A stretch of DNA of 34,656 nucleotides. Source: a virus. Location: the IMG/VR virus record IMGVR_UViG_3300045541_000152, positions 1 through 34,656 of that record; one strand, given 5' to 3'. The position numbers were made by a program, and so were the translations under genes. The notes under the pieces were generated by a model. That model did not search any database. It was given only the letters and a program-made list of their open reading frames with translations, and had not been told where the DNA came from. How positions within the stretch are numbered: position 1 is the stretch's first letter; every line of letters begins with the position of its first letter. This document shows, piece by piece, positions 1 to 34,656 of this stretch.

Positions 1-218
1 CACCGGCTGTGCCCACGCCCACACCGGCTGTGCCCACGCCCACACCGGCTGTGCCCACGCCCACACCGGCTGTGCCCACGCCCACACCGGCTGTGCCCAC
101 GCCCACACCGGCTGTGCCCACGCCCACGCCCACACCGGCTGTGCCCACGCCCACGCCCACGCCCACGCCCACGCCCACGCCCACGCCCACGCCCACGCCC
201 ACGCCCACGCCCACGCCT
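1..218 (+). repeat. 21-bp and 6-bp tandem repeats coding Pro-Thr linker
   Basis: A 21-bp unit (one Val-Pro-Thr-Pro-Thr-Pro-Ala block) repeats about six times, then collapses to a run of the 6-bp unit cccacg. All changes are multiples of 3 bp, so the frame is kept. The array continues off the left edge, so its full length is unknown and copy number may be mis-assembled. Confidence 0.95.
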
Positions 219-1052
219 TCCGACGCGGTGGATAAAGCGCTGGCGGCTCTGGCTGCCAGCACGGGCCAGCAGTTTGGCGACGTGAATGCGCGCATTGCTG
301 AGCTCCAGCGGCAAGGGATGAGTCAGGCGGAGGCCACCAACCGTGCGTTGGCTGAGCTCGCGCAAGGGCAAGCTGGGCTTGGCCGGCAAGTGGGCGACGT
401 AGACAAGCGCATTGCTGAGCTCCAGCGGCAAGGGATGAGTCAGGCGGAGGCCACCAACCGTGCGTTGGCTGAGCTCGCGCAAGGGCAAGCTGGGTTGGGA
501 CAGCAGATCGGCCAGATGCAAACCGACTTCAATGCCCGGGTTGTGGAGCTGATGCGCCAAGGACAGGGCTACCAAGATGCCAACCTGAAAGCACAAGAGG
601 AGCTCAGGCAAGGCCAAGCTGGGCTTGGCCGGCAAGTGGGCGATGTGGACAGACGCGTTGCCGATCTGGTCAAGCAAGGCCAATCGCAACAAGAGGCCAC
701 AAGCCAAGCGCTGCGCGAGCTGGCCACCGGCCAGACTGGGCTGGGCCAGCAGATCGGGCAGGTCGGACAGCAAGTAGGCCAGCTGGGCACACAGCTTGGC
801 ACCACCCAGCAGCAGGTGCAGCAAGCGCAGCGGCAAGCCAACATGGGCACCCTGCTCGGGCTGCTTGGTGGGTTCGGTGGCCGACAGGCGCCTGCGCCCG
901 CCCCGGCACCCACACCGCTTGCTAACATCGGATATGTTTACGACATCGGCGGGAGAAGTATTTTTGCCAACCCGCAACAAGAAAAAGCCTTCGTCACACC
1001 TTACGCGGAAGGTGGCACTGTCGAAGACCTGATGAAGATTTTGAAAGGATAA
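3..1052 (+). CDS. Repeat-rich virion/fibre-like protein, 5' end cut by window edge
   Basis: The reading frame is open from the left edge, so the true start lies outside; a GTG at 9 is inside the repeat and is unlikely to be the start. The visible part has three zones. First comes a Pro-Thr-Ala-Val linker of seven-residue units that decays into Pro-Thr pairs. Next come about 39-residue Gln/Ala-rich repeats that look coiled-coil forming, each with 'ELQRQG', 'QAEATNRAL' and 'GQAGLG' segments; two are identical over 87 bp. The short C-terminal end has a 'YAEGGTVEDL' stretch like the GG motifs of the next genes. I read it as a fibre-like or internal structural protein. No enzyme motif is seen. It is followed 3 nt later by the next gene. 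Confidence 0.7.
   Translation, partial: PAVPTPTPAVPTPTPAVPTPTPAVPTPTPAVPTPTPAVPTPTPTPAVPTPTPTPTPTPTPTPTPTPTPTPTPSDAVDKALAALAASTGQQFGDVNARIAELQRQGMSQAEATNRALAELAQGQAGLGRQVGDVDKRIAELQRQGMSQAEATNRALAELAQGQAGLGQQIGQMQTDFNARVVELMRQGQGYQDANLKAQEELRQGQAGLGRQVGDVDRRVADLVKQGQSQQEATSQALRELATGQTGLGQQIGQVGQQVGQLGTQLGTTQQQVQQAQRQANMGTLLGLLGGFGGRQAPAPAPAPTPLANIGYVYDIGGRSIFANPQQEKAFVTPYAEGGTVEDLMKILKG
291..494 (+). repeat. 87-bp direct duplication, 117-bp period
   Basis: Positions 291-377 and 408-494 look identical base for base, offset by 117 bp (39 codons). They encode two successive helical repeat units of the fibre-like protein. Identity at synonymous positions points to a recent duplication; diverged relatives of the unit follow at about 510-760. 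Confidence 0.9.
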
Positions 1053-1055
1053 GCC

Positions 1056-1886
1056 GTGGCTGACTCATACATGTACGGTAGTGACGTTGTCGACTACTAC
1101 ACACCGACCACCGACTACGGCGATGAGAGCCCGGGCGGAGGCTATTACGGCAGCGATCTTGTAGACGGGCCGACCATTACGGACCTGACATACGGCGGCC
1201 CCGGTTTTCTTGAAAACTTGTTTTCGGGCAACTTTGGCAAAGCTGGGCAGCAGGCGTTAAGCGGGCTTGGCAGCCTATCTTCAGACGCGCTTAAAAAATT
1301 GCTGTACGACAAGGACGACAAGCTCGACATGAAAAAGCTCGCCACCATCGGCGGCGGGCTGGCTGGGCTGCTGGGCACCATGGGCCAGAAGCAAGAGAAG
1401 GTGGGATACCAAGGGCAGATTCCCGTGCTGTCCGCAGTGCGCGAGCGCGTGCCGCAGGCTGCCTCGACCCGGCCCGGTGCTGGAGGACGGCGGTATTTCG
1501 CAGACACGCGGTTTGTGGCCCCTGACCAAGCTGCCGCAGCACAAGCTGCCGCTGCCCAACAAGCGGCTGGACTGGCCCAGCTCAATGCTGCCCGAGCGCA
1601 GCAAGGCTACGCCGCAGGCGGCATTGCCAGCAGTGGGTATTATCTGGGCGGCGAGACAGACGGCATGGCAGATGAAGTGCCTGCCAACATCGACGGCAAA
1701 CAACCCGCTAAACTTAGCGATGGCGAATTTGTTATCCCAGCAGACGTAGTAAGCCACTTAGGTAATGGCAACTCTGAAGCTGGTGCGAAGCGGCTGTACG
1801 AGATGATGGACCGTATCCGCAAAGCGCGCACTGGCACGACCAAACAGGGTCGTCAGATCAACCCCAATAAACTTCTTCCTAAGTGA
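1056..1886 (+). CDS. Putative virion structural protein (GG-motif family)
   Basis: A 276-residue protein starting at GTG, supported by AAAGGA about 8 nt upstream and by the stop of the previous gene 3 nt before. The N-terminus is Tyr/Gly/Asp rich ('YGSDVVDYYTP'). A Gly-rich hydrophobic patch follows near residues 98-108, then an Ala/Gln-rich stretch (about 160-185). The C-terminus has 'LSDGEFVIPADVV' and 'LGNGNSEAGAKRLYEMM', a pattern I know from uncultured marine and freshwater podovirus structural proteins placed just upstream of the large internal protein. No catalytic motif. Position among the late genes supports a virion role. Confidence 0.65.
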   Translation: MADSYMYGSDVVDYYTPTTDYGDESPGGGYYGSDLVDGPTITDLTYGGPGFLENLFSGNFGKAGQQALSGLGSLSSDALKKLLYDKDDKLDMKKLATIGGGLAGLLGTMGQKQEKVGYQGQIPVLSAVRERVPQAASTRPGAGGRRYFADTRFVAPDQAAAAQAAAAQQAAGLAQLNAARAQQGYAAGGIASSGYYLGGETDGMADEVPANIDGKQPAKLSDGEFVIPADVVSHLGNGNSEAGAKRLYEMMDRIRKARTGTTKQGRQINPNKLLPK

Positions 1887-1893
1887 GCTGAAT

Positions 1894-2892
1894 ATGACTA
1901 CGCCCACATCTCCCGGCACCACATCGACCGGCACCACCACACAACTGCCCATCGGCACCGAATCCTCGCTGTCGAACTGGGTCGGCCCGTACGTTACGAA
2001 CATGCTTGGCAAAGGCCAAGCGCTGGCTAGCACGCCGTATCAGGCGTACGAGGGTGCGCTGACCGCAGGCCCGAGTGCCCTGCAAAGCCAAGCATTCCAA
2101 GGGCTGGCCGGTCTGACCACACCCACCGGCATCGGTGCTGCTGAACAACGCACCGCCCAGCTTGGGCAGCAGATGGGCGGCTTGGGCTACACGCCCACGA
2201 CCTTTACGTCGGATACCTTTACGCCTGCTGCGGCCCAGCAGTACATGAACCCGTATCTGCAAGCATCGCTTGACCCGCAGATTGCCGAGGCTCGCCGTCA
2301 GGCCGAGATTCAGCGCGTGCAACAGGCGGGCAGGCTGACACAGGCGGGTGCGTTTGGCGGCTCTCGACAGGCGATCATGGAATCTGAGCTTGCTCGCAAC
2401 CTCGGGCAGAACTTGGCCAACATCACTGGCCAAGGCTACAACACGGCCTACCAGCAGGCCGCACAGAACTTCCAAGCCGACCAGCAGCGCCGTGCCGCAG
2501 CTCAGCAAGCCTCAGAACAGAGCCGTCAGTTTGGTGCGGGCTTCGGCATGCAAGGGCTGCAAGGCGCACTGGGTGCCGCACAACAACAAGCGCAGCTCGC
2601 GGGCATGGGCCAGCAGTACGGGCTGGGTAACCTGCAAGCGCAGTTGACTGCGGGCAATCTCCAGCGCGACATCACCAGCCAAGGGCTGGCTGCCGAGAAA
2701 GCGCAGTTTGAAGAAGAACGCGACTTCCCGTACAAGCAGGTGCAGTACCAACAGTCGCTGCTGCAAGGGTTGCCGCTCGCTGCGCAGACCACAACTTACC
2801 AGCAGCCGAGCTTGCTGCAAGAAATTACGGGCGGTGCGACAGGCATCCGCCAACTGTATGACATGCTGTTTGGCGCTGGCGCTAACAAGTAA
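1894..2892 (+). CDS. Putative virion structural protein, Gln/Ala-rich
   Basis: A 332-residue protein, ATG start 7 nt after the previous stop. The middle part has 'YMNPYLQASLDPQI', then 'GAFGGSRQAIMESEL' and long Gln/Ala-rich helices (residues about 180-260). This layout recurs in podovirus-like environmental phages in the cluster before the giant internal virion protein; that comparison is from memory. The C-terminal end ('GATGIRQLYDMLFG') looks like a short amphipathic helix. It could be an internal head protein, a scaffold or a tail-tube component; the sequence does not decide. Confidence 0.6.
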   Translation: MTTPTSPGTTSTGTTTQLPIGTESSLSNWVGPYVTNMLGKGQALASTPYQAYEGALTAGPSALQSQAFQGLAGLTTPTGIGAAEQRTAQLGQQMGGLGYTPTTFTSDTFTPAAAQQYMNPYLQASLDPQIAEARRQAEIQRVQQAGRLTQAGAFGGSRQAIMESELARNLGQNLANITGQGYNTAYQQAAQNFQADQQRRAAAQQASEQSRQFGAGFGMQGLQGALGAAQQQAQLAGMGQQYGLGNLQAQLTAGNLQRDITSQGLAAEKAQFEEERDFPYKQVQYQQSLLQGLPLAAQTTTYQQPSLLQEITGGATGIRQLYDMLFGAGANK

Positions 2893-2901
2893 GGACACCC
2901 C

Positions 2902-4458
2902 ATGATCGACAATGAAATCCAGTCCCGGATGGACGCGTTCCGGGGTAATCCTCAAGCGCTCATGCAGCGCTACGCCCAGAGCCAACAACTGATTGACCTG
3001 CTGGCGCTGCAAAAGCTCAAGTCCGAGAAAGAAGCCGCCGCCCGCCAGATGCAGATGCAAGCCGGCCAAGGCCAGATGCCCACCGTCGCGCAGCAGCGCG
3101 AGCAAGAACTCATGGGCATGGCCAAGCAGGAAGTGGCCCAGCGCGTGGGCCAAGTGGCCCAGCAGCAAGCCAAGCAACAGCAAGAGAACCTCCAGCGCGC
3201 TGCCCAGACGGGCATCGCCCAAGCACCCGCCCCCAACATGATGCCCGCACAAGCGATGGCCTCGGGCGGGATTGTGGCGTTCGCCGATGGTGGAGACACC
3301 GGCATCAAGACAATCGAGCAGCTGCGTAAAGAGTACGACGACGCCCGCGCATCGGGAGACTTTCAAGAAGCCAGCCGGTTATTTAAGGTAATTAAGGCCA
3401 GAGAACAGGCGGCCCCGCGCACTGTCACCGTGCCTGTCGCCGAGATGGGCGGTACGCCTCAGCCCCAAGCCGCACCCGAGACACCCCCCGGCGTGCCGCC
3501 CGGCCAACGACCTGCTGGCCCGCTGCCCCCACCCGGCGGCGCTGGCCTTGGCGCTATTGCCCTGCCCACAGCCCGGCCCGGTGCCATGCCGCCCGGCGCA
3601 CCGCAGGCTGCGCCCACACCCCAAGCCGCCCCCGCGCAGGCACCCGGCGGCCTGCAAGCCGCACTGGAAAAAGGCTTTACCGGCGACATTCAAGCCGCGC
3701 CAGAGGCCGCTGCGACTTCGGCGGAGACTGCCTACGCCAAACGCTTCGACCCGCTGTACCAGAAGCAGCTTGAGCTCCAGCAGCAGGGTATCTCGCAGCT
3801 CCAGCAGCGCATGGCCGAGCAGCCCAAGAAAGACCCCCTGACTGAGTTCCTGCGGGGCATGTCGACCCAGCGCACGCTGGGTATGGCGCTGGGCGCGGGC
3901 GGGGCGGGTATTTCCGCTGCGCAACGTGCGAACTTCGAGCAGCAAGCAGAGTTGCAAAACCAGCTCCAGAAGCTGCGCGAAACCGAAGCGCAAATGCAAG
4001 TGACGCAGGAAACCGCACGCCATGGTGCGGGCAAGGAAGCGGCTAAGACTGCGGCTGATGCACGGAAAGCGGCGATGCAGTCGGGAACGACTTATGCAGT
4101 CGGGATGGAAAATGCCAAGGTTCGTGAGGAAGCCGCGCAGCTTCGTGCGCAGCAGGTTGCTGACCGGGCGCTCATGGCCAAGATGCTGACTCCGGCCCAG
4201 ATCGTTAGTGCAAAAACCAAGGCAACAACTAACGTGACCGCTAGGCTGAAAAACGGCTTAGAAGGAATGGAGCTGCAAGCAAAACTTAAAAATGGCGAAT
4301 TGACTAGAGAAACGCTGGAACACGAAGAGTTTATTAAACTTATTAGCGAAGCGTCGCCTGAGCTAGCTGCTCAGCTGCGGGCTTCCGGTCCCGCCTCCGG
4401 CCCTGCCATTCCGCCCCCGCCTGCTGGCGCTGTGAAACTAATGTCGAAAGGCAACTAA
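2902..4458 (+). CDS. Putative virion structural protein with 'ASGGIVAFADGG' motif
   Basis: A 518-residue protein starting at ATG behind a good AAGGA ribosome site. It has an N-terminal Gln-rich helical region (residues 1-105). A glycine motif 'ASGGIVAFADGG' lies near residues 114-125, followed by a Pro/Ala-rich flexible linker (about 170-255) and a second helical region (about 275-400). The GGIVAFADGG-type motif is common in structural proteins of aquatic podoviruses, where its function is unknown. The stop codon TAA touches the ATG of the giant gene (TAAATG), so the two are probably translated together. Confidence 0.6.
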   Translation: MIDNEIQSRMDAFRGNPQALMQRYAQSQQLIDLLALQKLKSEKEAAARQMQMQAGQGQMPTVAQQREQELMGMAKQEVAQRVGQVAQQQAKQQQENLQRAAQTGIAQAPAPNMMPAQAMASGGIVAFADGGDTGIKTIEQLRKEYDDARASGDFQEASRLFKVIKAREQAAPRTVTVPVAEMGGTPQPQAAPETPPGVPPGQRPAGPLPPPGGAGLGAIALPTARPGAMPPGAPQAAPTPQAAPAQAPGGLQAALEKGFTGDIQAAPEAAATSAETAYAKRFDPLYQKQLELQQQGISQLQQRMAEQPKKDPLTEFLRGMSTQRTLGMALGAGGAGISAAQRANFEQQAELQNQLQKLRETEAQMQVTQETARHGAGKEAAKTAADARKAAMQSGTTYAVGMENAKVREEAAQLRAQQVADRALMAKMLTPAQIVSAKTKATTNVTARLKNGLEGMELQAKLKNGELTRETLEHEEFIKLISEASPELAAQLRASGPASGPAIPPPPAGAVKLMSKGN

Positions 4459-7400
4459 ATGCCCACTTACGCCGTTACAGTCGAAGACGCCCAATATCAA
4501 GTAGACGCCCCGGACGAAAACACGGCGTGGCAGTGGGCGTACATGACGCATCAGCAGCGCCCGGCACCCAAACAGTCCACCGTCCTAAGCGAGCTCAAGC
4601 GCGGGTTCAAGCAGTTCGGGTCTTCCACCCAGACAGGACTTGAAGCGCTTACGTCCCCGGAAGAGGCTGCCAAGGCGGGTGTGGAGCGGGCGCAACGCAT
4701 CGCTGAGGAAGCTGGCGAGGGCGTGTCGTTTGCGCCGGTCAGGGAAGCCTACGAGAAACAGGGCATCTTGTCGGCGCTGGGCGAAGCGGCGTCTCAAGTG
4801 CCGCGGGCGGTGGCGGGCATGTTGCCCGCAGCGGCAGCCACGGTTGCCGGGGGTAAGGCTGGTGCGTTGGCTGGCACGGTAGCGGCCCCGGCGCTGGGGC
4901 CTTTTGGCCCGATGGCGGGCGGTCTGCTGGGTGCGGGTGCTGCGCTGTATGGGTCGATGGCGGGCTCGAACATCGAGCGCCAAGCGCAGGAACAGATGGA
5001 AGCCGGCAAGCCGGTGAGCATCGACAGGCCAGCAGCCTATGGCACAGCGGTGGGGCAGACCGCGCTGGAAGCCGTGGGCACCGGGGCTATCTTGGGCAAG
5101 CGGCTGGTGAAGGGCGTGCTGGGTATCGCTGATGATGCCAAGCTGGCTACAGACCAAGCTCGCCAAGCGCTGATTAAAGAAGCCCAGCGGTCGATGCTGG
5201 GGGCCACAGGCATGGGCGCCGTACGGGGTGCGGCAGAGATTCCGGTTGAGATTGCTCAAGCTGTGCTGGAGCGGGCGCAGGCTGGGCTGGATGTGATGTC
5301 CCCCGAGGCGTATGACGAATACGGCAACACCGTCTATCAAGCGGCGCTGGGTGGTGCCGGACTGGGCGCCCTGACGGGTGTGCCCTCTCGCGGGCAAGCC
5401 CGAGCGGAGCTGGCGCGAATACAGCCAACGCCTGAGCAGACGGCCCGCCAAGAGGCCCAGCAACGCATCCTCGCTGCGCAAGCAGCGCCCAGAGGCTTCA
5501 CCAAAAAAGGCGAAGGCGGCCAAGGCAAGCTCTTCACGCCCGAGGAATTGGAAGGGCTGGAAAAGCCTGAGGAAGCCGAGCTGCCGACTGACCTCGACGC
5601 GATTCAGGAAGAATTCAACAAGCTGGAGCGCCAAGCCCAGACGCCTGAGACACAGGCACGAATGGCAACGCTGGCCCAGCAGTATGAGACGATTAGGGCT
5701 AAGCAGCCTGAAGTACCTGCACCGACACCCGAAGGGCAGATGGAGCTCGGCTTCCCCACAGCAGAAAGCCCGGCAGCTGCGCAGCAAGAGCTCGACCTGC
5801 TGAAGAAGCAGAAGACCCCGGAAGCCCAAGCCCGCAAGGAAGAGCTCAAGGATTTCATCCGCGCTGCGGAAGAACGAGCCCGAGCCGAGGCGCCCAAAGG
5901 CTACACCAAGGAAGGCCAAGGCCTGCTCTTCACGCCCGCCGAGATGCGAGAGTCTGGGCTCAAGCGCATGCGCGAGCCGACAGAGGCTGAGCCCACTGCG
6001 CCTACGCCCGGCCAGCTAAGACAGGCTGGACAGAAACAACTCCCGCTGGTGCCGGCAACCGCCACTGCGGCTCCAGCCCCGGCAGCGGAAGCCCTGCCTC
6101 CAGTGACCGAGCCTGTGCCCGAGCCCACGCTTGCACCCAAGCGCGCGGTGCCGCCGGAACTCCAGCCTGTCATGGACAAACTCACCGCCGCCGGTGTGCG
6201 CCCGGAAGTGCGGGCATGGGCAGAAAAGGGGCAAAACCGTCCGTTCTTGCGTAAGCTGATGGGCATGGCTGACATGGCGCCCGAGGCCGCGCCGCAGGCG
6301 CGCAAGGCGCTCAAACTCAAAGAAGGTTCTGAAAAAGCGGAGATATTCGATGCGCTCTTCCCGACTCCCGGAGTTCCTGCATTTGAACCTGCCCCCGGAA
6401 CAGGTGAGTCTCGCTTGGGCCTACTTGGCCAGCTTGGAGCTGTCACGCCGCCCGCAGCCCCTGCCCCCCGGGCTCGAAAGTCTGTCGGACGTGGAGTGGT
6501 ACCTGCTGGAGGAGTTGCTCCAGCAGCAGCTCCAGCTGAAGGCAAGCCAGCCGCTGCATTAAAGCCCAAAGTCTACCCGTCGCTCCCCCGCGCCGAGCAG
6601 TATTGGAACGACACCGCCGAAGCTGTTGGCGGCAAGAAGAAACCCTTCTCCGAGCTGACGCCCGCGCAGCGTGGTGCGTGGCGCACGGCTGTGCAAGCCG
6701 AGGATGCGCAAACAATTCGTGACGAATACTCCCGGATCGTAGCGGAGGAACCTGAAGCGCCGAAACGCAGCCCCGAGGAAGTTAAGGCTGCACGGAAAAA
6801 AGCACTTGAAGCGGAAGTGCTGGAGACCCGACGGGCGGCACGCCGGGCCAAGGAAACGGGCGAAGAAATGCCCAGCCTCGGCGGCGAGCGCACGCAGCAG
6901 GTGCAGGACTTCGAACAGACGCTGCGCGCAGCGCTCAACAAGTTCGGCCTGAAAGATGTTGGCCTGAAGCTGGTTAAGGGAATGCAAGACGCGGGGTCTT
7001 ACGCGCAGCAGCTTATCAAGATCGCTGCTGACTCAGCCAACCCAATCCGCACACTGCGGCACGAGGCTATCCACGCGCTGCGCGAGCTGGGGTTCTTCAC
7101 CGATGCGCAGTGGCAGTCGCTGTCCAAGATGGCCAAGGACAAGTGGATCGACCAATATCTCAAGCAGCGCAACGTGGACGGCAAGCCGCTGAAGGCTGGC
7201 GAGGAGTCGCGCTACGACGCCTACATGCGCGAGTATGACGGCAACATGGAGAAGATCACCGAGGAAGCAGTGGCCGATGCCTTTGCCGACTTCGATGCGA
7301 CCAAGCCGCCTGCCGGGATGGTTGCTGCACTCGTCGCCAAGCTGCGCAATCTGTTCCAAGCCATCAAGTCTGCGCTGGCCAACGTAGAGTCACCGGAACA

Positions 7401-10338
7401 GATCTTCGGCAAGGTTGAGAGGGGTGAGCTGAAAGAAGGTGCGCAAGAAGAAGGCGGCGAGAAGAAAAGCCTGCGCGACAGAGCGACTGCCAACTTCCTT
7501 CGGTGGTTTGGCGACAGCAAAGTGGTGGATAAAAACGGCAAATACAGCCTCACGGATGCCGACATTCGCAAGAGTTTGCGGACCAAAGCACCCAGCCCCA
7601 CCGAAGGCATCGCCGCGCAAAGCGAGCTGATGAAGGACGCGCCGAAATCGTTAGTGAAAACGCTGGGCGATGCGGTGCGCATCTTCATGGAAAAGGACGA
7701 TGTGCCTTTTATCACGCGGCTGCGCACGGAAATAACCGACGTGGCGGCGTCTTTGGAACGCAGGGCGGATGTGCTGTTCGATGGCGGGGTGCGGGATAAC
7801 ATCACCGGCCTGACTAATCCCATGCTGGTGGTGCGCCAAGCGCACGACCCGGCGCCGCTGTTCAATGCGTTTATGTCTTCCGGCTTGATCGACAAAGACC
7901 CGGTTGGGGGCCAGTACGTTGTAGGGGTCAAGAAAGACCCGGCTACTGGAAAAGTAGTCCCCACTGATGAGACCGGCCCGGGTGGGTCGATAGCGGAATT
8001 GCTTGTTGCCGTCAAAAACTGGAGTGAGAAAACCGGCATGGACTTTGAGCTGGCCTACGCTGAGGCCAGCAAGATGATCGAAGCCCGCCGCTTGGATGAA
8101 CTCCGCAAGGCAAATAAAGAGCGTGAGGAACTTTCCAAAAAGACGGGCGTAAAGCTGGACTTGTTCCCCATCCACAAGCTGGCGATGGAAGACAAAACTC
8201 GGGATGCGGACGAGCAGATCGACATCGCCCTGCGCGGGCTGAAGGCCAACCCGGACATCCAGAAGGTTGCCGACATGATGGATCAGCAGCGCGGCTACAT
8301 GATCGACAAGATGGCAGGTGTGGGGCGCATCTCGAAAGACACAGCGCAGGAGTGGAAAGACGCTGCCGGATACGCGTCATTTGAGCGCGTTGAGGACTTG
8401 TTCAGCAAGTACATCCCGACGCGCGGCTCAGGCCGTGGGCTGGCGCAGATGCGGTCCCTGCCGCAGTTTGTGGGCACCACGCAGCGGGAAGTGGGCAACG
8501 TGATCGACAATCACGTGAAGCTGATGTCGTGGATGCTCACCCAGACATTGAAACAAGATGCCACATCCTCGACGCTGAACTTGTTGGCTGATCTTGGCTT
8601 GGCCAAGCGCTTGTATGGCGATGAAAAAGCAGCCACCAACAAGAGCAACGTAGTGGCGGTCTACAAGAACGGCAAGAAGCAGTACTTCGAGGTGCGCTCA
8701 CATTACGATGCGGTGGCGTTCCGTGATGCGCCGGAAGTGAAGGGCACAATGGTGAAGCTCTTCACAGAAGTGTCGAACATCCTGCGTAAGCTTGTGACGG
8801 TAATGCCGCCGTTCGTAGCCAAGCAGGTGACGGACGATATTCAACGGGCGTTTATTACGTCTGGGGTGCGAGAGCCCTCGAAGCTGATTGTGCCTGCGGT
8901 CACAAATTTCCTGCGGATTGCCGGGCACGAGCTGGTGTTCGGCAAGGACCACCCGTTCACCAAGGAGTTTGCCAAGAAAGGCTTGGCCGGCAACATCGAC
9001 TACAACGCTAGCAACCCGGCGGAGACGGTGCTGTTCAGCATGGGCTATTCCAAGCGCGGATGGCTCAGCGCGCTGCATCACCGGCTGGAGTCAGTGACCC
9101 GGGCGTCGGACTTGGCCATGCGGAAGGCGATCTACGACCGCACCATGAAGGAAGAGAGTGAGGATGTGGGGCTGGCCACAGCGCGAGCTCGGGAGTTCAT
9201 CAACTTCCGCCGGCGTGGTGCCAGCAAGACGGTGAGTATGGCGATTGCCACGATCCCCTTCTTCAACGCTTACTTGCAGTCGAACGACCTTTTGTACCGC
9301 AGCATGATTGGCCGGGGCTCCAGCACCACGGAGCGGGCTGTGGCCAAGCGGTTGTTTTGGACGCAGGCTGCCAAGATGACGACGTTTGCGTTGATCTACG
9401 CGCTGGCCAACAGCGACGATGAGGAATACGACAAGCTGTCATTCGAAGAGAAGGCCAACAACTGGGTGGTGGACGGCAAGAAGCTGCCCGCACCGGGTGA
9501 CATGGCTGCGCTGTTCAAGGTGCCGGTGGAAGCGCTGGTGCATTACATGAGCCGGCAGGGCACTGCGGAGGAGCAGCTGACCAGCGAAGTGGTGAAGCAG
9601 GTGCTGGGCTACACCTACGAGCAGTTTGTGGGTCGGGTGACGCCAGTGCCGCAGGCGATCCGCCCTGTGGCGGAAGCGCTGATGAACCACTCAATGCTGA
9701 CCGGGCGCCCGCTGGTGGGCACCTACCAGAAGGGGCTGCCGGAGGAGTTTCAGACCGTCAGCACGACCAGCGAGCTTGCCAAGGCGATTGCGAAGTTCTC
9801 GCACAACAACATCGTCGACCCGATCACGGACACGCCGCTGGACTTGTCGCCCATCGTTATCGACAACACTATCCGCGGGTACTTGGGCGGGGTGGTGCCG
9901 CTGATGAACATGCTGATCGACCAGATGGTGAACCCGAACAAGACCGACAGGCCGCTGAGCAGGTATTGGTTCCTCGGGCAGTACCTCACACCCGAGGTGC
10001 CGAGCGGGCCGAAGGATGAGTTTTACGATCTGGTGAACCGGGTGATGCCGGTCAAGCGGGCGCTGGACGATCTGGCTAAGAAAGACATCGACGCCGCGAT
10101 GAAGTATTACGAAAAGAACGCCGATAAGCTGAAGATGGCGGAGCTGGTGAACACCGCGCTGCAAACTGTCCGGCAGACTCGGCAATACATCAACTGGCTC
10201 GACAGCAAAAACGGTGCCGCGGCGATTGAAAGCAGTGCCGAGCGCCTGAAGCTGAAGCAGGAAGCCGAGCGGTATTTGAATGACAACTTGGAGTGGGTGC
10301 GGGCAGCCAAGGCGCAGATTTTCGGCAACAAGGACTGA
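4459..10338 (+). CDS. Giant polyvalent internal virion protein with HEXXH motif
   Basis: A 1959-residue protein. Residues about 117-169 are Gly/Ala-rich and hydrophobic, a possible membrane-active segment. Residues about 320-700 are a Pro/Ala/Glu-rich linker zone holding two copies of a 'P-[RK]-G-[FY]-T-K' / 'LFTP' motif (near 344 and 479). Residues 868-872 read HEAIH in 'LRHEAIHALREL', a zincin-type metalloprotease signature. The C-terminal half (about 1060-1750) resembles the large polyvalent protein associated domains (LPD38-like) of phage polyvalent proteins, including the hydrophobic 'ATIPFFNAYLQSNDLLYR' stretch near 1597. Such proteins are thought to be injected with the DNA and to act early in the host. 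A T7-gp16-like internal core role is another possibility. Last gene of the rightward late block. Confidence 0.75.
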   Translation: MPTYAVTVEDAQYQVDAPDENTAWQWAYMTHQQRPAPKQSTVLSELKRGFKQFGSSTQTGLEALTSPEEAAKAGVERAQRIAEEAGEGVSFAPVREAYEKQGILSALGEAASQVPRAVAGMLPAAAATVAGGKAGALAGTVAAPALGPFGPMAGGLLGAGAALYGSMAGSNIERQAQEQMEAGKPVSIDRPAAYGTAVGQTALEAVGTGAILGKRLVKGVLGIADDAKLATDQARQALIKEAQRSMLGATGMGAVRGAAEIPVEIAQAVLERAQAGLDVMSPEAYDEYGNTVYQAALGGAGLGALTGVPSRGQARAELARIQPTPEQTARQEAQQRILAAQAAPRGFTKKGEGGQGKLFTPEELEGLEKPEEAELPTDLDAIQEEFNKLERQAQTPETQARMATLAQQYETIRAKQPEVPAPTPEGQMELGFPTAESPAAAQQELDLLKKQKTPEAQARKEELKDFIRAAEERARAEAPKGYTKEGQGLLFTPAEMRESGLKRMREPTEAEPTAPTPGQLRQAGQKQLPLVPATATAAPAPAAEALPPVTEPVPEPTLAPKRAVPPELQPVMDKLTAAGVRPEVRAWAEKGQNRPFLRKLMGMADMAPEAAPQARKALKLKEGSEKAEIFDALFPTPGVPAFEPAPGTGESRLGLLGQLGAVTPPAAPAPRARKSVGRGVVPAGGVAPAAAPAEGKPAAALKPKVYPSLPRAEQYWNDTAEAVGGKKKPFSELTPAQRGAWRTAVQAEDAQTIRDEYSRIVAEEPEAPKRSPEEVKAARKKALEAEVLETRRAARRAKETGEEMPSLGGERTQQVQDFEQTLRAALNKFGLKDVGLKLVKGMQDAGSYAQQLIKIAADSANPIRTLRHEAIHALRELGFFTDAQWQSLSKMAKDKWIDQYLKQRNVDGKPLKAGEESRYDAYMREYDGNMEKITEEAVADAFADFDATKPPAGMVAALVAKLRNLFQAIKSALANVESPEQIFGKVERGELKEGAQEEGGEKKSLRDRATANFLRWFGDSKVVDKNGKYSLTDADIRKSLRTKAPSPTEGIAAQSELMKDAPKSLVKTLGDAVRIFMEKDDVPFITRLRTEITDVAASLERRADVLFDGGVRDNITGLTNPMLVVRQAHDPAPLFNAFMSSGLIDKDPVGGQYVVGVKKDPATGKVVPTDETGPGGSIAELLVAVKNWSEKTGMDFELAYAEASKMIEARRLDELRKANKEREELSKKTGVKLDLFPIHKLAMEDKTRDADEQIDIALRGLKANPDIQKVADMMDQQRGYMIDKMAGVGRISKDTAQEWKDAAGYASFERVEDLFSKYIPTRGSGRGLAQMRSLPQFVGTTQREVGNVIDNHVKLMSWMLTQTLKQDATSSTLNLLADLGLAKRLYGDEKAATNKSNVVAVYKNGKKQYFEVRSHYDAVAFRDAPEVKGTMVKLFTEVSNILRKLVTVMPPFVAKQVTDDIQRAFITSGVREPSKLIVPAVTNFLRIAGHELVFGKDHPFTKEFAKKGLAGNIDYNASNPAETVLFSMGYSKRGWLSALHHRLESVTRASDLAMRKAIYDRTMKEESEDVGLATARAREFINFRRRGASKTVSMAIATIPFFNAYLQSNDLLYRSMIGRGSSTTERAVAKRLFWTQAAKMTTFALIYALANSDDEEYDKLSFEEKANNWVVDGKKLPAPGDMAALFKVPVEALVHYMSRQGTAEEQLTSEVVKQVLGYTYEQFVGRVTPVPQAIRPVAEALMNHSMLTGRPLVGTYQKGLPEEFQTVSTTSELAKAIAKFSHNNIVDPITDTPLDLSPIVIDNTIRGYLGGVVPLMNMLIDQMVNPNKTDRPLSRYWFLGQYLTPEVPSGPKDEFYDLVNRVMPVKRALDDLAKKDIDAAMKYYEKNADKLKMAELVNTALQTVRQTRQYINWLDSKNGAAAIESSAERLKLKQEAERYLNDNLEWVRAAKAQIFGNKD

Positions 10339-10584
10339 TTACTCCAGCCGCCAGATACGGACGCCGTAGCGTCCGTATTCAACACGGTTAGCCACTGCTA
10401 GCGTGATGTCGAAGTGTTCCTCGGCGGGCGCTAGCAGCTTGGCGACTTGCTTGTCGGTGGCGGTGGTGGGCAGAAAGAATGAGCAGCCCACGCGGACGTC
10501 CTCCCATGGGATGAAGTAGTCTGCGCCGAGGATGTTGAGCACACGGATGTCGTCAGGAATTGCCAGCCGGCGGCTCAAGGACAT
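10339..10584 (-). CDS. Small protein of unknown function
   Basis: An 81-residue protein, ATG start, overlapping the end of the primase-helicase gene by 32 nt and sharing its transcript. Its stop codon abuts the stop of the convergent giant gene with no spacer. Contains 'LGADYFIPWEDVRVGCSFFLPT', ending in 'GVRIWRLE'; the compact mixed-strand look suggests a small folded domain, but I recognise no family. Being last in the replication transcript it may be a replication accessory protein. Confidence 0.6.
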   Translation of the reverse strand: MSLSRRLAIPDDIRVLNILGADYFIPWEDVRVGCSFFLPTTATDKQVAKLLAPAEEHFDITLAVANRVEYGRYGVRIWRLE

Positions 10585-13432
10585 TGTCGATCCCTACTGC
10601 ATCACTATCAAAACAGAAACACCGTACGGGCGGCATGTTCATGCTGCCTAGCGACCCCGCTGCGATGCGCTTGAGGATGGACTTGCCGTCGTTCTTGAGC
10701 ATCCGCAGGCCAGCCAGCGTTTGCAGGGTTTGTTTGACGTCGACCTGATGCTTGACCAGATACTCCCGCAGCTCGGTGGCGGGTATCCAGAGCTCTTTGT
10801 GGTCGGGCTCGTAGCGTATCTTCAGCGCACCGCGCGGGGCCTCGATGGGCGCCGAGGGAACACCGTTTCGGGCGGCCTCGATGATGAGGGTGTTGTTGAT
10901 GTTTTCGTTGATGTAACGACCCAAGATTTCGGATGCCAACGTGGGGCCGCTGCTGGCTGCTGCCTTGTGTGCCACGCGGATGCCGGCCAGCTCCTTGAGC
11001 ATGTATTGATAGACCCGGCCAATGTCGATGTCGATCAGCCCGAGCTTGTGGGCAAAGTAAGCGCCTGTGAAGGACGCTGCCAGCGTGCCGGAATGGAAGC
11101 GGTCGGACTTGTCGAGCCCCAGCGCCTTGTCGATCTTGCGCTGCATCTGGTGCAGGGTGTCGATCACCATTTCTTTGTTGTTGATGACGAAGTTCATGAA
11201 GATCGGACCGGCCACGCCGTAATTGCTGGCGAGCTTGCGGAAGATTTCATCGGCTTCAGCCTTGGAGATGTCCGCACTGCCGGCCACATAAATGTCCATG
11301 AGGCGGGCTTGCTCGCCGCCTGAAGTGGCCTTGATGCTGCTGATGATGTCGGAGAACACCGAGTTGCTGGAGGTGACGACGATGCAGCTCCATGTGGTGT
11401 TGTTGTTCCGAAGCTTGTTGGCCTGTGCGTCCATCCGGTGCCGGGCACGACCGCGCGTGACGGAATACACGAAGTCGGAGAGCTCGTCGGGCTTGGTGTT
11501 GGTCATTTCGTCGAACGACGGGCTGATGTTGTTCAGCATGCCGATGTGCTGGAACTTGGCCAAGTAGGTGTCGTCCGAGGAGCCGAGCAGCTTGGCCGGG
11601 TTACCGAAGATGGAGTCCTTGACCATCATGGCCGTGGTCTTGCCTGTGCCGGATTCGTTGGACACCAGATTGACCACCGCGCCCTTCACATCAAACCCGC
11701 CCAGCAGCGCCATGAGCGGCGAGCCGAAGCCACAGAACAGCGTGAACGCATGGGGCTCAAGACCCGGGCGGTTGTAGAAATTGGCGATTGATTTCCAATC
11801 GTCAAGCGTGCCCGCTGGCTGGAAGGCCGGGGCAAGCTGCCGGGTGCTGCTGGCAGGCGGTGCCAGCTTGGGGCCTGCAACGGTGTATTCGATCTCGCCC
11901 ACGACAAACCCGGACTCGTCAGGTGTCCAACCCATCTGGCTGCGAGTCTTGCACGCGCTGGCGTCTTTCTGGAGCTTACGGATTGAGGATGCGAAATAAG
12001 CCATGATGATGTCCCATTGTTTGCTGTAGGCGACCACGCCGTGTTTGAGCAGCGCGGTTTGTAGCTTCTCCTTGTTGAGCAGTGCAGTTGCTGGCGCGTA
12101 GAAGACCCGCACGCCGTCATTAGGCAAGTGCAGGCAGATGCCGAATAGTTCGCCCTCGCCGTCGCCATGATCGTCGGAATCGTAGAAGCGGCTGGTGAGA
12201 TAGAGGTCTTGGGGGTAAACCTCAATGACGGTTTCCTCGCCATCGGCATCCGACTTTTTGTAATACACCCCGCCCGATGCGCCCCGATAGTAGGGGAACG
12301 GATAGGCCGGGATGGTGACGGTGACCGCCTGATGCGCGCCATCGGCGTCCGGGATGGTGTGCTCGACCTTGTAGACCTCGGCGCCGTCCTCGACCGAGAC
12401 AGGCGCGGCCCGTACGGTGCGGCCCAGCACGATAGGGCTGGTGATCTTGTGGGTGCACCCGGCGCAGTTGTCGGGGTAATTGTCCTTGAACCACTGACAG
12501 GTGTAGGGCTTGCCGGCCACCCGCTGCGCCTTGGCCACGGTGGCCGAGGCAGAATACTCAGGGTGCCCCTGCGAGATGGTGTGCACAGCCGTGTCAGCAT
12601 CCACACAGGTGCCGGCGATAGACAGCACGGCCCGCCACATGGGCTCCGCGACAGCGGGCTGATTGGCATGGGCCCACGCTATCTGGGCGCAGCCTGTGCC
12701 GCGCTGGCTCTTGTCCAGCAGCAGAGCGAACTCGCTCTCGGGCAAGTCACCGCCGCTGCGGGCAAGGGACTGAGTGAGCTCGTCCGCGCCGAACGCCGTG
12801 GCCGCCGTGAGGTCTGCCGGAGGCGCGGGCAGCAGGGCACGGAGCTGGGTGAACGCAATGGGCTCGCTCAAGTGCAGCACCAGCGCCTGAGGCTTATCGG
12901 GCGAGTTGTAATTGATGGTGCCCGGCATGCGCATGATGCGTGCTGCATCGCCCGTGACTTGGGGGTCGATCTTGAGCCCGTGGGTGAGGCAGAAGGTCTT
13001 GAGCGCGCGGGCGACCGGCAGCCACTGCGCCACTGGCACAGGCTCGGTGAACGCCCAGTATGCCTGCACCCCACGACCGGAGAACACCACGGTGGGCTTG
13101 GGGAACTTGGTGTCGCGGACGAACTGCTTGAGCGCCTTGCTGGCATCCGCAGGGCTGGCGTAAGGCACACCGTCGTGGCTGTCGAGCTCGATGAACAAGC
13201 TCTTGAGCTCGCTGGCGTTGGCCGCGGTGCGGCCTGCGGCGGGGTCGGCGTAGGTGGCCATGGCCACATACACGTTCCAGTCTTCAGTGCTTAATTCTTG
13301 AACAGCATCTGCGATTTCTTGTGTAGTTTTGCAGTAGCGGTGCTGGACGGCTTTTTTGTTTTTGCTGTTGATTCGTGCAACACAATATGTACCAGCAGAC
13401 GGCAGGACGGCGTCTAAGAAGGTGGTGCTCAC
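10553..13432 (-). CDS. AEP-type primase fused to DUF927-like helicase
   Basis: A 959-residue replication protein. The start is GTG with GAGG 6 nt upstream. The N-terminal domain looks like an archaeo-eukaryotic primase/polymerase: acidic 'FIELDSHDG' at residues 80-88, 'SGRGVQAYWAF' at 118-128 and 'DAARIMRMPGTINY' at 162-175. A Cys/His region near 305-330 ('CQWF', 'CAGC-H') may bind zinc. The C-terminal part is a DUF927-type P-loop ATPase with Walker A 'SNESGTGKTT' (Lys598) and 'SPSFDEMTN' as the likely Walker B. Such primase-helicases prime and unwind at the phage replication fork. It is preceded by a 101-nt gap holding a GC-rich hairpin. Confidence 0.85.
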   Translation of the reverse strand: MSTTFLDAVLPSAGTYCVARINSKNKKAVQHRYCKTTQEIADAVQELSTEDWNVYVAMATYADPAAGRTAANASELKSLFIELDSHDGVPYASPADASKALKQFVRDTKFPKPTVVFSGRGVQAYWAFTEPVPVAQWLPVARALKTFCLTHGLKIDPQVTGDAARIMRMPGTINYNSPDKPQALVLHLSEPIAFTQLRALLPAPPADLTAATAFGADELTQSLARSGGDLPESEFALLLDKSQRGTGCAQIAWAHANQPAVAEPMWRAVLSIAGTCVDADTAVHTISQGHPEYSASATVAKAQRVAGKPYTCQWFKDNYPDNCAGCTHKITSPIVLGRTVRAAPVSVEDGAEVYKVEHTIPDADGAHQAVTVTIPAYPFPYYRGASGGVYYKKSDADGEETVIEVYPQDLYLTSRFYDSDDHGDGEGELFGICLHLPNDGVRVFYAPATALLNKEKLQTALLKHGVVAYSKQWDIIMAYFASSIRKLQKDASACKTRSQMGWTPDESGFVVGEIEYTVAGPKLAPPASSTRQLAPAFQPAGTLDDWKSIANFYNRPGLEPHAFTLFCGFGSPLMALLGGFDVKGAVVNLVSNESGTGKTTAMMVKDSIFGNPAKLLGSSDDTYLAKFQHIGMLNNISPSFDEMTNTKPDELSDFVYSVTRGRARHRMDAQANKLRNNNTTWSCIVVTSSNSVFSDIISSIKATSGGEQARLMDIYVAGSADISKAEADEIFRKLASNYGVAGPIFMNFVINNKEMVIDTLHQMQRKIDKALGLDKSDRFHSGTLAASFTGAYFAHKLGLIDIDIGRVYQYMLKELAGIRVAHKAAASSGPTLASEILGRYINENINNTLIIEAARNGVPSAPIEAPRGALKIRYEPDHKELWIPATELREYLVKHQVDVKQTLQTLAGLRMLKNDGKSILKRIAAGSLGSMNMPPVRCFCFDSDAVGIDNVLEPPAGNS

Positions 13433-13469
13433 GTAGCCTCACACGGGGTTCGGTTGGCGGGGGAAAGGT

Positions 13470-13495
13470 GAGGCGGCGGCCCCGTGGTCCGCCTC
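13470..13495 (-). other. GC-rich hairpin between HTH and primase genes
   Basis: GAGGCGG (13470-13476) pairs exactly with CCGCCTC (13489-13495) around a 12-nt loop. It sits in the spacer between the HTH gene and the primase start. No T-run follows on the minus strand, so it is not a standard intrinsic terminator; it might attenuate or protect the primase mRNA. Confidence 0.4.
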
Positions 13496-13533
13496 GTCGC
13501 TGCGGGATCAGCGCAGCCTAGCCTCGATACTGA

Positions 13534-13776
13534 TTATGCCGCTTCAAGCTCATGGAGAAGATTAAATATCTGCTCCAAGTGCTTGGATCGCGGCTTGACT
13601 CTACCGCAGAACCACCGATAAATAATAGTCCGGCTAACCCCCAGCTTGCGTGACACCTCCCAGACCGAGACGCCTCGGTCAATGCACACGCGCGCTAGGC
13701 GCACCCCCGGCAGTGAGGGGTCAGCCGCAGCAACCTGCTCAAGAAGCACCGCGCTGTACCCTCGGGCATCATTCAT
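13534..13776 (-). CDS. Small helix-turn-helix DNA-binding protein
   Basis: An 80-residue protein with a clear helix-turn-helix at residues 36-59: 'VSVWEVSRKLGVSRTIIYRW', followed by a basic 'CGRVKPRSKH' segment. It resembles Cro/XRE or Hin-type HTH folds. The start ATG overlaps the stop of the SSB-like gene by 8 nt, implying coupling. It is the only stand-alone small HTH protein in the window and so the best local candidate for a phage transcription regulator; its operator is not known. Confidence 0.7.
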   Translation of the reverse strand: MNDARGYSAVLLEQVAAADPSLPGVRLARVCIDRGVSVWEVSRKLGVSRTIIYRWFCGRVKPRSKHLEQIFNLLHELEAA

Positions 13777-14710
13777 CGTCGTCGGAGCTCCAATCGCTCA
13801 GGATGTCGGAGACGTTGGGCTTTTGGACCACAACTTCCGGGGCGGCTTTTTTGGTTCTTTTAACAGGTTCTACTACGTCTTCGCTTGAAAATGCCGGTTC
13901 TACTGCTTTTCCGCTAGAACTTGCTACAACCTTAGCCGCCTCAACCGCTGCGGGGCTTTGCACAAACGCAGCGGGCAGGGTCAGAGGTTTGTCGGTTTTG
14001 ACATTGAGCTTGAACTCGATGGCGCGGCGGGCATCCTCAGAGGCGCCAGCAGCTTTGGACTGTTCCCACTCGTCCTTGGTGAGCGGGCGCAGTGCCTTGA
14101 AGCGCAGCACGGGCACAGCCTCGGCGGTATCGAACCGGGCCTCAGTGACCACGCCACTGATGGGCACGCCATGGCCAGACAGGAAGTTGGCGTAGGCTTG
14201 CAGGCTCATCTTGCCATCGACAGGCTTGCCGAAGATGGACTTGGCAGGTAGCTGAAGGCGGTAAATGTCACCACCGATTTCATTCTCAAGCGCCACAGCC
14301 AAGCGACGGCTGAAACGGCAAGCACGGGACTTGCCCTCGCCAGAGCCCTCGATGTTTTGGGGGCACTGCGCGCAGTTGGAGCATTGCTTTTGATCTTCAG
14401 GGACTTCGTCGTTGGGTTTGACGCCATCGGCAGACCAGCAGGTGGGGCCGACGTCTTTGCCTTCTTCGTATTTGCCAGCAAAGTAAGTGCGCGAATTGGT
14501 CTTGGCGGCGGCCACGATCACGAAGTTCATGGCACGGTCTTCATTCCGGGCGATCTCCTCACCGCCGGACATCATGCGCCACACACCGCCTTTAATGGAA
14601 ATGGTTTTGGCATTGCTCTGGCCTGCGAGGGACTTGGTGATGTCGTCTTCAGGATTGCGCAAGTAGTCAGGCAGCGAGGCTCCGCTATTGAACAGGGTAA
14701 GGTTGCTCAT
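13769..14710 (-). CDS. Putative ssDNA-binding protein with Cys cluster and acidic tail
   Basis: A 313-residue protein starting at ATG behind AAGGAA. Cysteines 91, 110, 113, 116 and 131 lie in a 'PTCWS'...'CSNCAQCPQN'...'ACRFSRRLAV' arrangement, which I know from a phage family often encoded beside polymerases and helicases. The C-terminus is Lys/Val-rich and ends in the acidic tail 'SDWSSDDDE', like the partner-binding tails of SSB, T7 gp2.5 and T4 gp32. I infer a single-strand DNA-binding role with a zinc site, as in gp32. No family assignment can be proved here; a DNA-processing scaffold is the alternative. Confidence 0.55.
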   Translation of the reverse strand: MSNLTLFNSGASLPDYLRNPEDDITKSLAGQSNAKTISIKGGVWRMMSGGEEIARNEDRAMNFVIVAAAKTNSRTYFAGKYEEGKDVGPTCWSADGVKPNDEVPEDQKQCSNCAQCPQNIEGSGEGKSRACRFSRRLAVALENEIGGDIYRLQLPAKSIFGKPVDGKMSLQAYANFLSGHGVPISGVVTEARFDTAEAVPVLRFKALRPLTKDEWEQSKAAGASEDARRAIEFKLNVKTDKPLTLPAAFVQSPAAVEAAKVVASSSGKAVEPAFSSEDVVEPVKRTKKAAPEVVVQKPNVSDILSDWSSDDDE

Positions 14711-14785
14711 GGTTGTTCCTTTTGATGGTTAGATAGCTTAATTGTCGGCACTTAAACTGCACCACGCGTGCCGATGCGTGTGGGA

Positions 14786-15172
14786 CTATTTAGCTCTCCG
14801 AACGGTGATGCTGTACTTGGAGTCGACGTTCAAGCCGACCGGCAGCTTATCAGGATTGGCTTCGAGGAACTCTTTAAAATTGCCTTGGTGAATGCGTCGT
14901 TCGAGCAGCTGTGGCACGTCGTTTTCCTTGATGAATCCGTACATGGAATCCCAATCGTTTGTCCAATAACGTGTCTTGACCGTCTTGGAGAAAGACCCGT
15001 ACGCGGTCTTGCCTCCGTCTTGGCCGGTAGCTTTGCAGATTTCGAGTAGCTCTTGTTCAACGGCTTCAAGCTGGATATTGAGATCGGCAAGTTTGGCTTC
15101 GTGTTCGCGGACGAGTAGGTCTTTAGCGTCGCGGATTTTTACGTAGACTTGTACAAGTTTTGCGGCATCCAT
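14786..15172 (-). CDS. Gam-like or replication accessory protein
   Basis: A 128-residue protein with an N-terminal coiled coil (about residues 1-48), then 'KTVKTRYWTNDWDSMYGFI' and 'VPQLLERRIHQGNFKEFL', ending in a beta-like 'SKYSITVRRAK'. The order coiled coil - 'W...FI' helix - Arg-rich helix - short C-terminal strand recalls Mu Gam-type proteins, which shield DNA ends from host RecBCD. The match is by pattern only. Position between the SSB-like and helicase genes supports a DNA-end or recombination function. Confidence 0.45.
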   Translation of the reverse strand: MDAAKLVQVYVKIRDAKDLLVREHEAKLADLNIQLEAVEQELLEICKATGQDGGKTAYGSFSKTVKTRYWTNDWDSMYGFIKENDVPQLLERRIHQGNFKEFLEANPDKLPVGLNVDSKYSITVRRAK

Positions 15173-15189
15173 GATGTCTCCTTGGTAAG

Positions 15190-16734
15190 TTAACTAATTT
15201 CCTGCTTATATAGCTCGACTAATGATTGATGCAGATCGATCTTGCTTTGTAGCATGGTGTACATACGTTTTTCGACTGGGCTCCCTTGTAAGTGCGTGAC
15301 GGTGACGTTGCGTGTTTGTCCTTGGCGGTGTGCGCGTGCGTTGGCTTGTAAATACATTTCGGTGGAGGACACAGGCCCCCACCATACGATCTGATCTGCC
15401 CGGGTGAGCGTGATGCCGTGCGCAGTGGCCTGCGGCACGAGCAACAGCACCCGAGGGTTGTCCTGAGTTTGGAAGCGCTTGATGATCTCTGCCCGAGCGC
15501 CCGCAGCGATGCCGCCGTGGATGGTGTCCACGGTGAAGGCAGTGAGCTCGTCGCGCAGCATCTCAATGACGTGCCGGAAGGGCACGAACACCAGCACCTT
15601 GCGGTCGGTCTGCTCGATGATACTAACAAGCTCGGCCACGCGATTCTTGATGTCAAATTGCACAACTTCTTTGGCATCAGTGTAAACACACCCACAAGAA
15701 ATTTGCAGGAGCTTGTTGAGCATGCTGGCTGCGTTGGCCGCGGTGATCTCTTCACCGGCGGCGCGGGTAATCATCTCTTGCTTGATGGCGTTGTAGTATT
15801 TCTGCTGCTGCGGTGTAAGGGGCACCTCCCGGGTCGCATAGAGCAGATCGGGCAAGTCCAAGCATTCTTCTTTCGTGTACCGAATAGCCGGCTGTAGCGC
15901 GTCATGCACAATAGTCTGAGAGTCATTGCGTGGCACCCATTTGTACTGCGTGATTTTGGTCATCACCTTATCACGCCATGCGCCGAAGAAACGCGGCACA
16001 TTGTCAGGGTTGACCAGCTTGGCAAGGCCATAGGCATCGAGCGGCGACTGTGAGGCCGGGGTGCCGGTCATCATCCACAGCCGGGTGTCGGCACGGATGA
16101 GCGAGGCGAGAGCCTTCCAGCGATCTGTGGACACGCTTTTTACTGCATTGGCTTCGTCGACAATGATAAGATCAAACCCGCCAGCCGCGAGTGCAGGAGT
16201 GACCACCTTTACGCCGTCGAAATTGATGATGACGAACTCGTAGTTGCCGGCGATCACAGCTTCGCGCTTTTTTCTGTCGCCCGTGGCGATGCCCACGGTG
16301 CGGTGCATGACTGTCTTGAACAAGTCTGACCGCCACGCGGTGTCCATGATCGACACCGGACAAACCACCAACACCCGCGACACCCGGCCCTGATTCATGA
16401 GGTAGTCGGCAGCCCACGCTGCGGCGCTGGTCTTGCCTGTGCCGGGCTCGTTGAAACAGAAACACCGTGGGTGCGTGGCCAGAAACGCAGCCGTGGTGCG
16501 CTGGTGGTCGAACGGCTTATACACCCCCGGCCAATCGTAAGTGCCCAGTATGGGATGTGGCGGCGCCTTGATCTTGAGGTTGCGCAGAATCTGCACCTCG
16601 TCCGGGCCCCAATTGACGAGGATTTTGGCGAGCGTGCCGTTGCGCTCAAGAATATGAGACTTCGGGATCAGGGCTTTGATCTGATCCGCTTTGCGCGTGA
16701 CAAACAGCAGCGCGCGGTTCTCCACGATCTGCAT
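15190..16734 (-). CDS. SNF2-family (superfamily 2) DNA helicase
   Basis: A 514-residue ATPase. Walker A is 'NEPGTGKT' (residues 95-102), the motif II position reads DEAN (193-196) instead of DEAH, motif III is 'MTGTP' (222-226), and motif VI is 'ANARAHRQGQTR' (464-475). 'VLVFVPFRH' and 'DTIHGGI' mark the C-terminal RecA-like domain. Length fits a minimal phage SNF2 helicase without extra domains. Such proteins remodel replication or recombination intermediates. It lies in the replication operon between the HNH and Gam-like genes. Confidence 0.85.
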   Translation of the reverse strand: MQIVENRALLFVTRKADQIKALIPKSHILERNGTLAKILVNWGPDEVQILRNLKIKAPPHPILGTYDWPGVYKPFDHQRTTAAFLATHPRCFCFNEPGTGKTSAAAWAADYLMNQGRVSRVLVVCPVSIMDTAWRSDLFKTVMHRTVGIATGDRKKREAVIAGNYEFVIINFDGVKVVTPALAAGGFDLIIVDEANAVKSVSTDRWKALASLIRADTRLWMMTGTPASQSPLDAYGLAKLVNPDNVPRFFGAWRDKVMTKITQYKWVPRNDSQTIVHDALQPAIRYTKEECLDLPDLLYATREVPLTPQQQKYYNAIKQEMITRAAGEEITAANAASMLNKLLQISCGCVYTDAKEVVQFDIKNRVAELVSIIEQTDRKVLVFVPFRHVIEMLRDELTAFTVDTIHGGIAAGARAEIIKRFQTQDNPRVLLLVPQATAHGITLTRADQIVWWGPVSSTEMYLQANARAHRQGQTRNVTVTHLQGSPVEKRMYTMLQSKIDLHQSLVELYKQEIS

Positions 16735-16758
16735 TCGATTACCTAATTGTGAACAGCG

Positions 16759-17016
16759 TTATTTGACTTTGTTCGTACTGGTACGCGCAAAGCTGCGATT
16801 CTTCGACTTGGGCACAGCCCGTAGATTGCTGAGTTTGCTAGTGCCGCCCTTGCTCAAGGGCTTCACGTGATCGACATCCATGCTGTCCGGCAGCTTACCA
16901 TGCGCCTTTTCATACGCGCGCCGAGCCTTGTGCCGCTCGGACTGCTTCTTGAGCTGCTCGGGTGTGCCCTGATAGAGCTCGTATTCGCGTTTGTAATTGC
17001 GTGGTTTTGTAGGCAC
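16759..17016 (-). CDS. Small HNH endonuclease
   Basis: An 85-residue basic protein, GTG start with GGAG about 9 nt upstream. The HNH core reads 'MDVDHVKPLSKGG' (residues 46-58), with Asn64 in 'LSNLRAV' and a final 'SKNRS'. The N-terminus is strongly basic ('KREYELYQ', 'RHKARRAYEKAHG'). Free-standing HNH enzymes of this size in phages can be homing nucleases or act in packaging; away from terminase and beside a structured repeat region, a homing or site-specific nicking role is more likely. A near-perfect AT-rich palindrome lies 20 nt upstream of its start. Confidence 0.75.
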   Translation of the reverse strand: MPTKPRNYKREYELYQGTPEQLKKQSERHKARRAYEKAHGKLPDSMDVDHVKPLSKGGTSKLSNLRAVPKSKNRSFARTSTNKVK

Positions 17017-17035
17017 TTAGCGCACTCCGTAGAGT

Positions 17036-17057
17036 TAAAGTAAAAATTTTTACCTTA
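17036..17057. promoter_or_regulatory. AT-rich palindrome upstream of HNH gene
   Basis: The core GTAAAAATTTTTAC (17040-17053) is a perfect palindrome and extends to 22 bp with one mismatched pair. It is strikingly AT-rich in a GC-rich genome and lies 20 nt upstream of the HNH start. It may be a protein-binding operator, a DNA-unwinding element or the HNH enzyme's own target. Confidence 0.5.
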
Positions 17058-17059
17058 CG

Positions 17060-17189
17060 CCAACACGGCTGGCGACTGGCTATCTGGCTCACCGCATCCG
17101 AAGAATACCTCTAGGCCTAGGGCTTCGGCTTGATGATGAGCTTACCAAGGTTTCGCGCTACCTCAGGCTCCAATCGCCATGCGTGTTGG
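17060..17189 (-). ncRNA. Structured repeat element, copy A
   Basis: The outer stem CCAACACG pairs with CGTGTTGG; an internal loop GCT opposite ATG follows, then an upper stem GGCGA/TCGCC, a C-A mismatch, and a short extension TGG/CCA. The interior is about 90 nt and contains an inverted pair around 17106-17138. Copy A lacks the side hairpin CTCCG-GAAAGA-CGGAG seen in B and C, but has another hairpin (GCCGG...CCGGC, 17199-17217) at the matching place. Strand is assigned by the neighbouring leftward genes. Confidence 0.5.
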
Positions 17190-17299
17190 TTGTTGGTGGC
17201 CGGTGCTGATCTCCGGCTTTGACTCTCTCGTTCTGTTTCAGCGGGCCTAGTGGGTCGTATCGCCGCAATACGTGCATCAGCCTGCACATCCACCAACAC
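17117..17299 (-). CDS. Possible small ORF inside the structured region
   Basis: A 60-residue open frame starting GTG-TTG-GTG in the 3' arm of repeat copy B and running through copy A's right arm. It reads 'VDVQADARIAAIRP'...'RLEPEVARNLGKL'. It has no clear Shine-Dalgarno sequence. Its composition is plausible for a small basic protein, and its overlap with two repeat arms suggests it travels with the element. It may be translated or may be a chance frame in a structured RNA. Confidence 0.3.
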   Translation of the reverse strand: MLVDVQADARIAAIRPTRPAETERESQSRRSAPATNNQHAWRLEPEVARNLGKLIIKPKP

Positions 17300-17395
17300 G
17301 GCTGAGGACTGATTTTAAGTGAGCTACACTATAACCCGGTAGCGATCCGGATACACAATCCTCATGCGTGTTAGCCTCCGTCTTTCCGGAGTGTC
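17294..17395 (-). ncRNA. Structured repeat element, copy B
   Basis: CAACACG (17294-17300) pairs with CGTGTTa (17367-17373). The same GCT/ATG internal loop is followed by upper stem GAGGA (17304-17308)/TCCTC (17359-17363), then the same C-A mismatch as copy A. Read leftward, it is preceded by a 5-bp hairpin CTCCG-GAAAGA-CGGAG (17376-17391). A micro-ORF of 8 codons (MTLRKDGG) with AAGGA 5 nt upstream starts at 17400 and crosses this hairpin; a second micro-ORF starts at the ATG of the internal loop. Confidence 0.55.
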
Positions 17396-17404
17396 ATCTG
17401 TTCC

Positions 17405-17539
17405 TTACCCGTGAGGGCCTGACCAAAAGGATGTATACAGAAAACCAAACACCCCGTTGTCGGCAGAATCCCAACACGGCTGAGGGCTCCCCTCCGGTTT
17501 GGTTGTGCCGGATGGGCAAGCGAATGCCCGAGCCCTCAT
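17405..17539 (-). CDS. Possible micro-ORF starting inside repeat copy C
   Basis: A 44-codon frame whose ATG is the internal-loop ATG of copy C. A 13-codon micro-ORF (MQRTLRKDGAQHA) ends at this ATG in an ATGA overlap, so coupled translation is possible. The product would begin 'MRARAFACPSGTT'. The same arrangement (TLRKDG micro-ORF, then an ATG in the loop) occurs in copy B. It has no recognisable domain. Confidence 0.25.
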   Translation of the reverse strand: MRARAFACPSGTTKPEGSPQPCWDSADNGVFGFLYTSFWSGPHG

Positions 17540-17569
17540 GCGTGTTGCGCCCCGTCTTTCCGGAGTGTC
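17472..17569 (-). ncRNA. Structured repeat element, copy C
   Basis: CAACACG (17472-17478) pairs with CGTGTTG (17541-17547), with the GCT/ATG internal loop and a perfect upper stem GAGGGCTC (17482-17489)/GAGCCCTC (17530-17537). The side hairpin reads CTCCG-GAAAGA-CGGGG on the minus strand. The 18-nt block at 17552-17569 is identical to 17378-17395 of copy B. The upper stem differs from A and B at several pairs but each change is compensated, so base pairing rather than protein sequence appears to be kept. Confidence 0.6.
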
Positions 17570-17664
17570 CGTTGCATCAGCCGAGGGAGACTCCTATCCG
17601 AGGAAGGTCGGCCTGCAACTGCCACGGTTTTGCCCCACTCATGGCTGGGGGTTCATGTCTACAC

Positions 17665-18321
17665 TTACCGGTGTTCGCATGCCTCGTTGGTCAGCGGGCA
17701 GAACCGGCACAACGGGGAGGGCTTCGCCCCCCACGCGCCATGCTCCACTGCTGACTCGATCATACTAGCGCGTCCGGCCCACTTTGACCAGATGGCGGGC
17801 AAATCTTTGCGGGTGAATTCTGCTTTCACAACTTCCTTGGCCACGACAAATAGCAGGATGCCAGAGACGTGCGTGATTTCAGGATGGTGAGCCATCACCA
17901 TGGCGGCCATGAGTTCGAGCTGGTCGGGGTCGGCAAAGCGCGCAGACTTCCCGGTCTTGTAGTCGGCCACCCGAGCTTTGGTTTTGTTCACCGCCAAGAA
18001 GTCGGGCACGCCCCTGAACCAGACGTCCGGCGCGAAGAAGTCGCAGGGTGTGAAGTCTGCTCGCACGGCCATCTTTTGCTCGCAACGGATGTCCCCTTTG
18101 ACCTGCTTGAGTGGCGCCACAAAGGGCTCGAAAGATTTGAACTGCTCGGGCAGGGGCTTGCCGTCCCGGATGTATTCTTCAAAGGCTTTGTGCACGGCTG
18201 TGCCGTACAGCGTGGCCTCGGTGTCCTGAGACTTGAACTTCTTGAGGATGCGTACCTCGTGATAACGCCGCGGGCAGCCCTCAAAATCCTTAACTGCGGA
18301 ATAAGAATGAGCGAGTGGCAT
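17665..18321 (-). CDS. Cas4/RecB-like PD-(D/E)XK exonuclease with Fe-S cysteines
   Basis: A 218-residue nuclease. His44 in 'GTAVH', Asp107 in 'RGVPDF', and the 'VADYKTGK' motif (Asp120, Lys122) form a PD-(D/E)XK site; Gln134 fits the RecB QxxxY-like helix. Cys16 ('GCPRR') together with Cys205, Cys208 and Cys215 in 'CRFCPLTNEAC' gives the split four-cysteine pattern of Cas4/AddB-type 4Fe-4S nucleases. Such enzymes process DNA ends in phage recombination or replication. Its AAGGAA ribosome site is buried in a hairpin directly after the polymerase gene, so translation may be controlled. Confidence 0.8.
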   Translation of the reverse strand: MPLAHSYSAVKDFEGCPRRYHEVRILKKFKSQDTEATLYGTAVHKAFEEYIRDGKPLPEQFKSFEPFVAPLKQVKGDIRCEQKMAVRADFTPCDFFAPDVWFRGVPDFLAVNKTKARVADYKTGKSARFADPDQLELMAAMVMAHHPEITHVSGILLFVVAKEVVKAEFTRKDLPAIWSKWAGRASMIESAVEHGAWGAKPSPLCRFCPLTNEACEHR

Positions 18322-18322
18322 A

Positions 18323-18345
18323 TGGGTTCCTTAGTGTGGAACCCA
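18323..18345 (-). promoter_or_regulatory. Ribosome-site-masking hairpin before Cas4-like gene
   Basis: On the minus strand TGGGTTCC pairs with GGAACCCA around a 7-nt loop ACACTAA; all eight pairs are Watson-Crick. The nuclease's Shine-Dalgarno AAGGAA spans loop and stem, and the start codon follows after one base. The hairpin fills most of the gap after the polymerase stop codon. Ribosomes finishing the polymerase, or a protein, could open it. Confidence 0.55.
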
Positions 18346-18352
18346 GTTTAAC

Positions 18353-20245
18353 CTAACAATCACCGTACGCGCTGCCGTAACCGGCCTCGCATGACAATGG
18401 CAAGTCAGGTGCCCAACGTGGGTTCCACGACATGCACTCGATGACATATGCCATGGCCGACTCAGCCTCGGCTTGCGGCGCCACACAAGCCACGGAGTCG
18501 TGCACCGTGAGCACCACTGGATAGCGCCGGTTGATGCGCAGCATCTGCTCGGCCACCACGCAGCGGGCGATAGCCTGAGTAAAATTCTCCACACATAGCC
18601 CGCCGTACACCCGGGTGGGCAGGCCCTTGGTGGTGTAGCGCCACTCGGGCTTGCCGTCGTCGTTGTACTCGCGCCGCAGCTCAGGGTACTGAATGTGCAG
18701 GCCGCTGGGCAGGGTGAGGCCCCGGCCCGGCTCGACACGCACCAGCTCGGGCACGTCGACGACCATCTCCTGACCAGCGTAGAGTGCCTCGATAGCGCGG
18801 TTGGCCTTGTCCCACAGATACGGGATGCAGGAGTAAGTGTTGCGGTATGCGTTGATGATGCGCTTGGCCTCGACCTCGGACACCTCGACACCGGCCATGG
18901 ACTTGAGGAACGCCTTGAGCTTGCCGTGGCCAACGCCGTAGCCTGCCCCGAGCACTACGACCTTGCCTACCTGACGCTGGGCTTTGTCGATCTGGTCAGC
19001 GGCCACCCCGTAGATGTGGCTGGCCATGATTTTGTAGACGTCCTGCTTATCCCGGAAGGCTTGCACGAGGTCGTGCTGGCCAGCCAGCCACGCTAGGCAC
19101 CGGGCTTCGATCTGTGCGGAATCGCAGTCGATCACTACATAACCCGGAGGTGCCTTGATAGCACGCTTGAGTGCCTTGGCATACGGCCCGCGAGACGGCA
19201 GGTTCTGGAGATTCACTTTGTCTTGGCCTGACCAGCGCCCCGAGTGAGCGCCGTAGTAGCGCAGGGGCACAGGGAACGCGCCGCGCTCGGCCATGCCGAT
19301 GAACCGCTCCGTGCGAGTCTCCTCAAGCGTGGTCTTGTTGCCAAGGCGCGCGGCGACAAGTGCCTGTACCCGCACGTCGGGGTGCTCCTCAAGCGCCTTG
19401 AACTGCTCGTCGGTCTTGGCGAAGGCATACGCGGGCTTGCCCGTGGCCGGGCTGACCTTCATGGGCGGCACGACATCGAGGCGTTCGAGTTGTTGAGCGA
19501 ACTTAGGGTTAGACATGAGGAGCGTTTTGAGCCCTTCAAGGCCGCTGGTGAACAGGGTCTGCACCGCCTCGGGGTCGGAATAGTCTCCGAGGATCGTATC
19601 CCGTACGTCCTCAAGCAACTGCTGCTTGTGGTCTTTAACTGCGGCAAGGTGAGAGACGAGCAAGTCTTTGTCCAGCACCAGCCGGGGCTCGATGAACATG
19701 CGCAGCGTGAGATCGATTAGACGAAGCTCCTGCTTGGGGAAGCCAGCCTGTAGGTAGCGCATGAACAGGGTGTGCGTGAGCTCGACGTCGTTCACGCAAT
19801 AGGCGCCGTAGCGGGCGAGCTCGTCAGCCGAGAAGTCAACGTAACGCTTGCCCAGCGCGTTGAGCACCTCGGTGCCCTTGACGCCGATGCCAAGGCGGGT
19901 GGCCTGCGAGGACAGGCTGTGGGATTTGTCGTGCGGGTAGAGCGCGCGGGACATGCCGAGCGTGTCGGCCCATGCTAGCGGAGAAACGTCATAGTGCCAT
20001 GCCAGTATGGCACCATCGAACGCCGTGTTCTGGCACACCACCATCTTGTCCGACCAGTCTATGCTGGCCAGCGCCGCAGCCACCTCAGGCTGGGGATACC
20101 ACTGCGTTGACTCATCGCCAACCTTGATCGCCACGCCGATCACTTCAAACTGCGGGTCACGTACGTACTGCTCGGTGGTGATTTTTGATAAAGAGTATGA
20201 CTGAGTATAAAACGATTCTATATCAATCGTGCAAATGTTACTCAT
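18353..20245 (-). CDS. polA: Family A DNA polymerase with 3'-5' exonuclease domain
   Basis: A 630-residue replicative polymerase. The exonuclease starts with 'TIDIES' (Asp8, Glu10), and 'FDGAILAWH' supplies a second exo motif. Polymerase motif A is 'DSAQIEAR' (Asp375), motif B is near 'RQVGKVVVLGAGYG', and motif C is 'TVHDSVA' (His582, Asp583). Ser replaces the usual Glu of HDE in motif C, a variant I associate with some phage enzymes; the metal-binding Asp is kept. No 5'-3' nuclease domain is present. The ATG lies inside the last codons of the upstream HNH gene (8-nt overlap). Confidence 0.9.
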   Translation of the reverse strand: MSNICTIDIESFYTQSYSLSKITTEQYVRDPQFEVIGVAIKVGDESTQWYPQPEVAAALASIDWSDKMVVCQNTAFDGAILAWHYDVSPLAWADTLGMSRALYPHDKSHSLSSQATRLGIGVKGTEVLNALGKRYVDFSADELARYGAYCVNDVELTHTLFMRYLQAGFPKQELRLIDLTLRMFIEPRLVLDKDLLVSHLAAVKDHKQQLLEDVRDTILGDYSDPEAVQTLFTSGLEGLKTLLMSNPKFAQQLERLDVVPPMKVSPATGKPAYAFAKTDEQFKALEEHPDVRVQALVAARLGNKTTLEETRTERFIGMAERGAFPVPLRYYGAHSGRWSGQDKVNLQNLPSRGPYAKALKRAIKAPPGYVVIDCDSAQIEARCLAWLAGQHDLVQAFRDKQDVYKIMASHIYGVAADQIDKAQRQVGKVVVLGAGYGVGHGKLKAFLKSMAGVEVSEVEAKRIINAYRNTYSCIPYLWDKANRAIEALYAGQEMVVDVPELVRVEPGRGLTLPSGLHIQYPELRREYNDDGKPEWRYTTKGLPTRVYGGLCVENFTQAIARCVVAEQMLRINRRYPVVLTVHDSVACVAPQAEAESAMAYVIECMSWNPRWAPDLPLSCEAGYGSAYGDC

Positions 20246-20711
20246 TATTGTCCCTTAAAAAGGCGCGTACTTTCTCAGCTAGTTCCGGCGATATGCCGTC
20301 CGCAGGCCTGCCTTCATCAAGGGCACGGACCCTCCAAATATAGTGATAAGCGGTCATAAGTTTGACGTTAAGCTGTTCCGCTAACTTCCACGCTTTTGTC
20401 TTGGCATAGGCTCGATTGCGGGACTGCGTGAGGCGAGTAGCCCACCGAACATTGCCGGGTTCATACCCCCTATTACCATTTATTCGGTCTAGTGTGTACT
20501 TTTCGCCCGGTCTGCGCCCGACGTACTCCAGAAACTTAACGAAGTCTAGCCATTCCGGGTATAGTGATATGCCTCGCCCCCCGTAGTACGAATAGTCATG
20601 GCTCTTGGGGTTTAAGCAACAGTTTTTTATGCGCTGCCACACCCTGTACTCTGGAGACGCAACCCGTTTTCCGTTTATGTGCCGGACTTCGCCGTGGGTT
20701 TTTCTACCCAT
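20238..20711 (-). CDS. HNH homing-type endonuclease
   Basis: A 157-residue protein with the phage HNH pattern 'SPEYRVWQRIKNCC' (19-32), 'YYGGRGISLYPEW', then 'LDRINGNRGYEPGNVRWAT' (about 75-93) and 'QSRNRA', where Asp, Asn and Asn make the ββα-metal core. A C-terminal helical part ('AEQLNVKLMTAYHYI') may recognise DNA. It is lodged between the tRNA and the polymerase and overlaps the polymerase start, a typical place for a free-standing homing gene. The start ATG has GAGG 6 nt upstream; this site sits in a 7-bp inverted repeat (20712-20718 with 20737-20743). Confidence 0.85.
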   Translation of the reverse strand: MGRKTHGEVRHINGKRVASPEYRVWQRIKNCCLNPKSHDYSYYGGRGISLYPEWLDFVKFLEYVGRRPGEKYTLDRINGNRGYEPGNVRWATRLTQSRNRAYAKTKAWKLAEQLNVKLMTAYHYIWRVRALDEGRPADGISPELAEKVRAFLRDNNE

Positions 20712-20786
20712 AATAGACCTCGTAACAATTTAAAAAGTCTATTCTACTCGGTTTTGGTTTGGCTTTTTCCGTCCATGTGAGTTGTG

Positions 20787-20801
20787 TTCTAATCGTTAGA
20801 C
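20787..20801. promoter_or_regulatory. GTCTAA-N3-TTAGAC palindrome, site 1
   Basis: Reads TTCTAA-TCG-TTAGAC; one base of the left arm differs from the consensus. It lies 2 nt before the tRNA on the plus strand and about 75 nt upstream of the HNH start on the minus strand. It could serve either transcription unit. Confidence 0.55.
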
Positions 20802-20803
20802 TC

Positions 20804-20879
20804 GCTGGCGTAGCTCAGTTGGCAGAGCACTCGCCTTGTAAGCGAGATGTCGAGGGTTCGATTCCTTCCGCCAGCACCA
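20804..20879 (+). tRNA. tRNA-Thr (anticodon TGT), CCA encoded
   Basis: The full cloverleaf is visible: acceptor GCTGGCG/CGCCAGC, D-arm GCTC/GAGC with AGTTGGC loop, anticodon stem CTCGC/GCGAG with loop CTTGTAA, T-arm GAGGG/CCTTC with loop TTCGATT, then A and CCA (20876-20879). The anticodon TGT at 20837-20839 reads ACA. It is on the opposite strand to all neighbouring genes, so it needs its own promoter or readthrough. Phage tRNAs often supply codons rare in the host; a host-derived attachment site is less likely as no integrase is seen. Confidence 0.95.
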
Positions 20880-20941
20880 GCTTGCGTTTGTTTTTGCTGC
20901 GCAGGTTTATCTCGCGCTTCCTCAGCAGGGCTTCTTCGTCT

Positions 20942-21280
20942 TTACTCGGCGTCAGGGTCTGTAATTGGCCGGTCAAAATCGCGCCAATTAGATCGTGCGG
21001 TTTCGAGTCCATCCAGCAGCTCCAAGTTTGTCTCATTGATAATGAACGCCAGCCCGCCGGCTTCCTCGATCTTTTCGAGATTGCGTAGCTGAAGCTGGGT
21101 AGGCCGTCCCCGGCCTGCCTTACATTCGATACCGATGAACCTGCCACGGTAGCACACCAGAATATCAGGGGTGCCGTTATTTGCGTAGGCTCCCCCGATG
21201 TAGTTCACGGCATAAGCCCCGGCTTTCTTGAGCTTGGCGTGAACTTTGGCTTTGACTTTACTTTCAGGCGTTGCGGCCAT
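20942..21280 (-). CDS. VRR-NUC domain nuclease
   Basis: A 112-residue stand-alone VRR-NUC protein. The PD-(D/E)XK motif is clear: 'NNGTPDILV' (Asp39), 'GIECKAG' (Glu52, Lys54), then 'PTQLQLRNLEKIEEAGG'. Members of this size in phages act as structure-specific nucleases, for example on Holliday junctions or flaps. Its start overlaps the end of the HTH-DUF3310 gene by 17 nt. It belongs to the replication set. Confidence 0.85.
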   Translation of the reverse strand: MAATPESKVKAKVHAKLKKAGAYAVNYIGGAYANNGTPDILVCYRGRFIGIECKAGRGRPTQLQLRNLEKIEEAGGLAFIINETNLELLDGLETARSNWRDFDRPITDPDAE

Positions 21281-21641
21281 TTTCCAATTCGATCAGCTTG
21301 TCCAGATAGTGCCGGGCTTTCTCAAGGTCTTGCACCCCGCCCTTGGCTTTGTAGCGCATCAGGTACTTCACAGCATTGCCGTCAAAGAACCCCATGCTGT
21401 TACGCTCGATAACCTCCCACGGCTGAATCTCCAGCCGGGTGTAGTGGTCGCCACCCACCTGCCGGGTGTCAACTGCGGGCAGCACGGGCTCAAGAGCCGC
21501 CTCTTTCTCCTCGACCTGCTTCACCTGCTTGCGCGCTGCGTAGACTGTCACGCGGGAAACGCCGAGTTTCTCAGCGATCTCCGTCACGCTCATGTTCGGT
21601 TTGCGCTTCATCAGGTTTTGGATTTGCTGTGTCTTTGTCAT
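21264..21641 (-). CDS. HTH domain fused to DUF3310 (T7 gp1.7-like) domain
   Basis: A 125-residue protein. Residues 17-40 ('MSVTEIAEKLGVSRVTVYAARKQ') form a helix-turn-helix. Residues 62-118 carry the DUF3310 pattern, 'GGDHYTRLEIQPWEVIE', 'FFDGNAVKYLMRY' and 'DLEKARHYLDKLI'. DUF3310 includes T7 gene 1.7, a nucleotide kinase. The start ATG has AGGAAC upstream. The fusion suggests either DNA-linked nucleotide metabolism or a regulator that senses nucleotides; this is inference. Confidence 0.75.
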   Translation of the reverse strand: MTKTQQIQNLMKRKPNMSVTEIAEKLGVSRVTVYAARKQVKQVEEKEAALEPVLPAVDTRQVGGDHYTRLEIQPWEVIERNSMGFFDGNAVKYLMRYKAKGGVQDLEKARHYLDKLIELENGRNA

Positions 21642-21750
21642 GTTTGGTTCCTGCTAAAAAATTGAATTCCTTGAGGAGCTGGTGTACTCGGGCTTCGAGC
21701 ATGTCCATGCCTACTTGTGTGTGCAGCTTGTCGTACCATTCGTCAGTCAT
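21571..21750 (-). CDS. Small overlapping gene, MTDEWYD-type
   Basis: A 59-residue frame starting at ATG, with GGAGG 4-5 nt upstream and an ATGA overlap with the DUF551-like gene. It reads 'MTDEWYDKLHTQVGMDML' and is helical and charged, ending in the first part of the HTH-DUF3310 gene (71-nt overlap). The N-terminus resembles that of the gene at 29049-29411 ('MTNEWYD'). The good ribosome site supports reality; the long overlap argues for caution. Confidence 0.55.
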   Translation of the reverse strand: MTDEWYDKLHTQVGMDMLEARVHQLLKEFNFLAGTKHDKDTANPKPDEAQTEHERDGDR

Positions 21751-21947
21751 ACACCCTCCACAAATTTAGGTAGTGGCGCCCAATGGGTCCAGTACGTCTC
21801 ACTGCGTTTATACACACCGTAAGTCGCGCACCCCATGCTCCGGTTGATAAGCTGCACCTTATGCCCGACAGGGCACGAGGCAATCGGGCGCCAAGGATAC
21901 GCTTGATCGACGACTGCTACACCATCCGATGATACCACTGTGGTCAT
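21747..21947 (-). CDS. DUF551-like small protein
   Basis: A 66-residue protein. I place the start at the ATG at 21947, which has GGAG 5 nt upstream and an ATGA overlap with the preceding membrane protein gene; a longer frame to 22214 runs through that gene and is not needed. The pattern 'WRPIASCPVGHKVQLIN'...'YWTHWAPLPK' matches DUF551, a small beta-rich phage and bacterial family of unknown role whose hallmark is 'THW-x-PLP'. Confidence 0.7.
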   Translation of the reverse strand: MTTVVSSDGVAVVDQAYPWRPIASCPVGHKVQLINRSMGCATYGVYKRSETYWTHWAPLPKFVEGV

Positions 21948-22471
21948 ATTGCTCCGTTTCTGCGGCATTGCGCGGCCATGTCCCGATAGACTTGCGCCCG
22001 GACAGGCAGCCCCGCGAGCTCGCTTTTCTGAGCCAGCTTGGATAAATGCCGAGCGGTTTCGAGCTGTTCTTGTTTGTATTCCAGCGTTACAGCTTTGCGA
22101 TTGACTGCCCATTTTATCAAGCAGAACGCTGCGATGAACGCCACTGGCACTAACACCCCTACAGGTCCGCCGGCTATGCACGCAAAAATGGTAGCCACCG
22201 TGCCCGCCGTACACATCGCAGCAGCGAGCCCTTCGCAGGATTTTTTAACGGGCTGTTGTAGCCTCGGGTCAGGCGGCTTGGGCCTTGGCATGGGGGCCGT
22301 TGCTGCCGCTTTGATCTTGGCTTCTATGCGCCGCGTCTCGTGAGTGTTGAGCAACGGCACAGATTCCCAACTGTCCTGACTGTACTCCCTGACTTCAGGT
22401 TTGCCGAAGCGTATTTGCTTGACCGGCTTGATGATGCCTACTGGGTAGGTCCTGCTGATACCGTTGCCCAT
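21944..22471 (-). CDS. Small membrane protein with helical hairpin
   Basis: A 175-residue protein. A hydrophilic N-terminal region, Pro-rich near residues 60-75, is followed by a hydrophobic hairpin of two membrane segments (about 81-122: 'AAAMCTAGTVATIFACIAGG', then 'VGVLVPVAFIAAFCLIKW'). A charged helical C-terminus ends in 'AAQCRRNGAI'. Good GGGAG ribosome site. The upstream neighbour has the same order (Pro-rich lead, two-helix hairpin), so the two may be diverged duplicates. Possible roles include holin-like, superinfection exclusion or host-membrane takeover; nothing here decides. Confidence 0.6.
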   Translation of the reverse strand: MGNGISRTYPVGIIKPVKQIRFGKPEVREYSQDSWESVPLLNTHETRRIEAKIKAAATAPMPRPKPPDPRLQQPVKKSCEGLAAAMCTAGTVATIFACIAGGPVGVLVPVAFIAAFCLIKWAVNRKAVTLEYKQEQLETARHLSKLAQKSELAGLPVRAQVYRDMAAQCRRNGAI

Positions 22472-22493
22472 ATCAGTCTCCCGTTGTTATGGA

Positions 22494-22877
22494 CTACTTT
22501 AGTTTGGCACTAAGGCGGATAAGCGCGAAACCCAGCACTGCTGCGCCGGCTGCCACACCCAGACCAACTGGCCCCAAGGCAACTATAGACATCAGCCCCG
22601 CCACCGTGCCTACGCTAGCCACCAGGGCCCCTGCGAGCGCCATAAGTCGCTTCTTGACGCTAGGCGTCGGCTGATCCTTGGCCGCTTGCGGCAGGGGGCG
22701 TTGCGGCTGCGTTACGGAGCGGGCTGGTGCTGAGGCAGCATACCGCACACGCTGCGGAGCGAGGGGGTAATCCGAGTTGGTGCCATTGTTCCGCACCGGG
22801 ATAGGCGCACTCCGTGGTGGACGGTACGGGCTGGTGACGCTTACTTCACTGACTGCTACTGCGGATATGCGATTCAT
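22494..22877 (-). CDS. Small membrane protein with helical hairpin
   Basis: A 127-residue protein with an excellent AAGGAG site. The first 70 residues are Pro/Ser/Arg-rich and probably disordered. Residues about 78-122 form two membrane helices ('LMALAGALVASVGTVAGLMSI', then 'LGVAAGAAVLGFALI') joined by 'ALGPVG', which echoes 'AGGPVG' in the downstream neighbour. It ends just after the second helix with 'RLSAKLK'. Confidence 0.6.
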   Translation of the reverse strand: MNRISAVAVSEVSVTSPYRPPRSAPIPVRNNGTNSDYPLAPQRVRYAASAPARSVTQPQRPLPQAAKDQPTPSVKKRLMALAGALVASVGTVAGLMSIVALGPVGLGVAAGAAVLGFALIRLSAKLK

Positions 22878-23008
22878 GGTTTCTCCTTAAGGTTGATTAA
22901 ACGCCGCATAAACGCTGCCTCACCGATGCGGCTCGGTGGATGGATACGCAGCAACTCCAGCACTGCCGCTATTGCATCATTCCAAATTTTTCTTTCCTGC
23001 TCGGTCAT
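22874..23008 (-). CDS. 44-residue protein of unknown function
   Basis: A short frame with AAGGAG 7 nt before ATG and an ATGA overlap into the next gene. It reads 'MTEQERKIWNDAIAAVLELL', then a basic tail, and looks like a single amphipathic helix. The ribosome site and exact coupling on the 3' side make it a credible gene despite its size. Confidence 0.6.
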   Translation of the reverse strand: MTEQERKIWNDAIAAVLELLRIHPPSRIGEAAFMRRLINLKEKP

Positions 23009-23312
23009 TGCTCAGCTCCTTGTCGATGATCTTTTGAACTTCGTACAACTGCTGCTCGCCCCCTTGAGTCAGGAGGATTTTTTTCATGACACGCCACCGC
23101 GCTGCATCGGACACGGCGTAGTCTCGCTCTTGCTTAAACCTTTGGCTTGCTTGAGATAGCTGCTCGGTGTCTGCTCGCATCTTGCCGATGGTGGTCTGCT
23201 GCTCGCAGATTACCGCGTCTTTGTATTCGATGTTTTGCTTGAGATACGCATTTTCTGCTGTGAGATAGTTGTAGTTTGGCGCGATGTTTGTGTGAATTGG
23301 TATGTAATTCAT
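22977..23312 (-). CDS. Coiled-coil protein of unknown function
   Basis: A 111-residue protein, ATG with GAAGGG upstream. Residues about 18-75 have a heptad-like pattern ('AENAYLKQNIEYKDAVICEQQ', 'SQRFKQERDYAVSDAARWRVM'), then a short Gln/Glu-rich helix. The 'AARWRVM' phrase is common in small phage proteins of the accessory region. Its 3' end overlaps the 44-residue gene by 32 nt. Confidence 0.6.
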   Translation of the reverse strand: MNYIPIHTNIAPNYNYLTAENAYLKQNIEYKDAVICEQQTTIGKMRADTEQLSQASQRFKQERDYAVSDAARWRVMKKILLTQGGEQQLYEVQKIIDKELSNDRAGKKNLE

Positions 23313-23315
23313 TTT

Positions 23316-23561
23316 TTACCCTTCTTGCAAATTAACGCGTTCTTGAATCTGCCACGTCAGCTCTTTCAGCAGGTCTTCGGTGCTGTCCCCGTGACCCGTG
23401 GCGTATCCTTGCGCCATCATCCACGCGGCCAATTTGTTGCGCTCGGCAGCAGCGCCAGCGGCATAGGCAAGGGCGGCGAAGCGTTCAAGCTCAAGACTGT
23501 AGGCCGGCGACCATCGCAGCCCAGCCTCCCGCGCCATGCGGATGATGTCTTCGCGGTTCAT
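23316..23561 (-). CDS. Phage accessory protein, 'REDIIRMAREAG' family
   Basis: An 81-residue protein. I choose ATG at 23561, with GGGAG 8 nt upstream and an ATGA overlap with the preceding gene, rather than GTG at 23576. 'REDIIRMAREAGLRW' and 'ERFAALAYAAGAAAERNKLA' form the helical pattern of a widespread family of small phage proteins encoded among accessory genes, with no known function. Confidence 0.65.
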   Translation of the reverse strand: MNREDIIRMAREAGLRWSPAYSLELERFAALAYAAGAAAERNKLAAWMMAQGYATGHGDSTEDLLKELTWQIQERVNLQEG

Positions 23562-23773
23562 TTCACTAACTCCCACGCCCCATACGGGTCGATCAGGTCA
23601 AGCATTTCCTGATCGGTCAGGCCCAATTTGTCAATCATGCGGCCAACGATTTCAGTCAATTGTTCCAGACGACTTTCTTCATCGTCCGGGGCAGTAAGCC
23701 TAATTAGCGATTGCCCAAGATTGCTGTTTATTTCGCGTACCGTTTCTCTGTGATACCTTTCTTTGATTTTCAC
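23558..23773 (-). CDS. Small acidic helical protein
   Basis: A 71-residue protein, GTG start with AGGAG about 9 nt upstream. It is predicted to be all-helical with 'EESRLEQLTEIVGRMIDKLGL' and ends 'DPYGAWELVK'. No family recognised. GTGA overlap with the gene before it. Confidence 0.55.
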   Translation of the reverse strand: MKIKERYHRETVREINSNLGQSLIRLTAPDDEESRLEQLTEIVGRMIDKLGLTDQEMLDLIDPYGAWELVK

Positions 23774-23928
23774 GAGTTCTTCTCCTTCAACGGCTCACTT
23801 ACAACCCGCCCGCACCACCGGCAATCACGATGGTAATAACCGTCATAAATCCACGCCGCACGCGGGAAGTGGTGGTTGATCTTCTTGCACAACCACACGC
23901 CAAAACGGTACAAAAGCGGCTCATCCAC
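23770..23928 (-). CDS. Small CxxC protein with KEKN tail
   Basis: A 52-residue frame, GTG start with AAGGAG 7 nt upstream. It has 'YHRDCRWCGRVVSEP', a likely half zinc ribbon, and ends 'LKEKNS'. That tail is written by the bases that serve as the Shine-Dalgarno sequence of the following gene, a feature shared with several neighbours. The other frame from an ATG in the same place lacks this tail and is less likely. Confidence 0.5.
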   Translation of the reverse strand: MDEPLLYRFGVWLCKKINHHFPRAAWIYDGYYHRDCRWCGRVVSEPLKEKNS

Positions 23929-24121
23929 TGTTCTTCTCCTTCAGCCTCTGCTTCTCGTCCCGGCGACCGGCCTCAAAGCCCCTCAACCATGCGTCAGCAA
24001 GCATCCATTCCAACGTGTATTCATTATCACCGCGCTCGCGTTGGGTGTAGTTAGTGAGCGTCCAGTAATGCGCCAATTCTGCGGCTATTTTTTTCGCGTG
24101 CATTCGTTTAGGTGTTTTCAT
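23921..24121 (-). CDS. Small protein with KEKN tail
   Basis: A 66-residue basic-helical protein with 'MHAKKIAAELAHYW' and 'MLADAWLRGFEAGRRDEKQRL', ending 'LKEKNSG'. ATG in ATGA overlap with the upstream gene. The 'AWLRGFEAGRRDE' helix resembles phage accessory proteins. Its last codons contain the AAGGAGAAGAAC block shared by the local gene family. Confidence 0.6.
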   Translation of the reverse strand: MKTPKRMHAKKIAAELAHYWTLTNYTQRERGDNEYTLEWMLADAWLRGFEAGRRDEKQRLKEKNSG

Positions 24122-24618
24122 TCCTCACCCCCAATCCCATGTGCTCGCTCAATTGCGCGGGCAAATGCAACCAAATTTTGCGAAATGTTATCCATATCCA
24201 TCCCCCAATTTGGAAGTTGGTTGTAAACGTAAAGGAGCTGCTCTTTTGTCAGCGGCTTGCGCTTTGGCGAGGCCGAATAAAGCGGCTCAACCATCCCGAG
24301 CGCATCCTCGGATTGGTTCGGCGGCGACCGATACAACGCCATGCCAACACACATCAGCAAGCATGGGTCTACAGGCCGGACAGTTGCATAGCCTTTGCTG
24401 TAGCCAGTGACGTAAGCCACCGGCTCAACTGTTAAGTTGTCCTTAATAGTTGGCTCCATCTCTTGCTGCACATCCGTAAGCCGATGCATGGATGCCTCGG
24501 CTATGGCGGCGCGGAGGGCGGTGATGGCTTTGCCCATACTGCGAAGTTCAGTCATGTGTAATGGCGAGTTAATGCCATCCAACGCTTCCAACGCCATCTT
24601 CATGGCTTCGATGCTCAC
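24118..24618 (-). CDS. Accessory protein with 'LTDVQQE' module
   Basis: A 166-residue protein, GTG start. The N-terminus 'AMKMALEALDGINS'...'AITALRAAIAEA' is a common phage accessory domain. A 'HRLTDVQQEMEP' block (about 45-56) matches the 'GLTDVQQEIEA' block in the 253-residue gene downstream. The C-terminus 'LTKEQLLYVYNQLPNW'...'FARAIERAHGI' is also widespread in phages. It looks like an assembly of shuffled modules; function unknown. Confidence 0.6.
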   Translation of the reverse strand: MSIEAMKMALEALDGINSPLHMTELRSMGKAITALRAAIAEASMHRLTDVQQEMEPTIKDNLTVEPVAYVTGYSKGYATVRPVDPCLLMCVGMALYRSPPNQSEDALGMVEPLYSASPKRKPLTKEQLLYVYNQLPNWGMDMDNISQNLVAFARAIERAHGIGGEE

Positions 24619-24836
24619 GTGTTCCTCCCCTTCAGCTTGGCTTCGATGGCGCGGGCAAAGTGCAATGCTTGAGGACGGTGCAATGGTTGGTCGGCCATGT
24701 TTTCAATCTCCTCATCCGTCAGCTCAACCCACTCGCGGCGGGGTGGGTGGGGCTGACGGATGATGTCGTCTCGGGTCATGCCGCGCTCCTTGTCTTGCTC
24801 GTAAGCTAGCCGTGAGGTTTCAGACTGCCTATTCAT
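24615..24836 (-). CDS. 'REWVELTDEEI' family protein, short
   Basis: A 73-residue protein. I choose the ATG at 24836 because GGAG lies 7 nt upstream; the frame is open to 24863. It has 'PPRREWVELTDEEIENM', then 'ALHFARAIEAKLKGRNT'. Both blocks recur in the 253-residue gene at 25023-25784 with near-identical DNA (24708-24747 compared with 25115-25154), so one is a recent copy. Confidence 0.6.
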   Translation of the reverse strand: MNRQSETSRLAYEQDKERGMTRDDIIRQPHPPRREWVELTDEEIENMADQPLHRPQALHFARAIEAKLKGRNT

Positions 24837-25026
24837 TTGTATCTCCATGGTGTTGCACAGCAACTATGCTCGAAGGTGTATAGCTGGCAAGAATTTGTTT
24901 GTTTGCGTTTAACAGCACATCAAACGTGGCGTTGCCATACGTTCGCCGCTCGAAGTTTTCCGCATCAGGGTGGTGCTCCCTAATTTTGTTACCCATCATC
25001 CAATACACCACAGTTATTCCGTTCAT
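24829..25026 (-). CDS. Small protein of unknown function
   Basis: A 65-residue protein. ATG at 25026 follows AAGGAGAAGAACAC, the tail of the upstream gene, giving an ATGA overlap. It reads 'MNGITVVYWMMGNKIREHH', then 'FDVLLNANKQILASY'; the alternating hydrophobic pattern suggests a small alpha-beta fold. No family recognised. Confidence 0.55.
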   Translation of the reverse strand: MNGITVVYWMMGNKIREHHPDAENFERRTYGNATFDVLLNANKQILASYTPSSIVAVQHHGDTNE

Positions 25027-25784
25027 GTGTTCTTCTCCTTGTGTTTGGCTTCGATGGCGCGGGCAAACTGGTACCACGCACTGGCCGCTTCAAACTTGTA
25101 AAACTCGCCAGCAATCTCCTCATCCGTCAGCTCAACCCACTCGCGGCGGGGTGGGTTGGTGTAGAGAGGCAATGCCCGATGCTGCTCGGTGAAGTCCTGC
25201 GGGTTGTCGGTCACGCACACTGATTTACCATCAAGCGTGTAGACCATCCACGCTACTGGTTCCTGATTCGCTTGCTCTGCAAGTAAATCAGTTCTTCCAG
25301 TGCAGTACCCATTCAAGTAATTCTTCTCTCGTTTCGCAGCGGCCTCAATCTCCTGCTGCACATCCGTCAGCCCAGCCCACTCGCTGCGGGGTGGAGTGGC
25401 ATAACAAAACAATTCACCGAACTGGCGCAGCGACCACAGCCCGTAGCTGCCGTCGTCGAACTTGATATGTGGGCCGCCGGCAGCGGATGTGAACTCCACT
25501 GTCCCAGCGCTGTCGTCTTCAATGCAAATCACGCGGTCGCCCGCTTTTGGCACTCGCATTGCAATCGCTTGCTGCCCGGATGCCTCGGCTAAACTGAGTT
25601 TGTCCTCCTCCGTCAGCCCAACCCACTCGCGGCTCGGGCGAAGCGGCAGGAGCAGTTTTGATAGATAAACCGAGAGGTCGTCGCACCCCGGCTGCCACTT
25701 TTGTGCTGCCTCTTCAATGTTGTCCCAATAGTAGGTTGTGGTGCCGTCTGCGTTGATGCGACAAATTTCCGCGTGATCTATCAC
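25023..25784 (-). CDS. Multi-module 'W-V-x-LTD' accessory protein
   Basis: A 253-residue protein, GTG start behind AAGGAGAAG. It contains three copies of the module: 'SREWVGLTEEDKL' (near 51), 'RSEWAGLTDVQQEI' (near 132) and 'RREWVELTDEEI' (near 213), each after a Pro-rich or loop segment. Between them are 'GDRVICIEDDSAG' (possible SH3-like beta barrel) and 'EPVAWMVYTLDG'. It ends 'FARAIEAKHKEKNT'. The make-up suggests fusion of shorter paralogues such as its neighbours. Function unknown. Confidence 0.6.
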   Translation of the reverse strand: MIDHAEICRINADGTTTYYWDNIEEAAQKWQPGCDDLSVYLSKLLLPLRPSREWVGLTEEDKLSLAEASGQQAIAMRVPKAGDRVICIEDDSAGTVEFTSAAGGPHIKFDDGSYGLWSLRQFGELFCYATPPRSEWAGLTDVQQEIEAAAKREKNYLNGYCTGRTDLLAEQANQEPVAWMVYTLDGKSVCVTDNPQDFTEQHRALPLYTNPPRREWVELTDEEIAGEFYKFEAASAWYQFARAIEAKHKEKNT

Positions 25785-25918
25785 GAGTTCTTCTCCTTCA
25801 GCTTGGCTTCGACATACGCATCTAACGCTTCAATAAAATCAGCTATGTTTTGAGTATCGTTTTGACCGCGAAGCATCATCATGACAGTCCATCGCAAACG
25901 ATTAAGTAGTTCATCCAC
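25781..25918 (-). CDS. 45-residue protein with KLKEKN tail
   Basis: A short frame, GTG start with AAGGAG 7 nt upstream, GTGA overlap downstream. It reads 'MDELLNRLRWTVMMMLRGQN', then 'FIEALDAYVEAKLKEKNS'. The same GTG-GAT-GA start context occurs at the 52-residue gene (23928), so the 5' junction is also duplicated. Confidence 0.5.
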   Translation of the reverse strand: MDELLNRLRWTVMMMLRGQNDTQNIADFIEALDAYVEAKLKEKNS

Positions 25919-26210
25919 TGTTCTTCTCCTTCAACTTGGCTTCAATGGCGCGAAGCGAACGAACATGGTCGCCCCATCGCCCTTGCTGTTCGGTTTCATA
26001 TGCGCCGATCAATTCCTCATCCGTAAGCCCAACCCACGGCTTGTACTCAACAAACGGCACGCACTCAGGCCGGTTGCCAGCAGCCCATTCGCTTGCTGTG
26101 CAGGCACAGCCACGCTCAGCGCAACCCACGTCTACCATCAGGACTTTGTCGCTGTCCCATGGGGTTTGGAGGGTAGCCAGCTCGGAATCAACAGGAATCA
26201 GTTTGCTCAT
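25911..26210 (-). CDS. Cys-containing 'VGLTDEE' accessory protein
   Basis: A 99-residue protein, ATG start. Residues 29-50 hold four cysteines ('GCAERGCACTASEW'...'PEC') that could bind metal. 'KPWVGLTDEELIGAYE' is another copy of the local module, and the end is 'SLRAIEAKLKEKNSG'. ATGA overlap with the upstream secreted-protein gene. Confidence 0.6.
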   Translation of the reverse strand: MSKLIPVDSELATLQTPWDSDKVLMVDVGCAERGCACTASEWAAGNRPECVPFVEYKPWVGLTDEELIGAYETEQQGRWGDHVRSLRAIEAKLKEKNSG

Positions 26211-26560
26211 TTCTTGTCCTTCAAGGCATATGAGACGCAGGTATATGCGGCGAGGAAGTCATATGCCCTAAGCCCTTCGTTTGACCACTCATCTGTGCGC
26301 TCGGTGCGATCCATCTTTGTATAAATGGTGCCGTAGGGTTTGCTGCAATCGCTGATGTGCACTTTCCAGCGCCATGAATGGTTCGGCGTGGTGACATTCC
26401 ACAGTGCGACCAAAAGCTTGTTCTCCATGCGCATGGAGCTGGGCATGAGGTTGTAGGTCGTGTCCTCAATAGCGAAGCTGTGGAACTGCTCAGCCTGTGC
26501 CAAGACGGATGCGGGCACAAACAGCAGGGCCAGCAGGCAGTGTCTAATCGTTAGACTCAT
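26207..26560 (-). CDS. Putative secreted protein
   Basis: A 117-residue protein with an N-terminal signal peptide: basic start, hydrophobic 'LLALLFVPASVLA', predicted cleavage after Ala22, then 'QAEQFHSFAIEDTTYNL'. Two cysteines in the mature part ('DCSKPYG' and 'YTCVSY') could form a disulfide. The first codons (residues 2-7, SLTIRH) are written by a perfect GTCTAA-N3-TTAGAC palindrome. An exported phage protein here may change the host surface or periplasm. Confidence 0.65.
   Translation of the reverse strand: MSLTIRHCLLALLFVPASVLAQAEQFHSFAIEDTTYNLMPSSMRMENKLLVALWNVTTPNHSWRWKVHISDCSKPYGTIYTKMDRTERTDEWSNEGLRAYDFLAAYTCVSYALKDKK
26542..26556. promoter_or_regulatory. GTCTAA-N3-TTAGAC palindrome, site 2
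   Basis: A perfect copy (centre TCG), located just inside the start of the secreted-protein gene, one base after its ATG. A bound protein or RNA hairpin here would directly affect initiation. Confidence 0.6.
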
Positions 26561-26730
26561 TTCTCAATCTCCACTTCGGTCCATGCTGCTAGGTGAACTA
26601 CGTTGCCTTCGTCGTCGGTGCAGTAGCTGTATGCGCCATCAATGTGGCTGAAGTTAAGCCGCCATTCGGTGCCGTCGTCTTCGTCTTTGATTACGATGCG
26701 AGTGTTTCGCGGGACGTCATAAAGTTTCAT
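26557..26730 (-). CDS. 57-residue protein of unknown function
   Basis: Acidic protein starting 'MKLYDVPRNTRIVIKDEDDG' with 'EWRLNFSHIDGAYSYC', typical of a small beta-rich phage protein. It joins its neighbours by TGATG upstream and ATGA downstream. No strong ribosome site of its own, so translation probably relies on coupling. Confidence 0.6.
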   Translation of the reverse strand: MKLYDVPRNTRIVIKDEDDGTEWRLNFSHIDGAYSYCTDDEGNVVHLAAWTEVEIEK

Positions 26731-26846
26731 CAGGACACCATGGTGTAGATTAAAAAGCCTGCTACTGCGAGCAGGATGCCGAGGAGAATGCCCGCACCGA
26801 TGCCGGTGTTAAAGCCTTCGGTGTAGCCGTTGTCAAAATCATTCAT
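26730..26846 (-). CDS. 38-residue single-pass membrane protein
   Basis: ATG with AAGGAA 8 nt upstream; ATGA overlap with the gene before and TGATG with the gene after. Short acidic lead 'MNDFDNGYTEGFNTG', then one membrane helix with small-residue spacing ('GIGAGILLGILLAVAGFLIY'). Helix packing through Gly is likely, so it may oligomerise or bind a host membrane protein. Confidence 0.6.
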   Translation of the reverse strand: MNDFDNGYTEGFNTGIGAGILLGILLAVAGFLIYTMVS

Positions 26847-27313
26847 TGTTGTTTCCTTAAGTTAGTGGCACGTCCTGAAGCAATTTCCTTGGCTGCTAGC
26901 TTGAGCGCGGTGTCCATGTCACGTACGGTGACGACCTCCATCTGCGCATCGTGTAAGTCCATCAGCTGATTTAGTGCGGCAATCTCCGCCCCGGTGGGGG
27001 TGTACCTGCCGATCTTGTGGCTGCGCTGGACGATGTTTATCAGCATCTCGCGGGCAACTGTCACCTCATCAGCGTACTCACCACCAAAGCCCAGCTTGTG
27101 CAGAGCCTCGGTGATGTTGTACATGGCAATGAGCACGCCCATGTGCGCTGGTGTTGCCCTGCCTTGCAGGAGCTCGACCATGGCAGCATGATTTTTCAGG
27201 CGCAAAGTTAACAGTTGATCGGCATGCTCTGTCATTGGGGCAAACCCGTCCAGCACGTAGCCCATGGGGTTACGCAACACCCCCTTGGGCCGGTATTTAC
27301 TGCGTTTGCGCAT
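26843..27313 (-). CDS. Phage accessory protein, 'KYRPKGV' family
   Basis: A 156-residue helical protein. I choose ATG 27313 (RKRSKYRPKGV) over a TTG 6 nt upstream. The basic start plus 'MGYVLDGFAPM' and helical 'NITEALHKLGFGGEYADEV' match a family I recall from betaproteobacterial phages and prophages, of unknown function. C-terminus 'KLAAKEIASGRATNLRKQQ'. Confidence 0.6.
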   Translation of the reverse strand: MRKRSKYRPKGVLRNPMGYVLDGFAPMTEHADQLLTLRLKNHAAMVELLQGRATPAHMGVLIAMYNITEALHKLGFGGEYADEVTVAREMLINIVQRSHKIGRYTPTGAEIAALNQLMDLHDAQMEVVTVRDMDTALKLAAKEIASGRATNLRKQQ

Positions 27314-27596
27314 GGGCAAGGGCCTCTTTCACCAAGTCCCGCACCTTCTGCGCGTCCTCACGCCCCTCGGCTGTCTGGAGGTAAGCCCCCGAATGGATGA
27401 CCACCCCCAGCAGACTGTCGGCTGCCTGTAATGCTTCTTTAATCAGCTCCAGATTCATTTTCTTCCTCATGTTGTTTGCACGCACACGGGCCGTGCAGGC
27501 TGCGCACCGCCAGCGTTTGCCGGACGCCGTGCGTATCCACTTGCCGCCCTCGAAAGGGCGGGTCTTCATGCAGTTGCTACAGAATCGTGTTTCCAA
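27297..27596 (-). CDS. Zinc-ribbon protein with helical C-terminus
   Basis: A 99-residue frame. The only start that keeps both CxxC pairs ('FCSNCMKTRPF', 'WRCAACTARV') is TTG at 27596, since TAG lies three codons upstream. An internal ATG near 27458, with AGGA upstream, could give a shorter helical protein ('LELIKEALQAADSLLG'). One gene with two products, or two fused genes, are both possible. Confidence 0.5.
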   Translation of the reverse strand: METRFCSNCMKTRPFEGGKWIRTASGKRWRCAACTARVRANNMRKKMNLELIKEALQAADSLLGVVIHSGAYLQTAEGREDAQKVRDLVKEALAHAQTQ

Positions 27597-27837
27597 AAAT
27601 GTCTATGTCCAACAGGTTGAAATCTGAGTCCACGGCAAACCACAGAACTCTATCAGGAGGCGGGTCGTGTACCTCCAGAAAATGATCTCCCAACCGGGCA
27701 ATGTTGACAATGTTTATGAGCCACTCGGGACGCTTGGACAACGGCAGGTTGTCGTGCGGTGTGATGTCTACGCCGGGCGTGAACACCGACAGGTAGTAAG
27801 TGTCCTTGTGCTCGGTGTACCGCATCTCGACTCTCAT
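27577..27837 (-). CDS. Small protein of unknown function
   Basis: An 86-residue acidic protein starting 'MRVEMRYTEHKDTYYLSVF'. It continues 'LSKRPEWLINIVNIARLGD' and ends 'FNLLDIDIFGNTIL', a beta-rich pattern. ATGA overlap with the preceding gene. No family recognised. Confidence 0.55.
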   Translation of the reverse strand: MRVEMRYTEHKDTYYLSVFTPGVDITPHDNLPLSKRPEWLINIVNIARLGDHFLEVHDPPPDRVLWFAVDSDFNLLDIDIFGNTIL

Positions 27838-28091
27838 TGTTTTTCGTCTTCCAGCTTGGTGACAAGCTGGAGGGCGCCGTACTCCTCGTCGGTCATGCCG
27901 TTGAACCTGAAGTTGTCCATGGGTTGATAGGGGCGAATGAGCTTGAGATAGTTGGAGCCGCCGGGCCCTTTGCTGGAACCGACGTACTTGTCTTCGAGAC
28001 GCTCGGTGCCTTCGAGCGCCTTAGCCAGAGCGTTGAGTTGTTTGTAGTCGAGCAACACGGTGGTGCCGCAAATTTCAAGCTTGAATTTCAT
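27834..28091 (-). CDS. Small protein of unknown function
   Basis: An 85-residue protein; ATG at 28091 has GGAG 8 nt upstream, better than the frame-opening codon at 28106. It starts 'MKFKLEICGTTVLLDYKQL', and a 'MTDEEYGALQLV' segment near the end echoes the LTDEE modules. It overlaps the previous gene by 17 nt. Confidence 0.55.
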   Translation of the reverse strand: MKFKLEICGTTVLLDYKQLNALAKALEGTERLEDKYVGSSKGPGGSNYLKLIRPYQPMDNFRFNGMTDEEYGALQLVTKLEDEKQ

Positions 28092-28662
28092 CTTCAGTCT
28101 CCTCAAAAGTTACTTCGTTGGCTTCGCAATGGTCGATGAATCGTTCCTCGGATGTCTCGTCTTCATATGCCTCCTTAAGCTGGCTGGCTAGGTCGCTGCA
28201 CAAGTCAGTGAGGTAATCACGCAGCGCGGTGTCCGGATCAAGCTGCATGAGCATCTCTTGCAGCATGTCCTCCCAATCCTGCTCGGGCATCTCGGAGAAC
28301 ACGCCGATGGGCGGGACGTTGGGCAGGGAGTCGTACCAAGTCAAATTAAAGTTGTATCGGTAGCCGGTGCCGACCAGCACATGACTTTCGTCCCACTCGT
28401 AGGCCAAATACAGGGGATACCATTTCTCATCCAGCTTCTGAGACTTCATCCACTCAGCGACGTTAACCCTGCCCGTAAACGCGGCGTTGCCGCCGCGGCC
28501 AAACTCAATGTCATCCACCCGGATGCCCAGCGGCTTACAGTCCTCGGTGAAACCCTCCTGCACCCATTCCCACCAGTCGTGGTCGGGGACCCAGCGGCAC
28601 CAGTCGTAGTATTCCTTGAGGTAGCGGTCGTGGTCAGTTTCCTTGAGCTTGTGTATGTCCAT
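28075..28662 (-). CDS. 'DHDWWE' family protein
   Basis: A 195-residue protein; ATG at 28662 has AAGGAG 6 nt upstream. The block 'DHDWWEWVQEGFTEDCKPLG' (about 24-43) with 'IRVDDIEFGRGGNAAFTGRV' belongs to a phage and plasmid family marked by DWWE-x-V-Y and G-D-GA-x-F-x-G. The C-terminus ('DETSEERFIDHCEANEVTF') also matches its paralogue at 32317-33132. Very acidic. Function unknown; DNA mimicry is conceivable but not shown. Confidence 0.65.
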   Translation of the reverse strand: MDIHKLKETDHDRYLKEYYDWCRWVPDHDWWEWVQEGFTEDCKPLGIRVDDIEFGRGGNAAFTGRVNVAEWMKSQKLDEKWYPLYLAYEWDESHVLVGTGYRYNFNLTWYDSLPNVPPIGVFSEMPEQDWEDMLQEMLMQLDPDTALRDYLTDLCSDLASQLKEAYEDETSEERFIDHCEANEVTFEETEDEIQA

Positions 28663-29047
28663 CGTGATCTCCTTCGTGTAGTAAGCGCACAGCCTCCAGC
28701 ACCCAGCCTGCGTCCTCGTTGCCCGAGCCAGCCAGCGTGGCGACAGCGTCGGGGTGCAGGTCGAACAGATAGCGGGTCTCGGGGCGGTCGAGCAGCAGCA
28801 CACAGGCGTTCACAGCCCAGAAGGGCATACGGTATCGGTGCATGCCATACCACCCGTAGGCGACGCTGGAAGTGAATGGCGGGATAGTCAATCCTCCGAC
28901 CCTAACCCTGATGGTTCTGGGTACCGCTTCAGCTCCCGCCATGATCGCCAGCACAAGGCTGCGGTTAATGTGGGCGTCGAACTCTTCCTCGAACCGCACG
29001 GTTGAGGACTTCCAATCGCGGTCGAATGCTTCATCAAGTAAGCTCAT
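28634..29047 (-). CDS. Accessory protein with 'LAGxGN' C-terminal module
   Basis: A 137-residue protein; ATG at 29047 follows AAGGAG by 6 nt. It contains 'RIRVRVGGLTIPPF' and the C-terminal module 'YLFDLHPDAVATLAGSGNED'. The same module closes the next gene upstream ('YILDLPPDVVRTLAGAGNHA'), so the two share an origin in that part. Its end overlaps the DHDWWE gene by 29 nt. Function unknown. Confidence 0.6.
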   Translation of the reverse strand: MSLLDEAFDRDWKSSTVRFEEEFDAHINRSLVLAIMAGAEAVPRTIRVRVGGLTIPPFTSSVAYGWYGMHRYRMPFWAVNACVLLLDRPETRYLFDLHPDAVATLAGSGNEDAGWVLEAVRLLHEGDHDGHTQAQGN

Positions 29048-29048
29048 G

Positions 29049-29411
29049 TCAGTCTCCTTCGTACATGGCAATGACAGCTGGCAGCAGCAGGACCGCTGCG
29101 TGGTTGCCTGCGCCTGCTAGCGTTCGTACGACGTCAGGCGGCAGGTCGAGGATGTATCCGCAGTCGTCCCATGCGATTAAGCACCAAGCAGCGTCCCGAG
29201 CAGCGTCCCGAACAGCGGCCCATGCAGCGTCCCGAGCAGCGTCCCGAGCAGCGGCCCGAGCAGCGGCCCAAGCAGCGTCCCAAGCAGCGTCCCGAGCATC
29301 GTCCCAAGCATCGTCCCGAGCAGCGGCCCATTTCTTCGGATGTGCCGCAGTGTGTGCCAGCACTCGGTCGATGTGCTTGGCGTTGGGTAAGTCGTACCAT
29401 TCGTTAGTCAT
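29049..29411 (-). CDS. Ala/Trp/Arg/Asp tetrapeptide-repeat protein
   Basis: A 120-residue protein. Residues about 28-75 repeat AAWD/AARD/AAWA in four-residue steps, predicted as one long helix with regularly spaced Trp and charged residues. The C-terminal 'LDLPPDVVRTLAGAGN' module matches the following gene, and the N-terminus 'MTNEWYDLPNAKHIDRVLAH' resembles the 59-residue gene at 21571-21750. Similar repeats occur in other phages; the role is unknown. Confidence 0.6.
   Translation of the reverse strand: MTNEWYDLPNAKHIDRVLAHTAAHPKKWAAARDDAWDDARDAAWDAAWAAARAAARDAARDAAWAAVRDAARDAAWCLIAWDDCGYILDLPPDVVRTLAGAGNHAAVLLLPAVIAMYEGD
29188..29331. repeat. 12-bp tandem repeat array
   Basis: About twelve units of 12 bp, close to gcagcgtcccga on the plus strand, with a few substitutions. 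They encode the tetrapeptide repeat of the minus-strand gene. Unit changes keep frame, so length may vary between relatives. Confidence 0.9.
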
Positions 29412-29412
29412 G

Positions 29413-30555
29413 TCAGCCTCCGATGTGCACGGCGGTGCCGTAGGGTGGTCTAATGGTTAGACTCGTGAGCGCCCACAGCACGGGGTAGCCGGGTGGGGTG
29501 CCGAACGGCGTCTCGCCGTCAGTGAGCACGACACAGGCGTCGGGCTGGATGCGCTTGGCGTGCAGGTAATCGAACGCCACGGGCAGGTTGGTGCCGCCAC
29601 CGCCACGGGGTTGCAGGTCTGCTACAGCAAACTGGCCGTGCTCGAAGGTTTGATGGGCGGCAACGCGAGTGTCGACATACAGCACGTCGATGAAGGCGGG
29701 CTTGACCTGCTCGATGATGGCAGCAAGCTCGGAGGCGAACCGCGTGGCAATGTCCGTGCCGAAGCACGAGCCGCTGGTGTCGAACACGACAGCTAAGCGC
29801 GTCATAGTAATGCCCTGCATGGACGGCAGGTATATGTCGTCGGCTAGGTAGCGTCTGTTCGGCCTGCGCCACGTCGACTCGTCACGGCCTGCACATGACT
29901 CGGACACAAACTCACGCAACACCTTGCGCCAGTCTTGCTTGGGGTGCAGCAGCTCACCGAATGCCGGTGTGTGGTCAAGCCCGAGGGCGTCAGCCCTGCG
30001 CTTGGCGAGTATCTCGCCTTGGCGTAGTGCTTGGTCTATCTCGTGAGCACGGCGGGCTTGCGTGGTCTGCTCGTCGTCTGGGTTGCCTTCGGTGGGCGTG
30101 TGCTCGTCGAGGGTAGGGGTTGTGGGTGGGTCTTGCTTGAGGTCGTCGAATATCTGCTTGACCGACCAGCCACGGTATCTGGTGTTGGGTTGCACGCCTA
30201 CGGTGGGCATGGCGAGGAAGTCGTCTTCTCCGTTCATGTCCATCAGCGACAGGTTCACGAAGTGATCCATCGCAATGTTGGCGAGCTGGGCATCCTCGTC
30301 CATGAGGGTGCGCCACATGCGCAGGTGCTGGTATGCCTTGTGTTGCTGCTCGTGCAGGATGAGCAAGCGCAGTTGCGGGTCGGTTAGCGTTTGCACAAAC
30401 GCGTCGCCGTACCACACGTTCCACCCGTCAGTGCGGGCAGTGGGTGAGTCGTCTACGGTCGTCTTGCCGCACGCCATGATGCCGCTGTAACGGCAGAAGC
30501 GTGGGTGGCGCATGATGGCAATCTTGGCCTTGTTGATACGGTCGGTACTGTTCAT
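29413..30555 (-). CDS. VWA protein with N-terminal metallopeptidase-like domain
   Basis: A 380-residue protein. Residues 68-72 read HEQQH, a zincin motif, with 'NIAMDHFVN' (93-101) as the possible third-ligand helix. The C-terminal von Willebrand A domain has the MIDAS 'DTSGS' (259-263), 'RGGGGTN' (317-323) and 'LTDGETP' (344-350). This two-domain type (DUF2201-like) is usually paired with a MoxR ATPase, here at 33152-34204. Such pairs act as chaperones in metal insertion or complex remodelling (compare CobS/CobT, NorQ/NorD). A perfect palindrome site lies inside its last codons, writing 'SLTIRP'. Confidence 0.8.
   Translation of the reverse strand: MNSTDRINKAKIAIMRHPRFCRYSGIMACGKTTVDDSPTARTDGWNVWYGDAFVQTLTDPQLRLLILHEQQHKAYQHLRMWRTLMDEDAQLANIAMDHFVNLSLMDMNGEDDFLAMPTVGVQPNTRYRGWSVKQIFDDLKQDPPTTPTLDEHTPTEGNPDDEQTTQARRAHEIDQALRQGEILAKRRADALGLDHTPAFGELLHPKQDWRKVLREFVSESCAGRDESTWRRPNRRYLADDIYLPSMQGITMTRLAVVFDTSGSCFGTDIATRFASELAAIIEQVKPAFIDVLYVDTRVAAHQTFEHGQFAVADLQPRGGGGTNLPVAFDYLHAKRIQPDACVVLTDGETPFGTPPGYPVLWALTSLTIRPPYGTAVHIGG
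29448..29462. promoter_or_regulatory. GTCTAA-N3-TTAGAC palindrome, site 3
   Basis: A perfect copy (centre TGG) inside the last part of the VWA gene and 36 nt upstream of the start at 29411. Its place in a coding segment shows the DNA motif was kept or gained despite coding demands. Confidence 0.6.
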
Positions 30556-30570
30556 GGTGTCTCCTTGGTT

Positions 30571-30585
30571 GTCTAACGCTTAGAC
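30571..30585. promoter_or_regulatory. GTCTAA-N3-TTAGAC palindrome, site 4
   Basis: A perfect copy (centre CGC) in the 39-nt gap before the VWA gene, 15 nt upstream of its ATG and directly before its AAGGAG ribosome site. Confidence 0.65.
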
Positions 30586-30594
30586 TCGTGGGGG

Positions 30595-30942
30595 TTAGCT
30601 GACGCGCAGCACTTCGATGGTATTGTCCTCATGGTTGATGGATGTAATGACTGCACCCTTACCCCACGCCTTAGAAAACCATCCGGTCATGGTGCCGCGC
30701 AAGTGCTCGCTGTCGAACCTATCGGCGGGCACAATACGCATATCGCCCGGCTGCATGTCGGTAACCATGGGGCGGTAGTAGGCACTCATCTCACCCAGCC
30801 CGTATTTGAATACACGTTTCTTCTTACGCACTACCTCAAGCGTGCCGTGCTCGGTGCCATCTGGCAGGATGATCTTGTACTCCGCCTTGATGGCATTGAG
30901 CATGGCTACGGCGCGTTTAAGTGCTATTTCAGTGGTGTTCAT
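30595..30942 (-). CDS. Small protein of unknown function
   Basis: A 115-residue protein. I choose ATG at 30942, 2 nt after the upstream stop with GGGA nearby; the frame opens further to 31026 only through that gene. It starts 'MNTTEIALKRAVAMLNAI', followed by beta-rich 'KIILPDGTEHGTLEVVRKKK'. The later 'MTGWFSKAWGKGAVITSI' and final 'NTIEVLRVS' suggest a small barrel. No family recognised. Confidence 0.55.
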   Translation of the reverse strand: MNTTEIALKRAVAMLNAIKAEYKIILPDGTEHGTLEVVRKKKRVFKYGLGEMSAYYRPMVTDMQPGDMRIVPADRFDSEHLRGTMTGWFSKAWGKGAVITSINHEDNTIEVLRVS

Positions 30943-30944
30943 GA

Positions 30945-31358
30945 TTAGTCCCGGTAAAAGTAAGTGTGTCCGTCGATTTCGATGGTGGAATAGTCCGACT
31001 TGATGTTTTCTGCGGTTGCCTCCCAATTAATTTCGATATACCACGGCATCTTGCTGGGCACCTCGCCGCTGTCCTCCAGCATTTCCTTTGTGTAGTCAGT
31101 GAAGTACTCCTCATGCACAAGGTAGTCGGCACTGCCTACCTCTTCGAGTATGTCCATCAGCTTGGCGTACTCCTCACCGTCAGGCTGTTGGGTCTCCCAT
31201 ATAGCGGCAGTCTCCTCGCACAGCATGGCGTAATCGTCATGGTCTTCGTCGATGCCTGCCTCCTCGCACGTTTCTGCGATAAACTCATCGCGCTCGGTCT
31301 CAAGCTCGGATACCCTGTCTTGCAAGTCTCGGATGTTTACAATGTCAGCGTGTCTCAT
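30945..31358 (-). CDS. Acidic protein, antirestriction-like C-terminus
   Basis: A 137-residue, strongly acidic protein. Residues about 5-35 form a coiled coil ('IRDLQDRVSELETERDEFIA'). The C-terminus has 'YFTDYTKEMLEDSGEV', 'WYIEINWEATAENIKSDYS' and 'DGHTYFYR', a pattern seen in small phage proteins and loosely like the ends of ArdA-type DNA mimics. That comparison is weak; it is at least a plausible anti-defence candidate because of its charge and location. Confidence 0.5.
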   Translation of the reverse strand: MRHADIVNIRDLQDRVSELETERDEFIAETCEEAGIDEDHDDYAMLCEETAAIWETQQPDGEEYAKLMDILEEVGSADYLVHEEYFTDYTKEMLEDSGEVPSKMPWYIEINWEATAENIKSDYSTIEIDGHTYFYRD

Positions 31359-31521
31359 GGGTTTTCTCCTTCAGCAGCACGGTCTGCAAGCGTGTCAGGT
31401 CTCGGGTGTGGTCGTACATCTGAGGGCGGGGCGTGTATGCCCGGCCAATGCGTGACGGTGTCCAGTCTTTCTGCAAGCGCACAACAGTGCGTCCGTTGGA
31501 TGTGGTTTCAATGCGTAGCAT
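31345..31521 (-). CDS. 58-residue basic protein
   Basis: ATG with AGGAG 6 nt upstream. It reads 'MLRIETTSNGRTVVRLQKDW', then an Arg-rich middle, and ends '(L)KEKTHETR', where the KEK codons again double as the Shine-Dalgarno of the next gene. It overlaps the neighbours on both sides by 14 nt. No family recognised. Confidence 0.55.
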   Translation of the reverse strand: MLRIETTSNGRTVVRLQKDWTPSRIGRAYTPRPQMYDHTRDLTRLQTVLLKEKTHETR

Positions 31522-31702
31522 GGTCGTCTCCTGCGGTTAAGTACTGTTCGAGTGCGACGATGAGCAGCTCACGGTTAGCTGCGTTGTACGTCGGGTCTTT
31601 CAGGTATTTGATAGCGATGCGTATAAGCTCCTTGGTTAGTAAGTGTTGTTGGTAGTAGTTAGTAATAAGGTCGTTTACGTTTGCGAGTATTTGTTTGTCC
31701 AT
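31508..31702 (-). CDS. Small helical protein
   Basis: A 64-residue protein starting at ATG 31702, although a TTG at 31714 is possible. All-helical: 'MDKQILANVNDLITNYYQQ', 'LTKELIRIAIKYLKD', 'NRELLIVALEQYL'. It lies directly after palindrome site 5 and has only a weak ribosome site. Function unknown. Confidence 0.5.
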   Translation of the reverse strand: MDKQILANVNDLITNYYQQHLLTKELIRIAIKYLKDPTYNAANRELLIVALEQYLTAGDDHATH

Positions 31703-31720
31703 ATCACTTAGCAATAAGAG

Positions 31721-31735
31721 GTCTAACGGTTAGAA
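31721..31735. promoter_or_regulatory. GTCTAA-N3-TTAGAC palindrome, site 5
   Basis: Reads GTCTAA-CGG-TTAGAA, one base off in the right arm. On the minus strand its TAG is the stop codon of the gene at 31723-31977, and it lies 18 nt upstream of the start at 31702. Confidence 0.6.
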
Positions 31736-31977
31736 GTTTTAACATTGGCGATGAGTTTCTCCATCTCAGGCACCTTGTAGTCCGGCCATTGCTCCTCGGG
31801 GTACTCACCCTTGATAGTGTCAAGCGCGAACTCAAGGTAGCGCAGCAGCTCGGGGGCTGCGGCATGTAAGCGCTTGTTGTACAGCTCCGCTTCGAACGTG
31901 GGGCATGGGCGCACCAGCCCCTTGTCGATGTGCGGGTCATCCCCGCAGAAGTTAAGGCAACCGCATTTGGGTTTCAT
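31723..31977 (-). CDS. Phage accessory protein with 'AAPELL' motif
   Basis: An 84-residue protein with an N-terminal cysteine cluster ('MKPKCGCLNFCGDD') and the helix 'RLHAAAPELLRYLEFALDTI', a motif typical of Ea22/ead-like phage accessory proteins. Its stop codon is part of palindrome site 5. ATGA overlap with the NinX-like gene upstream. Confidence 0.6.
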   Translation of the reverse strand: MKPKCGCLNFCGDDPHIDKGLVRPCPTFEAELYNKRLHAAAPELLRYLEFALDTIKGEYPEEQWPDYKVPEMEKLIANVKTSNR

Positions 31978-32330
31978 TTCAGTTCCTCCGGTATGTCTAT
32001 GTCCTCGCCCAGCTTGCTGGCAACGTAGCAGCGCATGGCAGCGATTAGGGGGGTGTGGCCGTACTCATGCTCTCTGTCACTCACTGCGGAAAGGGCTTTC
32101 CAGCGACACGAATCGTCGTAAATCAATGAAGGCTCATAAGCTACTGAAACCTTCTCCCGCTCGATGATCGGGCCACCTTGAGACCAGTCGGTTGAGGGTT
32201 TGTAGTTTTTAACAAACACTGGGGCAGCAATGATTGGTTTAAGCCCAAACATATCCTCCTCTAAGCATAAGCTTTCACACTTAGCCACTGCCCAATCAAG
32301 GGCAGCACCCTGTAGCTCACTCGTTCTCAT
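31974..32330 (-). CDS. ninX: NinX-like protein (DUF2591)
   Basis: A 118-residue protein. ATG at 32330 has AAGGAG upstream. The DUF2591 pattern is clear: 'MRTSELQGAALDWAVAK' at the start, 'STDWSQGGPIIEREKVSV' in the middle, then 'GHTPLIAAMRCYVASKLGE' and 'IDIPEEL' at the end. NinX is found in lambdoid and other phages; its role is not established. The first 17 residues are copied, with drift, at the start of the neighbouring 271-residue gene. Confidence 0.85.
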   Translation of the reverse strand: MRTSELQGAALDWAVAKCESLCLEEDMFGLKPIIAAPVFVKNYKPSTDWSQGGPIIEREKVSVAYEPSLIYDDSCRWKALSAVSDREHEYGHTPLIAAMRCYVASKLGEDIDIPEELK

Positions 32331-33132
32331 CGTTGTTCTCCTTATCCAAGTCGTTTGCGATGATCGCTTCCCATACCACCTCGTCACTGGTGAGGTGTTC
32401 GTACTCCCCTTCCAGTCGCTTGTAGAGGTCTTGCATGTGGGAACGGAATGTATCTTTCAGGTCGTCCAATAGCCTGTCGTGGTGTTGCTGGTTGAGTACA
32501 GCAAGCCATGCAGAAGTGCGCAGGTCATCCACTGCTGGGTAGGGGGAGTAGGTTTCAGCGAACTGGGTGTCGATGGATGACTCCGGTACCGGCAAGTCAT
32601 AGTCGTAGGAGACGCTGTTCTCGTGGCAGTAGTGGCGGGTATGCTTGCAGGAAAAGCTGAAATTGCCCTTGGCATGGGCAGCAAGCACAGGGTTATGGGT
32701 ACCATGTGCAGCGAGGAACACAGGCCAGTTCTCCACGTATCCCTCAAAGCAGGCACCATCACCCGGTGACCAGAAACCACGGAAATACATCTCCTCTACG
32801 TGGATACCGATAGCCGCCATGTCCTCCACGAACCAGTCATACACGTGTTCCCACCAGTCGTGATCGACGTTTATATCGCGGTGTTTCTCGATGAGTTCAG
32901 TCGTTTGGCTGATGACCACTCCGGCATTCCTACCTCCTACGGCGAACGCTTTCCATGCACGGGCTACACTGGCAGCGTAATTGTTAGCCTCTTCCAGCGT
33001 GGAGAACTCACGGCTGGTCATCACGATGAGGTTACCCTCGTGGTATCCGAGTACGTAGTACTTCATTTTGTGCCCTTCCGCTTTTGCTACAGCCCAATCA
33101 AGGGCGGCGTCTGTCAGTTCACTTGTTTTCAT
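32317..33132 (-). CDS. Chimeric protein: NinX leader plus DHDWWE domain
   Basis: A 271-residue protein. Residues 1-20 ('MKTSELTDAALDWAVAKAEG') duplicate the NinX N-terminus. Residues 23-75 ('MKYYVLGYHEGNLIV'...) look like the true start of a second gene, whose Met23 has GGAAGGG just upstream. Residues about 90-130 hold 'DHDWWEHVYDWFVEDM' and 'GFWSPGDGACFEG', the DWWE/GDGA signature shared with 28075-28662. The C-terminus is acidic. Both starts have usable ribosome sites (GAGGA for the first). It seems to be a recombination product kept in frame. Confidence 0.65.
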   Translation of the reverse strand: MKTSELTDAALDWAVAKAEGHKMKYYVLGYHEGNLIVMTSREFSTLEEANNYAASVARAWKAFAVGGRNAGVVISQTTELIEKHRDINVDHDWWEHVYDWFVEDMAAIGIHVEEMYFRGFWSPGDGACFEGYVENWPVFLAAHGTHNPVLAAHAKGNFSFSCKHTRHYCHENSVSYDYDLPVPESSIDTQFAETYSPYPAVDDLRTSAWLAVLNQQHHDRLLDDLKDTFRSHMQDLYKRLEGEYEHLTSDEVVWEAIIANDLDKENNDENE

Positions 33133-33143
33133 GTTGTCCTCGG

Positions 33144-33158
33144 TCTAACGGCTAGAAA
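33144..33158. promoter_or_regulatory. GTCTAA-N3-TTAGAC palindrome, site 6 (degenerate)
   Basis: Reads GTCTAA-CGG-CTAGAA; the right arm is weakened. On the minus strand its TAG ends the MoxR gene, and it lies 11 nt upstream of the chimeric gene's start, next to its ribosome site. Confidence 0.5.
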
Positions 33159-34204
33159 AACTTACCCAGATCAGCGGCCTTCTTACGGAATGCAGGGTTG
33201 GCACAGGCCATGGGTGCTTTGGCTCGGTTGCCTGCCAGCGCACTGATGAACAGCGCAACAGCTTCGAACGACTCCCACCTGCTTACATATGTCATGAACG
33301 CCGTGAGATTGTCAGGATTGGCTTCCTGCGCCATGCCAAACGCCAAGATGAAATGCGCAGCTGCGTCTGTCGGCAGGCGTGTGGTGTCAGGGGCTCTGGC
33401 TATCTCATCTGTGGTTGGCAGCTTGTCGGACAGACGCAGCAGGGCGTCCATGTCGCGGGCAGCAGACTCACCCACGGTGCCAGCGAGGGCAGGCAGTAGG
33501 GCATCGCCTAGCGTCTGGCGATGCCGGACAATGTGTGCCGCATGGGCAAGGCTACGTGGGCTACAGAATGCACGGGTGTTGCCCGTCAGTGGGTTGAACA
33601 CGTACGGGTTCTTGGTGTCCGGGTTGTCGGCGTAACATTCGAACACCTGCGGGTACTGCTGGGCAAACGCCAGCACCTCGGGTGCGATGGCATTGTTAGT
33701 GGCCCAGCTGATCCACTCCTCAGCTGTGGGGTTGGCCACAGGCACGACAGTCATGCGGTTGTACGCATGGGCTGGCAGGTTGTCACCCACACCGTCGGTG
33801 TCGAGGTTAGTCGTGGCGAACACGATGGAGCCCGTGGGCAGCGGGCGGTCAGCAAGGCGGCGTTCAAGGAGAGTGGGCAGCAGCATGTTGAGCACAGGGC
33901 GGCTGGCCTTGCCCAGCTCGTCGAGCATGAGCAGCACAGGGCGTGGCTGGTGCACACCGAACCGTACGTTGGGAGCGTATGCCGTGGTGGGCGTGTCTGT
34001 GGTGCGGTCGATCATGGGCAGACCGAGATCGCCGAGGTCGAGGTTGGCGCAGTCGACATACGCAGGGTGGTAGTCGGGCATGTGTCGTGCGAGGGTAGTG
34101 AGGATGCTCGACTTGCCGATGCCCGGCGCACCGCGCAGGAGGATGGTATTAGTATGCCCACATGTTTGCACGAGGGCAGTGGCTTGGGACAGCGTAACTT
34201 TCAT
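33152..34204 (-). CDS. MoxR-type AAA+ ATPase
   Basis: A 350-residue ATPase. Walker A is 'GAPGIGKS' (25-32), Walker B is 'LLMLDELGKA' (91-100), followed by sensor-1 'FATTN'. A C-terminal region ('FNPLTGNTRAFCSPRSLAHA') fits the MoxR helical lid. MoxR ATPases work with VWA proteins to insert metals or remodel complexes, and the partner here is very likely the metallopeptidase-VWA protein at 29413-30555. AAGGAG lies 8 nt before the ATG, right after palindrome site 7. Confidence 0.8.
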   Translation of the reverse strand: MKVTLSQATALVQTCGHTNTILLRGAPGIGKSSILTTLARHMPDYHPAYVDCANLDLGDLGLPMIDRTTDTPTTAYAPNVRFGVHQPRPVLLMLDELGKASRPVLNMLLPTLLERRLADRPLPTGSIVFATTNLDTDGVGDNLPAHAYNRMTVVPVANPTAEEWISWATNNAIAPEVLAFAQQYPQVFECYADNPDTKNPYVFNPLTGNTRAFCSPRSLAHAAHIVRHRQTLGDALLPALAGTVGESAARDMDALLRLSDKLPTTDEIARAPDTTRLPTDAAAHFILAFGMAQEANPDNLTAFMTYVSRWESFEAVALFISALAGNRAKAPMACANPAFRKKAADLGKFF

Positions 34205-34228
34205 GGTGAGTCTCCTTGGTTGAGGGTG

Positions 34229-34243
34229 GTCTAACGATTAGAC
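34229..34243. promoter_or_regulatory. GTCTAA-N3-TTAGAC palindrome, site 7
   Basis: A perfect copy (centre CGA). On the minus strand its TAA is the stop of the right-edge gene; it lies 24 nt upstream of the MoxR start, with the same 'caaccaaggaga' ribosome-site context seen downstream of site 4. Confidence 0.65.
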
Positions 34244-34656
34244 CGATGTGAGGCTGGTCACGTCCATGGCCACAGTGCGGTACAAGTCAGCCCGCACCAT
34301 AGCCGACAGCTTGCGCTTGGCCTCGGGCAGTGTGTCCGTCTCGTATGCGAGCCACGTAGCCACGGCAGGCCACAACTCAGGCTGGCTGGTCAGGGCACGG
34401 CGCAGGGTTGTCGGGTCATACAGCCTATTGGTGTAATAGGCTTGAGCTGCCTCGTGCCGGGACGGCGTGGGTGTGGCGTCGTACAGCAGCGGGAGAGTTT
34501 GGAAAAACTCCCGGGAGCTGGTGGCGAATGGACGTGATTGGGTAGTGTCGATCCTCCTAGCGTTGAATGGGCGGGGGTTGGTGGGCTGGTGCGTGTCTGG
34601 GGACAGGGTTAGATTGTCGTAAAAGGCATAGGTGGTGTATGAGGGTGGGTCAGGGG
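34238..34656 (-). CDS. Protein of unknown function, 5' end cut by window edge
   Basis: An open frame of 138 codons entering from the right edge and ending at TAA inside palindrome site 7. Visible segments include 'SREFFQTLPLLYDATPTPSR', 'EAAQAYYTNRLYDPTTLRRA', 'TSQPELWPAVATWLAYETD' and a basic 'EAKRKLSAMVRADLYR'. It looks helical in the C-terminal half. Directly upstream of MoxR, so it may belong to the same unit. No family recognised. Confidence 0.6.
   Translation of the reverse strand, partial: PDPPSYTTYAFYDNLTLSPDTHQPTNPRPFNARRIDTTQSRPFATSSREFFQTLPLLYDATPTPSRHEAAQAYYTNRLYDPTTLRRALTSQPELWPAVATWLAYETDTLPEAKRKLSAMVRADLYRTVAMDVTSLTSV

Follow-up and report, generated by a model that had tools for sequence, protein, structure and literature searches.

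A minus-strand intergenic region of a phage genome holds what we take, with high confidence, to be a member of a new RNA family whose anatomy is derived from covariation. The virus record that makes up the window (the whole stretch of DNA that was analysed) is 34,656 bases long, and a region of about 650 bases within it (Table 1) would encode a non-coding RNA of roughly 0.5-0.65 kb, in sense orientation in the phage replication operon. The putative RNA is assembled from two kinds of modules, namely S-elements, arms whose base and internal loop are conserved and whose tip is hypervariable, and a core, the closing stem of which would hold two hairpins able to kiss through six nucleotides. These modules appear to vary in number and order among phages of Proteobacteria, and to lie next to tRNA genes in many of them. 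Structure and distribution are well supported, and function is inferred. Our best explanation is that of a new modular family of large phage RNAs, similar to ROOL and GOLLD and probably acting at the translation apparatus, a reading that we regard as an even call. On a translation-related function as such, which is inferred without any functional or expression data, we lean marginally towards doubt.

Table 1. Features of the RNA-bearing region of the window, and tmRNA-type segments of related loci
Sequence	Feature	Position	Strand	Basis
Window	PD-(D/E)XK exonuclease gene, flanking the RNA region	17665-18321	-	
Window	RNA-bearing intergenic region	17017..17664	-	ORF list, protein families, fold; RNA ends inferred
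Window	5'-most hairpin, GUUGCAGGCCGA ... UCGGCUGAUGCAAC	17571..17619	-	Sequence and fold only
Window	GAAAGA-loop hairpin before S-element C, CUCCG/CGGGG	17550..17565	-	
Window	S-element copy C: lower stem, 3x3 internal loop CAU/AGC, upper stem GAGGGCUC/GAGCCCUC, 40-nt variable distal part	17472..17547	-	
Window	GAAAGA-loop hairpin before S-element B, CUCCG/CGGAG	17376..17391	-	
Window	S-element copy B: upper stem GAGGAUUG/CAGUCCUC; directly 5' of core	17294..17373	-	
Window	Core module: closing stem, hairpin 1, hairpin 2	17191..17298	-	
Window	Core closing stem UUGGUG/CACCAA	17291-17296 with 17193-17198	-	
Window	Core hairpin 1	17272-17287	-	
Window	Hairpin 1 loop segment GCUGAU, complementary to hairpin 2 loop	17276..17281	-	Covariation
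Window	Core hairpin 2	17199-17217	-	
Window	Hairpin 2 loop segment AUCAGC, other side of the proposed kissing interaction	17205..17210	-	Covariation
Window	S-element copy A: upper stem GGCGAUUG/CAGUCGCC, 92-nt variable distal part; directly 3' of core	17061..17188	-	
Window	Small HNH gene, flanking the RNA region on the other side	16759-17016	-	
L005 (P1)	tmRNA-type segment	2097-2340		
L006	tmRNA-type segment	1791-2037		
L007	tmRNA-type segment	1662-1899		
L008	tmRNA-type segment	1671-1907		
L010	tmRNA-type segment	1537-1774		
L131 (Felix O1)	tmRNA-type segment	1467-1695		

The initial annotation of this DNA had described, on the plus strand, three copies of a structured element with a fixed GCT/ATG internal loop and upper stems that change with compensation (GGCGA/TCGCC, GAGGA/TCCTC and GAGGG/CCCTC), all of which we recovered. 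Within the window, CAACACGGCT is confined to positions 17061, 17294 and 17472, and CATGCGTGTT to 17178, 17363 and 17537. The lower stem, given as CAACACG/CGTGTTG for every copy, is correct except in copy B, whose 3' arm is CGTGTTA and forms a U·G wobble on the minus strand. A C-A mismatch said to be common to copies A and B, and to be a C-G pair in copy C, is indeed present on the plus strand; on the minus strand, these positions read U·G, U·G and C-G, which identifies the minus strand as that of the RNA. The GAAAGA-loop hairpins reported for copies B and C were also located, copy A having none. What had been missed is the core, the most conserved part, which is flanked by copies A and B (copy B and the core closing stem have three nucleotides in common, 17294-17296), and the element first noticed is only one module of a larger RNA. 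Transcription of the locus as one RNA, and the position of its ends, are inferred in the absence of transcription data, and no promoter-like site was found in positions 16700-17800 of the window.

When the region was compared with other sequences by blastn, the best conserved part proved to be the 107 bases between copies A and B, and not the three stems. Over these 107 nt, the core is 86% identical to Iodobacter phage phiPLPE, in which the match falls in unannotated DNA, and 81% identical to Alcaligenes phage CASP1. The loops of hairpin 1 (AGGCUGAU) and hairpin 2 (AGAUCAGCA) contain a perfect 6-nt complement, and the two hairpins are separated by a variable insert of 10-182 nt. The closing stem is GUGGUG/CACCAC or AUGGUG/CACCAU in other cores. 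Among 55 aligned core sequences, standard pairs occupy 97% of pair cells, and both-side changes are observed at 10 core pairs, compared to 5.1±1.1 in shuffled alignments (none of 500 shuffles reached this number). For example, closing-stem pair 3-136 is GC in 25 sequences and UA in 23, and pair 4-135 is GC in 25, UA in 20 and AU in 4. The kissing pair 19-123 is GC in 41 sequences, GU in 8, AU in 6 and never AC, all four combinations being allowed by the search. As cores were collected with a pattern fixing hairpin 2 and a regular expression for hairpin 1, the invariance of these hairpins is partly built in; closing-stem changes, the choice made at pair 19-123 and the insert are not. Model R1, whose training set included the window, matches the window strongly at the core alone (91.8 bits).

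S-elements were searched by motif only, with no requirement for upper-stem pairing. Near cores, we detected 41 S-elements of the window type, i.e. the three of the window and 38 in 27 other contigs, and 24 of an enteric type (CAACAGGUAA ... UUnCCGUUG) in 22 contigs, including the P1 element at L005 1300-1730. In the window type, 319 of the 328 upper-stem cells are paired, versus 268±4 for arms exchanged at random among elements (maximum of 283 in 5,000 shuffles); in the enteric type, the corresponding figures are 190 of 192 versus 162±4 (maximum 182). Both types have an AUUG/CAGU top of the upper stem in common and are often found directly 5' of the core, and we thus consider them as a single module. 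An independent but weaker duplex test, in which the upstream stem of 31 of the 81 cores exceeded the 5% level of mismatched controls, also shows that the S-element module is common and not universal. Covarying homologues, the absence of which would have spoken against the initial annotation, are therefore numerous.

The element had been proposed to be a functional RNA or a single-strand DNA structure, and our results support the RNA side of this alternative. When the upper stems of the 65 S-elements of both types are read on the core strand, they comprise 431 Watson-Crick, 78 G·U and 4 A·C pairs; on the opposite strand, the 78 G·U pairs would become mismatches. In addition, the minus strand of the window region folds with a z-score of -4.1 (none of 20 shuffles as stable), versus -2.0 for the plus strand (one of 20 as stable). 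A minus-strand RNA is thus the simplest reading. The wobble and folding asymmetries are joined by the sense orientation within a minus-strand operon, by the co-orientation of the RNA with tRNA genes in other phages, and by a tmRNA-like segment found on the same strand in relatives, all of which favour RNA over single-strand DNA. Near cores, 13 GAAAGA hairpins with 5-bp stems were found on the core strand versus one on the opposite strand. A coding explanation can be dismissed, as insert lengths cover all three residues modulo 3 and no protein families were found; an overlapping ORF of 60 amino acids matches no Pfam family.

The family is widely distributed. A relaxed search (E-value limit of 10, at which single weak rows may be due to chance) returned partial matches to the region in 163 phage records, many of them made up of the same pair of conserved blocks with a variable stretch in between. 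The hairpin 2 pattern is present in more than 120 IMG/VR contigs, as well as in 30 contigs from GTDB species genomes, for the most part of Enterobacterales and Burkholderiales; in two families, the core model matched 13 of 149 and 9 of 151 genomes. One enteric core is found over at least 80% of its length in 813 (about 15%) of 5,426 complete E. coli genomes, and a probe from IME11 comprising tag, pseudoknots, S-element and core matched 765 phage records at least in part. No match was found in the plasmid collection. The DNA that carries the core is intergenic and for the most part unannotated, and tRNA genes are frequent neighbours, which in relatives adjoin or even interrupt the RNA. With Rfam 15, at gathering and relaxed thresholds, no family was assigned to the window region, the sole match being a chance snoRNA. 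Likewise, searches of open-access papers on phage tmRNA-like, large phage and Felix O1 RNAs yielded no account of the family, and none that contains the tag sequences presented below.

Two annotation features are associated with these loci. The P1 reference record has two ORFs, plp and upl, that run over the RNA locus on the opposite strand (L275 573-1142, corresponding to NC_005856 69472-70041) and are perhaps not genes. The RNA also has HNH endonuclease genes as neighbours, both in the window and in Felix O1 (L131 774-1259 and 1747-2139), and these may help to spread it. Despite the adjoining HNH gene, the region matches no Rfam model of a self-splicing intron or of HEARO RNA.

In enteric relatives, namely P1, IME11, Salmonella phage STGO-35-1, Klebsiella phages Magnus and KP591P1, and prophages, the core has on its 5' side, 279-747 nt away, a segment resembling the mRNA-like half of tmRNA. 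The segment comprises a pseudoknot, AUAAAU or GUAAAU, and then a tag of ten codons starting with GCA AAC GAU ..., such as ANDDVVLMAA*, ANDDLMMVAA* (P1) or ANEEMYLAVA*. The stop codon of the tag lies in a hairpin, and a second pseudoknot is present, which covaries (CAAGG/CCUUG, CGGGG/CCCCG, UGAGG/CCUCA; CCGA/UCGG, CCAG/CUGG, CCAA/UUGG). In Felix O1, such a segment (tag ANDNVFLAVA*) lies in the midst of tRNA genes and precedes a stem resembling an S-element, and no core was detected further on in the stretch read. Tag ORFs were detected on the core strand in 15 of 160 core neighbourhoods, versus none of 160 on the other strand, although the 15 include several near-identical relatives of P1, and the tag itself had served to retrieve some of the loci. 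Differences between nearest-neighbour tags (20 distinct tags) amount to 18 synonymous and 13 nonsynonymous changes, the neutral expectation being 3.5 nonsynonymous changes per synonymous one. On this sequence evidence, the tag is under purifying selection, which suggests that ribosomes probably read the enteric segment. No tag ORF was found in the window or in other window-type loci (with a CACGCAUG-type stem).

These segments share with tmRNA (ssrA, whether one-piece or permuted) pseudoknot 1, the GCA resume codon, an AND-type tag ending in alanine, the stop-codon hairpin and the second pseudoknot, but they lack a detectable tRNA-like domain, and the window copy lacks all of these features. 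Several unrelated loci match the Rfam permuted tmRNA model below its cut-off of 47 bits (33.1, 29.4, 26.5 and 26.3 bits), and ARAGORN identifies no tmRNA. Neither ARAGORN nor Rfam revealed an alanine-accepting tRNA-like domain with a CCA end, although a separately encoded half is not excluded; where a promoter-like TTGACA sits right before pseudoknot 1, there is no upstream acceptor strand. In an exhaustive search, phage tmRNAs were found only in mycobacteriophages and in Bacillus phage G (PMC4131195), and a later ARAGORN survey reported tmRNA genes in 402 of 18,146 phages (PMC9004378).

The closest known systems include ROOL and GOLLD, which are phage RNAs located near tRNA islands that have kissing loops and form cages, GOLLD also binding ribosomes in pull-downs (PMC12286853). 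The present family resembles them in being large and structured, in its occurrence in phages and prophages and frequent proximity to tRNA genes, and in combining kissing loops with conserved and variable regions. Unlike them, it is built from other modules, including repeated S-elements, occurs in phages of Proteobacteria and has a tmRNA-like segment in its enteric members. As the Rfam models of ROOL and GOLLD yielded no match at either the gathering or the relaxed threshold, the RNA belongs to neither of these families. Proximity to tRNA genes is a feature of relatives; the sole tRNA gene of the window is 3.5 kb away on the other strand. By analogy with ROOL and GOLLD, the RNA may fold as a compact scaffold, with no evidence so far of a higher-order particle, and in the course of infection this scaffold would act on the translation apparatus of the host or together with it. 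Scaffolding would fall to the conserved bases and the core, and target specificity to the variable tips. As the window RNA has no tag, its own link to translation is by relationship only; ribosome contact, and any function of this tag-less version, are inferences. A bolder proposal is that a tmRNA-type tag template embedded in a modular scaffold RNA is translated without a tRNA-like domain, ribosomes being loaded onto it or released by it in an unfamiliar way, with the window RNA as a tag-less member; we consider this possible and no more than tentative.

The same observations can be read differently. The region might give rise to separate small RNAs, similar to STnc100 (RF02076) and PasD, that are cut from one precursor and whose hypervariable tips pair with host or phage mRNAs, the conserved stems providing only stability and processing. 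Both STnc100 and PasD are prophage sRNAs (one STnc100 copy was seen by Northern blot; PMC5331693), and they have the outer layout of the core, with a UGGUGAAU ... CACCA closing stem and two hairpins around a variable stretch, which in our cores covers the whole range of insert lengths given above. Moreover, P1, Klebsiella phage Magnus and Aeromonas phage ST4 each carry a sub-threshold STnc100 match close to the core and in its orientation (L005 829-949, L006 22-154 and L009 2059-2167). However, their loop sequences differ from those of the core, a 6-nt kissing interaction was sought by eye in STnc100 and not established, and RF02076 does not match the window. As kissing loops, closing-stem bases common to S-element and core and the recurring order of S-element then core rather suggest one folded RNA, and as separate sRNAs leave the enteric tag unexplained, we find this reading unlikely, if still worth keeping in mind. 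We are more sceptical of a decoy, whose tips would mimic tRNA or tmRNA and absorb nucleases or trans-translation factors of the host or of rivals, thereby shielding phage translation. A T-arm-like hairpin (GGUUCGAAUCC) is present in 6 of the 24 enteric S-element inserts (shuffled mean 0.02), tRNA genes adjoin or interrupt the RNA, and a mycobacteriophage carries a tmRNA reduced to the tRNA-like domain, a similar molecule inhibiting tmRNA, perhaps by SmpB titration (PMC4131195). Mycobacteriophage DS6A also has half a tmRNA, but its half is the tRNA-like one, and ours the mRNA-like one. The T-arm motif occurs in only 1 of the 41 window-type inserts, and tag codons selected as a peptide would not be needed by a decoy.

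The position of the window RNA, in sense between co-directional exonuclease and HNH genes, would also suit a cis-acting element of the replication operon involved in processing, attenuation or RNA stability. This is improbable, as cores elsewhere are found in unrelated contexts, often as a separate unit that lies next to tRNAs or is flanked by structural genes of the opposite strand, and as a promoter-like TTGACA lies just upstream in some relatives. Finally, CAAC...GTTG arms and extended hairpins give the element a superficial likeness to DNA-level structures such as integron-like sites, IS200/IS605-type hairpins, origins or protein-binding inverted repeats. We give this almost no credence: the excess of G·U over A·C pairs on one strand requires a structure of that strand, most simply RNA, the elements are co-linear with the core, and homologues lie beside tRNAs without any shared recombinase. 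We reject a single-strand DNA structure on the wobble asymmetry and the genomic context, and an integron attC site on the lack of cassette genes between copies and the strand-specific wobble pairs.

If a modular phage RNA is indeed the correct reading, a structured RNA family carried by such textbook phages as P1 and, in part, Felix O1 has been left unannotated, as has its core in some 15% of the complete E. coli genomes, and it would constitute a third class beside the large phage RNAs known near tRNA islands. What is new, and apparently undescribed, is thus a family of its own among large structured phage RNAs, one member of which is unusual in being derived from tmRNA. The selected tmRNA-type tag of the enteric members would also provide a testable link to the ribosome, for which GOLLD so far has a pull-down result.

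Other features of the window deserve mention. A tRNA-Thr (TGT) gene of the plus strand (20804-20879) is antisense to the genes around it, which are encoded by the minus strand. At 4459-10338, the window encodes a protein of 1,959 amino acids in which LPD38, near the end, is the sole recognised domain. The protein encoded at 29413-30555 has distant relatives (28-29% identity) in N4-like phages, some of them annotated as von Willebrand factor type A or HNH, and on the basis of such similarities the phage may be a distant N4-like relative.
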